DNA of 64,000 nt from Astrocystis sublimbata (Eukaryota; Ascomycota; Sordariomycetes; Xylariales; Xylariaceae): assembly GCA_022453515.1 (NCBI GenBank), contig JAJNNY010000006.1, positions 620,001 through 684,000 on the forward strand, read 5' to 3'. The position numbers and the translations under genes are program-made. Below are positions 1-64,000 of this stretch, piece by piece. Within the stretch, counting starts at the first letter, position 1, and each line of letters starts with the position of its first letter. Below the pieces are notes generated by a model. That model was not told the origin of the DNA and searched no databases. It saw only the letters and a program-made list of their open reading frames with translations.

Positions 1-1241
1 CTCGACTGCAGCCAGCACGATCAAGCGGTCGGGTACATTTGTAGGTGCCTAGGTAGGCACCTGCATCTTGAAGGAACACAACCCAGTCAACCAGTACGTA
101 TCGTCACGTCTGTTTGTTCAAGCAATTGTCATTGGCCCACGCCGCGTATCGCTTAATTTCATGTTGCCCGACTCTCGCTCGAGGCTCAAGTACACTGCGA
201 AACAAACCAGTCAATCCTGACCCCACACACTGCGGTTAACACTGCGAATGCCTATATCGCAGGCATCAATCGTTGAGGAGAACATGGGGCTGTCTGGCTG
301 GGCAAGGGCCTCGATTCCCGTCCATGTTTCATGCACTACGGCGCCTAAGCCGCTATTAGACAGTGAGGGGCTCGTTAGTTACGCGCATTGATTGGTGAAG
401 GTGGGCCCTTGACGATGACCCCAGCAAAATGACAGACCCCAGGTTGCATCTATGTCTTGGCGCAAAGCTGAAAGCGGAGTTGCCCGGGCCTGAGGGACTC
501 TAGCGGGTCTGGATGTTTCAATAATTCTGTAGTTAAGCTAACCTTACCTAGATATCGTGCGAAATGCATTTATCGAAGGGCAGTAGGTACCTAGGTACAT
601 GTCGGGACCTCAGTGAGCAGAGGAGGTCGGCGAAACCTGACTCCCGATCTGGCTTGGCACCTCTGTGAGCACCGAGCTTCAATAACAAAATTCAAGCTCT
701 TGCTTGAGCTGGCGGGGCAAAAGCACTTATTTGCACTTACATAAGGTAAGCTTGTACAAAGTGGGAAATGCAATCTTCTACGAACCCACTTTGCTACCTG
801 AAGCTTTTTTTTTTCTCGCTCTGCCCCTCCTGCAAAAAGGCTGCATTGGAACGTGCCAGAAACCCAATCATCCATCTTCCTCTCCTCCCACTCCTCCCTC
901 CTGCACCAGGTCCCCCAGGTCTGCCCTCGACCTCATTGCGAAGCCGAAACAAGGTCATTGGCTCCAATCAACCAAACCAACGTCATCCGGGTTGCTACAT
1001 ACCTAACCTAGGTAGACAAGAACACATTGAGGCTGGTCCACAGCCTAATTCCATCATCACGTCTCCCTCCACCTTCACTCCCCTCCCCTTCGTTTCTCTT
1101 TCCCGCCTATTTCGACCCTTCGCAGCTAGTTCTGCGCTTTCAACCCTCCGCATCTCTGTGCTGGTGCCAAGCTGCACCACCACCACCACCACAACACACA
1201 TCATCACCCGCGCCTACGCTAAGCGACGCTCTGCCCCCAAA
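1..1241. other. Intergenic region upstream of OLA1
   Basis: No coding sequence is supported here. The stretch holds the promoter and 5' leader of the OLA1 gene, with pyrimidine-rich tracts in the last 400 bases and a CAC-rich run just before the start codon. Three copies of the CCTAGG-type palindromic word lie near 43-62, 583-598 and 1000-1014. The first is a perfect inverted repeat with 9-bp arms (43-51 and 54-62) and a 2-bp spacer. Confidence 0.6.
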
Positions 1242-2704
1242 ATGCCCCCCAAGAAAGCTGTCGTCGAGGAGAAGCTCCTTCTGGGGCGCCCTGGCAACAA
1301 CTTGAAGGCTGGTATCGTCGGTCTCGCCAATGTCGGCAAATCCACACTGTTCCAGGCCATCACCAAGTGCAGCCTCGGCAACCCCGCTGTAAGCGTCCCG
1401 TTGCTCTACGCCGTGGCTTTGTCTCTGACAGAGGGAATGAGTAGAACTTCCCGTACGCTACGATTGATCCCGAAGAGTCTCGTGTCATCGTGCCGGATGA
1501 GCGTTACGATTGGCTGTGCGCCAAGTACAACCCCAAGTCGCGAGTGCCCGCTCACTTGACCGTCTATGATATCGCCGGACTTACCAGAGGTGCCTCGACC
1601 GGTGCCGGTCTGGGTAACGCTTTCTTATCGCACATCCGTGCCGTCGATGCCATTTTCCAGGTCGTTCGGTGCTTCGATGATGCCGAAATCATTCACGTCG
1701 AAGGCGACGTCAACCCCACCAGAGATCTAGATATCATCGCAGAGGAGCTGCGGACAAAGGATATCGAGTTCACCGAGAAGTCGATAGAAAACCAAAAGAA
1801 GAAGACCCGTGTTGGTGGCCAGAGCCTCGAGGTGAAGAAGGCTAAAGAAGAGGAGGCTACCATGGAGAAGGTCCTTGCCTGGTTGAACGACGGCAAGGAC
1901 GTCCGTAAGGGTAACTGGTCTACCAAGGAGGTAAGATAGATTTTATTTCCTCATCTGCCTATCTTTACTCCCAACTTTTCATGATGACAAAGGGCCAAAG
2001 CGCCTGATATAATCCCAGCTCTTCGAGTGCCTCAATTATACAACGCAGAGGTCCATACTGAGATAAGAAAAATGCTCTGAAACGAAAATACACCTACTTC
2101 TTTGTTGTATCGTGTTACGGCTTGGGGAACAGATGCTAACTCATACAATCAGGTTGAGGTGATTAACACTATGATGTTGCTCTCCGCGAAGCCAGTTGTA
2201 TACCTCGTCAATCTTTCAGAGAAGGACTACACAAGGAAGAAGAATAAGCATCTCACCAAGATCGCGGAGTGGATGAAGGAGCATGCCGCAGGCGACCCTA
2301 TCCTTCCCATCTCTGTTTGCTTCGAAGAGCGCCTGACGCGTCTTGAAGATGATGCGGCAGTCGAAGAGGAATGCAAAAAGTGTGGAATTGAGTCCGCACT
2401 CCCCAAAATCGTCACGACGATGCGGAAAGCATTGCATCTGCGTAGTTTCTTCACCACCGGTACTGATGAGGTCCGACAGTGGACAATCAGAGAAGGTGCC
2501 AAAGCACCCCAGGCTGCTGGCGTCATCCACACGGATTTCGAAAAGACCTTCATCCAAGCCATTGTCTACAACTTCGCCATGCTCAAGGAGCTCGGTGATG
2601 AATCCGAGGTGAAATCCAAGGGTAAGATCATGACGAAAGGCAAGGATTATGTAGTGGACGATGGTGACATACTACTGATCAAGGCTGGTGCTGCCAAGGG
2701 CTAA
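1242..2704 (+). CDS. OLA1: Obg-like ATPase 1 (YchF/OLA1 family), 3 exons
   Basis: Cytosolic P-loop NTPase of the YchF subfamily, which binds ATP in preference to GTP and associates with ribosomes and stress responses (family knowledge). Exons are 1242-1388, 1445-1930 and 2153-2704, all at codon boundaries, giving 394 residues, the usual length. The P-loop GLANVGKST is at about residues 27-35, DIAGL (G3) at 91-95, and NLSE at 231-234 replaces the NKxD guanine-specificity motif, which is the hallmark of this ATPase branch. The C-terminal 85 residues form the TGS domain (APQAAG, IHTDFEK, VVDDGDI). The ATG sits in a good Kozak context (AAAATGC). The second intron, 222 bp, is long for this window but has a clean gtaag donor and a GCTAAC branch followed by ACAATCAG. 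Upstream in-frame codons read through a pyrimidine-rich leader and are not part of the protein. Confidence 0.96.
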
Positions 2705-3366
2705 GGTCACAACCACCCAACTCAGATTTCTAAGATACGATTCCGCGTCCTAGTACTACGATAGACAATCTACCAAAGAATTCTGAAATGACTCCGACTT
2801 CGGTCTATGCAAGTTCATTTGCGGATAATGATATATGATTGGCTCGGCCAGCGCCACGTCGACGAGCAATCGTTTCCCTCGTTCGTTAGAATAACTGATA
2901 TGATGATCATCGTAGCCTGAGACACGCCTCAATGGCACTCCTGGGGACAAAAGCTGCCATTGCTTTTTTGTTTGGCACGCTTGATTAAGCATGGCCTTGA
3001 CAATGGGCTTTGTCCCAGCGAAAAAGCCTGAAACCATGCAACAACGCCAAACGCCGGAACCAGAAAGCGGTAGTGTCAAAGACTTTACCAGCCAGCACAA
3101 TTTCCATCACGGTAAATTCGCCACAGGCTGGTTATGACATTACATGTCACTTTATACAGCGAACCTCATGATGGGAACTGGCTGGTGTCTCGATTCATGA
3201 TAAAAGAGCAAGTCAGACCGTATTGCGCTCAACAAAAATCCATGACCGTAATACCATCGGAAAAAAACAGCCAGTCCGAAGCCAGAATATCAACAAGAGC
3301 ACCGCCATTATCAACACTACAAAACGAGCACCCCTAGATCTGGATGCCCCTTTGGCGAACGAGACA
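2705..3366. other. Intergenic, OLA1 3' end and promoter of the next gene
   Basis: No gene is supported. The reading frame of the following gene stays open upstream to about 3223, but that stretch has no ATG before 3367, so it is treated as leader. Confidence 0.5.
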
Positions 3367-4716
3367 ATGGATCCACCGGCACAACGTCCACTAAAACCTG
3401 CTCACTCATACCACACGAGGAGTAGCGGCGCGCTGCTAACGACGGCGACAATAACGGAGGATGTCTACTCCCCGAATGTCAGTACTAGCGAGTTCAGCGA
3501 AATCCTCAGCGAGCTCGAGGGGGGAAAGGAGAAGCGGCCTAAAAGGGTCAGGTTGTCACTGCTTGACGATTCGGGGGATGAAAAGGAAATCGTCAATAAT
3601 GGTACAAGTAGTGGTGTTGCAGGGGTCGAGGGCGGAGGCGATGGCAATACGAAAGGGAACACGAGGATAGAGGTCGTACTACCGGCCATGTCAGCAAAAG
3701 CGACAAGCGACCACGTGTCCCCGGCACACATCCGTAAGGCGAGACGACTTGTTGGGAGTCGGAGAGCGGACGTGGGCATGATTGACGATGACGATGATGG
3801 TGATGGTGATAGTGACGGGTTGGGACAGGTCATAAAGTTGGCTGAAAAGAGGAAAAGGAAGAGAAAGAACGCCGAGCTGGACCTCTTTGGTGGCGGTGGT
3901 GACGAAGACGGAGATGAAGATGAAGCTGAGGGCCTCGTTACCAAGACTTCACCTGACGTCGACATGGACATAGACAGCGAAGAGGATGTGTCACGAATAC
4001 CTAGCGTCCCAAGCAAGAACGCCAAGAAACCTGTTACCCGCGAGGATATCGACTTCAGTACGGGCGCCGCGGCGCGGTATCTCGAGTTCTTGAACAGGCA
4101 GGGACTTGCTTCAGGACCGGGGCTTGCCAGCCGGCCACATTCTAGTTCGTTTTCGTCGTCGGAAGACGAGGCAAACGAAGAGCAGGAAGATGAAGAGAAC
4201 CAGTCAGATTTCATAAACCCATTGGTCGAGGTGCCTTTCGTGGAAGAATTTGACGGACATGGCCAGAATCATGGTGAAAATGGCTCGTCCGTGAAAGACG
4301 ATCCAGTGGATGATACCTACAATCCTTTCACCAATTTCCGCATCAACAAAAGTGAAGACTACAGCACCGCTACTAAGAACGACAACAACACCAGCGCCGC
4401 CGGTCTCAACGACTCATACACCGTCTACCGCAAGGATAAAATGTTCGACAACCTTCTCACCAACCAACTGCTCACGATCGGGCGGGCGCTCAACTTCATG
4501 GCGCGCGCTCGCGTGAGTGGGATTCCCGTCGACGACTTCGAGGCCCTGGCTGCCATGAGCACGGAGGAGTGGGCAGATCTCGTTGACGCACCCGAGGACG
4601 CAGGCGAATACGTGGCTAAGAGGTTGCTGAGGATGCCAATGTTCGATATCTGTCTGCTCTCGGAGCAGGCGACGAAGCTGCAGAGGGAGATGCGAGAGTT
4701 GGGGGTTATTATTTGA
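3367..4716 (+). CDS. Acidic, low-complexity hypothetical protein (probably nuclear)
   Basis: A single-exon frame of 449 residues that I do not recognise. The first ATG in the frame is 3367 and has A at -3; the open frame continues upstream only through non-ATG codons. The N-terminal two thirds are rich in Asp, Glu and Ser, with an Asp/Gly tract (about residues 139-150), a basic KRKRKRK cluster (about 162-168) that could be a nuclear localisation signal, and further acidic runs. The C-terminal 110 residues look folded: they start near YNPFTNF and continue through a Leu-rich segment (FDNLLTNQLLTIGRALNFMARAR, described in parts) to an MSTEEWADL element and a final amphipathic helix ending MRELGVII. 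The layout suggests a chromatin or nuclear factor, but this is inference. Codon use and frame length make it very likely to be a real gene. Confidence 0.75.
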   Translation: MDPPAQRPLKPAHSYHTRSSGALLTTATITEDVYSPNVSTSEFSEILSELEGGKEKRPKRVRLSLLDDSGDEKEIVNNGTSSGVAGVEGGGDGNTKGNTRIEVVLPAMSAKATSDHVSPAHIRKARRLVGSRRADVGMIDDDDDGDGDSDGLGQVIKLAEKRKRKRKNAELDLFGGGGDEDGDEDEAEGLVTKTSPDVDMDIDSEEDVSRIPSVPSKNAKKPVTREDIDFSTGAAARYLEFLNRQGLASGPGLASRPHSSSFSSSEDEANEEQEDEENQSDFINPLVEVPFVEEFDGHGQNHGENGSSVKDDPVDDTYNPFTNFRINKSEDYSTATKNDNNTSAAGLNDSYTVYRKDKMFDNLLTNQLLTIGRALNFMARARVSGIPVDDFEALAAMSTEEWADLVDAPEDAGEYVAKRLLRMPMFDICLLSEQATKLQREMRELGVII

Positions 4717-5491
4717 TCGGTTTGAGGGATGAGGGAGTACTGTCAGAAGGAAGGAACGTGGTTGTTGGCGAAAGGGTTTAGGACTAGGGTTAAGGACTCA
4801 AGGGGTTGAATGTCTTCGTTGGCCAATCGCGCAATTGTCAGTGTGTGAACTTTGTGAAGGGTTCCAATTCAGATGCTCGAGAATATCCCAAGATTATTTC
4901 ATACAATTTACTGAGAAAATACCCAGAAACGTACATAGGAGCAATACTAGTCATCACTAAGAACGATCATCTAAATACAGTGCCTGTCATTAATCAGCCT
5001 TCAAGCTTCCCAAGTCACCCCCCCCCCCCCCCCCCCCCACACACACACAAAAAAAGCAGGGCTCTTAGTGGGTGACTTTCGGCGGCTATTGCGCTGTAGC
5101 AGCGTCTAGACGGCGGACTAAATCAAGTGGGTGAGTGGGTAAAGTCTTTTTAGCCCCGAGACCCAAGGACTTCAGGGACCATAAGAGGGAGGTATCACTG
5201 AACACGATAATGCCATTGGTGTAATCTCTCTACCTTGGTACTGGAAGTTCATGTCCTTTCCTTGGTTTCACCACGTTGAGGTGGTACCACGTATTTCAAA
5301 GTATGTCTGCCCTTGTATATAGACAGCCATGGAGACTTTTACCTGACCATGCGACTCACACTGCGAACGCCCATACTTGAATCATTTTGTCATTGTATAG
5401 ACCCATCCCGCCTCTTCATCATGATCTTCGTGGCTTTGTGTCCTTCAAGCATCCACATTACCATTGCGCGTGGACTCGACTGCGCCTTGTG
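4717..5491. other. Intergenic between two convergent genes, with a poly-C tract
   Basis: Terminator regions of the upstream plus-strand gene and the downstream minus-strand ISG12-like gene. It holds a 21-base homopolymer of C (5018-5038) running into a short CA repeat and poly-A. No coding sequence is supported. Confidence 0.5.
5018..5050. repeat. Poly-C tract followed by (CA)n
   Basis: An uninterrupted run of 21 C residues at 5018-5038, followed directly by an alternating CA stretch and then poly-A. This is a simple-sequence tract and likely to vary in length or be mis-sized in assemblies. Confidence 0.9.
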
Positions 5492-6087
5492 TTATGCGCT
5501 CGTATTGTCGACCCATTTGGTCCCGATCCATTTGAAAAGGATAATCACGCCTCTTGTCAAGAAGTTCATGGCTGTGGATGCATAACCGCCTGCTCCGGCA
5601 CTTTGAAGGAAAGAAAATGGGGAGCGAGCTGGCACCGTGCCTATTGCTGATTGCCTGGCTGATGCTGCGGTACCTGGGCGGCAATAATGTCAGGGTCCTG
5701 GGCCTTAGGGAGGGAGGCTGACAACACTGAGAACACCGACCTACCTGATACGACGCCTCTGACCCCGAAGCCCAGCAAAGTCAGCGGTGGACGCCAGACA
5801 AGACCAGGAAAAGCCAAGACAACTACTTCCGTGCAGTTCCATATTGTCCCAACAGGATCGGTCTGGAAATCTTTCTCCATTTGTGCTACCCATGCTTCGG
5901 CGCTGCTGGGGATGCCTCTAACTGCGTTCAAGTTGTCGTTGGCATCGATATTCAAGTGAAAGTCAGGTGCTTCGAAGAATGATGGACGGCGAGGGCCTTC
6001 AGCGCCATGGGGAAGATTTTCGTTGCGCCAGGCGAGGAGAAGTCCAAAGACTACGAACAGGAGTGTCAAAGAGGACAAAAGCGCCAT
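5492..6087 (-). CDS. ISG12/IFI6-like small membrane protein, 2 exons
   Basis: On the minus strand the exons are 6087-5745 and 5673-5492, separated by a 71-bp intron with donor GTAGGT, branch-like CCTGACAT and acceptor CCCAG. The phases join (343 + 182 nt) to give 174 residues. The N-terminus has a hydrophobic anchor (about residues 3-20, ending before AWRNENL), then a polar region. After splicing, the C-terminal half reads with the Gly/Ala-rich pattern of the interferon alpha-inducible 6-16/27 (ISG12) family: FPGLVW, LGFGVRGVVSG, TAASARQSAIG, LQSAGAGGY. Animal members are small hydrophobic organelle-membrane proteins; fungal homologues are mostly uncharacterised. Without splicing, the frame runs on into a polar tail that loses the signature. 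The family call comes from pattern recognition by eye. Confidence 0.72.
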
Positions 6088-8389
6088 GTCTGCTGCTTGG
6101 TTGCTGCTGCTACTTGGTTACTCGCTCTATGAAGACGGTAGAAGAGCGCATGCTAATAAACGTACAACTCGGCCGCAAATATGCACAGCGTTGTTGTTTG
6201 CTGTTGCTGTTTGCTGTTGTTTGCAGGCGGGGTAATGCACCCGATAGGTGGCCGAGGTAGCACTTGATGAGAGCTTAATTACTTGAGTATACATTACATT
6301 GGGCATAAGAAACTACGTAACCTTGCCTCGTTTACCCCCCCAGGAAATAAGTAATTCGAGTTGCGCTCATGATTGATTCTTGACACACAAGAGTCTAATG
6401 AAGCTATCAACAGGCTGTAGCTGCTATCGAGAATAGCCGTCCGATATCAATCGTGTACTATGTAGCATTACATTAGGTATGCAGCACATCACTCTATGGA
6501 TCTATATCTCCTCAAAGCCGTTACAAAAGAAACGCTTGTACATGAAATGTACACCGTCCTTTTCTCCTTTTCCGTCGAATTACTGTATCTCATGTAGACT
6601 GAAATGAGAGTGAGGCGTAGTCAGGTTTCAACTAGCCAATTAGAACCACCATAGGACTGTATGGTGCACCACAACATGCATAATCCCCATCGTGGAAAAC
6701 GACTTAGCAAGCCACAATGTGATATCGGTCCCATGATCGCTCCTTGGCTTCAAACTCTTCGTGCTTCACTCTGTAGTCACATGCAATTCGCAGGCGAGAA
6801 AAGAAGGTGAAGAGGAAGAGCGTTAACTGGCTGCTGCAGGTCTCATGCACGGATGATCGATACTGAAGTATCAATCGACAGGCGAGATAGCGAAACCGAA
6901 ACACCAATAGTATGACGGAATGTCAGTGGCGTCGCTTATTACCACTCCAGCTGATCTTTATCTGCCTAGGAAATGAGAACTAAGGTACGGAGTACAGTTT
7001 ACGGCACCAGCAATGACCAACTACTTCGACGATTTGAACGCGAAATATTCCATGGGCCACTTTTGTTCGGAAACGCAAGCTTGGTTTGGTGGCAGGTCAG
7101 AATAGGGTTCAGCTGTCGTGACACGAACGGGTAGCTGAAAAAGTTGCTAGCGAAGCTTTGAAAGCGGCTTACAACACCACCCAACACCATTCACATATCC
7201 ATCGGTCCCGCACTTGCCTTCGATAGTTCGGAAGCAACGGCCCAGTTGCCAAATACTACTGTGATCGTCGGACAGTTTTCCGTCTACGTCAGACACGGTC
7301 TTACAAACCTTGGTTGATGAATTACATGTGCGGGAGATTGGCGAATTGCACAGGATTGTGGCTGCGGAACTTGGGAAGCTCGTTGAAGAACTTGAGGGTC
7401 ACCTGCGTACCTTGGAGGTGAATCCTGATAGAAAATTTTGACCTTGAACTTGCTGGCTTGTCGCGATTGGCACTCCTTCACCGTGAGAGCTAGCCTTCAT
7501 GGGAACTGTAGTGTAAGTTGATATCCACTTACATGTTTGACATGCTGACCATTTTACATCCCATTCAGCTTTGTCTAAGATGCCACATGGCGAGACGCAC
7601 TTCTGGTATTACTTTTTCTAGGAGACTGGGAAGGCCTAGCTCACCACGAAGCAAAACAGGTATGATCTTCTGCTCACACACACCGGTAGATATCGTAGCC
7701 GAATTCGTTTACCGTTTCATGAACATGCTGGAGGCTACTTTTGGGTAATACAAACAGCAAGTTGAGCCGCTGTTTGCCCGTACACGTAGTGGAGGCAGAG
7801 GCAAGGACTACCGTGCTAATGTTACTGGAATTTGGTCTGTTCATGTCCACTGGGTTTGGAAGGCTGAATGGGGCCAGTAAACTTTGGGAAGTTGAGGCGG
7901 TCATTCCGAGAAGCCGGCAAACTTGCGAGTGAACTAGTCCACTCTGGATCTGGCCTGGTGAGATATCTGTGGATGATCTGATAATAGGAGAACGAACCAG
8001 AACTCAAAGTGTAGCTGGGACGGGACACACGATCTCAATCCGACCGCAATCGGAAGAGTGAGTGTCTAGCCTAGTGTTGAGGGCGCCGAGTCACAGCTTG
8101 ACACACAGCATGCCATCAATTGCCACACTATGTACAGCAGTGACACTAGATATGTATATAGCACTGGTTTCCCATCTAGATTGCAGTTTGGAAAATCCTA
8201 ACGAAAAATTCACAGACAGTGTGTTCCGCGATCTGGTTCTCATGATAAGGTATAGGATCTTAAAATATATTTGCAATCCTTGCCTTCAATCTCATTTTTA
8301 CATCCACGTACTGGTACTCACAGGTTTCACTAATCAAACTTCAATGTTCATATCTTTCAGAAACTCAGACACTAGGGACCTCGGAAGAC
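6088..8389. other. Long intergenic region, no supported gene
   Basis: About 2.3 kb with stop codons in all frames and no convincing splice-linked coding potential. One short open stretch on the plus strand (7274-7441) reads as a charged, amphipathic helix-like peptide (ELHVREIGELHRI, ELGKLVEELEG) and may be an exon remnant. The region marks the change from the conserved left flank to the biosynthetic cluster. The last few hundred bases should contain the promoter of the fusion gene. Confidence 0.4.
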
Positions 8390-11300
8390 ATGGAATCTTC
8401 AAATACTAATCCTTCTTTTGACCCGCCATCCCACAACGCTGTGATCGTCAGACCTCTGGTATCGTCGACACCACACGAGCGCGAGAACATCCTTCGAGAT
8501 GTGGAATATAACGTATTCGCATTCCCTGCCGGCCTGGTCACGTGTGACTTTCTCTCTGACTCTGGTACATCGGCGATGACTGACCTGCAATGGGCCGCAT
8601 GTAAGTGCCTCCATTTTTAGTCTTATCAGGATCAACGTCCCCCATCGCCTTCACTTTTAACCTAGGTTTTGCATTGCACGAATGAAGAACAATTACATTC
8701 GATGTCTCATTGCACGTCTCATGGGATACGAACTGACCAACACTAAATAGTGATGAGAGCTGATGAAAGCTATGGGCGTAACTGGGGCTATTATTGCCTT
8801 TTGGATGCTTTCCGGGATGTTTTTGAACGTGGCAGCAATGGCGCGAAACACGTTTTTCGGGACGTTCTCGTTGGCATCGCGGATAGTGATTATTATCGTG
8901 GGAAGCTATTGCAGCCATGCGAAGGGGGGTTTGTGAATGGAGGAAGTCGTCAACTTGAGCATCCAAACTTTTTCATCGTGCCACAAGGTCGTTGTGCTGA
9001 GTTCCTATTGTTTTCGACCTTTCGGGAAATGATTCTGGAGACGCCCAAAGAAAACTTGGACCTACCACCGATCGCCATCAGCAACGGCTTCTTTGATACT
9101 ACGGCGGCCAGTAAGGATTCATCCTCCTCGCGTTCCTGCCACCAAAGCCCTACTACATGACTTTGGCTACGAAAAACAAGCATCTGATATCTAGACTACC
9201 ACAGACGCGACGGCTTCGGGTTTTGAGATTCACAATTTCGTCCAAACAGCACCGAAAAGACAGCCTGAAGGGACGAACCCCTTCCTAGGCAATCTAGATG
9301 TCGCAGCGGCTGAAGCTTTCATGGACAAGCACCCTGGTCAGGTCAAATTGATCTTGATCACGATTACGAACAATTGGGCTGCAGCACAGCCTGTATCAAT
9401 GAGAAACATCAAAGAAGCAGCAGAGCTAGGAAAGCATAAAGGGGTGCCCGTTTTCTTCGACGCCTGCCGGTTCGCGGAGAACTCCTGGTTTATACGGAAT
9501 TCGGAGTTTGGATACGCCGATAAACAAATCCTCGATATTATAAAAGAGATGTTCTCCTATGTTGATGGGTTTACTATAAGTTTGAAAAAGGATGGTCTTT
9601 CGAATATGGGCGGTGTCCTATGCTTCCGAGACAATTCACTCTTCGCCCAGCAATACACGAGCATAGGACATCGCTTGAAACAGCGACAAATCTTGTGCTA
9701 TGGAAACGACTCCTATGGTGGCAGTAAGTACCCCCCATTTATCTGGAGATTTGATTCCCTGACGAAATTATAGTGAGCGGCCGCGATTTGATGACAGCCA
9801 CTGCTGGCTTGTTCGAGGTTACAAAAGAGACTTATCTCTGCAACCGTATCTCGCAAGTTCAATCATTTGCGCAGAAACTGAGTGCTAACAATCTGCCGGT
9901 TGTTCTACCCGCCGGCGGACACGCAATTTATCTGGATATGGGCGAGTTCTTTCACGGTTGCAATCGACAATTGGGCGAGTTTCCAGCAGTGGGTTTCACT
10001 TTAGAACTTCTCAAGGAATATGGAATACGTGCGTTCGAAGCCGGCCCTTTCGCGTGGGAGTGGGACCAGAAATCTGTCGAAGAACGCGAGAAGATACCGA
10101 ATCTAGTTCGCTTCGCTGTGCCGCGACACGTTTTCTCGGATGCGCATATCGACTATACGGTAGCAGCCATCAAGGCGCTCTACGATCGCAGGCACAGCTT
10201 ACCAAACGTGAAGATTACCCGAGGTCAAGACATGATGCTCCGCCACTTCTCATGTGGAATGAAGCCCGTCCCTGTAGAGAAAGATATTACAGCGACAAAT
10301 CTCAGCGAAGCTAAGGCTCATCTAGCTCAACTATCTCGAGCTACTGGGCAAGATGAGGTGTCAAAGTCCAAGTTACTTCATGCTCTTCTCCTAGTAGCCG
10401 ATGAATGGAGCCAGGCAATGGGTCCGCAGTCTCAAGATCAATTCCATTGGCAATCATTGGCAACAAACAAATACTCGCCATTGGAATATTCCGTTGTACT
10501 AGACCAAGCAACTGGCGAAGCAGAACTGGGACTCCAGTTCATGTCGCATCCAACAGGCTACAGCCAGTCACAGATTCGGGAATGGGCTTTGCATCTCAAC
10601 GAAGCTATCTTGATAAGACACGGCGCAATGGTTTCACTAGACGTCATCGAGCTTGTTCGAGATATTCTGCTACAGAAAGAAGCCGGAAATACTTTTACTG
10701 CCTCGCATAACTGCGCAGTAAGAAAGACCGGGATCAAGTGGGAGATATGTCTCACACCCTGTGCGTCGCACAAACATGAGGTCTTAGCTTCATCTCGTAC
10801 GGTGTTTGAACGTCTGGGCATGGCTTATGAATGGGACCTGGTAGAAAGGAGCATGGCAACGACTGACTCGGTTGCGTATATCTCACTCGATCTGGTTCCT
10901 ACTAATGCCAACGCTCAGGTCGAAGTGTTTATCGCTCATGAAATGGCATCCGCAAAGGGTATCGCAAGTATGCATGAAGCTATCTGCACGAACACGTGCA
11001 CATTCGAGATACAACGATTCTGCGAGTCCATAGCGGGCTCCCTTGGACCGTACACGTCGAAGGCCCCCATGTCTAGTTTTGCATTTACGAGTGTCTCTGG
11101 AGACCGATCTTCGTCCGGCACGATTTACCTTCCGGTGGACGCCTATGCTAACAACGACAACGAAATTCAAGAGCGCGTCGAACGTTATATGACCGCCAAA
11201 GTTCAATCGCCTATCTTCGCAGAACGCTATAGGAAATCGGTCGGTGCAGTACAACGTAGGCCGCTAGCTCAAAGATGTGGTTTACATTCTTGGGTGAGTC

Positions 11301-11404
11301 TCGAGCAGTCAGTAGATGGCTCGCTGTCAAACGCGTTCTCCTTTTCAGCGGAAACGCCTGAGGGCACAAATACAAGCACAGACGAGGAGGTACTGGTGCC
11401 TTAA
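8390..11404 (+). CDS. Tryptophanase - ABBA/DMATS-type prenyltransferase fusion, 4 exons
   Basis: Exons are 8390-8600, 8751-9110, 9205-9723 and 9774-11404; all phases match, giving 906 residues. Residues 1 to about 530 align along their length with PLP-dependent tryptophanase (L-Trp to indole, pyruvate and ammonia). Visible sites are DESY (72-78), QGR (149-151), FFDTT with the tryptophanase-type Asp186 (Thr in tyrosine phenol-lyase), DACR (D276, R279), the PLP lysine in SLKKD (K319), RFAVPR (R476) and LRHF with His521, which is Phe in tyrosine phenol-lyase. An insertion of about 45 residues (99-142) precedes QGR. Residues about 560-906 resemble DMATS-type ABBA prenyltransferases: PLEYS with the indole-binding Glu601, IKWE, SLDLVP, IYLPVDAY, RPLAQRCGLHSWVSL. 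Several basic diphosphate ligands appear replaced. Exon 4 crosses the junction uninterrupted, so the fusion is encoded as one protein. It is the presumed core enzyme of the surrounding cluster. Confidence 0.9.
8537..8547 (-). promoter_or_regulatory. 11-bp CACGTG word, copy 1 (inside exon 1 of the fusion gene)
   Basis: The sequence GTCACGTGTGA is the exact reverse complement of the TCACACGTGAC word found upstream of two cluster methyltransferase genes. It lies in coding sequence here, so this copy may be coincidental. The core CACGTG is the kind of site bound by bHLH or some bZIP factors. Confidence 0.3.
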
Positions 11405-11844
11405 AGAATTGTTGAGTATATTTGTGAATGGAAGCGTGCGGCCATAGCTCATGGTCAAGTCAAATGGAGGAAACAGTCGGGTCTCGATTGAGGGGCTAGC
11501 TAACATGACTCAAGTGAAAACACATCTTACCTAACAATCTACTCATTGTACGAAGGCCCTTGTTAGATTACCAATTGTATTTCTGTTGCATGATACTCCA
11601 ATCGTATGTCGTTAGTTATACAGCTCAATAACAACTCCTATTTGACTCACTGGGTTGGTTCACACGTGACATGGGCCATCGGCCAAATGACTCATCGTCA
11701 CGAAGCGAAGCGTGCCTAGTAGCATGATCTTATAAGCTATGAGAGCTCTCGGAGCGTTGTCGTCTTTTAAATGGTCAACTCGCGCGAAATTCACATTGCC
11801 TCTGGTGCCTCGAGTCTCAGACGCTGTCGAGATCATCTGCCGTC
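11405..11844. other. Intergenic: fusion gene 3' end and methyltransferase promoter
   Basis: No gene is supported. It contains the TCACACGTGAC word at 11660-11670, about 175 bases upstream of the next start codon, and a TATAAG box-like element near 11731. Confidence 0.5.
11660..11670 (+). promoter_or_regulatory. 11-bp CACGTG word, copy 2 (upstream of methyltransferase 1)
   Basis: TCACACGTGAC, identical to the word upstream of the second class I methyltransferase (18937-18947). It lies about 175 bases before the start codon at 11845 and is a candidate cluster regulatory element. Confidence 0.4.
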
Positions 11845-12642
11845 ATGATGGCTCAACCAAGCCCTGCAGACCCCTCTTACGATTGTATCCGTTATCTTCC
11901 GACAAATGAAGCTTACGACAGATGGGCCAGCGTTTACGACAGCGACGGCAACTTCCTGCAGGCGCTTGACGATTTAGAATTGCGAACGCTTTTCCCGCGC
12001 TTTCTGAACTCGATTAGATCACCCAAACCTTGGCGGCTTGTGGACTTGGGGTGCGGCACCGGCCGCAACACGTCGCTTCTGCTCGGTATCCGCGATAGCG
12101 ATATCGTCGCTCTGGATGCCAGCAAGGGCATGTTGGAAGTGGCCAAGAATCGGCTATCTAACACTAACTCCGATGCCCAAGTCCCAGGACAACGGCCTGA
12201 TGTTCGCTTTGAAGTGTTCGACATGCTAGCCTCCTCGTCGCCCCCCGCTTCTCTGATGTCTCACTCGGTGGATGCCGTGATCAGCACACTGGTTGTCGAG
12301 CATATACCGCTGCCCACATTTTTCGCGCACGTGTCGCAGATTCTTCGACAAGGCGGCGTCCTTCTCTTGACGAACATGCATTCTGAGATGGGCGAGATCT
12401 CACAAGCTGGTTTTGTGGATACTGCGACAGGCGAAAAGATACGGCCAACAAGCTACGCACACACCGTCGAGGAAGTGGTTGTGGAAGCAAGGAAATGCGG
12501 GCTAGTAGTAGAGTTGCATGATGAAAGATCGGGGATCACACAAAGGGCTGTCGACGAAAGTATGGTGGAAGAACTCGGGCTCAGAAGCGCGAAATGGGTT
12601 GGTGTCAAATGCTGGTTCGGTGGGGTTTTCCGCAAGCGATGA
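11845..12642 (+). CDS. Class I SAM-dependent methyltransferase
   Basis: A single-exon gene of 265 residues; two adjacent ATGs (11845 and 11848) could start it. SAM-binding motif I is VDLGCGTG (about residues 66-73), followed by motif II around IVALDASKGMLEVA and the post-I region VDAVISTLVVEHI, with LRQGGVLLLTNMH further on. This is the common UbiE/type-11 small-molecule methyltransferase fold. The N-terminal YDRWASVYD segment is typical of such enzymes. No substrate can be read from the sequence. Its place directly downstream of the tryptophanase-prenyltransferase fusion, in the same orientation, suggests it methylates an intermediate of the cluster product at N, O or C (inference). Confidence 0.88.
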   Translation: MMAQPSPADPSYDCIRYLPTNEAYDRWASVYDSDGNFLQALDDLELRTLFPRFLNSIRSPKPWRLVDLGCGTGRNTSLLLGIRDSDIVALDASKGMLEVAKNRLSNTNSDAQVPGQRPDVRFEVFDMLASSSPPASLMSHSVDAVISTLVVEHIPLPTFFAHVSQILRQGGVLLLTNMHSEMGEISQAGFVDTATGEKIRPTSYAHTVEEVVVEARKCGLVVELHDERSGITQRAVDESMVEELGLRSAKWVGVKCWFGGVFRKR

Positions 12643-12935
12643 ACTATTCACACCTGAAATTAGAAGTCATGACGGTGTTACCTACCTCTAAGTACTTATT
12701 GAACCCCGCCAATATAGGGGATGGCCGCTGGAATGAGGACAGTACTGTACAGTACAGTATGGTGGCGCAAACTTAGAACCCGATCTACCTTCTTTTGTTG
12801 CTAGTGACAAGCGAGACAGGAAATCTACTCTGCCCAAGTCGTTTGCTGGTACGAACGCGATCAAAGTGACATACACGTAGTCCTCCTTTTTCAACACGTT
12901 CAAATTCCGGTTCTCACTCGATCAAAAGTCCCAGA

Positions 12936-13298
12936 ATGCCTTCCCCAGAAGCGCTCACGATCTATGTCTTCGGCGTTACCGCTTTCTTAGCGGGCGTCTC
13001 ATCCCTGATTGACCCCTCGTCGTCGGCTGCGCAGCTCAATTTCCCTCTTGTTTGCACACCCGTAGCGCGAGGTAACGCGCTCGCTGCCATTGCAATGGGA
13101 CTGTACTACACCCTGGCAGCATATCAAGAGAACACAATGTTCTTTGCCGCGACAGTGCCTATGCGATTGCTCACTACTACGGTCTTCTTTGCTCAAGATT
13201 GGACCCTACCGGCGATATGGGAGGGTGCTGGAGCAGTTCTCACTGGGATTGCGCTTTTGATTCGGTGGCGTGTCGATCAAGCGAAAAAGAACGGATGA
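12936..13298 (+). CDS. Small four-helix membrane protein, function unknown
   Basis: A single-exon frame of 120 residues with four hydrophobic segments: about 6-25 (IYVFGVTAFLAGVSSLI), 46-63 (GNALAAIAMGLYYTLAAY), 68-85 and 90-110. It ends in a short basic tail (RWRVDQAKKNG). The ARGNALAAIAMG element is a motif I associate with small fungal membrane proteins of unknown function, often seen next to secondary-metabolism genes; this is from memory and not verified. It could be a membrane-bound accessory or isomerase-like enzyme. The ATG at 12936 follows a purine-rich context (CCAGAATG). It lies between the methyltransferase and a convergent O-methyltransferase. Confidence 0.72.
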   Translation: MPSPEALTIYVFGVTAFLAGVSSLIDPSSSAAQLNFPLVCTPVARGNALAAIAMGLYYTLAAYQENTMFFAATVPMRLLTTTVFFAQDWTLPAIWEGAGAVLTGIALLIRWRVDQAKKNG

Positions 13299-13512
13299 AA
13301 GCGACTACCGACAAGTGATGGGAGCTCTTTACCTTGTGTAAGGGGCGAAAGTGAATTGTTTGTGACAGTTCAGATACGATAATCGAAGGGCCTGAGAAGC
13401 AAGGCATCAACAAGTGTAACAGCATATGTTGGCTTGCGATTGCCGCTCTAAAACATGGGAATATTCTCATTGACCATCATTGAGACTATCTTAAGTACGG
13501 CCGGCAGGGAGT

Positions 13513-14976
13513 TCATAAAGGTTCGGCCTCAATCACACTTTCCAACGACGACGGGTGGCGCCAGATCTTGCAGACTTTGAAGCCAGCACTGCAAAGAAGT
13601 CCCCTCCATTTGAGTTCTGTTCTCTCAGCTGCGGAAATGAGGTGCATAATGCTCACGTCTGCAACACTCTGGTACATTGTCGCGCCTGTGCTCACGAGTA
13701 CGCTCTCGTAAAGGAGCAACTTCGAGTAATCCTTTTTCATTGCCGTGGCGATGTGACTAAGGATACGACGTGCATCGGAGTCGTCCCAATCGTGGAGAAT
13801 CGCATGCATGAAGTATGCTCGTGCCCCTAAGTCAAGAAGAGAAATGTTAGGCGCCAGACTGCATTTCAAAGCGACATTCAACTATACCAAGAGAATAGCT
13901 GCACTCATGGAGGAAAACTCACCTCTGACAGGCTGAGGCACGAAGAAATCATGTCCCATGACTTGAATCCTGTCGCTCACTTTCGCCATGGCAATGACGT
14001 CGGGTGTGTCCTGCAATATGAGCTTTCCTTGAGGCAAGTCTGGATATCGACGTAATAGCCGCTCGATATCTACAGCGTGAGCGCCTCCCATATCAACCAG
14101 AAATACTGCTTCATCGCTAGCATCAAAACCACACATAAGAGCTCTCGTGTCATAGATCTCAGTCCAGTCCAGCTTATAAGCTGCTAGGCCTTGCATGAAC
14201 CCGATAAAACTCGACTGCAAGTCTGGGTTGGCACGGCATCGCTCGAACATGCCCAGGCGATTCGGTGTCAGATCCATATAGTTCGCGTTCTTCGGATCCA
14301 AGGGCTCCGCGTATCCTGTCCGCGACAAGAAGCGTGGCAAGTTTCGACTCGAATCAAGACCATGATGCGTCCTTTGCAGCACGTACGATTGTTAGATAAA
14401 CCGAAGAGCTTGACTAGTTCAATACGTACCCCGAAAACACGGTTTGAGCGACGGGTTCTTCACTTTGACCTAAAGACTCTGAAAAGCTGGTCGCGCCGTA
14501 ATGGTCATGTGCAACCTCCTGTATAACGTGCTCGGCAGCCAGAAGCCGAAGCAAACGACCTTGCACAAATAGTCAGTCAACAACTCCATTGTTGATGATT
14601 ACTAACAGGAGAGTTAATGAGGCACTCAGTCTCCCTATTGGGCATGAGCTTTGATTGACTTACGGAGGAGATTTACATCGCACGGTGTCCGAGCTAAAGC
14701 GTGGAGCTCCAACAATGAGATGTTCGGTCGCTTGCTCAGATACCAACTCTGCCAAATTCCGAGATCAAGCAAGACCTGTATCGCCGCGTGAACATTGCCG
14801 TTGATCCATGACAAACGCCATACTCGCTCAAAGGGTGTCTCCAGGCGGGCGAGAAGTCGCCGCGCAGCCTCCGCCACGAGCACACGATCGCCGTGACCAC
14901 TCGCATCGCCGGTCAGATCGGAGACTTCGATATCGTCGAGAAGGTCGATGAGATCTCGGGCTCTGTCCGACAGCAT
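13513..14976 (-). CDS. O-methyltransferase (plant/fungal type, family 2), 4 exons
   Basis: Minus-strand exons are 14976-14664, 14559-14430, 14371-13923 and 13826-13513; all phases join, giving 401 residues, the usual length for fungal secondary-metabolite O-methyltransferases. The N-terminal half is a winged-helix dimerisation domain (DVNLLRRLLRLLAAEHVI across the first junction). The SAM-binding motif is VDMGG (about 240-244), and the region HAILHDWDD holds the catalytic base, His309 of LHDW. The conserved ARAYFMH segment is completed only after splicing intron 3. The reaction is transfer of methyl from SAM to a hydroxyl, usually aromatic. In this context the acceptor could be a hydroxylated indole made by the cluster monooxygenase (inference). 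It is convergent with the small membrane protein gene, with about 210 bp between them. Confidence 0.92.
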
Positions 14977-16061
14977 TTTGAAAATTTCCGAATACCGAAT
15001 ACCTGACCTACAAACCGATCAAGAACGTGAAGCCTTCGTTGATCAGCGAAGATATTAAATTGCACTTCGAGATACGCTTATGACTAGTGCCCACTAGTCC
15101 TGAGCCTAGACTCAAAGACATCTTCATCCTTTGAGCTCGATGAGCGGCGGTGACGAAGTATCTCTGTTTTTCTTTTGGGAAAGGCTGGATCGCAAGGAAG
15201 CGTGGCGGGCAATCTCTTGGGCAATTTCATGGGGTCAGACAATGCGAAGGCTGCGGGAGGGACCGAGCGGCACAGTCTTGAGAATTATTGTCCCCAATGC
15301 TAATGGAGTGATGAGGGTCATTGCTGACATCCGCAGCCCCTGGCAGCAAAGGCATTATCAATTTACAATGTTTACAATTCTCGGCTTGATTGTGTTGCGC
15401 CGTTGAACCGTGGGGCTCTAGTCGTCGTATCTGAGGGCCAGGTTTCGTTGGTAGGGATTCCCAGGTTAGGGTACACTGGCTCTATCAGCTGATTCAACCA
15501 AACAAGCGACTTGTCGGGATTTTCCCGCGTACGACGTTGAAGTGCTTGGGGACCGTGATTCCGACCGGGTGGTTCGGTAGCAGATTTCTTTCCCCATACA
15601 TATCATTCTATCCATGGTGTTAAGATCAGGAAAGACCATGTACCTGAAGATGACAGCCAAGCTCGCCAAGCGGACTACTTGAGCGGCGCCATGCTTCGAA
15701 ACCGAAGATTGGCAAGGTGCACAATTTCATGGAAAGACAAATGTTCAACTCTGGCCACATCGACAAACGTCATGTTTCTATCAAGCGAAGATCACTTTCC
15801 TGAACAACTTTCTTAAAACCTGCAGTAAGCTCCAACATGTATTGCTGCTCAGTGCTGAGCTGATTAGAGGGCGACTTGACCATTATTGGAATATAGGCGG
15901 GCTGATCTCTAGGCCCCCTTGGGGTTAGTGGAATGCTTCTCGGCAAAACCCAGTCAATTATCAGCTGTCGTGGACTTACATGGATGGCATAGTGCTACTT
16001 TGGCATTATCCTGCCCAAATCCTCGATCGTGGATAGGGACTCGTTAACTTTATCAGCCAGT
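14977..16061. other. Intergenic, no supported gene
   Basis: Promoter of the O-methyltransferase and 3' region of the esterase. Short open frames are present, but none has a domain, splice links or coding-like composition that I can support. Confidence 0.5.
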
Positions 16062-16988
16062 TCAAGGACCACCGGCACCCCATTTGAAGCAATCCTCCGA
16101 ATCGCAAGCGAGATCAAACCAAGACATGACTACCGCCTCTTGGTTCTGGATGTTGTGGGACACGCCTCCAGCACTATACGCCTGAAACCAGTCACTGTGA
16201 CCATACGTATATCTCGTCCAGTTGCTGAGAGGTGTATCAAACGTTGTGTTGGTGGGTGTTGGACTGTAGCCCAGCACAGCGCTCCATTCCTTGACCTCTT
16301 CTTCAAAGTTCTTAAAATCCAGTGTCTCGTCCAGTGTACCGTGGAAAATCTGCATCTTGGGTCGCCATCCATTGTAATCGGGGAAAGCCGAAGCAACCCA
16401 CGCTGCCCACTCCGCTGGTGTATGTGATATTTCCCCTGTCGCACACGCGTCGCTCCAAACCCCATATCCATCCCCGGCAAAACAACCGAAAGGCACACCG
16501 GCAAATGCAGACCCGGCGGCGAAGACGTCCGGATAAGCCCCAATCAGGGTGCTAGTCATCATTGCGCCCGAGGAAACTCCCGTAACGAAGACGCGTTTGG
16601 GATCGCCATTGTATTTCGCAAGCGTCCAGCGCACCATACTAACTATCCCCAAGCTATCACCGCCCGCATCGTGCGTCAATGTGGCATTTGACGACACATC
16701 CCAACACTTGTCGGCATTGTTCGGACTGTCTGGGTAGATGACGATGAAGCCGTATTCTGATGCCATGGACGCGTACTGCGACCCACCGTAGCATGCTTGC
16801 GCATCACCATGGCACCAGTGCGGGTTGACCAGGATCGGGGGGTTTCTTGCGAGCTTGTCTGGCACGTATATGTAGAACCCGACGTTCCTTGGGTTTGGGC
16901 CGAAATCCTCGGCGATTTTGGTTAGAGAGGCCGCATTTGCCCTGCCAGCAATGCAGGTTGCTAGCAGTACCCAAAATGCCCAACGCAT
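16062..16988 (-). CDS. Secreted CE1-family esterase (acetylxylan/feruloyl esterase-like)
   Basis: A single-exon gene of 308 residues. The start at 16988 is preferred over in-frame upstream codons because it places a signal peptide at the N-terminus (MRWAFWVLLATCIAGRANA, cleavage near residue 19). The mature protein has the features of esterase PHB depolymerase/carbohydrate esterase family 1: VNPHWCHGDA with an oxyanion-type region, nucleophile elbow GVSSG (Ser139), a HGTLDETLD acid region and a late GVSHNI histidine. CE1 enzymes remove acetyl or feruloyl groups from xylan outside the cell. It lies inside the presumed biosynthetic cluster but has no obvious role there and may be an unrelated resident gene. 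Confidence 0.9.
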   Translation of the reverse strand: MRWAFWVLLATCIAGRANAASLTKIAEDFGPNPRNVGFYIYVPDKLARNPPILVNPHWCHGDAQACYGGSQYASMASEYGFIVIYPDSPNNADKCWDVSSNATLTHDAGGDSLGIVSMVRWTLAKYNGDPKRVFVTGVSSGAMMTSTLIGAYPDVFAAGSAFAGVPFGCFAGDGYGVWSDACATGEISHTPAEWAAWVASAFPDYNGWRPKMQIFHGTLDETLDFKNFEEEVKEWSAVLGYSPTPTNTTFDTPLSNWTRYTYGHSDWFQAYSAGGVSHNIQNQEAVVMSWFDLACDSEDCFKWGAGGP

Positions 16989-17902
16989 ATTGAATGTTGG
17001 CTGCAGGGTAGCCTGGTCCGCAGTGCAACACATTGCGAGGTTCGATGGGTGACTTGGGAGTTCAATATGTCCGTGAATCAACCGCAGTAATCATGTCTTA
17101 TCTGAAGATGAAAATCGAAGTCTGCCAAAATCAGTGCCTACAGGCTCTCGTGCCCCTTTCCGACTCACGTCTCAATTGCGAAAGTGTTGTTTCGTCACCA
17201 ATTTTCGCTATGGCGTATGAAGCTGATACATTCAGAAAGACGATCGGACACCTACTGAAACACATCGTAAAGGCGAGAACATGATATGCGTTTTAATCCC
17301 GAGGAAGGCATTCCTTGTTTGTCATACTCCTCTGTTTAACGATGACCGGGCAGCCTTCGGCGGTCGAACTGAATCGATCGTCTTTCGGCGTCTGGGACTC
17401 TGGCTAATCTAGTTGAGCTACTTCATTCGTTGGGTAATCAAGCAGCACTAACTGCGCATTATAGCTTGGCCTCAACACAATTATCCAACCTACAGTAACT
17501 TCAATTGAATTCGTGTCAACATCTAGAACACGATGTGTCTATACTGTAGGCTAATGCTTAATTTCTGAGAAAAGCCCTTCGCAATGGTGTCAATGATCTC
17601 TCTTGCGACTCAATTATCTTTCTATGACGTAGATGTTTCGATTTCATACCTATTCCTCGTCCTAAGGTCTTTGCTACGTATGGTTCTAGGAGAGCTTGCG
17701 ATAATTCCCGACTAAGGAAATAACACTTCGAAGTTGTATTATTGCTTGTGCCAAATTATTTCAAGCTAGTGATAAGAGGAAACGAGGGATGCTTCAGCTA
17801 CAAATGCTCTACATTATCTCCTGCTAGAACCTTGATGAAATTACTGGAAGTCGTCTTTTCCTTAAGTGTATGTAGCTATACATACAAGCACGTAAGGACT
17901 AA
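16989..17902. other. Intergenic, no supported gene
   Basis: Promoter of the CE1 esterase and 3' region of the downstream minus-strand methyltransferase. AT content rises toward 17.4-17.9 kb. Nothing coding is recognised. Confidence 0.45.
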
Positions 17903-18753
17903 TCAGTGCTTTGCAATGATCCACAAGAAAGAACTGCCATCCACGATATCATTGAAAGTGTCTGCAACCACAACGTCGAACCCCACGGTATTCAATTGAC
18001 GAAGTGTCTTCTCCTTGCCTAGGCCGCTCCAAAACATCCATCCCTTCTCATCCAACCAGTCTTCCTTCACCGCAGAATTCGATTCCTCTTCCGCAAAATT
18101 TGCGACCAAGACTCCGCCTGGTTTGAGCCATTGTGCAATGCGGCCCAGCAACGCCGTCTGTTCATGGCTGGGCAGATGAATGATACTGTAGAATGCGACT
18201 ACCATGTCAAGGGAATGGTCGGGGAAAGTAAGCTGGTTCATGTCGCCTTGAGCTAGCTCGAGGCGTTGTGCTACCTCACCCTCGCTTCCTTGGGTGAGGT
18301 TCGCTTTCGCGAGAGCGATTTGAGTGTCGGAAAGATCGTTTGCAAAAATTTTCGCGTTTGAGTGTGATAGCAGTCTCTTCGTAATCGGAAGGCCACAGCC
18401 ACATCCTAGTTCAAGGAATGCTAGGTCATCTGATCTATTCGATTGCGAAAGACACTCCAGTGCCTTGTCTAGGTACTCAAGCCGTTGTTTTGAATGCGGG
18501 ATTGTCCATTCGTTGTAAGTAGGCGCCACTATTATAACAAACGATATAAGTTGACCATGAATCCTTCGACGGGATCCTTCGACGGGACTACCCAGCGTTG
18601 ATAGGGCATTATTTTGGCCCAGAATGAGAGCTTATGTGCTCTGCAACATGCCAGAGAATAGAAAAAGGTCTAAAACCACTCACTGGCATCATAAGACGCT
18701 TTCAAGCGCTCCTTCATATCAGCAGGTATCGCGCTAATATCGTGAGCCTCCAT
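17903..18753 (-). CDS. Class I SAM-dependent methyltransferase, 2 exons
   Basis: Minus-strand exons are 18753-18684 and 18528-17903, with a 155-bp intron (donor GTGAGT, acceptor AATAG), giving 231 residues. The first exon (MEAHDISAIPADM..., ending YDA) restores the N-terminal helix expected in front of the APTYNEW segment. Motif I is LELGCGCG (about 62-69), then FANDLSDTQI (motif II) and LDMVVAFYSIIHLP with LKPGGVLVANF. This is a small-molecule methyltransferase fold; the substrate is unknown. A TCACACGTGAC word lies about 185 bases upstream of the start, matching that upstream of the other class I methyltransferase, which supports co-regulation as cluster genes (inference). Confidence 0.88.
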
Positions 18754-20991
18754 TGTGACTGTGAAGTGCGGAGAATATCTCTTTAAAGAATGTAGAAATC
18801 GTAAAAGAGAAGTCCTTAAGGGTTGCCGGGTGAATTGCAATACTCAGGTCCTCTTGCTGTGCTTTCCCCAAGGCAAGTGGACGATTGATGTTTGAGGAGT
18901 AGAGGTTCATAAGTACTTAGACTAAGGGGGGTTTCCTCACACGTGACCTAGCTCTCCGCACTCGCATATTGTATTACTTCCGGCCAGATGATGACTCGAC
19001 GCCGAATACAAACACTATTTGCAGTCATACCCCCTGGTTGACAGTAACCGTAACAGGGGATTTTGATAGGTACATGCAATAACGCCACATAATGATCGCT
19101 TACATCAGACCAATGAGTGGACAACAATATATTTCAGAGCGAAATACACCGAGCTAACGGCGTTATTAGCTCCTATCACGAGGCAATTCATCGGCGATGA
19201 CTTTGCAATTCAGCTATAGTTGCGACGCTCAGGATGGCTTCCCTACACCCAAGAATTCTTTAATGCAACGCTCAATAATACAGTTTCTACTGCTTTCAGG
19301 GGTGGTACACTATGACGAGTGTCCAGTCAATTCGTACCTTTTGCAAAAGCCATTATTAATTATTACACAGAACTTCTTCTCACTATGAGTAATTCCATGT
19401 ATTCAGTGAATAAAACATGCGATTCCTGATATGTCAAAGGGGCTCTTGGTAATTTGATAGCAAACATTAATATTTCATCTAGGTAGACAACAGGGCTGAT
19501 AGCTTGTCATTGAATGAGTGACCATGGTTGAGAATGCCTCGGTGAGGTCCCACAAGAACCTGGAATCCTTCAATTGAGGAGCATTGCTACACAACATCAG
19601 GTTCATGTTATGAATGTTTCAGTGTTGTATATGCTATCATAGCAGGTGTCAGGATACAGGTAATATAGGTACCTGCAAATTCAGTGCTTATGATTTATGA
19701 AAATGAGCAATTATACTATATCCTCCGACCCGCCGACGGACATAAGGGTACATATAATTCTAAAAACCAGGTCAAGTTAGAACTACGGTAGATTACTTTC
19801 TCGCAAAGATTATACAAGAGCAAGCAAGATTCATCACATTGGACTAACATTAGTGGTGCCGGAACGGAGCCCCATGTACACATTCACGAACCTCAATGCG
19901 ATTATTGGTAAGTCAGCTCTCAATGCAAATTTGGCCATATCTAAGTTGCAAGACAGTAATATGACTGAGTTGTCCTCAAATCGATCAATTACAACATTGA
20001 AGGCGCTGCGCCTGAAATAAGAGTTTGTAGTTTTGCTAGGTAGTGTATAAATAAACCCCCTCATGCAACCCCCTGTCCGTCGATAAACATTGTGTACCTC
20101 GAGATAACGGCTATCTATCCAAAGCCATGCTGGCTTTTCCCTACGAAACATGTAGGTAAAGCCCATGCCGATGACGAATGAAATCCCAGGTGCTGATTGT
20201 CTAGAAGGCCTATTGGTATATCTGATATCAACGTCCGTATCAGACCGGACACACCCAACAAGGTTCCAGTGTTCTGACGCTTTCCTACACTCAGAATGGG
20301 CTTCATATTGGGAAGTCTCTCCAGATATCCTTTCCACTTTCTTTTGTGACAAGCTAATCTGGCTCTACGCACAAAGTTCCTCCCGGACTGATTGTTCATT
20401 GACCCAGGTAAACAGTGTGCGCAGGTTCTCTGGTTATAGAATATGTGACACTGGAATTAGAAGCCGCACAGCCAGGCAGGGCCCACGAGACCTCCTCTTG
20501 AACAGAACTCTAATGGCGGGGTTAGATAATTCAAGTGAATTCCAACCTCAATCTTTGCCTAGCTAGGCAGTTCGCAATTGTGGATATAGAGGAAATATAC
20601 CCACAGGTATCCGCTGGCTTGCGTCTCTTGGTTTATCGACCCTACCCGCCGAACCCGCCGAATCTGGGATTTCCCATACCTTTACAAATTACTCTAAGGC
20701 TAGATACCTCCAAATTGACACGTGGATATCTCGGCGGTACGGAAATTTCTGGCGATCACGCAATGATCTTGCTTGAATGATTGTGTTCCTGCCCTTTCCT
20801 GTCTAGTCCAATGTTGACCTTTTATCCTGATCTGGATGGCTGGTCCGATGGTAGTCTAACTAGTCCGACCACTAGTCTGGTATCGTCATACCCTTAGTAT
20901 CTTGTCAGGTTACTATAGCAGTGGCATCCCATCTGGTCAAATTCCATCTGCTTCCATCTAACCATTGCGTAACTACCACTCGTGATTAAAT
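18754..20991. other. AT-rich gap inside the cluster, no supported gene
   Basis: About 2.2 kb with many stops. A minus-strand open frame at 19834-20352 has no recognisable domain and atypical composition. It may hold decayed sequence. It contains the CACGTG word at 18937-18947 and the promoter of the monooxygenase gene. Confidence 0.4.
18937..18947 (+). promoter_or_regulatory. 11-bp CACGTG word, copy 3 (upstream of methyltransferase 2)
   Basis: TCACACGTGAC, identical to 11660-11670. It is about 185 bases upstream of the minus-strand start at 18753. Confidence 0.4.
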
Positions 20992-22615
20992 ATGGCCACC
21001 GGAAAAAGAGTCGCTATCGTTGGAGCTGGTCCTGCAGGTGCCCTTGCAACGGACGCTCTAGTCAAAGAGGGCGCATTTGACACCATCCGTGTGTTTGAAC
21101 GACAGAACAAGATTGGTGGTACATGGTGAGCACTGAGCAGGCCTGAGATTCCTAGACATTAAAATGTCTGACCGAGTAATACCAGGCTCTATAACGATGA
21201 GCATGCTCATCGTATTCCTTCCCTAAGAGCTCTCATTGAGCACCGCGCGGATGCACCCGTCAGCATACCGTCATCTCTCCCATGCCAAACCGCCAAGGAA
21301 GATGTTGTCAGCTCTCCGGAGTTTCGATATGCGGATTCGGGATGTCACAAACATTTGCACAGCAATGTGCCACCAGTAATCCAGGCGTCTACACAGGAAC
21401 CCATTCCGCAGGTGGTTTCAGAGCACATGAAGGCGCAGCATGGCAAAGATGCTCCATTCAGGCATCGCGAGGTGATGCGGGATTGGGTAGAGAGCATATT
21501 CATCAACGGGAATAATATGAACTTAGTGGAACTGAATACCACACTCGAAAAGGCAGAGAAGGTCGACAGTGAGTGGATTTTAACACTACGCAGATCTACC
21601 CCTGGAGATGAGAACGATTACTGGTGGCAAGAGAAATTCGACTACCTTGTTGTGGCGACCGGGCACTTTTATCTACCATACATGCCGGCTATACCTGGTA
21701 TTCTCGACTACGATGAGAAGTTTCCCGGAAGAATCATGCATGCTAAACATTACCCCGAAATATCACACTTCGAGGGAAAGGTGAGGAATCCTATAACCCC
21801 TGAATTGAATCAGAGTATCTGACTCTATGATAGCGCGTGGTCGTGGTAGGGGGCTCGGTGTCAGCATTTGATGCATTACACGACATTAGAGGGGTTACGA
21901 GAGGTCCCGTGATATCATCTTTGCGAAAACCAAATCCAATTTACGGATGGACGCCTTTTAAACATCCGAGCATAGATATTCGATCGGAGATATCATCATT
22001 TGACTCGGAAACGGGACGTATCAATTTCGCAGATGGATCAACAGCCGACGATGTCGATTTGGTGCTCTTCGGAACTGGCTATGAGTTCAGCTTTCCCGCG
22101 ATACCGGACGTCAAGGTGAAAAACGGTCGAATCCCAGGCCTTTATGAGCACGTCTTTAGCATCGAAGATCCGAGCTTGGTGCTCATAGGTATGGTAAGCA
22201 CACACGTGAAGCGGAATTCACATCCCGGTTGATCTCATATTATTCTAGAGGCTAATTCTAGATACTGTAGGTGTATGCTGGCTTCGGTATCCGCGTCTTC
22301 GAGTGGCAAGCAGTTGCAGTGGCGCGCGTATTAGCCGGACGTGCGAAGCTACCTTCCAGAGAAGAGATGAGAAAATGGGAAGCAGATAGAGTAGCCAAGA
22401 TTGGTGACAATGTTTCGTTTCTGGGACTGATTCCAGACTTTGAGGTACACTATGAGGCTTTGAGAGATATCGCAGGTGATCCTCAACCGGGAACCGAAGG
22501 GAGAGTCTTGCCGAAGTACGATCCAGCGTGGGGTGAGGCCTTTTGGGGAATGATCAAGTATAGGCAAGGGTGGTGGGAATCGGAAGCAGATAAAGCGACG
22601 AAAAGTGTTGTCTAG
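20992..22615 (+). CDS. Flavin-containing monooxygenase (FMO/N-hydroxylating type), 4 exons
   Basis: Exons are 20992-21125, 21186-21780, 21834-22193 and 22271-22615; phases join to give 477 residues. FAD-binding GAGPAG is at about 11-16 and the GGTW element ends exon 1. The FMO fingerprint FxGxxxHxxxY is FPGRIMHAKHY (about 224-234). The NADPH-binding stretch VVVVGGSVSAFD (from about 245) has Ser in place of one Gly, as in many fungal FMOs. The motifs VVATGHF and VLFGTGYEF are also present. The family oxidises nucleophilic N, S or C atoms with NADPH and O2. Bacterial FMOs oxidise indole, and prenyl-indole pathways can include one. Next to a tryptophanase fusion, oxidation of indole or prenyl-indole is the obvious hypothesis, but it is not shown by the sequence. 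Confidence 0.93.
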
Positions 22616-24421
22616 TACCGCATTGTTGAGTGCACTTAGGACTTTAAGAGCAAAATCGAAAGGCCGAAGGTATCAGCTCCTAGGTTCACCTGAATAGGCC
22701 CCCTTCTATCACAGCATCTCATACCAGACAAATAAAGGGGGAAGTCCTCACGGAGCATAACCATTTTACAGAGAAAAGCTTATCACAGTAAATGAGGTAT
22801 TTTTCCTTGGGCGAGGATCCCAGTTCATGCTTAACACAACACTGCCTAATACCTCACTTATTGAACGAACAGCCAACAGAAGCACAGCCACTACTCAGTG
22901 ACTTATAATCTATTCCCCTTCAAAGCTTGAACTGAAACTGTTCAAAAGTGCTTTCGTGTTGCCAAACATCAAAAGTACAAGAACATGAAAATCTTGTCTT
23001 CCTTGCCTTTCCCTTGCGCTTCTAGCCTTTATGCCTCGACATCCCTCTATTACTTATGTGAAGAGAGCCAAACCGCCATTGATAGATCACGCATTGCCCG
23101 CGATGTGTCTGTCATGAGACAGATGTGTGACACCGTAAGGGCTTCATAGCTCAAGCTCATTGTCCAGGCTCTTACATCGCGCAGATATACAATGATGCCA
23201 TTATGAACATCCAGGACTGAGCTGAGCTGCACAGGAGGCTCGAGCAGTGCACCCCTTTTATAAACAGTCAGAGACCCTGTGCATCACACACAATGGGAGG
23301 GCTGATCCTAAACCCACGGATGCACCAGGGGCACTTGAGAATAAACGCCAGTAGTAATGAGCAGATTTAGATGCAGGGGTCAAACAAATGGACAAGGAGC
23401 CCGTAGCGCTGTCAAGTCGTCACTAAAATGGAAAGCATTGCGGTCTGAGACTGTCCATTTCAAGTATGCTGTAAATCAAGGTGACCTGGCCTCCGATTTA
23501 AGAAGCTGATCTGGGCAGGGTAGATTCATAGGCTCTCTGCATTGACGAAGGCTCCAGGGGAAGACCCCTGAGACCTCCCGATCCGATTCTACGCCCTTTC
23601 AAAGGCCCCCTCTAGTTTTTTCGGGGCTTTAGGCAATGTAGGTCAATGTCTCGTTAATATATCCCATCTGACATCAGAGATAACTGTAAGAGAAACCAGT
23701 CACTTTTATGAAATGCTCAAGGACTGGGTGATTTGCTCCTAGAGCAACTATGAGTAGATCAACTGGAATGCGGACAGCTGGTGATAAGACCACGGGCAAG
23801 GGAGAAGTGATAGAAATGTTGAAATGGGAGTGAACTTGCTGCGGACAGGGCCCAGACAACATATCATCATAGGTTGGTAATGGCAATTGGTTTATGCTGA
23901 CATGAACCGAAGTTAAAGAATCCTCAGACTATATTCGAGTCTATTATTGGGGCCCCCTTTGATTGGCTGCTCCGATCGTAGCGGAGGCACTCGTCCGCGC
24001 CTAAATTGGGAATGGAATAGTCCAAGCCCTATTGTGCGTGTTTCCAGACCCCCAGGGTCTTACTTAGAATAAAGAGAGGATGGCCGTCCCCCATCAACTC
24101 AATTCATGATGGCTGTTAAAACGAACCTCACGAGGGGGCATCGTCAGTGGCTTAGGGGTGCATTATCAGTGGCTTCGACTCCAATTGAGTCTCAGTATTA
24201 TGATGCAAACCCGCCGATTTCGCTTTGAGCCCCGCTCATTATCAGGAAACAGCATTCTTACGGTATCCTACCGGGTGCCCACCTTCCAGTTCCTACCGAC
24301 CTTACCTCTTGACTGCCTAGGACAACAGACAACTCTCGATTGCTCTTTAGAGCCTGCATGTAGCAACAATCTTCGATGATTTGCTCACTCTCTTCCTGCA
24401 GCGCTTTCAAACTAGCAATCA
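22616..24421. other. Intergenic, no supported gene
   Basis: About 1.8 kb between the monooxygenase and the MFS exporter. Only short open frames are present, with no domains. It includes the exporter promoter. Confidence 0.45.
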
Positions 24422-26519
24422 ATGGCTCCAACATCACTTGAGGACGGGGCGACGCCCCCTTTCCCTCTAAAACAGCTCATCATACTCGGTATGCCTCTCT
24501 GACTGGACTAACTCTACCTTGATCAAGAACTGACATTTCTTCTCAAAATTAGCGATATGTCGCTTCTCGGAGCCCATCGCCTTCAATTCCATCCTGGCGT
24601 ATACCTACGTCATGGTTAAGGATCTGAAAGGTGGAGAGTCTCCTGATACCGCCTTCTATGCCGGATTGTTGGTTTCCGCATACGCCGTCGCGGAAGCTTC
24701 GACAGCCATGGGGTGGGGTGCGCTCTCAGACCGCATCGGTCGGAAGCCAGGTTCGTGATGCAACTCCCAGAGTTATTTTTACCCCTTCTGGCAAGTCTGG
24801 GAGCATAAATTGCCCTAACAGGTATCTATGCTCCCGAGACACCTGCAAAACACTGTTTCATGAGCAATTCTTTTACTGTAAAAGGCCATTATTGACTCCA
24901 GCTATTGCAGTGGTGCTCGTCGGGCTTGGTGGCGTTGCCATATCTAGCCTGATATTTGGTCTTGCTAAAAGCTACTGGGTTGCACTGCTTGCGCGCTTCG
25001 TCGGCGGCGCTTTGAATGGTAATGTTGCTGTATGTCGGCGACCGATATCAATATTGGCTTCATCTGCGAGTCTGCTGCCATGCCGCTTCAATAGCACAAC
25101 CATATTCGCCCGCGGATGACAGCAGTTCCTCTGAAATCGCGAGCTAATACCAAAATGCAGGTGATGCAAACCATGGTAGCCGAGATGGTCAAGGTGCCGG
25201 AACATGAACGTACGTTTCCCTATTCGATTATGTGTTTTCCATTCTTCAGACTGATTCGCTTCGCTGGGACAGCCGCAGCGTATGCTTCGCAGCCATTTGT
25301 TTGGACATTGGGTGGGATTATTGGTTCGGCGGCTGGTGGCTTTCTTGCACAGCCCGCGACTTTTTATCCTTCGTTATTTCCAGCCGACGGCATCTTTGGC
25401 CGCTACCCCTACTTGCTGCCAAATCTGCTCTCAGTTGTTGTAATCCTACTGGCAATGATACAAGGTATACTCTTCTTGGAGGAGACGAACCCGCAGGCAA
25501 AGCAGTTCTTTCGTACCTCCAAGGAGACCGCAGATGCGAATGCAGCTGTTGGAGAAGAAGAAGAAGACGGTGATAATAGTCGTGCGGACGAGAGAACTCC
25601 TCTGGCACGTAGTCAACAAGCTCTGCACCCTCGGGTCCGAGCTGTTAGTGAGCGGCCTGCGATCCTCGAGGAGGGTCTCCCTGTGGCCGTGGAACAAAGC
25701 TTCGATCTCCGCCGAACATCGTTCGGCACGGTCCATTCAATTCAATTCACACCTGAAGCTCGACCTAATGTCGATTCCTCGCACATCGAATCCGATAAGT
25801 ACACGGGTCCGACGTTCAACTTCACCATCATCATGCTTACTCTCGCACTCATCCTCGTATCATACCACCAAATGGCTTTTTCAACACTGCTGCCGATCCA
25901 TCTGCTCGACCATCCAGCAGCACCCCGCGGGCAGCTAGATTTGACTGGCGGGCTGGGCTACACAGTCCACGACGTCGGAATCTACCTAGCTGTTAACGGT
26001 GTTCTAGGACTACTCATCCAGGGGATCATTTTCCCTATTTTTGTCAATAGGATCGGAGTGTGGTACTCTTTCGTTTCGAACGTGGTGCTCTACCCGGCCT
26101 GCTACGTGATCATGCCGTTCATCGGGGCTCTGCCCGCATCCTTGCAGTCCCCAGGTATCTACTTGGCCATGGTACTGCAAAGCTTTTTCGGGATCATAGT
26201 GATTCCCACGGCCCTTATACTCATAAAGAATGCGACCCCAAGCTCCACGGTTTTAGGCCGTGTAAATGGTGCTGCCATGTCGGGATGCTGTCTCGCCAGG
26301 ACAGTCTCATCACCATTAGTTGGCATCATATACGCGGCCGGAGGATCTGCTGCTGCCTGGTTCAGCTTAGCTGGTGTGGCTGCTTTGGCGATATTACAAC
26401 TTTTCTGGGTACCAAGGGAGCACGTTCACAATGTGGTCATGGACACTGCATTACTTGGAAGAACAATAAGTAACTCGGATGGTAGGAACGGGGATGTTGA
26501 AGATGACGTTGTAGAGTAA
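24422..26519 (+). CDS. MFS exporter (DHA1, ZIF/YCR023C-like), 5 exons
   Basis: Exons are 24422-24488, 24553-24750, 24911-25029, 25161-25209 and 25273-26519, giving about 559 residues. The last acceptor could instead be at 25278, removing two residues; both keep the frame. The first helix begins ICRFSEPIAFNSI, the MFS signature loop is GALSDRIGRKP (between helices 2 and 3), and a second-half repeat follows a long polar central loop with an EEEED run. The PFVWTLGGIIGSAAGG and PYLLPNLLSVVV helices match the fungal group related to plant zinc-induced facilitators and yeast YCR023C. These are proton-driven exporters of small molecules at plasma or vacuolar membranes. It closes the cluster and is the likely exporter of its product (inference). 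It is convergent with ESF1, with about 96 bp between stops. Confidence 0.9.
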
Positions 26520-26615
26520 ATTCGCAATGGACGTGGAGTTACAACGGAAGAACGAGGCACTCTCATAGCTGGAAGGTATCGGTTCGGATATAGTGAGCAA
26601 TTACCCAAATGTTAT

Positions 26616-28718
26616 CTATTGTCTATTCGCCTTGGCTTTCCGCCGTATAGACTCAACGAGGCTACCAAGATCGTCTTCGGTGGCCTTTATCTTCTGTTTC
26701 TTGGGCTTGCCGCTCATCTCAGGTGGCGCATCAAAATCGCCCGACTTGTTCTTGCGCTTCTTGCGACCTTCCTCTAGCAGTTTTTTCATACCAGGAGTCG
26801 ACTTGAACTTGGAATTCGAGGGGTCGATAGCAAACTCGTGGCTCTCAAATACGGCCTTGAAACGGTCGTCGCTGACATCCATATCGAAGCCCTCCTGCAG
26901 CCCACCATGGTCCTCGCTTTGATCTTTGCCCTTCTTCTTACCCTTCTTGGATTTTCTCTTCTCAGCTTTTGTGATCTCCGCCATATCAAAATGATCGATA
27001 TGCTGAGCTTGATCCTTAGGGCCGCCCGCCATGATTTTCTCTAGTTGTGCATTTTGGGCAGCGTTTTCCGCCGCTGCGGCTTCCTTTTCCTCGCGTCTTC
27101 TCCGCCTCTCTTCCTTTCTTTCGGATGACTTGGACGGTTTGGGAGGTTCGTCGGTCATGAAGAAGGGATCGTCGAATCCGAGATCTTCCTCTGCCTCGTC
27201 GGGCTCTTCTGCAGCTTTTCCTTTCTCTTCCTCCCCAGTTCGTTTCAACACCGACTGCTCCTTCTTGCGAGCCTTCCGCTCACGCTCCTTGCGAATATAT
27301 TTCTCAACTGTCGTCTCTTCTGCCTGAGGCTCGTTCTTCTTCTCCTCGCCCATCAAGGCTGGAGTAAATGTGACTTGCATATCTCCCACGGGCCCGATAC
27401 TTCTTGAAGATTTAGCCATTGGTACCGCGCTCAGACCGAGGGCCTCCCGCAATTTCCTTGCCTTCAGTTCTTTAGAGCTCAGTACAGGTTCGCCTTTTGC
27501 AATAGACTCTTCAGCTACCGCATCCACGACCTCAACGTCGCCATCATCCTCTCCCTCGCTGTCACTCGCAAGGTATGCGCGGAAGTCATTCTCCTCTATA
27601 TCAGCCCTGCTGCCGCTGAAGGCCTTCTTCATATCTGCCTTCCGCGCTGCATCATCCGGGGCAATGTCCCAGGTCAACTTGACGCGTGAATGCTGCAAGG
27701 CATCTGTGACGAACTCGGTGGGTTGGTAATTGGGGACAATGGAGTCGCATGATTCCCTCGGCTCGTCATCGAATGTCACATCGTCAGGGACGAAGCGGAG
27801 GTCGACGAAGTTGGATGATGCGAGATATTCCGTACCATCACACGCAGTGTATAATTTCTCGGCGGTCGACACGTCCGAGCAATTGACGACCGCGTAGTAA
27901 TACCGTAATCTGTCGAGCTGATAGGATCGTAGGGCATCGCTGTCAAAGTCCTGATCGTCCCCTTCTTGCAACATGTCTTGCTTGATCTGCTCGTCTTCAT
28001 CGTCGCTGTTATCGTTGCTGTCTTCCGAGTCGCTAAACAATGCGCCGTCTGTTTTCGCCGCTTTTTTGAAAATCTCCTTGGGAGGGCCTTCAACTTCTTC
28101 ACGCTTCATACGCTCCTTGCCGAATTCTGACGGATAAATGGAGACTTTCTCGACGCGGCCGCCTGGCGGCGCGAAGGAGGAGAAGAGCACCATTAAATCG
28201 ACTGCCTTTATGTTGTCCCAGTCGAGGTTTACCACAGCAATCCTTTTGGTGATATCGCCAGTCTCAACATCGGCCTCCTCGTCGCGTAGCTGCTGCATAT
28301 TGGCTGGCTTTGACACAGCAGCCCCCCTTTCATCGTCGTCGGACTCGCTTTCGGAGGATGAGAAGCCACCGCCTCGGGCTGGGTCGTAGTTCTGGTCGGC
28401 TTTCTCGAGTTCTCGTCGAACGAGGTCGTCGTCATCGGCTGGGGCATGGTCCTCGTCGGGCTCGTAGATGTCTCGCAAAGCCTTCTTTTTGTTGTCGGAT
28501 TTCAGTTTGCGGCCATATCGGTCCAATTTGGCGCTGGCGGTGAAGTCCTCATCCTCGAATACTCGCTGGAATCGCTTGTCGATCTTGGTCTTGACTCGGC
28601 CCTTGGACGGCAGACGGTACCGGGGGTTGGTCTCGAAACTGGCAAAACGGGAGTCCTTCTTGGCTGCAGACGAAGGATCCCCCTTTTTCCTCTGGCCTTT
28701 CGGCACCTTTGTCGACAT
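26616..28718 (-). CDS. ESF1: ESF1 pre-rRNA processing factor
   Basis: An intronless gene of 700 residues encoding the nucleolar protein required for early 18S rRNA processing in the small-subunit processome (known from yeast). The N-terminus has the conserved RFASFETNPRYRLP and KTKIDKRFQRVF segments, DRYGRK, then an acidic SSSESESDDDE run. The RRM-like core begins ITKRIAVVNLDWDNI (about residue 155) and continues through VEKVSIYPSEFG and LRFVPDDVTFDDEP. Acidic and KERERKARKKE charged regions follow. The C-terminal NUC153 motif is DDRFKAVFESHEFAIDPSNS with KFKSTPGMKKLLEEGR. This is a conserved housekeeping gene and marks the right boundary of the biosynthetic cluster. Confidence 0.96.
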   Translation of the reverse strand: MSTKVPKGQRKKGDPSSAAKKDSRFASFETNPRYRLPSKGRVKTKIDKRFQRVFEDEDFTASAKLDRYGRKLKSDNKKKALRDIYEPDEDHAPADDDDLVRRELEKADQNYDPARGGGFSSSESESDDDERGAAVSKPANMQQLRDEEADVETGDITKRIAVVNLDWDNIKAVDLMVLFSSFAPPGGRVEKVSIYPSEFGKERMKREEVEGPPKEIFKKAAKTDGALFSDSEDSNDNSDDEDEQIKQDMLQEGDDQDFDSDALRSYQLDRLRYYYAVVNCSDVSTAEKLYTACDGTEYLASSNFVDLRFVPDDVTFDDEPRESCDSIVPNYQPTEFVTDALQHSRVKLTWDIAPDDAARKADMKKAFSGSRADIEENDFRAYLASDSEGEDDGDVEVVDAVAEESIAKGEPVLSSKELKARKLREALGLSAVPMAKSSRSIGPVGDMQVTFTPALMGEEKKNEPQAEETTVEKYIRKERERKARKKEQSVLKRTGEEEKGKAAEEPDEAEEDLGFDDPFFMTDEPPKPSKSSERKEERRRRREEKEAAAAENAAQNAQLEKIMAGGPKDQAQHIDHFDMAEITKAEKRKSKKGKKKGKDQSEDHGGLQEGFDMDVSDDRFKAVFESHEFAIDPSNSKFKSTPGMKKLLEEGRKKRKNKSGDFDAPPEMSGKPKKQKIKATEDDLGSLVESIRRKAKANRQ

Positions 28719-29753
28719 TTCTAATGGAGATTTGGCTTTCGATGTATCAGAGGCCTATGGGCAGTTTGACGAGGATGCAGCTGCAATTGCGATTGATGAT
28801 GGGTCCACTGAATAAAAGTTTAAGTGGAGCGCCCGTTTTCTGCCATGCACCAAGCCCGGTTCAGCGATCCCACCTTGACCGCCTTTCACAATTAGATCGA
28901 GAAACCTTGACGGGAGGCGGCGGGGAGCTTGCCTAGGGACGCCCCTTCGTACCAACCGCCCATTATAATTAGGTCGGTTCTAGGGCTGATGCCCGTCACA
29001 TTACTGGCCATCATTCATTACCCGTACATGACATGCCCCAGTCCCGCCAGTTTGCCTGCATCCACAGCCCACCCAGGTTGTACTAAAGCTCAACTTTACC
29101 AACACGAACACCTCGCATTTCTCATATATCATGCCCTCATGCAGTGAAAGAAACCCGTGAATTGAGTCATTTGGAAAAGGTACGAGAGAGAAAGAGAGAG
29201 AAAAAGAGAATAAAAGCTGTAGACTTGAGGGATGTGTTATGTTTTCTTGACAATAATTAGGTACCCAAACAAGTATCTACCAAGGTAATTATGCGGTTGC
29301 AAGACTGCCCACCATAGAGGGACCAGGACCGCCCCCTGATGTCATGAGGAGGTAGTTGAAGACATTGACTTGATGTACCGGTACCTGTGCTGAGATCGCC
29401 AAGCTGCGATGGTCACACACGCAACAGAACCATAGGGCTGGGTATGGGTACTTCCTGCGTAGTACGTAGTACAGTTTCAGCGAACAACGGGAATAGCCTA
29501 TGAAGACAAAAAAGAGTGGTGTGAATAGCGCGGGTGACGCTAGCATTATGCTCCTGTCAGACGCAAACCGCTCCCTTTCTTGCCGAGTGCTGTTGATTAT
29601 AACCTCCTCAGTGCCACCCATTTCTCCACGTCAGTTTTTGGAAATCTGCAAACTTATTCACCGGCCTTGAAATCTAAGCACCATCCATTATTGGCATTGC
29701 AATTTGTGTAGTATCGACGAAACAACGGTCTCCGAGGGGCAGCAGTGGTCAAT
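28719..29753. other. Intergenic between divergent ESF1 and phospholipase D genes
   Basis: Shared promoter region. It contains a purine-rich GAGAGAAAGAGAGAGAAAAAG tract near 29184-29210 (described in part). No coding sequence is supported. Confidence 0.5.
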
Positions 29754-32700
29754 ATGGACCGACTCCTGCGCAAGGCGGAGCATGTCGTCAAGGACCACAT
29801 TCTCAAAGACTTCCTGGGCGACAACGACGACGACAAGGAATCCCATGAACAGCAGCAGCAAGTTCAGAGCAACCAAGAACACCGCCCGGCCCAGAATCAG
29901 AGCAACGTCCAATCTGTGAACACCTCGCATCGATTTCAATCTTTTGCACCTCAATCCTTTGGTAATGCAAAATGGTGTAGGTGGCCCCCCAAATAGTGGT
30001 TCCTCCAGCTAGCTACCTAGGTAGTTATGGGCAAGTGAAGAGTGGTGGCGAAGTCGAAGCCGCATCCCCAAAATATCTCGCTTTGTAACACCGAAGGACA
30101 TACATGTCAAGGTCGAATGGGCTGATAGACTGACCACGACTGGCTTAGATGTGGATGGCGCTTCCTATTTCTGGGCGGTTTCCATGGCCCTCGAAGGTGA
30201 GTCGATATGGCCAGTTGGCACTTCAAGTTCGAACAGGTAAGCTTACAAGGCACACAGAGGCGCGTGAGAGTATCTATATTCTTGATTGGTGGCTGAGCCC
30301 CGAGCTGTATCTGCGACGTCCCCCCTCCCGAAATGAAAAGTACCGCCTTGACAATATGCTGCGTGCCGCCGCCGAGAGGGGCGTCGACATCAACATCATA
30401 GTCTATAAAGAGGTTACTCAGGCTCTTACTTGTAAGTATGCGCCTTGTAGAATCTTATGCCCACGCTAACATGGTCTCATAGTGGACTCGGCGGTATGAG
30501 ATGAGTGGTTCCGCGCTGCCCGAGACTCGAGACTTACTTTATCACCAGCACACCAAACATGCCTTGGAGGCATTGCACCCGAACATCAAAGTGTTCCGGC
30601 ACCCCGATCACTCGCCTACGAGCCGAGCTCGACTCGAGCAAGCCTTTGCCGGGCTGTCTTTAGACAATCTCAAGATGAATGCTTTTGGACTATCCAAAAT
30701 GCCAAAAGATTCACTTAAAGAACTCTATGGCTCATTTGGCGATACGGTGTTGTATTGGGCGCACCACGAGAAACTTTGCCTCGTCGATCGCCATCTCGTA
30801 TTCATGGGGGGTCTAGACATGTGTATGTTCATTGTTACTTATTTCCACCCTTGCTCCTTCTGTGATCATAAGCTGACCCTATGAAAGGTTTTGGAAGATA
30901 CGACACAAACAGTGAGTGTTTTAACTCATCAATTTATGCTTTGAGGGCATGGGGGAGCACGTTGGAGACCGCGTGGCACTTACTTCCCAGCTTTATTGCC
31001 GAGTTCACTAGGGCTAATAATGCACATATAGGTCACCCCATCGCAGATGCTCACCCGGGAAATCTGGATGATATCGTCTTTCCAGGTCAAGATTTTAACA
31101 ATGCTCGAGCCTTTGACTTTGAGGGCGTGAACAATTGGGACCATAATCAGCGTACGTGACTTGACGCCCCAATGCCGCAAACCTTCTAATGTTGGGTCGT
31201 CATAGTGGATAGAGCTAAGAACTCTAGAATGGGGTGGTCTGACATTGCGATATCACTCAATGGGCCGATCGTGAACAGTCTCATCGATCACTTCACTGAT
31301 CGCTGGTCAGATCAATCCAACCCCGAGATACTTGGTGTCACCACTGACTTGCCACAGGAACTTCATATTCGACCAGAAGTACAATGAAAAGGACCCGGGC
31401 AAGTACAAAAGATTGGGACAGCCGGAAGGAAATAACGGCCCGCACTCTTTTGCCAATTTTGAGGGATTTGAAGATCGTCTCAATCGGGGGGTCAGGCATC
31501 TCATGAGCGAAGACAGCGAACGCCGTGAAGAGCGTCACGGCGGGGGCCGAGAGCACCAAAGGGGCTCTAGAGGAGCAAGCATTCAACTCTGCCGCAGGTG
31601 AGTATCAACATATCCTTGGTGCAGCAAGAGAACTCACGGGCTGACTTGTGAGATTGAAGCGCCTGTGACTGGTCCGCTGGTCACCCGACGGAGCATTCAA
31701 TCGCCAATGCTTATGTACATGCCATCGAAAATGCGCAGCATTTCGTGTACATTGAGAACCAAGTATATACCACAACCCCGTTCCTGTTTAGCAAGTTATA
31801 ACTAAGGTGCAAAGTTCTTCATCACCGCGACTGGGGACAAGCAATACCCTATCGAAAACAAGATCGGTGCCAGCATCGTGTCACGAATTGTCCGTGCTCA
31901 CGCGAACCGCGAGGACTTCCGCGTAATAGTCCTCATGCCCGCCGTCCCAGCATTTGCCGGCGACTTAAAATCCGACGGTGCTCTTGGAACCCGCGCCATC
32001 ATGGAATACCAGTACCACTCAATAAACAGAGGCGGTCACAGCATCATTGAATGTTTGAGGCAAAATGGCATCAATGACTGGCAGCGTTATATCGGCTTCT
32101 ATAACTTGCGTAATTACGATCGCATCAATATTTCATCGACGATGCGAGAGGCAGAAAACCAAAGCGGTGTCCGCTATGACGATGCGCGTCGCCAACATGA
32201 TGATCTTGTAGGCCGTGGAGATGATGGACGACGTCGTGACCAATACGACCGGTATCAGGCCGCGGCGTCAAAGGTTTCGGATAAGACCTGGGACACCGTA
32301 AGCTCGTGTTATATGGACGGCGGGCCAGATATCCGCAACATCCCATGGCATGGCGACGAAGAATCCGAGATCAACGCTTTCGTCTCAGAAGAACTATACA
32401 TTCACTCTAAGGTGCTGATCGCCGATGATCGGCTTGTTATCTGCGGCTCGGCAAACTTGAACGATCGCTCGCAACTTGGCACCCACGACTCGGAAATTGC
32501 AGTCGTCATCGAAGACCAAGACCTCGTCGACAGCACAATGAACGGGCGTCCATTCCAAGCTTCTCGCTTCGCCACGTCCCTCCGCCGCCAGCTCTGGCGC
32601 AAGCATCTAGGCTGGATCCCCGACCAGCGCTGGGACCAGCCCACAAACAACTGGACGCCCGTCACCCACGATCCGCAAGAATACGACTGGAGCTCGCGCG

Positions 32701-33086
32701 CCGACCGCGCGGTCGAGGACCCGCTGTCGGAGGACTTCTGGCGGTCGTGGACCGCCACGGCGCGCACCAACACCGAGGTCTTCAGCAAGGTGTTTCACAA
32801 TGTGCCGAACGACCGGGTACGCACTTGGGACGACTACGACAAATTCTTCAGCCGGTACTTCATCATTCCCGGTGTGGAGTACAAGGATAGGGAGAAGGAG
32901 GGCCGCGTCGCTTACGGCCACGTCGTGCGCGATGAGTTCCGCGGCGGCGCCGGCGAGGTCAAAGAGTGGCTCTCACGGGTGCGCGGCACGCTCGTTGAGA
33001 TGCCGCTGGATTTCCTCATCGATGTCAAGGATCTAGCGAAGGAGGGGCTGAGCTTGAATGCTTTTACGGATGAGATCTATACTTGA
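29754..33086 (+). CDS. Phospholipase D (two HKD motifs), 11 exons
   Basis: Exons: 29754-29976, 30149-30196, 30258-30431, 30483-30493, 30549-30822, 30888-30911, 31032-31151, 31206-31305, 31358-31597, 31660-31762 and 31815-33086. All phases join, giving 862 residues. Exon 4 is only 11 nt and exon 6 only 24 nt. Motif 1 is HHEKLCLVD (H225, K227, D232) and motif 2 HSKVLIAD (H636, K638, D643), the pair that forms the PLD active site hydrolysing phosphatidylcholine to phosphatidic acid. Junctions restore conserved segments such as [35 protein letters not shown] and IENQFFITAT. There is no obvious PX or PH domain, unlike yeast Spo14, so this is the shorter fungal PLD type. The N-terminus has an acidic and Gln-rich stretch. 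Confidence 0.95.
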
Positions 33087-33840
33087 TTTTGGATCGTGGG
33101 ACCTTGATACGAGGGTCGGAGCTGGATAAATCTCATATACGTCTTGATCGTTGAAAAAGTTTTGTTCTGGCCGTTGGGTTAGGAAACTTCAGTTCTGGCT
33201 TCACAAGCTTTAAACCTCGTCTCTCTGTATAGCTCGTCACCTGATCTAGAAACATTGGAACCCACAGATGGAAATGTTGCTCACCCTACGTGAAGAAGAG
33301 GCTCTCGGGCCATTGTTGACTTTGCGAGTTCAACAGATGCATATATGTCATTACGATAATCCCACCTAAAAAAATAGTTGCCGCTGCAGATATACTATGT
33401 TCATGTACACAAGCGTGGGCTGGATCGATCTTTCACAAAAAGTTCGCCAAGCCTTTCTTTACCTAGTAACTTTCATCCATCGCAGGTCTATCCGACTTCT
33501 CAAGTCAGAATGACTTTGATATCATTCTTACCAACAACACCTCTTGGCAATGTGCAGATTCAGCGCCGCTACAAACCCTATCATAACCAACACCCCAAGA
33601 TAATCCATCCGAAAACAAGACCGCCGTGTACCAAATTCTAGGGAGGGGGTGTTGTGAGACATAAAAGGACGTGACATGACTAAACAAGGGTAATATACAG
33701 AACTCCTGCTGCCGTGAGCTACCGCCCCAGGAGTAGCCAATTAGTATTTGCGGCGTCATCGTGACTTCTTCTGTGCTTTTGTTTTTGTTTTTTTTGTGTT
33801 ACTTTGTTTCCGCATCCATGCAAGGGAGCGGTAGATATCC
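33087..33840. other. Intergenic between convergent genes
   Basis: The 3' regions of phospholipase D and the PDI-like gene. A poly-T stretch lies near 33779-33798. No coding sequence is supported. Confidence 0.5.
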
Positions 33841-36164
33841 TTAATCGTTCTTGCCGTTTGTGGTGGTACTCCCGAGGATGCTATCCTTCATCTCCTTGAT
33901 AGGCAGAGTGTCATCTAACCGGAAAGCGGTGCGCTTTCCTCGCTGACCACCTCTGTACCAAGAGAAGATACCGAAAGCAACACCCGCAATGCAGCCAAAT
34001 GTGAGGTAAGGATGCTCGACAAAGTTCATCTTGATGTCGAAGAAAACTTTCTCGATCCTCGAAATGGTGAGTTTGGGCTTGATCGAGGGAGGATTCACGG
34101 TGACTTTGGACAAGGTCTCGAGGATGGAGACTCGGGATGGGACGATGTTGTATCCGCTGATGGTCTGATCCCAGTATCTTCGGTTCTGTGCTCAAGTTAG
34201 TGGGTAGTTTTGAATCTCGACCGAAACATGACTTACATCCTCATCATTAATGATAACCCGATCGCCATCCTTGGGGTCGATTCCATAGGTTGTCCGAATC
34301 CATCTCAGCCAGAATGTGCCGTCAACCCAGGCAAAGGCAACCTCTTTTCGGTCCGACCAATCCATATTAATGCGAATGTTCTTAGCGGCCCTGACACCTC
34401 GCTGGTCACCTCGATCTTCCGCCTCTTCCAGGCGCAGCTGCTTTGCGTCACGAAGATTCTGTCTCTCCAGCTGGAAGGCTTGGATTTGCTTGTCCATCCA
34501 ATCATTAGCAGCCTCTTTCATTTCGTGCAGGGCGCCGGTGAACGAGTCCTTATTGTCTCGGTTCAAAATCCCAAGCACTACCATCTTGCCGTCCATGATC
34601 TCTCGAGCGTTTGAGGCCGTGAGCTCCGGTACGATAGGCAGCCAGACAGACTTCATCCACGACAAGACCATGTGTGTATCCCGCATCTCTCGTGGAGTCA
34701 AAGGGGTGTAGTACGTAGGGCGGCCTTCACGCGACACAATCAATCTTGGCCAGGTGGTGATCTTGAAGCGTTCGTAAAGCTGGGGATCGTTTGTCTTGAC
34801 AAGCTTGGCACGTCCAATCAAACTGAGGGGCAGTCTGTCCAAGGCTTGGAAATCTTCGGTCACAGTGGCTTGATCGTAGAAATAAATGAAGATAACTTCT
34901 TCCTTCTTCTCTAGCTCCGCCAAGGAGGTCGCATCAACATCTTGGATGCCATCGCAGATATCGAGCGCCTTCTCAGCGTATTGGAGAAGATCACCGAAGC
35001 CTCGCAAGCCATCATACTCGACCCGCTCGCCACCCTTGAAGAACAGAATGGTCGGGTATCCCCGAAGGCGAACATCTTTGCAAAGTCTACTCTCAATGTC
35101 GCAGTTAACTTCGCCCACGTTGAGCTTGTTCTTCATCTCCTTGGCCATTTGCTGCCAGTTGGGGGCCATGGCCTGGCAATGGTGACACCAGGGGGCGTAG
35201 AACTTGATGAACCACGGCTCCTGCGTCATAGTCACAAGATTCTGGAAGCTCTCGGCCGTCAGAGGCACGGAGGTGCCCTGCTTGTTCGGTGTAACACTCG
35301 GCTTAGCGGGCTTTGTCTTATCAACCTCTGATTTGCTCGTTTTAGTCGACTTGGAGACAGTGTCGTCGTCCTCTTCGTCCACCGCTTGCTTATCCTTGGA
35401 CTTTTCCCTTCTAAGCTCCGACTTATCGCTCGCATCTTTATCGGCGGGTTCTTTTTTAGCGAAGTCAGGCGAGGTTTTTGCTTCGGGCTCGGGGAGGACA
35501 AGTTGCTTGGGTCGTGATCCGGGGTATTCTTTTTGCAGTGCTTCCTCGATCATTTCGGACACAGTCTCCATTGACTTGGCGCCACCGACGAAGTTTACTT
35601 TCTCGCCATCCTTGTAGAGGGTAGTGCGGGGGTAAGCAGTGATTTCGTGTTTGGTACACAGATCTCCATAGACCATGCAGTCGAGTGTACCAAATCGGAT
35701 GTCGTAAGCCTTTTCGAAAGCGACTTTGGAAGCGGGCGAGTCGGGGTCGGCTGCGGTTGATGTGTAGTAGAACTCGTACAAAGTCTGGTATGTCGGGGCG
35801 AACAATTGGCAGTGAGGACAGTAGGGACTATGTGTCGTGAGGGTCAGCGTCAGATTCCACAGCTCCTGTCCAAGTCTGCGGAGATGCGAGGTGCCGCTCG
35901 CAATGACGAACGGAACCGTGCAGACCACAGCGAGGCAGGGACGGGAGGAGGGATGTCATACTTGAAGTACTTGACCACCAAGAATTTAGAAGCCTGGACC
36001 TCTGTGTCGAAGTTGTCGGCTGTCAGCTCCAGGAGCGGGGGCACTCTCTTGCCATTGAAATATGTGTTTTCCTTCTCGAGGTCGTCTTTCGTATCGGCGC
36101 CGATGGCTTGTGCGAGACCCGATGTCACTGCGCCGAGGAGCAGCGCAAGCGATGAGAGCCTCAT
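33841..36164 (-). CDS. Membrane-anchored PDI-family protein with two thioredoxin domains, 3 exons
   Basis: Minus-strand exons are 36164-35962, 35827-34237 and 34185-33841, giving 712 residues. There is a signal peptide at 1-20 (ending GLAQA). The first thioredoxin domain has CPHC (C71, C74), reconstituted across the first intron. A Lys/Glu/Asp-rich linker (about 185-245) follows, then a second domain with CHHC in YAPWCHHC (C282, C285) and a cis-Pro RGYPT. There are further redox-inactive thioredoxin-like repeats, and a transmembrane helix near 659-676 (YLTFGCIAGVAFGIF) followed by a basic RGGQRGKR stop-transfer and a short cytosolic tail. It resembles yeast Eps1-type ER membrane oxidoreductases involved in ER quality control. 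There is no KDEL-type retrieval signal (the end is GKND), consistent with membrane anchoring. Confidence 0.92.
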
Positions 36165-37503
36165 GATGATATATCGTGGATCGAAAGGCCGATCCGGGGA
36201 TGTCTAGATGATGGTCGTAATCACAGCAGATGCCAGTGTCCCGATGACGCATGCAAGCCGTCGTGGCCGATGGATTGCAAGAGCAACAGGCAGCACGAGA
36301 TGTCGATGGCACGCGCGCACCTAGAACAAGGGATGGTGGCTCGAGTGGGTGGGTGGGTGCGTCGCGACGGGTTTAAGGGGCTCTAAGTAGCCACCTGAGG
36401 CTCAAAGAGAACCTTGGAAGACGGTGGCGTTATCGCGTTATCGAGTAAGGCCCATCGGGGATTAAAAGATCTAATCAAGTGCGAGCAAGCACGGGTGGGC
36501 CATGGGGGAGTGAGGCAATGTGTCAATGTGACAAAGTTAGATACGGTGCGCCGGGTGCGGTGTGCGGTGTAATATCAGCTGTTCGAGGTCTGTGTAAGGG
36601 AAGCGCGGAATAAAGCTGTTAAGGTTGTGATTCGTGTCTCCTAGCAGGCCATGGCCACTTGCGTGTCGCAGTGGGATCTGGTGAAACGGGCTGTCAAAGG
36701 ATTCGTTCTACGTTCTTGAGGGGTGTCTACCTAGGTATCTACCTAGGTAGGTCCTCGCCGCCTGGGAGTGACACATCTAGGGTAGCTGCCGCCAGGTACC
36801 TATACAGTGACCTAGCAGCCTAACAGGGCAGTTTTTATCGAGCCAAGAAAGTTTCGATTGGTGGATGGGGTGAGGTGCCGCCGGCAGGGCACCTTGTTTC
36901 TGGCATTCCATTCCATTCCAGTTACAAACCACAGGTGTAATCTGCCAAGGCCTGCAACATCAACCTCAAAATATACGAGTAGGTACGACCTATTCTAACC
37001 GCGAAGCCTCGATGTATCCGGCAATGCCTGAGCAATAACTCGCGCATTAGCAATAGTTCGGAAATTCTATGGTTGAATCTGCGTTAATAGTAGGTACTTT
37101 GGGTACTGAGTATACCTACACATGTAACCCGATGTAGGTAAGATTTGTTACGAGGTTATTGTCACGAAGCACATGGCAAAGATACCTCAGCAAAATTCAC
37201 CAGACGTGATGTGATACCTTCCCTTATGATGCGTCTCATCGAGTGGCATTAACGCATCTAGACAAACATGAGAACTCGACTAGTACGAGCAAACGTAACC
37301 TCCTCAGCGGCAAGGAGAATCCGGCGCTAAAGTCATCCCCTCCTATCCGTGACCTCTGGCAGACTCGGGCCTGCGAGAAGTCTGCTGCTTCACAAACAGT
37401 TTGCATGCACCTTGTATGCCGCCTTCGTTGTCTTCGGAGCTTACCGAACAAGCTACGTCGCCTTGAATCATCTTGTGGTAGGGTTTCATCGCCCTGTCCT
37501 GGC
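36165..37503. other. Intergenic between divergent PDI-like and TDP1 genes
   Basis: About 1.3 kb of shared promoter DNA. It contains two adjacent TACCTAGGTA-type palindromes (36727-36750). The TDP1 frame is open upstream of 37504 to 37243, but the hydrophilic stretch there lacks domain similarity and is treated as leader. Confidence 0.5.
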
Positions 37504-39323
37504 ATGGCCGAACCCCCCACGAAGCGTCGACGTGTTGCTGGTGACGATGACGACTACAGTCCATCAGTGCTGGGGAGCATTGCTCGTGCGACACCCCCTT
37601 CTCTATCGCATCCTATCAGCCCACCGAGAAAAACGAAGGCGAGAGAAGCCGAACGATTCCCGTCGCCGTTCCGGCTTACCACCATTAGAGATCTCTCTGA
37701 CCTTGACAATGTTGGCGCCGTATCATTGAACGACCTAATTGGAGATCCGCTGATTGCGGAGCTCTGGGACTTCAATTATCTGCATGATGTAGATTTTCTT
37801 ATGGGTCACCTTGATGAAGACACGCGGGCTTTGACTAAAGTTCACATTGTTCACGGGTTCTGGAAACGGGATGATCCCAACAGATTGTTACTACAGGTAA
37901 GCTCTTCACTCATTATCGTAACTCCACTCCTAGCCTTTTGCGTAACACAAGCCGTACGAGCGCCGGTTGTACAATTATGAGTGCCTGAGGCGACTATTTA
38001 TGGATCGGATCAAGACCTCTTACGAGCTCGATATCTCCCATGAAGCAACTTGCACGGTTGGCTAATAGCGGCAATTAGGAACAAGCAGAACAACATGGAA
38101 ATGTCACTCTTCACACGGCTTACATGCCCGAGATGTTTGGCACTCATCACTCCAAGATGCTCGTTCTCATCAGAGACGACGAGACAGCACAGGTCATCAT
38201 ACACACCGCCAACATGATTGCGAAAGATTGGACGAATATGACAAATGGAATCTGGGCACCACCGCTACTTCCCAAGCTGCAAGAGCCGATCGAAGGACTC
38301 GGGACGTACGGGGCTCCAGGGAGTGGCACAAGATTCAAATTTGATCTCCTGAGCTACTTGCGTGCATACAATAAGGGCCGAAACGTCTGCGTTTCCCTTG
38401 TTGAACAGCTCACCATGTACAACTTCTCTACTATCCGTGGCGCGCTCATTGCAAGCGTGCCAGGTCGACACAATGTCGAACATGAGCCAGAAACAACACG
38501 CTGGGGTTGGCAAGCTTTGAAAGAAGCTCTGAAAACAGTCCCGACACAGGCTGGGACGTCCGAGATCGTGTTGCAAGTCTCTTCCATAGCCACACTTGGG
38601 GGCAATGATGCTTGGCTTCAGAAGACCTTGTTCGACTCTCTCTCGATATCACAGGACGCAGTTCAGCAGCCTTCTTCATCCGGGAGTCCACAAGCTCCCA
38701 GGCTTGCTTTCAAGATCGTTTTCCCTACGAGAGACGAGATTGCCCGCTCCTTGGACGGTTACGCTTCTGGTGGCTCGATCCATACCAAGATTCAATCAAT
38801 CGCGCAAACGAAGCAACTCCAGTATTTACGACCCATCTTCCATCACTGGGCAAATGATAGCCGAGATGGCGTACTGGCATCTACCTCGGTTTCCGAAACC
38901 GACAGTGCTACACGCAAAGAAGCAGGTCGCAAGCGCGCCGCGCCTCACATCAAAACGTATATCCGATATGGTGAGAAATCGATTGACTGGGCGATGCTCA
39001 CATCAGCCAACATATCAAAGCAGGCGTGGGGCGAGGCGACTAATAAGGCCGGTGAAGCTCGTGTCGCCTCCTGGGAGATCGGAGTCCTTGTTTGGCCAGA
39101 AGTGTTAACGGGCGATGCTGAGGCGAAAATGGTGGGCACGTTCAAGACGAACGATACAGGGCAGGGGGGCCGTAATGGTGACGAAGGTTCGCCGGTGGTC
39201 GGGCTTCGGATCCCGTATGACCTCCCGCTACAAAGGTATGGGGACTCGGAGATGCCGTGGGTCGCCACCATGCGGTACACGGAACCCGACTGGATGGGTC
39301 AGACGTGGCCGGGCTTTTGCTAA
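37504..39323 (+). CDS. TDP1: Tyrosyl-DNA phosphodiesterase 1, 2 exons
   Basis: Exons 37504-37896 and 38079-39323 give 545 residues. TDP1 removes stalled topoisomerase I peptides from DNA 3' ends in the nucleus. The N-terminus carries a KRRR nuclear-signal-like cluster after MAEPPT. The family core has WDFNYLHDVDFLM and VHGFWKRDD; HKD-like motif 1 is HHSKMLVL (H155, K157), completed by IIHTANMIAKDW; motif 2 is PHIKTYIRY (H421, K423) with TSANISKQAWG. TDP1 motifs lack the Asp of true PLD, as seen here. The start chosen gives a normal N-terminus; an open stretch further upstream (to 37243) lacks support. The 182-bp intron joins LLLQ to EQAEQ. It ends close to the C-terminal LPL/PW region typical of fungal members. 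Confidence 0.94.
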
Positions 39324-39744
39324 CCAACAACCCAAGCTCAAAGGCTGTGTACCTAGGTACCAAAGAAAATATATACGCAACGTCTACTGAGCTTTAGCCA
39401 GCACTATATAGTCCCACTATAGACACATCGACACAGTCAGGCGGCGATTTTCCTCACAATTGAACAGACATGTGGTGCACGCGAAGATAGTATAATTCAA
39501 TGATGATACCAACCCATGCCGAGATAGTCATTTTATCCACCGTATTTGAGTCTATGTGATTCGTAGTAACCCCTTCGCTGCAATGCATAAATGACAGGCA
39601 TCGCGTCTAATTTCCTAGCAAGCAGGATCTATGCATAGGACATCTTCTCTTCTATACCGGTATCGTCATATATTGGCATGGTCAGAATGACTAGCAAGAC
39701 AGTCGAGCCGATGAACGAAAGTTTCGGTATGGCGAACATTTTAT
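39324..39744. other. Intergenic between convergent genes
   Basis: The 3' regions of TDP1 and the acyl-CoA-binding protein gene. A TACCTAGGTACC-type palindrome lies at 39350-39361. No coding sequence is supported. Confidence 0.5.
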
Positions 39745-40348
39745 TTAACGTCCAACTGTTGCGGGTTCCTTGTCAGCGTCGAAGCCATATGTCTTCTTCA
39801 TTCCTTCGACGCGGGCGATGTAATGCTCAACCGCTTGGTCCTGGGTCAGGGCTTCATCGTTCTTTTCCGACCAAGCATCGAACTTCTTTCGGCCCTGTTG
39901 ACGTGAGAAAGGATTCTGTCAGTAAATATGATTCAAGCGAATTCTGGGCGTGCCGACTAATTGAAACACCTATGGCGCAAACAGACCTTCATATCAAAGA
40001 AATTGGGGCGTCCATCCTTGAAGGCCACGTTGATATCGTCATCGATGCCGATCTTGTAGAGAGCTGTAGGGAACACGAACGTTCAAATGTTAGCTGTGGT
40101 CTATCACAGAATGCAGTTCCGCGGTTGGAAGCAAGTTGATTCCAAATTCAATAAAGAATTGGCGTGGGAGGAAAAGAGGTATCTATAGGCAGACAGGGAA
40201 ATCATTGTGATGACGAACCATATAGTTCGAGGAGATCTTCGTTCGAGGGCAGCTGGAGGAGCTGCTTCACCTCGCGCTTCGCCGCTTTCTCGAAACCATC
40301 ATACTTGGCGAAGGCGGCCTTTTCTTTGAGTGTATATTCGTCGGACAT
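39745..40348 (-). CDS. ACB1: Acyl-CoA-binding protein, 3 exons
   Basis: Minus-strand exons are 40348-40219, 40063-39987 and 39894-39745; phases join to give 118 residues. The four-helix ACBP fold is recognisable: an N-terminal FEKAAKREVKQL helix, LLELYALYKIG (restored by the first splice), the DGRPNFFDMK segment, then GRKKFDAWSE (restored by the second splice) and AVEHYIARVEGMKKTYG. ACBPs bind long-chain acyl-CoA esters and buffer or carry them in the cytosol. It is longer than the 87-residue yeast protein by a C-terminal tail (FDADKEPATVGR). The short hydrophilic N-terminus, without a signal peptide, fits a cytosolic form. The symbol follows the yeast orthologue by family resemblance. Confidence 0.92.
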
Positions 40349-43302
40349 GGTGGTAGATTATTCGATCTTGGATATTCGACACTTTGCGAAAGGGGGCAGT
40401 TTTGGACAATAGCTTGTATCCCGAGGCTCAGCAATTCGACAATTCGAGGCGGGGAAATGTGTTGAGGATCGACCATATGGATGTGGGCACGTCAGCGGGG
40501 TTGTCTCCAGCACACTATCGTCATATGTCGACCTGGCATGCACCACTCGAGCCACTCCTCCGTCTACATTGACATGGTGCCTGCCGGAGGCCCCCCCCTC
40601 GCCCCTCACTATATTGGGGGAAAAGTGTATATGGTGGCTTGTGTTAATTGGTCCGTGATGCCTACCGGTAGACCTAGTGAGGCATAGCCTTCGCTGGTCT
40701 TGGTCAACTGCATACAAGAGTAGGGGGCGGGGGGGGTGTAAGATAGTTCGATCTTGCATTTGCCCCTCGAGTTGGAGTGACTAGAAACGCGCTAGATCCA
40801 GGAGAGAGCCCCAAGGCGACTCAGGTGTGGATAGGTGAAATAATGTCCATAAGTGCTGAGATGCGATGTGCTCCTTACAGATATAGCTCGCGGAAAGAAC
40901 TGGTCTTTACTGCGTATTGGAAAGAGCCATGGTTCTGACATGCTCTTAAGCTCTTCAGATTGTGTTTAAAAGAAGACATGGATGGACGTTCCCTTCAGGG
41001 AATTGGAACATGGCACACACGGATAGCCTTCCCAGATGCCTTTCGCAATATCCATTTCTTGGTCCGTATCTCGGCGCCTACCTCGGTATATTTCAAGTCT
41101 TTACCTACCTGTCAGGATTCAACTAAGCACAGATAGGTACAATTTATACTCCATGTACCTAGTTCACTCTGGGGTTTTGAGAGCGGGCGGTTCCTGCAGC
41201 TGCGGATTTCCTTTGCAAAATGCTCTTACTTATGTAGTTAGTGGGTTGAGATTGCTGGGGTAGGTAGATGCCTTAGGTACTTACTTAGGTACCTGGCATA
41301 CACCTAACCTAGGGCAGGTATGGCCTCAATTTTCTCAATGGGCCTGGCAATCTCGACAATTATCCAAACATGGCCATTTACTCGACCACCTCAGCTAGCA
41401 CTTTCAAGATTCAAAGGTTTCACCATCCTCTTGCTAACCGAGTAGTAAATCCAATGCTCCATCCAAAGCTACGACTAGAAATAGATATTGGAAGAAAACT
41501 CAAAGCAGCAGGTCAACTACATGGCCGCTAGATATCGTGGCCGCTTTCTACTTAGATCCTAACGATTTGATGCTACACACCTACTATTTGTGGGTAGCTC
41601 ACAGCTCTATCAGCTATCATTGCCAATTTTTCAGGTACTCCCCACCCGCATGGCTACCCTAGAATACCTGCTGGTTTAATATTTACTGACCGAGGTGACG
41701 ATCTATGAATAGGCCCAACAGTTGATTTGAGGGGGCCACCGGGAAGCTTCCATGCATAGCGAAGGCCTACAAGCTCGGCCAAGGCAACGTGCACTTCTCC
41801 CAATGCCCATCGAATTTACAGCTATTATACGTTGAAGAAGACACGTTGGGTGTCGATGGTGCCTACAATGTGAACTATGGAGGCACAACCCCGGGGCTCC
41901 GGGACCCAATCATTGGATTATGCCACTCCCCTTTGGTTGCATATAAATGAGAACAAATCGCATAGATGTGCAGAAGAAGAAACCGCAATGGCCTCGTTTG
42001 AGCTCGGTTTGAAGGTACGGATGAGGCACTGAATCAGTTGGTACGCGGCCGTGCGAACCCTATATTGGCCCACCTTATCTGTTTATCCCGTTGTTTCTCA
42101 TGCCGTGGCCCTCTACATTTCTATGTCGCAGGAGATATTGAAACGCATTGCTCTCAATGCCGGTATCACATACCAAGGGGAAACCCCAGAGTCCCCATAC
42201 TGATTACCTAGGTGAGTCGGCTTGCATTGTTTTGCCCACTATTCCCAGCTAGTCGAGGGCATACATGCCTAAGCAAATATAGCCTTTGTCAACGGCTCTG
42301 TGTCATTTGCACGACGTGGATGCAAGTGTAAGTAGTCTGTCTACCTATCATCGTCGCACTGCACGTGGCTGGTACTTATAAGTGGAGTGCTGCGTCGATA
42401 GTCACAACACCCTCGACACCCTCAATGCCTAGTGTCAATGGACCCGGGAAAAGGATGGGGCTACAGGGCTGCTGTAGGCCATTCGAGTGGCCCAGTCAGG
42501 TCGGGGTTTATTGATGCCGTTGGAGATTCAATAGAGCAAAGTTAAATTGTCGGGACCGAGCAAGGGACCGAAGGAGGCGACGAGAAACTGGCATCCAATG
42601 TGATATCAGCTTCACCACTGCCTGCCACGTACGTTCGACCGTTTTAGTGCGGGAGTTAGGGCTGATTTCGTCCGCCGAGCGGACAATCGCTGGTCGCTCG
42701 GCTTTGCAATCATGTCTAAGCAGAACCCTCTCGAACCCTGAGCTGCAAGCTACTAGCCGCATCGCGAGATACCCTCAAGGTTCAGGGACGCGTCGGGCCT
42801 GGCAGACAAGGGCAGTTCTGCAACCCCCAGTCTGCCTCGTCTGCTTGATGTACAGTCCTGGGCACTCGGGCCTTGTCAGGTACATAGGTAGGCGAGGTAG
42901 GTAACGACATCAACTTTCCAGACGTTGATACACACCGGAATTCAGTTGCAGAACGATACCACCTTGCTTGTACTCCCGGTGTCTTGGATCAAGGACCCCT
43001 AGTGGGGCTCCGGTTCGTGTTACTTCCGTCGTAAAATGAGGACCAAAGAACGACAGTATTAAAATAGGTCCGTCCTCAGCGTAACACACGCTACCAGACG
43101 AGACCCGGGCACAACATTGAAAAGCCCCTGGGGCCCTTCTCCCTGTTCTCATTGTTCGTTCCACTGCCGACTTGCCTGGTGAATCATCCATAAACCGGCG
43201 TTACGCTTCAACTATACATCTACCTTCTGGAAATTGCCACACGCGCCGAACTTTGCTAGAACCTCCTTGTGATTAATCGAATTTCGCGACGGCCTCAGCA
43301 AG
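40349..43302. other. Long intergenic region, no supported gene
   Basis: Nearly 3 kb between divergent ACBP and oxidoreductase genes. A minus-strand frame at 40358-40759 lies in the ACBP promoter and has no domain. CCTAGG/TTAGGTAC-type words cluster at 41265-41312. No coding sequence or RNA gene could be supported. Confidence 0.45.
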
Positions 43303-44638
43303 ATGGCGAAGACAGTGGTAATCTTAGGTGGCGCATATGCCGGCGTACAGGTGGCCCATCGATTGCTCAAGACAACTCTTCCTCATGCGAAGGACTTGAA
43401 AGTCATCCTCGTCTCGAAGGTACGATCACATTTCTATTAATAAGCTAAGATTTCGAAAATTCCCGAAACCAACATGAGCATGCGTGGACAGAGTATGCAT
43501 CAAGGCTACGTACCGTTATACTCATCTGGCACCAAGCACATCTCGACTATTACGACGCAGCTGCTTGACCAGGGAGATTGTCGGAATACGCACTAACACG
43601 TAACTATAGAACAGCAACTTCTACTGGAACATGGCCTCGGTCCGTGCCATTGTGCCAGGTGTACTGAAGGAAGAGGATATCTCACAGCCGATCGCCCCGG
43701 GGTTCGCCAAGTATCCCGCGGAGGCCTTTGAGTTCATTATTGGCTCGGCCCAGGCAGTCGATCATGAAAATCAGACAGTCAAGGTGACTGTGGGTGCTGA
43801 TGAGACCGATCGCCAGCTGAACTACGATTATTTGGTAGTGGCCACAGGTACCCGCAACGCCGGGACCACCGATATGCCATGGAAGAACAACGGCACACAC
43901 GAGGAGATCGCGGCCCTCCTCACCCAAACGCAGGAGAAGGTCAAAGCCGCCAAGCATATCGTCGTAGCTGGTGCTGGCGCTACGGGTGTTGAGGTAGCGG
44001 CAGAGCTGGGATTCGAATACGGCAACCCGAAGGACGTTGCCGATAAGAAAGAGATCATCCTGCTGTCCTCCACCAAGGAGGTGCTAGGTGGGGACAGCAT
44101 CGCCAGCAATGCAGCGTCGGAGCTCAAGAAGCTCCATGTCGAGGTACGCGGGTCAGCGCGAGTCGCGAGCACTACCACCTCCCCAGACGGCAAGACCGAG
44201 GTCGTGCTCGAGAACGGCGAGAAGATCACCACGGATCTGTACCTGCCGACGATGGGGATGTTGCCAAACACCGAATTCCTACCGGAGGCACTCCTCACGG
44301 CTGCGAAGTTCATCGACATCGATGAGTTCTACGCCGTGAAGAACGCCGAAAATGTTTGGGCCGCAGGCGACGTGGTGTGGAAGCCACGCGGCAGCTTCGT
44401 CCTCACCGACAAGCAGGCCGCGGGCGTCGCCAAGAACATCGACGCCATCATCAAAGGCAAGCCACAAACGCCGGTCAAGACCATCCCTATCGACGTCCTC
44501 ATGGTTGCTACGGGTCGCTCCCGGGGAGCTGGTCGCATGGGCCCCATTAAAGCGTTCAGTCTCATGGTGTACATGATCAAGGGCAAAACACTTGGCGTTG
44601 AAAGACTATCCTCGTGGGTCGATGGCAGCATGTTCTAA
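43303..44638 (+). CDS. AIF/AMID-like NAD(P)H-dependent FAD oxidoreductase, 2 exons
   Basis: Exons 43303-43419 and 43610-44638 give 381 residues. It is a pyridine nucleotide-disulphide oxidoreductase fold: FAD motif ILGGAYAG (about 7-14), YDYLVVATGTR, NAD(P)H motif VVAGAGATGVEVAAE (about 145-160) and the second FAD-binding segment NVWAAGDV. The short length, with no N-terminal targeting extension, places it with AMID/AIFM2 (FSP1)-like and fungal AIF-like proteins, which oxidise NAD(P)H with quinones or act in cell death. The C-terminus has a hydrophobic IKAFSLMVYMIKGK segment typical of the fungal group. The 190-bp intron could hide a small extra exon, but the joined protein already matches the family across the junction (VSKNSNFYWN). 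Confidence 0.9.
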
Positions 44639-45198
44639 ACCGATCTACGATACAGTGTCCGACACGATAGGGTGCTCCAGATGAAGGAATCACATGAGGT
44701 CAACTTGTTCGATGACCGTTCGATCGACTATATTGCTCTGAGGCGTAATTCAGCAAGCATCAACATACAAAGTTTGATTTTGGCCAGAGTGGGAAGTCGA
44801 AGTGCATTGGATATGTATGGATAGTACTCGTTTTATATGCTGTCTTGCTATTTATTTTCCATTGGGAACAAGGATTTGATTTGGACATACTCCAAAATAT
44901 GGAGAATGGGGAGCTATATAGTTGATACCCGGGATACAAAACCCCAATATTCTGCTCTGAGACGGGTATCCTTCAGTATCCTTAATAGATATGTATTGGA
45001 ATGCTCATGCCTCAAGTTTGACCGATGAAGATAATGTGACACTACGGAGCACGTAACTGGGTACAAGACGCTCTGCGTCTTGTGTCCGAAGGGATGTCCA
45101 CATCAGTACACTTCGGGTACATGCCACCCAAGTAATTGTCATTATTGATTGTCATGTAATGTAATAAGTAATACGCTTCACTTGATCCAGTACGATCT
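44639..45198. other. Intergenic between convergent genes
   Basis: The 3' regions of the oxidoreductase and END3 genes. Nothing coding is recognised. Confidence 0.5.
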
Positions 45199-46560
45199 TT
45201 ATCTGCCCGCTTTCTCATCATCTATCTCCCTCCTCAGCTGGTCGAGGACCTGCATACGCGAGGACAAGTGCGCCTCGAGCCCGTCCACCTGTTCCTTGAC
45301 TGTTTGCAGATCATCCGCGACACCGCGCAGATTATTCCCCTCTTTGGCCTTGCCGCCGCCCTCCTCGAGATCTCTCAACTCCTTGCGCTTGTAATCCAGG
45401 AGCTGTTCAAGCTCCCGCTTGACGAGTGCGGGCTTGCTCTCCCTCTTGCCACCGCGGCGACGGTTCGCGTCAGACTCGACCTTTTCCATCTTGGCCTCGA
45501 GCTCGGCCAGCTGCTTCTTCAGCCGCACCTCCTCCCACTCGGCGTCCGAGTTGGCCTTGCTGAAGTCGGTGCCGGCCGTCTTGAAGCTGCTGCGGCCGAG
45601 CCGGGTCAGGTACTGGTCGCCGAATTTGGCTTTGCGGCCTGTGGTTGTGTTCTCGTCAGCCTTGGCGGCCCACCGCGAGGCGGACGAGGCGTTTCGCTCG
45701 CTGTCTAGCTGGTAGTCGATTTGATTCCGCTCGAAGGACGAGCGCAGAGAGGCTGGGACCGTGCGTGGGATCCGGAAGCCTTCATGCCGGTTATTGAGGA
45801 TGTGTAGGAAGGCGAGGGATGCGTCTTTGTTGATGCAGGACCCTGCGGACGGGTTGATGAGGTTCCAGGCTGATCTGATGTCGGTGTCGGGCACATCGAG
45901 TGACTCGTATAAATCTTCGAGGGCGTTGACTGCAGGGCAAAGCCAGGTGTGTGTTAGTTACAGCTAACCGTTGGTTCGGTGCTCCAATCATGGCTGGGCA
46001 AGCCGTCGATACGCACACGATATTTCGCCCCTCATGTCCCTGTTCTCTTGGTATATCGACTCGTACTTGGCTTTATCTTGTGGGCTCATGTACCAGTCGA
46101 AGCCATCCTTCAGGCCGGGTGTGTCGGAGTCGTCGTCTACCTGCTCGAACTGGACTTGCTTGCCGGTGATGGCCCGGTTCGCCTGCACGAGATGTGATTT
46201 CGACTCGGGGACAAGCCAGTCTGGTAGTGTGGCAGGGACATCGGCGTACTCCTAGAGCTTCAGGTTAGATGCGGTTCGTGGGCAGCGCAGTGCAGTCTGG
46301 CGGGAGCAGGGCAGCGAACGCACCCCGTTGACTATGTCGAAGATGATGCGCATGGCGACGCAGAACTCCTCGAAATCCAGGTTGCCGTCGTTGTCGACGT
46401 CGGCCACGTCCCAGATGCGCTCCAGCTGGTCATCTTGCAGACCACTGTTCTTCAGCAGGGGCGCGGCTTGCTCGCCCGTCAGGAACTGGCCGCCATTGGT
46501 GCGGGTTGCGAAGATGTTCCAATATGTCTCGATCTCCTGGGGTTCGATGCGCGGCGCCAT
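45199..46560 (-). CDS. END3: END3-like actin cytoskeleton/endocytosis EH-domain protein, 3 exons
   Basis: Minus-strand exons are 46560-46324, 46251-46017 and 45929-45199, giving 400 residues. The protein is a member of the Pan1-Sla1-End3 complex that drives actin-dependent endocytosis. The N-terminal EH domain (about 5-95) contains an EF-hand calcium loop [12 protein letters not shown] (54-65). A second EH-like region covers [27 protein letters not shown], restored by the second splice (donor GTGCGT). The C-terminal half is an amphipathic coiled coil ([19 protein letters not shown] and later [17 protein letters not shown], then [18 protein letters not shown]), where yeast End3 carries its Pan1-binding repeats. 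Length and layout match fungal END3 proteins. Confidence 0.95.
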
Positions 46561-48147
46561 CTTGGGGCGTCTCTGGTTGCCGCCGACGGCCTTCGCGGTC
46601 CTGCTGTATTGATATTGAAGCTGCAGTAGATGTTGTACGCGCAGGATTGCTGGTGGACGAGCTGCCGGTTCAAGGTTGTATCGAGATCAAAGACAAAGGG
46701 GGTTCGTGTGTTTCTCCTGTGCAATGGTATGAATGAATGAATGAGCATAGAATGAGCATTGATTGATGGCTCAACTGGGCAGCTTGCTTACATGGTCCTA
46801 GGGGCCTAGGTCCTACGTAACTGCCTCGACTGCTGCCCGGTGCCAGGCGCAAGTGCCCCCTGCCGATCCTGCCCGTAGCGTAGCGGCACCGGTGGATCAG
46901 AGATGCTCCCAGAGGTAGGTAGGTAGGTGTTTACCTCCATTAGCCCCCTCCTTAGGTACTTGGCCCGCTTGGATGTGCTATGGTCCCAGTCGGTGATACG
47001 AATGCCTCACATGCACATGCTCGAAGCTGATCATTGAACTTGCTGGCTATCATACTAATAGTAGTAATACTCAGTGACTGGGTAGCTTGCTTAATTGTGA
47101 GGTGAGATGCTTACTTGGTACATAGAGACCAAAATATTGGGACGAATCTAAATTCCAGTCGGCCCATGGGTCCGTCATAGCAAAAGCGTGAACCAAACCT
47201 AGAGCATCCGATGGCAAGCTCCTGGGCCAGCGAGTACCCTTTTCACCTTCTCTACCAACGATGGCATCGAAAGAGGCTAGGAAATGTTCACATTGAAGCC
47301 TTGAACCTTTGCCCATCCTGCCTCAATCTGAGAATGATATCTGATCCTTCGAACATTGAGCATTGGGCAATGAGCAATGAGCAATGAGCAATGAGCAAGC
47401 AGGCAAGCATTGGTCAACAAGGTGTCAATATTTGGTAGACTGTAGGCTTAAAATCCTGATAACATCCTTCAAACCCTCAAATTTTCTACTAGATGCCGTT
47501 CTGTTTATGTCAATTGCTTGATTTACTACTTCAAGTCAAGATGGCAGTCCGCCTCAACAAGCATGCTGTTGCTCTGCAATGGAAAGTCCTGTAAACTTTC
47601 CTACTCTGGACCTTAGATTGCACAGGAATTTTTGCGGACTTAATATTCAATGATTCATGCCATCTAACCGGCATAATTGCCTGATTAAACAATGAGATAC
47701 CCTCATGCCACAGTCCAGCTGGCGTTGTAGCCCGCCAGAAATGTGTTGCAGTCAGCTAATGGTACTCGGGTTTTCCAATACTGCCTGTCCTGTCACTGAA
47801 GGATCAGTTGGATAGTAGAGGGCAAATTGGTTGGATTAAACTCAGAAAGGTCCCTACTCACTCTTCTGTGCAGCGTGGGTCCTGGTAACAAACAACAACA
47901 AAGCTCAAGAGAGCGCCGGGGTGGTTCTCGATACCCGCAATAACACTCCTGTGCTTCTTGCAGGAGCCGAGAACTTCCCTCGCTAGGTTTGCAGCTGCTT
48001 TAATTAAACCTAAGCCCTTCGTTCTGTAGAAGCACTGATGCAGTTGTGGGCACTGCTACTGTAAGCAGACCACTTACCTACAACCACCTTCCTCCTCTCG
48101 CAGTCCAAACCATCGGCATCGTCAACAGGCTTCAACCACCTTCCAGG
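46561..48147. other. Intergenic between divergent genes, with short tandem repeat
   Basis: About 1.6 kb. It contains (AGGT)n-like runs at 46914-46928, a GGGCCTAGG word near 46798, and a short tandem repeat of GCAATGA units at about 47369-47398. A small minus-strand frame at 47071-47316 has no domain. No gene is supported. Confidence 0.45.
47365..47400. repeat. Short tandem repeat, 7-bp unit GCAATGA
   Basis: Four to five consecutive copies of a GCAATGA unit, preceded by the related GCATTGG. It is seen directly in the sequence and has no evident function. Confidence 0.8.
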
Positions 48148-50452
48148 ATGGCTTCCCCAAATGAAAGGGCGCTCACCTGTAAGCTCCCTTCCCGGAATGG
48201 TGCAACCTTCTTGAGATTCAACTCTCCAGACTGGTCTAAAATCGACATCATTGGCCAGACCATCATTTTGTCGGTACTCACTCCTTGCTTTGGCTCATTC
48301 CAACGCGCATGCGAAGCTTTGAAGCTACAATCCAATGAGATCCACAGCTTTGTTGCCACACACCTCGAATATCAGAAAGCTTCTAAGCGAGGCAAGTTGA
48401 TAGCCGAGCAGTGGGGTCGGGATCGAGCAGTGCCGGCAGACGACGATGCAGACATTCCCCAACAACGACCCGTGCTTGTCCATCTCTCGTCGATTGCCCC
48501 GGCTTGCGCCTTCCTCGAAGCACTGGGACACGTCGATATGATTCCGGCGGTGCAAGCTTCCGGTCGACAACATATCATATGGCCCCCATATATCGATATC
48601 GACGTGACAGGCCTCGATACCTCGCGACTTGATCAATCCGACGTCACCTTTCCCGCACCACTAAAGGAACGTGCATTGGCAGTCTGCGGCAGCAGATTAA
48701 ACGACGACAGCAGGATAGTGGCTGAAGTCATAGCTGCCTTGGAGCCGAAAGAAGACGGGAGCCCTGATGCCCAGATATCTTTCTTCCGGGTACGAACTAG
48801 AAGTGTTGCCTTTGGGCCTGGTGGTTCACGCAAGCTTGTCGAGCCAGGTAACTACTACCTTTTCTGGGAGGTTGGAAGCGTTCCGAAGAAGGGACACCAT
48901 AAAGACTTCGTTCTTGCAAATACTGCTCTTGACCAACCTCAAGGCATCAGCAGCCAGCTTACTCTGTCTAGTCGGCCTCTTGGCAGTCCTGCGCAAGATG
49001 CCGACGTACCTCCTGAACGTTGGGCTCTGAAGGCAAACAGGGTGCAAGGTCAAGAACCAGTGGTCAACCCCAAGGCTATCTTTGGACGTGACGTTAAGGC
49101 ACATGGTTTGGACCATGCGGGCACGGGTTTGTTGCTCCCTGAAGTTGGGCCATTAAACCCCGGCAACAATGGAAGATTGATAAACGACCTTCAGGCAGGG
49201 AGCGGCTGCCCCGATCAATTCTTCCAGTTTCGACTGCCCCGAGGCTACACTATGTTGGGACCGCGTGGACACAGGATTACATTTGACCGGCCCGATTTCG
49301 TAAGATACGACGTCTTGGGCACTCCTCGAGGACTCGGAGGCACATATCTCATCACTTCATCTCCGAGATTTGAGACGCGATCTCAGATAGAAGAATTGCC
49401 CCCTCATATTCCTTTCCGCTTAGGAGCCACGCAGCAGATGGTCCTCATCTGCAATGGGTATGTGTTGCCTGGTTTGGTGGATTCGGGTGTCCACGAATGG
49501 AGCACGCGGGATGGCAAGCTCGATTTATGGTACCAAAATAGACGTGGACGCTTCGAGATTGAACAATTGTTGCCGGCATCAGAGAGAACCCAGTCAGTTC
49601 AAAATGACCGTAGCAGGCTTGTCGCGAAGACTCCATCGGCAATTAGAGAAGCAGTCGAGGTAAGCTTCACCATCTCATGCCTCCCTGGTCAGATAAAAAA
49701 AGACTGCGCCTGCAGGGAATTATCTAAAATCTTAGCAAAGTGCACTTGCTAACTTCCGCTATGAAAAGGTTCTCAAGCCTTACAGGGAATGGCTTGATCG
49801 ACAGGAGGCCAAGACGCAGCGTCTCGAGGAGGAGATGGCAGAACGTAAGTGGGCTGAAGAACTAGAAGCGATGGACAATGATACGCCAAGACGTAAGCGC
49901 GGTGCCGATGAAGATGATGACGACTATTTGCCCACGACATCACGCCCAGCTCGAGGACGAAAGCCCGGATCTGCACAGAAGGCACGCACATCCAGAAAGT
50001 TACAGAAGCAACCTGCCGACAATGTTAGTAATCTCGGAGAACTTAAACTCACTTCCACCCCAAAGCAGCGCCAAACCCAAGCCAGGATATCGGAAGTACG
50101 ATCGGGCAACAGTGGGCCTGGTAGTGGCGGCATGGATCAGCCATCTGGCGAGTCTGGGGCGCTTAAAGCAAATGACCCGCGTCAGTCTGCGTCTGAGTCA
50201 ATGCCAATTGGTCCTCTCTTGGAAGTAGTTCGAGCTAATCCCGCAGTCGGAGGAGACCCTCGGAGCGCGCTTCACCTCTCTCCATTCTCTACTGCAAGTG
50301 AAAGAGAGACGGGACTTAGCGCTGCTCAAGGCAATGGTGCAATTGGGGGAAATGAGATGGATCCTCGCATAGGCGCGGAGCCCACTATCTCACGAGAATT
50401 TCCGTCCAGTGGTCAGGATGAGGATGAGGATGAGGATGAGATGAATCAGTAG
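48148..50452 (+). CDS. Hypothetical protein with charged C-terminus, 2 exons
   Basis: Exons 48148-49659 and 49769-50452 give 731 residues; the start is the ATG before ASPNERAL, since the upstream open frame lies in a typical leader. I do not recognise a family. The first 500 residues look globular: DWSKIDIIGQTIILSVLTPCFGSF near the start, a WPPYIDIDVTGLDTS segment, FRVRTRSVAFGPGG, NYYLFWEVG, and near the end QMVLICNGYVLPGLVDSG. The second exon begins with a probable coiled coil (VLKPYREWLDRQEAKTQRL, then EEEMAERKWAEELEA), then a PRRKRG basic cluster next to DEDDDDY, and ends in an Asp/Glu repeat (DEDEDEDE). A nuclear location is plausible. The long open frame and clean phase-0 intron make it a likely real gene. 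Confidence 0.78.
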
Positions 50453-51242
50453 ATCAATACACTGGAGGCTGTTACTGATTCCAATCAGTGAACGGTGGAA
50501 TTCCACGGTCGCCTCGCTGAGCTTGAGGCTTGTATCAGAGCGCCGTCGGCGTGGGGGTCAATTTGCAGAGACCAGATACAAGGAAGGAAACCGCTTCATT
50601 GTAAAGAAAGCTCGCACAATACTTTGTACGTCCAAGGCCCTGGATCAAGCTAAATAAAGAGTTGCGATGGTTTTTTAGACTACTACTTCAATTGTGGAAT
50701 CGGTTGCTCCATATTCTATAGCTGAATATAGTACCCGCCTCACCCGCGCCTTCAAAATGCCTTTTAGTTTTGTGGAGGGCACAGCGAACACTCTGGATCC
50801 TTGTCACAGGGCGCAATGGCGCATGAAGCCTTACCGACAGCATCCTTCTGCATAAGTTTTCGGGGATTTCGAGCAGCATTGATGTAACCACTTTCGGAAT
50901 CCCAATGTCTCTTATAGGTCGCTGTCTGTGATTGCCGCCCATATCGCATTGGTGGCCAATCATGTATGAAGCATATAGAGGTGTTGTGATGCTCTCCATC
51001 TCCAAGCCTAAATGTGACCCTAAATAGGCAGCTCCAATGTATAATTAGATCTCTGATAATGCAGGATTTTTGTTGTTGTTGGTCTTGTGCTGCAGTCGAG
51101 CTCGTCTCAATCAACGATTTTCACCTCACGTCTCTTTTCTATTGTGTTCGAGCCACCATGCAGAGATTTTGTTGTGAACTTTTCGCTATTCATAAGCGTG
51201 GCAATAACTACACACTTGGCTTGGGTCTCTTCATTCGGCCAG
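50453..51242. other. Intergenic, no supported gene
   Basis: The 3' region of the hypothetical gene and promoter of the HET gene. The HET frame is open upstream to 51087, but that stretch lacks similarity to the family and is treated as leader. Confidence 0.5.
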
Positions 51243-53370
51243 ATGTCAGAGTGCCAAGTTACTAATGCCCCAGTTGAGACTGTTGAGAAGACACGCACGC
51301 TATGTGACTACTGTCGAAAAATTCCCTTCAAAGAAATTCAGCAAAATCCCAAGCAAAAATTGAATACCAAAATAGGCACGTATGAGGAATTGAAGCAGAC
51401 CTTATGCTGTCCATTTTGCTACCTAATCTTCGAGTCGATATGTACTCTCGCTCGTCAATACGCCCTTTCCCGCCGAATCGAATATAAGGGTCCCGATCCA
51501 TTCATCGAGGAACATTCGTTTTCGCACAAGATCATGGTTTCTTGGCAACGTTATTATTTTGATAATTCCATTACAGCTGACGAACTGCGGTTCGTTTCGG
51601 GCGAATGTCCTCGGTTGGGATGTGTCGTCAGCCCTATACGGGATGAGGTGGATGCTATCATGTCTCTACTGCAGCACTGTGACGCTGCTCACGATTGCTC
51701 GAAACCTACGCCTTACGATAAGAGACCGAGAACGAGAGCGATTGATGTCCGTCGGATGTGCGTTACGTCAATTGCTGCCCACGACCGTTACCTCGCTCTG
51801 AGTTATGTATGGGGAGGAGTGCCGGTTGCACGACTGCTCCAAGACAACAAGGAGAAGCTGATGTTGCCATACGGTCTTGAGGAGTACGCCCAAGGACTTC
51901 CGAAGACGATTCAGGACGCTATTCGCCTAGCCCGCCAGATGAAAGTCAATTACCTGTGGGTGGATGCATTATGCCTTGTTCAAGATGACCCAGAAGACTT
52001 GAACGTGGGAATAATAGCGATGAGTGCGATATATAAGAACGCATATTTGACCATCATCGCAGCGGACGGCCATGATGCGAATGCAGGGCTGCCGGGGGTG
52101 AGCTTACGGGGGACAGAACAGCTCGTCGTAGAGGTTGTTCCTGGTGTCCAGTTGGTCAGCGTCTCCAAAGCGAACGAATTAATTGATGAAATACACTACA
52201 GCCACAGAGCATGGACGTAAGTAAGAGCCTCGGGTGTCGTAAAAGATGGTTATCTGGCGCTTGACTAAGATATCGCAAAGGTTCCAAGAGTATCACTTCT
52301 CACAAAGAAAACTCATATTCCTCAATGGCATCATGTATTATCAGTGCATGGAAAGCTTTTGGGGTGAAGATCGGAATGAGCAGCCGATTTACCCGGAGTT
52401 CCAGACCTTCGCTTCGGATTTAATCAAGCCTGACAGGAGAGTCGATCAATACACCGACATACTCAACAGATACACCACCCGTCAAGCAACTTATCAATAT
52501 GACGTGGTCAATGCGATGGTCAGTGTATACCATAAGGTACTGGAAGAGTTCGATGGCGGTCACTTGTTCTGCGTACCCATCGCCGCCTTTGATTGGTTCC
52601 TGTGCTTCTCCTGCGATGATAACATACTTCCGTACGTGGAACGAAGAGAAATGCTACCAAGCTGGGCATGGTCGGGGTGGAGAGGGAAATTCTGGTGGCG
52701 TGGATCCTGTATTGGTGACAAAGCGATTGTAGAGTGGGCTACAAAAAGCACGTGGATTATTTGGCACGCGCATGATTCTGCCGGAAACATGTCTGTGATT
52801 TGGACTGGGTCACAGAAATATAAATCCGAATCATCCAAGCGCAGAATCCTAACCGAACGTATTGCGAATTCGAGCAGATTCTCAGCCGACACACTTCCTT
52901 TTGGTCCCTCACGGCAAATACCTCATGGTCTGCAATATAACGCCAACTTGCTCCAGTTCTGGACGCTATCCGCATCTTTCGACCTCCGGTTCGACCAGAA
53001 AGGTCAGGATTATCTTGACAACCTCGGCATCTCTACCTGGAAAGCTCGTACTGAAGTGTATGATGAAGCTAATCGATACTGTGGTATGATCCTTGTGGAC
53101 GAGAAGTCCTTGGCATGCGATCATGATGCCGCTGAACTTATCGTCATCTCTGAAGGCTGCTGGACGATGTATTGCGACTATGGGGGATTTTATAGCCCAA
53201 AAGAAATAGATTTTAGCGAACGCGGGGAGAACGCTCAGTGGTATAATGTTTTGTATATCGTTGAGAAATCAGGGATCGCCGAGAGAAGAGGGTTTGGACA
53301 GATTTATATGGAAGCGATTACGATATCGCCAGACTGTCCATGGACATGGAAAGAGATCATTCTTGGCTGA
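51243..53370 (+). CDS. HET-domain (heterokaryon incompatibility-type) protein, 2 exons
   Basis: Exons 51243-52216 and 52281-53370 give 687 residues. An N-terminal Cys-rich region has CDYC (about 20-25) and CCPFC (about 54-58), which may bind metal. The HET domain follows with its three blocks: YLALSYVWGG (about 190-200); LPKTIQDAIRLARQ followed by YLWVDALCLVQDD; and MSAIYKNAYLTIIAADG. The segment RAWTFQEYHFSQR is restored by the 64-bp intron. The C-terminal half (PSWAWSGWRGKFWW and following) is typical of HET family proteins. HET proteins act in self/non-self recognition and cell death or in regulated immunity-like responses; most copies in a genome have no known partner. It lies at the edge of the rearranged right region. 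Confidence 0.93.
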
Positions 53371-53813
53371 AGCATATAGCTACGTCCAGTTGCGGTCCAG
53401 ATGAACTTCGTGCTTTATGTTTTTCAGAATATTTGAACATATCGGGTTAAGCGCAGAAGGACTATATAGGAATGTCCTGCCGAAGCCGACGCCCCAACAC
53501 TGTACACTAATTGGACTTATAGGAGGCCTGCGGAAAGTAACAGGTCAATTTTCGGCAAACAATCCCTGATGCTATCGCTAGCGAAGCATAATAATCATTA
53601 TATTACGCGCTAGGTGAGTCCAGTATAGAATGGAAGAGATCGAAGCAAAGAAAACAACCCATATTGTGAATAAAAATTCGAACAAGACTCCAAAAGACGT
53701 GTGATAATTTCTGCTCCTTAAGACATGTCAAGCAAAAATTCTGCACTGCCTTGTTCACGCTATCTATCATCATTCTATGTAATATGTCTGTGATGAATTC
53801 CCCCATCATTAAA
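53371..53813. other. Intergenic between convergent genes
   Basis: The 3' regions of the HET gene and the minus-strand MFS gene. AT-rich; nothing coding recognised. Confidence 0.5.
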
Positions 53814-55957
53814 TCAATAAGCTGCTAATTGATACTTTGATTTGCTCCTGATAAACTTCCCGAACTTGAAGAGTAGCCATGGAAGTGGGAGAAGGGCAAC
53901 GGAAACGAAACCAAGCAGGCTAGAAGCCCAGGCCACTCCAAGATTTTGGTAAACTAGTAAAGTTGTATTAGCTTCTTAGCCTGCAGGTGTTGGCAATAGG
54001 GACTCGTCACTTACATGGGAGGGAAAACAAAGGGAATGCGGCGGCCAGCCCGTACCGAGCAAGACTGTTGGCGCTCGTGGCGCTAGCAACATTTGTTCGA
54101 TGGTACGTGTCGCCAGTGTATTGAAGCGTGCTGACGAAGATGTTGATGTTTCCCACTCCAAATATCACGATTGCCAGGATGGGCACGGCAGGAGAGATAC
54201 TGGGCCGAGTTGTCCAGGCAAAGAGGAACAGGCTGATGGGAAGCGCAAAGCTCCCGATCATGGCTGGGAACAACCGATATTCAGGAGGCACTTGGTGGGG
54301 CGGGTGCCGACGGACTTGTGGTTGATAGAAGACTTTATTGCAGAATTCGATGATGAGTGCCCCGATCACACACCCAACTGAAATGGCCAGGAACACGAGC
54401 CCGGACTGCTCCAGCGTGAAGTGATAGACGGTTTGGAAGATATAGGACAAGCCGCTGATGAAGCTGAAGAGCACGCCGAAATTGAATGCTACATAGAAGC
54501 AGAGACAGCCAACGATAGGCTCTGTGAATATCATGTTAATAGGTCGAACAAGGCCAGTGGCCAAAAAGCTCTGTAGTGTAACCAGGACGGATGTCCTCTC
54601 TGATAGCTCCACGCCTAATTTCTTGTGCTGGCGTCGCTGAACGATGGCATGATACGATTCACTACCGGCTATGGCCCATATCAAGCTGAAAGCAGAGAAG
54701 AGCGCGAGGGTCCATTGAGTCCACCTCCAGCCCATACGATCAACAAGAAAGACGCCGAGGACGGGACTGTCAGTGGCTCGTATTAGCTCTGTCGTTGGCA
54801 GAGAAAGGTTAAGGTAGTCCTTGACTTACCCGAAGCCAGGTCCTAGAAATGGACTCAAGATGTATGTAAGGGAGGGCAAACCCCTTTCTGCCGGTGTGCT
54901 ACGAAGACTTTTGTCAGAGGTTGCTGTACATAGTTCACTGATCTCGGTGTATACGACGACGCATGTGGATTCTAGTAGCGCAGGAAGATGGCCAAGGGGA
55001 GAAGGGAATATCAGGGACGCGTACTATGTCTCGGCAAGAAAGCCGCTACCGATTGCCAGGGTTGGCCCATAAGCAAACCCAGCAAAGAATCGCAAGACGC
55101 AAAGACCGGCAAAGGACTTGGTCAGCGCGGCCCCTATTGTGAACAGCCCACCAGCTGTTGCGGCACCGATGTAGACGGCTTTTCTGCCCACAGTCTCCGA
55201 TAGAGGCCCCCCAAGAACAGGTCCTAGGCCGAGAGCCAGAACGCTATTGGCTTGGCGTCAGTTATTGACATTGAGAGTGGTATGAGTCGTCTTCTAGGTC
55301 ACCAAACAAGACCCAAGGTTCCGAGTAGTGTGGGCAATGGGAGAATAGTTACTGACTATGTAGTCAGAGGCAAGAACGCTACTGTGCTCGAGACTCCGAA
55401 TTCGTCAATGAGTTGTTGATGTGCTGGGCTGATGATGGATGTCCCAAGAGAGCTGCTTGGCGAATCTTGTCAGCTCTGCTGAGGGCATCTATGCAGCGGA
55501 ACGGGAATGACTTGCCCTGTAAAGGCAATGATGGCAACGGCAGCCAGCTGGACGTTCTTCTTCCATTTCGGCCAATTGTACGGGTTATGGCGGTCGGTCT
55601 TCCAGCTCGCGTCGGTTGGAAGTGAGTCGTTTGCAACCGCCTTCTCGATGGACGTGTCGGCAGCCTGTGCCACAGCGTCTGAATCCGATTCCTCTTGCTT
55701 CATACCGCGTCTGGTGGGATTCGTAGGACCCGTGACGGAGTCCACTTCGAAGGCTAAAGATGAAGGGCCAAGGAAAGAATGTTTTGATGATGAGGTATCT
55801 TACCAGATGGGCGGCGACGGAACACGGCGAGCACGGCAGCCGTCTCGGCCGTAGACACGGGGGGGGACCCTTGGCCCCTAGCTATATAACCATGCGCCTT
55901 ACTATTACTATACCTGTCGAGCCTGTCGATGGATGATGCATGGTTTGAGGTAATCAT
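53814..55957 (-). CDS. MFS drug/polyamine-type transporter (DHA1), 7 exons, one GC-AG intron
   Basis: Minus-strand exons: 55957-55804, 55753-55516, 55452-55357, 55243-55025, 54898-54830, 54766-54015 and 53953-53814. All phases join, giving 555 residues. The second intron (55515-55453) starts with GC (GCAAGT) rather than GT; splicing there restores AFTGSLGTSIISPA, as in relatives. Features: the cytosolic NPYNWPKWKK before helix 1; LPLTTYVLALGLGPVLGGPLSE; VGRKAVY loop; RFFAGFAYGPTLA; the AETYTPAERGLP loop; SPFLGPGFGPVLG; and a final YQNLGVAWASSLLG helix. This is the fungal DHA1 group including polyamine and azole exporters (TPO/FLU1-like). The first exon is the least certain part; an alternative start is the internal MKQEESD. 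Confidence 0.9.
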
Positions 55958-57003
55958 GCCTCCCTCGCCTCCGTTACTCCTTAGTGCGCAGCCAACCCAC
56001 CTTTTCTTGCAATAGATTGCTTGCTTTTCAGCTTGCTTCCACTGCTATCTTTTTTGAGTTAATGCTAATGGAGGTCAATGAAAGAAAATCACCGCCTCTG
56101 TGACTTGCCATTGGCCAACCGGCCTGTGGTTTCGTGGGTAAGGGTAGCATTCAGAGGTTTAGCAGTTCCCACTCAGCCTCGGCTGGTGAGATGGTGTGCC
56201 CTGTGAATCATTCCCGCCGGAAACAACGGAGATTACGTACCTGGACAAGGGATGCTGTGAGCCTGTGTGCACCCCCCTTTGATGATCTCGGATGACCTAC
56301 CAGCATTGCAATACTGTAGTTCTCGTGTGGATGGATCAGCTTAGTACCCATACTCGCCCATGCTTGGAAAGAAGGGTAATACTAATGTAATATGCATTTT
56401 GTATTGTAGGTATTCGGGTATCTGCTGGAGCAGGAATGGAGGAGACCACGATGACCTCACAAAACTAATACGCACATGCAGCTTTTGCCACGGCGGCTCG
56501 GGCCGCCCAACTGTACTCGTATTAGGCGAGTTAGGTACTGTACTTAAGGTACGGGAACCGGAGAAGGCCCCGCCAGAGTCATGGATGTCATAGTGCCCCT
56601 CGAGCCCGTCAACGAACACCTTGCTCCCTGGCTCGCCTGGGGCATGCAGTCATTAAAGCGGAGGTGGAGGCCTACTAGGCACGCTAGCCCGCTAGGTGCA
56701 TACCCTACCTAAGGTCCCTGTATGTACCTGCTGTCTGGTACTCCGAGACTCCAGGGCTCGGTTCCCTACACCTTGGACTTGGCATCTAGTGTCGTGCAAC
56801 CGAGCCCTAACGTTATCCGACCAGCAAAGATACTTCATCATTCAAAAAGAACACTACGTATTAATGCCAGCTACGGCGGAGCTGCGGGGTTGATAGGAAA
56901 GATGCAAAGAAACTTCTCGTTACTGGCTACCTATTCCAAGCTTCCCGTTTCTTGCGTCAGTTACCCTGATCCCTGGTCCCTGACGCCTCGATTTGAAACT
57001 GCC
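55958..57003. other. Intergenic, no supported gene
   Basis: Promoter of the MFS gene on the left. To the right the sequence becomes rich in CCTAGG/AGGTAC-type words and grades into the decayed SDR region. Nothing coding is recognised. Confidence 0.45.
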
Positions 57004-57203
57004 ATGCGCGACGGCGTCGCGATCGTGACTGGTGGCGCTAGCGGTATTGGTCGAGATTGTGTATTTGCATATGCCATCGAGGGTGTTAGAGCGCTGAAGT
57101 CGAGGAGGTGACCGACGTCGTAATGTTCCTAAGCAGCCACAGAGCGAGTTATATCGCTGGGTGGATTGTGGATGGTGGCACGACATCCTCTCTCCTGATT
57201 TGA
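57004..57203 (+). pseudogene. Short-chain dehydrogenase pseudogene with internal deletion
   Basis: The first 35 codons encode the start of a classical SDR: DGVAIVTGGASGIGRD, the TGxxxGIG cofactor motif. The frame then ends at a TGA, and in the next frame the sequence continues directly with the C-terminal end of an SDR: EEVTDVVMFLSS, ASYIAGWIVDGG, then a stop. About 170 internal residues, including the catalytic Ser-Tyr-Lys region, are missing. The simplest explanation is an internal deletion that also shifted the frame. It sits about 160 bases before a long-inverted-repeat element. Confidence 0.75.
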
Positions 57204-57363
57204 CAGACCTGAGGTGGGTTCAGTGGTGAGGATGATTACTTGCTGACCTGCATCTAACCGCAGGTAGCTTATACGGCGTATGCACGAGACTATATCTTAT
57301 CGTGTGGCTGAGGTAACTTGCAACGTGCGTCGGCATCTTGGCCTACCCAAGGTACCAGGTAGG

Positions 57364-58055
57364 TACCCGTCGGGACTACTTTCATCCGTCACCAACTTAA
57401 ACAGGAGCCGAGCTGACCCTCTAGTCGGGGTCAGTAAAAGCTACCTAACCTACCTTACGGCGCGGGGGGGGGTGTTTGAAAGACCTTTCGCCAAGGGATT
57501 TAGGTGTAGAAATAGCGACGGGAGCATGTTCACGTACCAAATCACAAACGGCAGGTACTTCATAGGCCATAATAGTCACTGTACCCTAATCTAAGGTAAT
57601 TCTCTTAAAAATTCAGCTAGCAGTTACGTTTGAAAAGCATTTTTGAGGCCAGAATGCCTTGCTGAATGCGATTTCCTAATAATTATGGCTGAAGTGGGTA
57701 TGTTCAGACGACTCCATTTAGGAGGCATACACCCTTGGGGCAAGGTATTTCAAACACCCACCCCGCGCCGTAAGGTAGCAACTGCTACCCAGACGGGGGT
57801 ACCTCTGCTAGCTAGTATACTATGCTAAAAGTAAGGTAGGTAGCTTGGCATAACCAAATCCGTCCAAGCGTAAGTATTTCGTAAGTACTTTTAGCTTCCT
57901 TGTAGATACTAGTAATTTTAGGTACCCCAGTTCGGTTTCTAGGTACCCCAATCAAGTAGCTTTTGCTAGGTTAGGTAGCTTTTACTAACCCCGACTAGAG
58001 GGTCAGCTCGGCTCCTGCTTAAGTTAGTGACGGATGAAAGTAGTCCCGACGGGTA
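57364..58055. mobile_element. Long-terminal-inverted-repeat element (MITE-like), about 0.7 kb
   Basis: The left arm, 57364 to about 57482, is repeated in inverted orientation on the right. The outer 88 bases (57364-57451) match 57968-58055 with only a few mismatches, from TACCCGTCGGGAC at the left end to its complement at the right. The inner part of the left arm (about 57452-57482, ending in the GC-rich CGCGGGG run and TGTTTGAAA) matches 57748-57778. The right arm is therefore split by about 190 bases (57779-57967) that have no left-arm counterpart. No transposase frame is present. This resembles a non-autonomous DNA transposon or MITE. Target-site duplications were not clear by eye. Confidence 0.7.
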
Positions 58056-58299
58056 GGTAGTACAATGATTATCAAGGCTCTAGACCAGAGTCCTGCATGA
58101 ATATATGCTTGTTACATGTGTTCAACAACAGCTCAGGTTCCATATTCAACAAGTGAATTGTCTTTACACAGTGGGTGTTACCTCGTTCATCCTATAGACG
58201 CCCATAGATGGGTTGAACCGATTCGGCAAGTAAGTTGTGCGTAAGTTGGGTTTGACGACCGTTCCCATTGATCCGGCAACTCTAGGTTTGGTGCTGATC

Positions 58300-58898
58300 A
58301 GTGTACAGTTCGGCTCTTCATATAATGCCTCAAAGGCTGCTCTGCATTACTGGGGCAATACCTTGCGGGTTGAAATGAAGCCATTTGGGTAATCGAGTTC
58401 ATGGCCACACATTGAGAGACTTAACTCATAGTTAACGAAATCTGCAGAGTAAGGGTAATGAACATTATTTCTGGGGAAGTAGCTACGAACATCTTGAAAT
58501 CTGGTGTAAAACACAATCGCAAACTTCCGCTAGGTAACAGCTCCCTCTCGCCTTTTTTACACTGAAAGAGGGGTTTAAAGATAATCTCTTGTAGGTGGAG
58601 TGGCATCCTGAGAACTTACACGCTTTAGATTCAGTGTACCATCCAATCGCTGATGTCTTCGACAACCACGCCCATAGAACCCAAGTAAGTGTAGCAACCC
58701 CCCGTTCCATAGAGTACTACTCTTGTTGATTGATTCCAGGCACTATGACTCCGGATGTATACGCTGAAGGTGTAGTTGCGAAGGTCTTGACGAAGTCCCC
58801 CCCTGCATGGTTCTGGCATGGCAATGCAACCTTTATTGTTCGAGTACTAGACAGTTTCTTCCCTCGAACCATATTTTTAAGATTCACTTCCCCGTAAT
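58300..58898 (+). pseudogene. AYR1-like SDR pseudogene (C-terminal part)
   Basis: Reads as the C-terminal two thirds of a fungal short-chain dehydrogenase of the 1-acyl-dihydroxyacetone-phosphate reductase type. The catalytic YNASK motif is at 58319-58333, followed by ALHYWGNTLRVEMKPFG, a spliceable intron (58389-58447), then VRVMNIISGEVATNILKSG. After LGNSSLS the frame shifts near the T-run at 58553-58558; the shifted frame reads FTLKEGFKDNLL, hits a TAG, and goes on as VEWHPENLHALDSVYHPIADVF. A second intron-like gap (58685-58739) joins one base out of frame to TMTPDVYAEGVVAKVL. The N-terminal Rossmann motif is absent upstream. Truncation, a frameshift and a stop together mark it as a pseudogene. 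It is a different SDR from the fragment at 57004. Confidence 0.75.
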
Positions 58899-59945
58899 AA
58901 TAGAAAGAGTCTGAAATGATTCAATCCAGTAAAATAAACTGACGGTTGAACTTAGTATTGGCTGTTTAGGAGGTGGTTTCACCTGGGACGTTTGGAAAAT
59001 AGCTTTCAAATTCACTTGGCTGATCACGACATGTTAGAGAATTAATTGAGTAATAAGCACGTTAGATAAATGGGCATATATAGACCTATACTACATGCCT
59101 TCTCGTGTGACGACAGGAATAATGGAATTCGGGATGAATACTGTAACGGGGCTGCATAAGGGGGGGTAGTGAGTAGCCAGGCATAAGGGGTAACGATTGT
59201 GGGAATAGGAGGCCAGGCGAGCTATGTATTATATAATGGGATTGATTTACTGCGTTGAGTTTTCGATTTTTTTCTACTTACCACGCACGCGTTGATTTTA
59301 CGAAGCTTTAATAATGAACCGATCAGTTCGTTCCCCTACATATTCTATGACTTTTAATCACTTAAGGTGCTCAAGTAGGGTTGTGTGGTTTTTGACTTCG
59401 TCCTTATCCTCGTAACCCTGCACCGCTGCTTCAATACTGTATCTAACAATCTTCAATTTTGGAACCTCGCCTTTATAGATTATTCACTATCTAATAAATC
59501 TTATCACCCATTTGTGGAACTAGGACGGGTTATCTCCTATTCACAAGTGAACAAAGAGATTGTCCGGAAAGTCGGATCCTGGTCTGTACAGGCCAGCCAC
59601 TATCACGTCTACTTTGTTTCGGATCAAAAATAAGGCCGAGGGGCATGCGCCATCAGTTTGTCTCATCCGTGCTGTTTCGGGCCAACAGTTACGCCGTCGA
59701 CCAGGGCTGCTCGCTGTTTGGACGTGAAAGTGTTTGTCGTTCGGCCCAAGGTTGAGCCACAAGGTGAAAGAGAACAATCGCCTGTTCTTCCGTGGGTGCT
59801 TCCTTAGGCGTTCCTTGCCCAATGCCTTGTCATGCCTTAAAAGCCATCCTTCGCTTTCGCTATTATCTGTAGGTACATACAGCCCCTTGCCCATCTCTGA
59901 CCCCCCCCCCCCCCCCCCCATTCCTCTCTCAATTTTGCAGTAGCC
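58899..59945. other. Intergenic: AT-rich stretch and DHA2 exporter leader
   Basis: No gene is supported. The first 500 bases are AT-rich, perhaps further decayed sequence. The end holds the exporter's leader with a 19-base poly-C run at 59901-59919. Confidence 0.5.
59901..59919. repeat. Poly-C tract in the exporter leader
   Basis: Nineteen consecutive C residues ending 26 bases before the start codon of the DHA2 exporter. It is a homopolymer in a probable 5' leader. Confidence 0.9.
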
Positions 59946-61745
59946 ATGAACGACAAGACGCCCCAAGACACGGCCCAAGAGGCAGCTTTGAATGACACAA
60001 GCTTACGTGAGAAGACTGCCGTCAATCGGCCGTCACCGGTCCCGCAAGACTCGGAATCTCAGGATGAAGTACCGCCTCGCAGCCTTCACGGCATTCTCTG
60101 GATAATCTGCCTAGCCTCCATCATATCCGCAGTGTTTCTCTTCTCCCTAGACAATACCATTGTCGCCCTGCTCCAGCCTCAGATCATCGAGGCTTTTGGC
60201 AGCATCGATAAGCTGCCGTGGGTAGCCGTATCCTTCGCTCTCGGCAGTGTCTCCGTCAACCTACTCTGGGGTAAATTATACGGCAAGTTCAACAACAAGC
60301 TACTCTTTATCGCGGCAGTTGTCTTGTTTGAGGTTGGCTCCGCCCTCTGCGGTGCTGCACCCAACATCGATGCCTTCATCGTGGGGAGAGCCATTTGCGG
60401 CGTGGGGGGAGGTGGCATTTACATTGGTGCCATTAATCTGCTCTCTGTCACCACCACTACGCGAGAGAGACCGCTGTACATCAGCTTCATAGGCCTCACC
60501 TGGGGAACAGGTACAGTCCTGGGTCCCATCATTGGTGGTGCTTTCGCCGATAGTTCCGCTACATGGCGATGGGCCTTCTACATCAACCTGGTAATATCCG
60601 TCTTCCAACATGTCACGCACGCCGGCTGATTAGCTACACAGGTCATTGGAGGTGTCGCTGCACCTGCCTATATCTTCTTACTAACTCCTTACCAGCCCGA
60701 GCCAGAAAAGACTGTGTTGGAACGTATTCGTGAACTCGACGTGGTCGGAGCCGTCCTAGTGGTCGGTGCCTTCGTGTCGGGTTTCATTGCTCTCAACTTC
60801 GGCGGAACGGTGTACCCCTTTGCTAGCGGTTCCATCATAGGCTCCTACGTCACTTCGGGTGTGCTATGGATTCTGTTCATTGTCCAACAAGCATTCTCCA
60901 TCTTGACCACACCGGAGCACCGACTGTTCCCTGCAGATCTTGTCAGAATCTGGGAACTGGATATCCTGTTCGCGCAGACGGCGGCAGCTATCACAGCGGC
61001 TTTTATTCCCATCTATTTCATTCCGGTATGCCCCCTCATCGCTGATAGCTTGGTACATAATCAAATAGCTGACATTGTCTAATCGAAACAGCTCTTCTTC
61101 CAGTTTGTAAGGGGCGACACCGCTCTCGAAGCTGGAGTGCGTCTTCTGCCCTACATCTTCCTCCAGGTCGCCGCCACCATTGCCACCGGCGCTACTCTCA
61201 GCAAAACGGGCATCTACATGCCATGGTATGCATTCGGTGGCATCCTCGTCATTATTGGGTCAGCGCTTGTATACACGATTGATGTCGGCACCAGTGTCTC
61301 GAGGATATACGGGTACAGCGTGATCCTCGGCATCGGCGCTGGCAGCTACTCGCAATTGTCTTTCTCGGTCGGACAAGTCAAAGTCCCCCCTAACCGGATA
61401 CCCGACGTGACAGCCTTCCTCAGCTTCGGTCAGCTAACAGGCATCGCGCTCTCCTTGGCCATAGCAAGTTCTGTCTTCCTGAACCGTGCTACTTCGAGCA
61501 TTCACCGGCTCGTCCCAGATGCTTCATTACAGGAAATCCAAGCAGCTATCCAAGGCGCATCGAGCGGCTTCTTCAACAGCCTGTCACAGTCCACCAGGGA
61601 CGCCGTTTTGGCGGCTGTCGTAAAAAGCATGAATGATGCTTATGTCCTAGTGATCACAGCTGGTGCATTGACAGTCGCGTTATCAATCTTTATGAAGCGA
61701 GAAAAGCTGGATCTCAGTGGCGCTGTCGCTGGGGGTGGTGCTTGA
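59946..61745 (+). CDS. MFS multidrug/toxin exporter (DHA2, 14-helix type), 3 exons
   Basis: Exons 59946-60590, 60642-61025 and 61092-61745 join at codon boundaries, giving 560 residues, normal for 14-helix drug:proton antiporters. After a polar N-terminus of about 50 residues, helix 1 is followed by the signature LDNTIVALLQPQI and WVAVSFALGSVSVNLLWGKLYGKF loop. The motif-C-type RAICGVGGGGIYIGA and GLTWGTGTVLGPIIGGAFAD helices follow; the latter is diagnostic of exporters. RWAFYINLVIGG is restored by the first splice. The C-terminal GILVIIGSALVYTI and IASSVFLNRA segments complete the fold. This family exports mycotoxins and drugs and is often cluster-linked, but here no biosynthetic genes flank it, only SDR pseudogenes, so it may be a survivor of a lost cluster (inference). 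Confidence 0.93.
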
Positions 61746-62338
61746 ACTAAGAAAGTCAAAAAATTGACTCTGACATATTTTGTGGCCAAGTCTCTATTTC
61801 AGCAAGCACGGAGTTGGACATTCGGTTATCACTCGCACGTTAAAAGCTGCGTTCTTACTGGACTGCGCGTGTATCATAATTATCGTTCACCTGGAATTTG
61901 TAGGCATTCAGATAGAAGCGGGCAGCTGGAATGGTTAATTCAACGGTCGTGGCACCTCTAAGACCAATATCTAAATTGAATCAAGACGGCGACAGACCAT
62001 TCGTCATACAGTAGAGCATGTAATAGACACCTGCAGCCAAGACCACCTGGCACCCAGGCACCCAGGGCCAGGAACCCATAGGCTATGACGAATATACCTA
62101 GTAAGTGCACCATGAGATCCATGCAATTCGTGGAACCTTAGTGTATGCATTTAACCAGAACTCAACTACGTCACCGGGGGGTGGACCGTAAAAGCTTAAG
62201 GTATCAAAAGCCACCAACGCTAGGTACAGCTAGGTACAGCGTCCAGGACGGGTGACGGCCCCGCGGTCTTGGTCGCATTTGGTCGACTTTGCACAAGCAC
62301 ATTTGCCGCTCGGGTTCATCAGCGAATTCGCCTTCGCC
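61746..62338. other. Intergenic, DHA2 3' end and BCS1-like promoter
   Basis: No gene is supported. AGCTAGGTACAG is tandemly repeated near 62218-62239. The BCS1 frame is open upstream to 62252 (with an ATG there), but the ATG at 62339 gives the normal length. Confidence 0.5.
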
Positions 62339-63709
62339 ATGACGGAGCCGACGCGATCAGCGGCTGGGGCTGGGTCTCTGATTGATATCAATGGCCTTCT
62401 GGAAAACCCGGTATTCGCCGGCGGGTTCGGCCTCGCCTCGCTGGGCGCAATCTTGGCCTTTGCGCGGCGTGGCGCTCTCAGCGCGGCCGGCCTGATGAGG
62501 CGACGCCTGCTGGTCAACGTCGAGATCAGCAGGACGGACCCGTCCTATCCCTGGCTGCTGGCCTGGCTGTCCGAGCCCCGGCCCCAGACCTCGTTCCTGG
62601 CCAAGCGCCTCACCCGCATCAACAAGCTGTCCGTCACCACGTCGACGAGCACCACCCCCAACGGCCCAACAGAGGCCAGCTTCTTCCTGCAGCCCGGCTA
62701 CGGACGCCACATCGTCAAGTACAAGCATGCCTACATCGCCGTCAGCCGAGAGAAGCAGTCCACCGCCAAGACCAACACCGGCGAGCCCCACGAGACCCTC
62801 GAGCTGACCACCCTGTACGCGCATCGTCACATCTTCGAAGACGTCTTCACCGAGGCGCGCGGGCTTGCGCTGCAGGCGAACGAGGGCAAGACAGTCGTCT
62901 ATTCCGTGAGGAACTTCGACTGGGTGCCTCTCGGCGTGCCGCGCAGGAAGCGCCCTCTGGCCAGCGTCATTCTGGACCAGGGCATAAAGGAAGGCATAGT
63001 AGATGATGCAAGAGACTTCTTAGCTCGTCGTCAGTGGTACGACGATCGCGGTATACCCTATCGCCGCGGTTACCTTCTCTATGGTCCTCCGGGAAGCGGA
63101 AAGAGCTCCTTCATCCAAGCTCTCGCCGGCGAGCTCGACTACAGTGTGGCCATGATAAACCTCAGCGAAATCGGCGTGACCGACGATAAGCTCGCCTTCC
63201 TCCTGACCAAGCTTCCAGAACGCTCTATCGTGTTGTTGGAGGATGCCGACTCTGCTTTTGTCAATCGGCGGAGGCGCGACGCTGACGGTTACAGTGGCGG
63301 AGCCGTGACCTTTTCCGGGCTCTTGAATGCCCTGGACGGCCTAGCTGCGGGCGAGGAGAGAATTGCTTTCCTGACTACGAATCACATCGAATTGCTTGAC
63401 CCTGCTCTCATCAGACCCGGGCGAGTTGACATGATGGTCCGCATTGGTGAAGCTACTCGATACCAGGCAGCCCAGATGTGGGAGAGATTCTACGGAGACG
63501 TCGACCCTGAGGGCATCGTCAGAGAACGATTCTTGTCGCGTTTAGACGAGCTAGGCTTGTTCCTCGAGCCTAGCGAGGGCGTCACGTCCGTCAGGACCAG
63601 CACCGCTGCAATCCAAGGTCTCTTCCTTTTCAACAAAAATGATCCCGAGGGTGCTATCAAAATGGCAGAAGGCCTCATTCCACCAAAGTTGGAAGCCGAG
63701 CCGAACTGA
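62339..63709 (+). CDS. BCS1-like mitochondrial AAA ATPase
   Basis: An intronless gene of 456 residues from the ATG at 62339; starting at 62252 would add 29 residues. Bcs1 translocates the Rieske iron-sulphur protein across the inner mitochondrial membrane during complex III assembly. There is a membrane segment near 22-45 (NPVFAGGFGLASLGAILAF) followed by basic residues, as in Bcs1's internal targeting region, then the BCS1-specific domain (about 60-215, with SYPWLLAWLSE and the VPRRKRPLASVILD end). The AAA module has Walker A GPPGSGKSS (249-257), Walker B IVLLEDAD (297-304), TTNH (346-349) and RPGR (359-362). All catalytic residues are intact. Fungi carry many BCS1-like paralogues, so orthology to true BCS1 is probable but not certain. 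Confidence 0.93.
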   Translation: MTEPTRSAAGAGSLIDINGLLENPVFAGGFGLASLGAILAFARRGALSAAGLMRRRLLVNVEISRTDPSYPWLLAWLSEPRPQTSFLAKRLTRINKLSVTTSTSTTPNGPTEASFFLQPGYGRHIVKYKHAYIAVSREKQSTAKTNTGEPHETLELTTLYAHRHIFEDVFTEARGLALQANEGKTVVYSVRNFDWVPLGVPRRKRPLASVILDQGIKEGIVDDARDFLARRQWYDDRGIPYRRGYLLYGPPGSGKSSFIQALAGELDYSVAMINLSEIGVTDDKLAFLLTKLPERSIVLLEDADSAFVNRRRRDADGYSGGAVTFSGLLNALDGLAAGEERIAFLTTNHIELLDPALIRPGRVDMMVRIGEATRYQAAQMWERFYGDVDPEGIVRERFLSRLDELGLFLEPSEGVTSVRTSTAAIQGLFLFNKNDPEGAIKMAEGLIPPKLEAEPN

Positions 63710-64000
63710 AGATGTAAACCAACTGTACTACACCTGTATAACCGAGACACCCAGAGAGGAAATATAGAGGAAGTGTTGGACATGTGGACACTTTCAATAT
63801 CTGCTCAATAACGCGGAGCAACAGCAAGCGATTATTGAGACCTGGAGAGTATACATATCTACTTCGCCCGCAAACTCTCCCTCGCGTTTTCCCACGGCGA
63901 ATAGGAATCCTGCAGTTCCACTTGACTAAGATCAAAGTTAAGCAAGCCATGGACAGCCAGCGATTCGCTAGTTTCGATCGGTTCGGATCGATTCCCTGTA
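63710..64000. other. Window end, no supported gene
   Basis: The 3' region of the BCS1-like gene to the edge of the window. Nothing coding recognised. Confidence 0.5.

Follow-up and report, generated by a model that had tools for sequence, protein, structure and literature searches.

A fungal tryptophanase from Astrocystis sublimbata fused to an indole-prenyltransferase barrel with altered DMAPP-binding residues

The fusion gene and its surroundings

The window, i.e. the whole stretch of 64,000 nucleotides from Astrocystis sublimbata that was analyzed, contains on its forward strand a four-exon gene for a fusion protein of 906 residues (P0001). Exon 1 (8390..8600, 211 nt) begins with the ATG at 8390 and encodes residues 1-71. 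Exon 2 (8751..9110, 360 nt) covers residues 71-191 with Y78, the QGR motif at 149-151 and D186, and exon 3 (9205..9723, 519 nt) covers residues 191-364 with N247, the D276/R279 pair, the PLP lysine K319 (codon 9588-9590) and Y361. Exon 4 (9774..11404, 1631 nt) encodes residues 364-906 and the stop codon, with the lyase tail, the linker and the prenyltransferase barrel following each other uninterrupted. The introns of 150, 94 and 50 nt are all of the GT-AG type (splices 8600/8751, 9110/9205 and 9723/9774), exons 2-4 are entered in phase 1, and the frame runs for 906 codons before it stops. The scan of set ranges of donors and acceptors yielded 25 in-frame splice combinations, and the present one was chosen because it restores the tryptophanase motifs at every junction.

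The spliced product is identical letter for letter to the NCBI protein P0001 of A. sublimbata, which is titled only “beta-eliminating lyase”. The four exons with matching phases that had been proposed in a sequence-only reading of this DNA thereby equal the database protein. The reading had further argued that the last exon crosses from the tryptophanase into the prenyltransferase domain and that the fusion is no gene-calling artefact. Both points hold: exon 4 is open from residue 364 to 906 across the junction, and the same architecture is found in dozens of listed proteins, which rules out an artefact. A whole-genome search with P0001 revealed two fusion copies in A. sublimbata, the one in the window and a second one at C157:327789-330675 (P0023).

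The AlphaFold model of P0001 consists of a tryptophanase at residues 15-532 (8432..10279, containing the three introns) and a ten-stranded prenyltransferase (ABBA) barrel at residues 536-893 (10289..11362), both encoded on the forward strand. The barrel reaches pLDDT values of 84-96 in most blocks of ten residues, with lower values at 571-600 and 621-630; lyase residues 51-80, including Y78, are poorly modelled (pLDDT 39-53). The sequence-only reading had staked its claim on an ABBA barrel in the C-terminal 350 residues, which the model displays. Of the two Pfam families it expected, Beta_elim_lyase was recovered at 53-493 (E 1.3e-47), whereas Trp_DMAT (PF11991) at 566-625 (E 5.2e-5) scored 23.2 bits and did not reach its curated cut-off of 25. 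PF11991 is annotated on many other fusions among the matches listed; both families appear on many database entries of the fusion, though not on the P0001 entry. A PDB sequence search with P0001 retrieved tryptophanase 8sl7 (E 2e-132), CymD (7.7e-10) and the DMATS-type protein 6zrx (3.6e-9), and the prenyltransferase half matches CymD, TleC and IptA in sequence. Barrel and descent thus place this half in the DMATS/CymD indole prenyltransferase family, with a Pfam score below the curated threshold.

The gene is flanked by the end of a YchF-type GTPase gene (2081-2701) on one side and by an ESF1-type gene (26619-28754) on the other. Downstream, the nearest same-strand frame encodes a methyltransferase (11743-12639). 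Farther away the window contains another methyltransferase, a PHB-type esterase and, approximately 10 kb downstream of the fusion, a frame whose FMO-like Pfam match stays below threshold (21172-21819 and flanks). The second copy is located near a GMC oxidoreductase, a FAD-binding frame and an adjoining FMO-like frame (L017 3527-4276) which does not match the FMO-like frame of the window. When all window frames of at least 60 amino acids were compared to the 25.8 kb around the second copy only the fusion itself was matched. As the searched stretches share nothing else, we do not read a pathway from the neighbourhoods.

Distribution and origin of the fusion family

Of 7998 candidates scored in the homologue search 1202 proteins qualified as homologues, and 120 of these were listed. 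Among these listed matches 75 have fusion length (at least 780 residues; “long homologues” in the following). They come foremost from Xylariales, others from Podospora and its kin, Colletotrichum, Metarhizium and other Sordariomycetes, from Dothideomycetes (Lentithecium, Corynespora, Massariosphaeria), from Mycena pura and Riccia sorocarpa, and from metagenome entries. The fusion is neither unique nor rare, and its architecture is already present in public databases. A first contig scan with alignment A2 gave 29 pattern matches and no relatives.

In a prenyltransferase tree of 62 rows the fusions and the solo prenyltransferases form one group (SH-aLRT 99). It adjoins prenyltransferases of cyanobacteria, myxobacteria, a Streptomyces and others, i.e. 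relatives of bacterial indole prenyltransferases. The genome of A. sublimbata also contains full-length frames of canonical DMATS on contigs C169, C185 (two), C173 and C168 (L009-L013). These five fall into a separate clade with a support of 100, and either side is 1.34 changes per column away from the root. This distant placement rules out an origin of the prenyltransferase half from the canonical DMATS genes of the same genome. DMATS1 (8db1), which we take to be fungal, belongs with the canonical enzymes of this distant clade.

Solo prenyltransferases of Penicillium, Aspergillus, Daldinia and Monosporascus nest inside the fusion group. The three Penicillium and Aspergillus proteins examined open with other N-terminal stretches, located immediately ahead of the linker motif. 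Lyase-only fungal proteins (Fusarium, Colletotrichum, others) likewise nest among the fusions, although some of these lyase-only proteins may be short gene models. The nesting of both kinds indicates that fusion came before fission. A late fusion of stand-alone fungal genes was rejected, as a single fusion clade with the solo prenyltransferases outside gave an AU p of 4.7e-7 in a smaller careful tree.

The liverwort Riccia sorocarpa contributes a fusion with intact lyase and prenyltransferase positions (P0043, on a contig of 31.9 Mb) and a lyase-only relative (P0078, on a contig of 52.3 Mb). In the prenyltransferase tree its fusion falls among fungi; a placement outside was rejected only marginally (AU p 0.049, for a group named after seeing the tree).

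A similar pairing of activities is known from Streptomyces, as the sequence-only reading had stated. A published study (PMC3617294) describes “Type A” actinomycete clusters in which IptA and a separate tryptophanase lead to 6-dimethylallylindole-3-carbaldehyde, with tryptophan as the substrate of IptA and 6-prenylindole as a likely intermediate. There the two enzymes are encoded by two genes, whereas the fungal fusion is a single chain, in P0001 with a prenyltransferase half that has lost DMAPP residues. Among seven bacterial prenyltransferase loci two have an adjacent tryptophanase-type gene. In Nostoc (L020, 4191-7101) and in a Polyangiaceae MAG (L022, 6001-8459) a DMATS/CymD-type gene has a same-strand tryptophanase-type gene as its neighbour, an arrangement that resembles the fungal domain pair and lies beyond the actinomycete clusters in print. 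The lyases of both loci are approximately 32% identical to the fungal lyase half and thus too distant for a direct donor. The position of H521 is occupied by Tyr in the Nostoc lyase, and the Polyangiaceae lyase keeps both Asp and His. Together with the Type A clusters (PMC3617294) the two pairs make this a recurrent combination of enzymes, which fungi possess in a single chain.

Active-site residues of both halves

In the lyase half, which has the beta-eliminating lyase fold and its PLP lysine, eleven catalytic positions are kept (Y78, Q149, R151, D186, N247, D276, R279, K319, Y361, R476 and H521), including all those named in the sequence-only reading. The Asp/His pair that separates tryptophanase from tyrosine phenol-lyase is present (D186, H521; matched by motif to D133 and H458 of Proteus vulgaris). 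Position 453, presumably the equivalent of Arg-381 of tyrosine phenol-lyase, is not Arg but Ala. Taken together D186, H521 and A453 rule out a tyrosine phenol-lyase, in accordance with the original assignment. P0001 differs from the bacterial tryptophanases of Butyricicoccus (8sl7), P. vulgaris (1ax4) and E. coli (TnaA) by the fused barrel and by the Ala in the ring pocket. According to an earlier report (PMC11301627), Asp-133 and His-458 of the P. vulgaris enzyme bond with the indole N1 and with each other, activity with Trp is undetectable in the D133A variant while H458A retains 1.6% of kcat, and Arg-381 of tyrosine phenol-lyase bonds with the phenol OH. From these conserved residues we infer that the lyase half of P0001 is active on L-tryptophan and releases indole.

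Among the 75 long homologues 72 have Ala or Ser at position 453. The 45 shorter listed homologues comprise 20 with Leu, 15 with Ala, four with Ser and six with other residues there, a comparison of related sequences in which some of the short ones are fusion fragments or members of the fusion clade. The small residue could give space for a prenylated ring, which we regard as a hint only. As a further observation 10 long homologues out of 75, including eight from Colletotrichum, have H521 changed to Val (P0058, P0059, P0062, P0068, P0073, P0074, P0081, P0083 and P0087) or Leu (P0076), with at most one of seven scored prenyltransferase positions altered. It is the mirror case of P0001.

In the prenyltransferase half of P0001 six of seven DMAPP or acceptor positions are altered, namely R616G, K687E, Y689C, R745Q, K747E and Y749F. 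Residue numbers in FgaPT2 include Y189, R257 and Y261. According to published work R119, K187, R248 and R378 of TleC hold the DMAPP phosphates, E106 is catalytic and Y252, Y317 and Y382 shield the cation (PMC4786772), and the DMAPP residues of FgaPT2 are R100, K187 and K259 (PMC11443524). G616 (10529..10531, forward strand as are the following) replaces the DMAPP-phosphate Arg (TleC R119, FgaPT2 R100); 74 long homologues have a residue at this position, and in 68 of them it is Arg. E687 and C689 (10742..10750; TleC K187 and F189, IptA K152 and Y154) stand in place of Lys (71/73 long homologues) and Tyr (70/73). Q745, E747 and F749 (10916..10930; TleC R248, Q250 and Y252, IptA R205, K207 and Y209) correspond to Arg in 61, Lys in 65 and Tyr in 72 of the 75. 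Pairwise alignments equate E601 with TleC E106, E687 with K187, C689 with F189, Q745 with R248, F749 with Y252 and E747 with IptA K207; the match of position 616 to TleC R119 was taken from the family consensus, since the pairwise alignment is off by two there. TleC R378, Y317 and Y382 lack a safe mapping onto P0001 and lie outside the seven positions scored. The seventh position, the catalytic Glu, is retained (E601; TleC E106, FgaPT2 E89), and so are K793, R831 and R859.

When nine prenyltransferases of bacterial type were aligned with five from fungi or a liverwort (14 proteins in all), the positions of R616, K687, Y689, K747 and Y749 are invariant, and the Arg at 745 is at least 90% conserved. 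Counted over all seven positions, 54 of the 75 long homologues are unaltered, 14 have a single change and three have two. The heaviest changes among them occur in P0001 (six), P0025 (six), P0007 (five) and P0012 (four), all from Xylariaceae; the second fusion of A. sublimbata, P0023, changes none. By position there are 14 changes of R745, 10 of K747, six of R616, three each of Y689 and Y749 and two of K687, the latter only in P0001 (Glu) and P0046 (Arg). P0001 breaks 17 of 66 conserved prenyltransferase columns, the largest share among 52 fusions (alignment A1), and three of 243 lyase columns. In a comparison to 20 non-fusion prenyltransferases, 38 columns are near-invariant and P0001 deviates in 13 of them, followed by P0025 (Xylaria) and P0070 (Mycena) with nine each, in the active site of P0025 and elsewhere in P0070.

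Three other fusions, P0007, P0012 and P0025 from Xylaria, have lost the catalytic Glu (to Lys, Gln and Val) and several DMAPP residues, with the lyase kept. As P0025 stands apart from P0001 in the prenyltransferase tree, the damage seems to have arisen more than once.

Proposed function and significance

We consider it fairly probable that P0001, a member of an old family of fungal fusions, is a tryptophanase whose indole-prenyltransferase barrel is still folded but has lost proper DMAPP binding and prenyl transfer, and that intact family members make prenylindole. The PLP-dependent lyase would convert L-tryptophan to indole, pyruvate and ammonia; the altered residues suggest an inactive prenyltransferase half, i.e. 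a barrel that would be inert or re-used. Residual or altered prenyltransferase chemistry may persist, considering the retained catalytic Glu, K793, R831 and R859 in a barrel modelled with fair confidence. In intact fusions, including P0023, the barrel probably uses DMAPP to prenylate tryptophan or the indole set free, and the lyase would cut prenyl-tryptophan so that one chain yields prenylindole; the reverse order is possible. This scheme follows the Streptomyces pair, in which the tryptophanase is separate from the IptA-type prenyltransferase, and by this analogy prenylindole is probably the product.

A rather unlikely variant is a pseudo-prenyltransferase whose active site was lost repeatedly in Xylariaceae and whose folded barrel was kept in a new role, for example as an indole-binding or regulatory module, or beside a lyase with an enlarged pocket that cuts prenyl-tryptophan from another enzyme.

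The sequence-only reading had both halves of P0001 active and channelling Trp to prenylindole, and had overlooked that most DMAPP-binding residues are absent. The folded barrel with its catalytic Glu and the maintained reading frame speak for it, and in its nearest relatives, P0002-P0006, K747 is replaced by Gly but the remaining six positions are intact. R745 and K747 count for less, because 13 and 9 further members of the 75 long homologues, several apparently intact otherwise, have them changed as well. Against this K687E and K747E reverse the charge, phosphate ligands known from TleC and FgaPT2 are lost through R616G and R745Q, and Y689C and Y749F are added to these. With Gly, Glu, Gln and Phe in place of TleC R119, K187, R248 and Y252 prenyl transfer appears improbable, and we hold activity of both halves to be unlikely.

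Doubtful to a similar degree is a co-opted barrel with a non-prenyl role in the binding of indole or another ligand, in regulation of the lyase or in oligomer cohesion. It would account for the confident fold, for a frame kept open along a long branch and for the parallel losses in P0007, P0012 and P0025, but barrel-less fungal tryptophanases exist among the matches listed. An exceptional acceleration of the whole prenyltransferase domain on the P0001 branch was not borne out, as its prenyltransferase to lyase branch ratio of 2.9 (median 2.05; fixed topology, 0.01 added to each length) ranks 9th of 52, which counts against our favored reading. Very improbable is an eroding remnant heading for loss, for which the lost residues and the lyase-only proteins of Fusarium, Colletotrichum and others inside the fusion clade (some possibly short gene models) could be cited, since the branch shows zero stops compared to approximately nine expected under neutrality over its whole length, although neutrality over the last third only would leave a chance of approximately 5% of no stop.

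We return to the tryptophanase with a barrel impaired in prenyl transfer as the favored reading of P0001. Tryptophanase is usually regarded as a bacterial enzyme, and in the open-access literature searched we found no description of a fungal tryptophanase-prenyltransferase fusion, in line with the sequence-only reading. The proteins reported here constitute a broad fungal family in which a bacterial-type indole prenyltransferase is joined to a tryptophanase in a single chain. The family predicts production of indole and prenylindole in many fungi and one liverwort, and it represents a natural test of how substrate is handed over between PLP lyase and prenyltransferase barrel. A. sublimbata offers a matched pair for this in one genome, the apparently intact P0023 and P0001 with its damaged prenyltransferase half.
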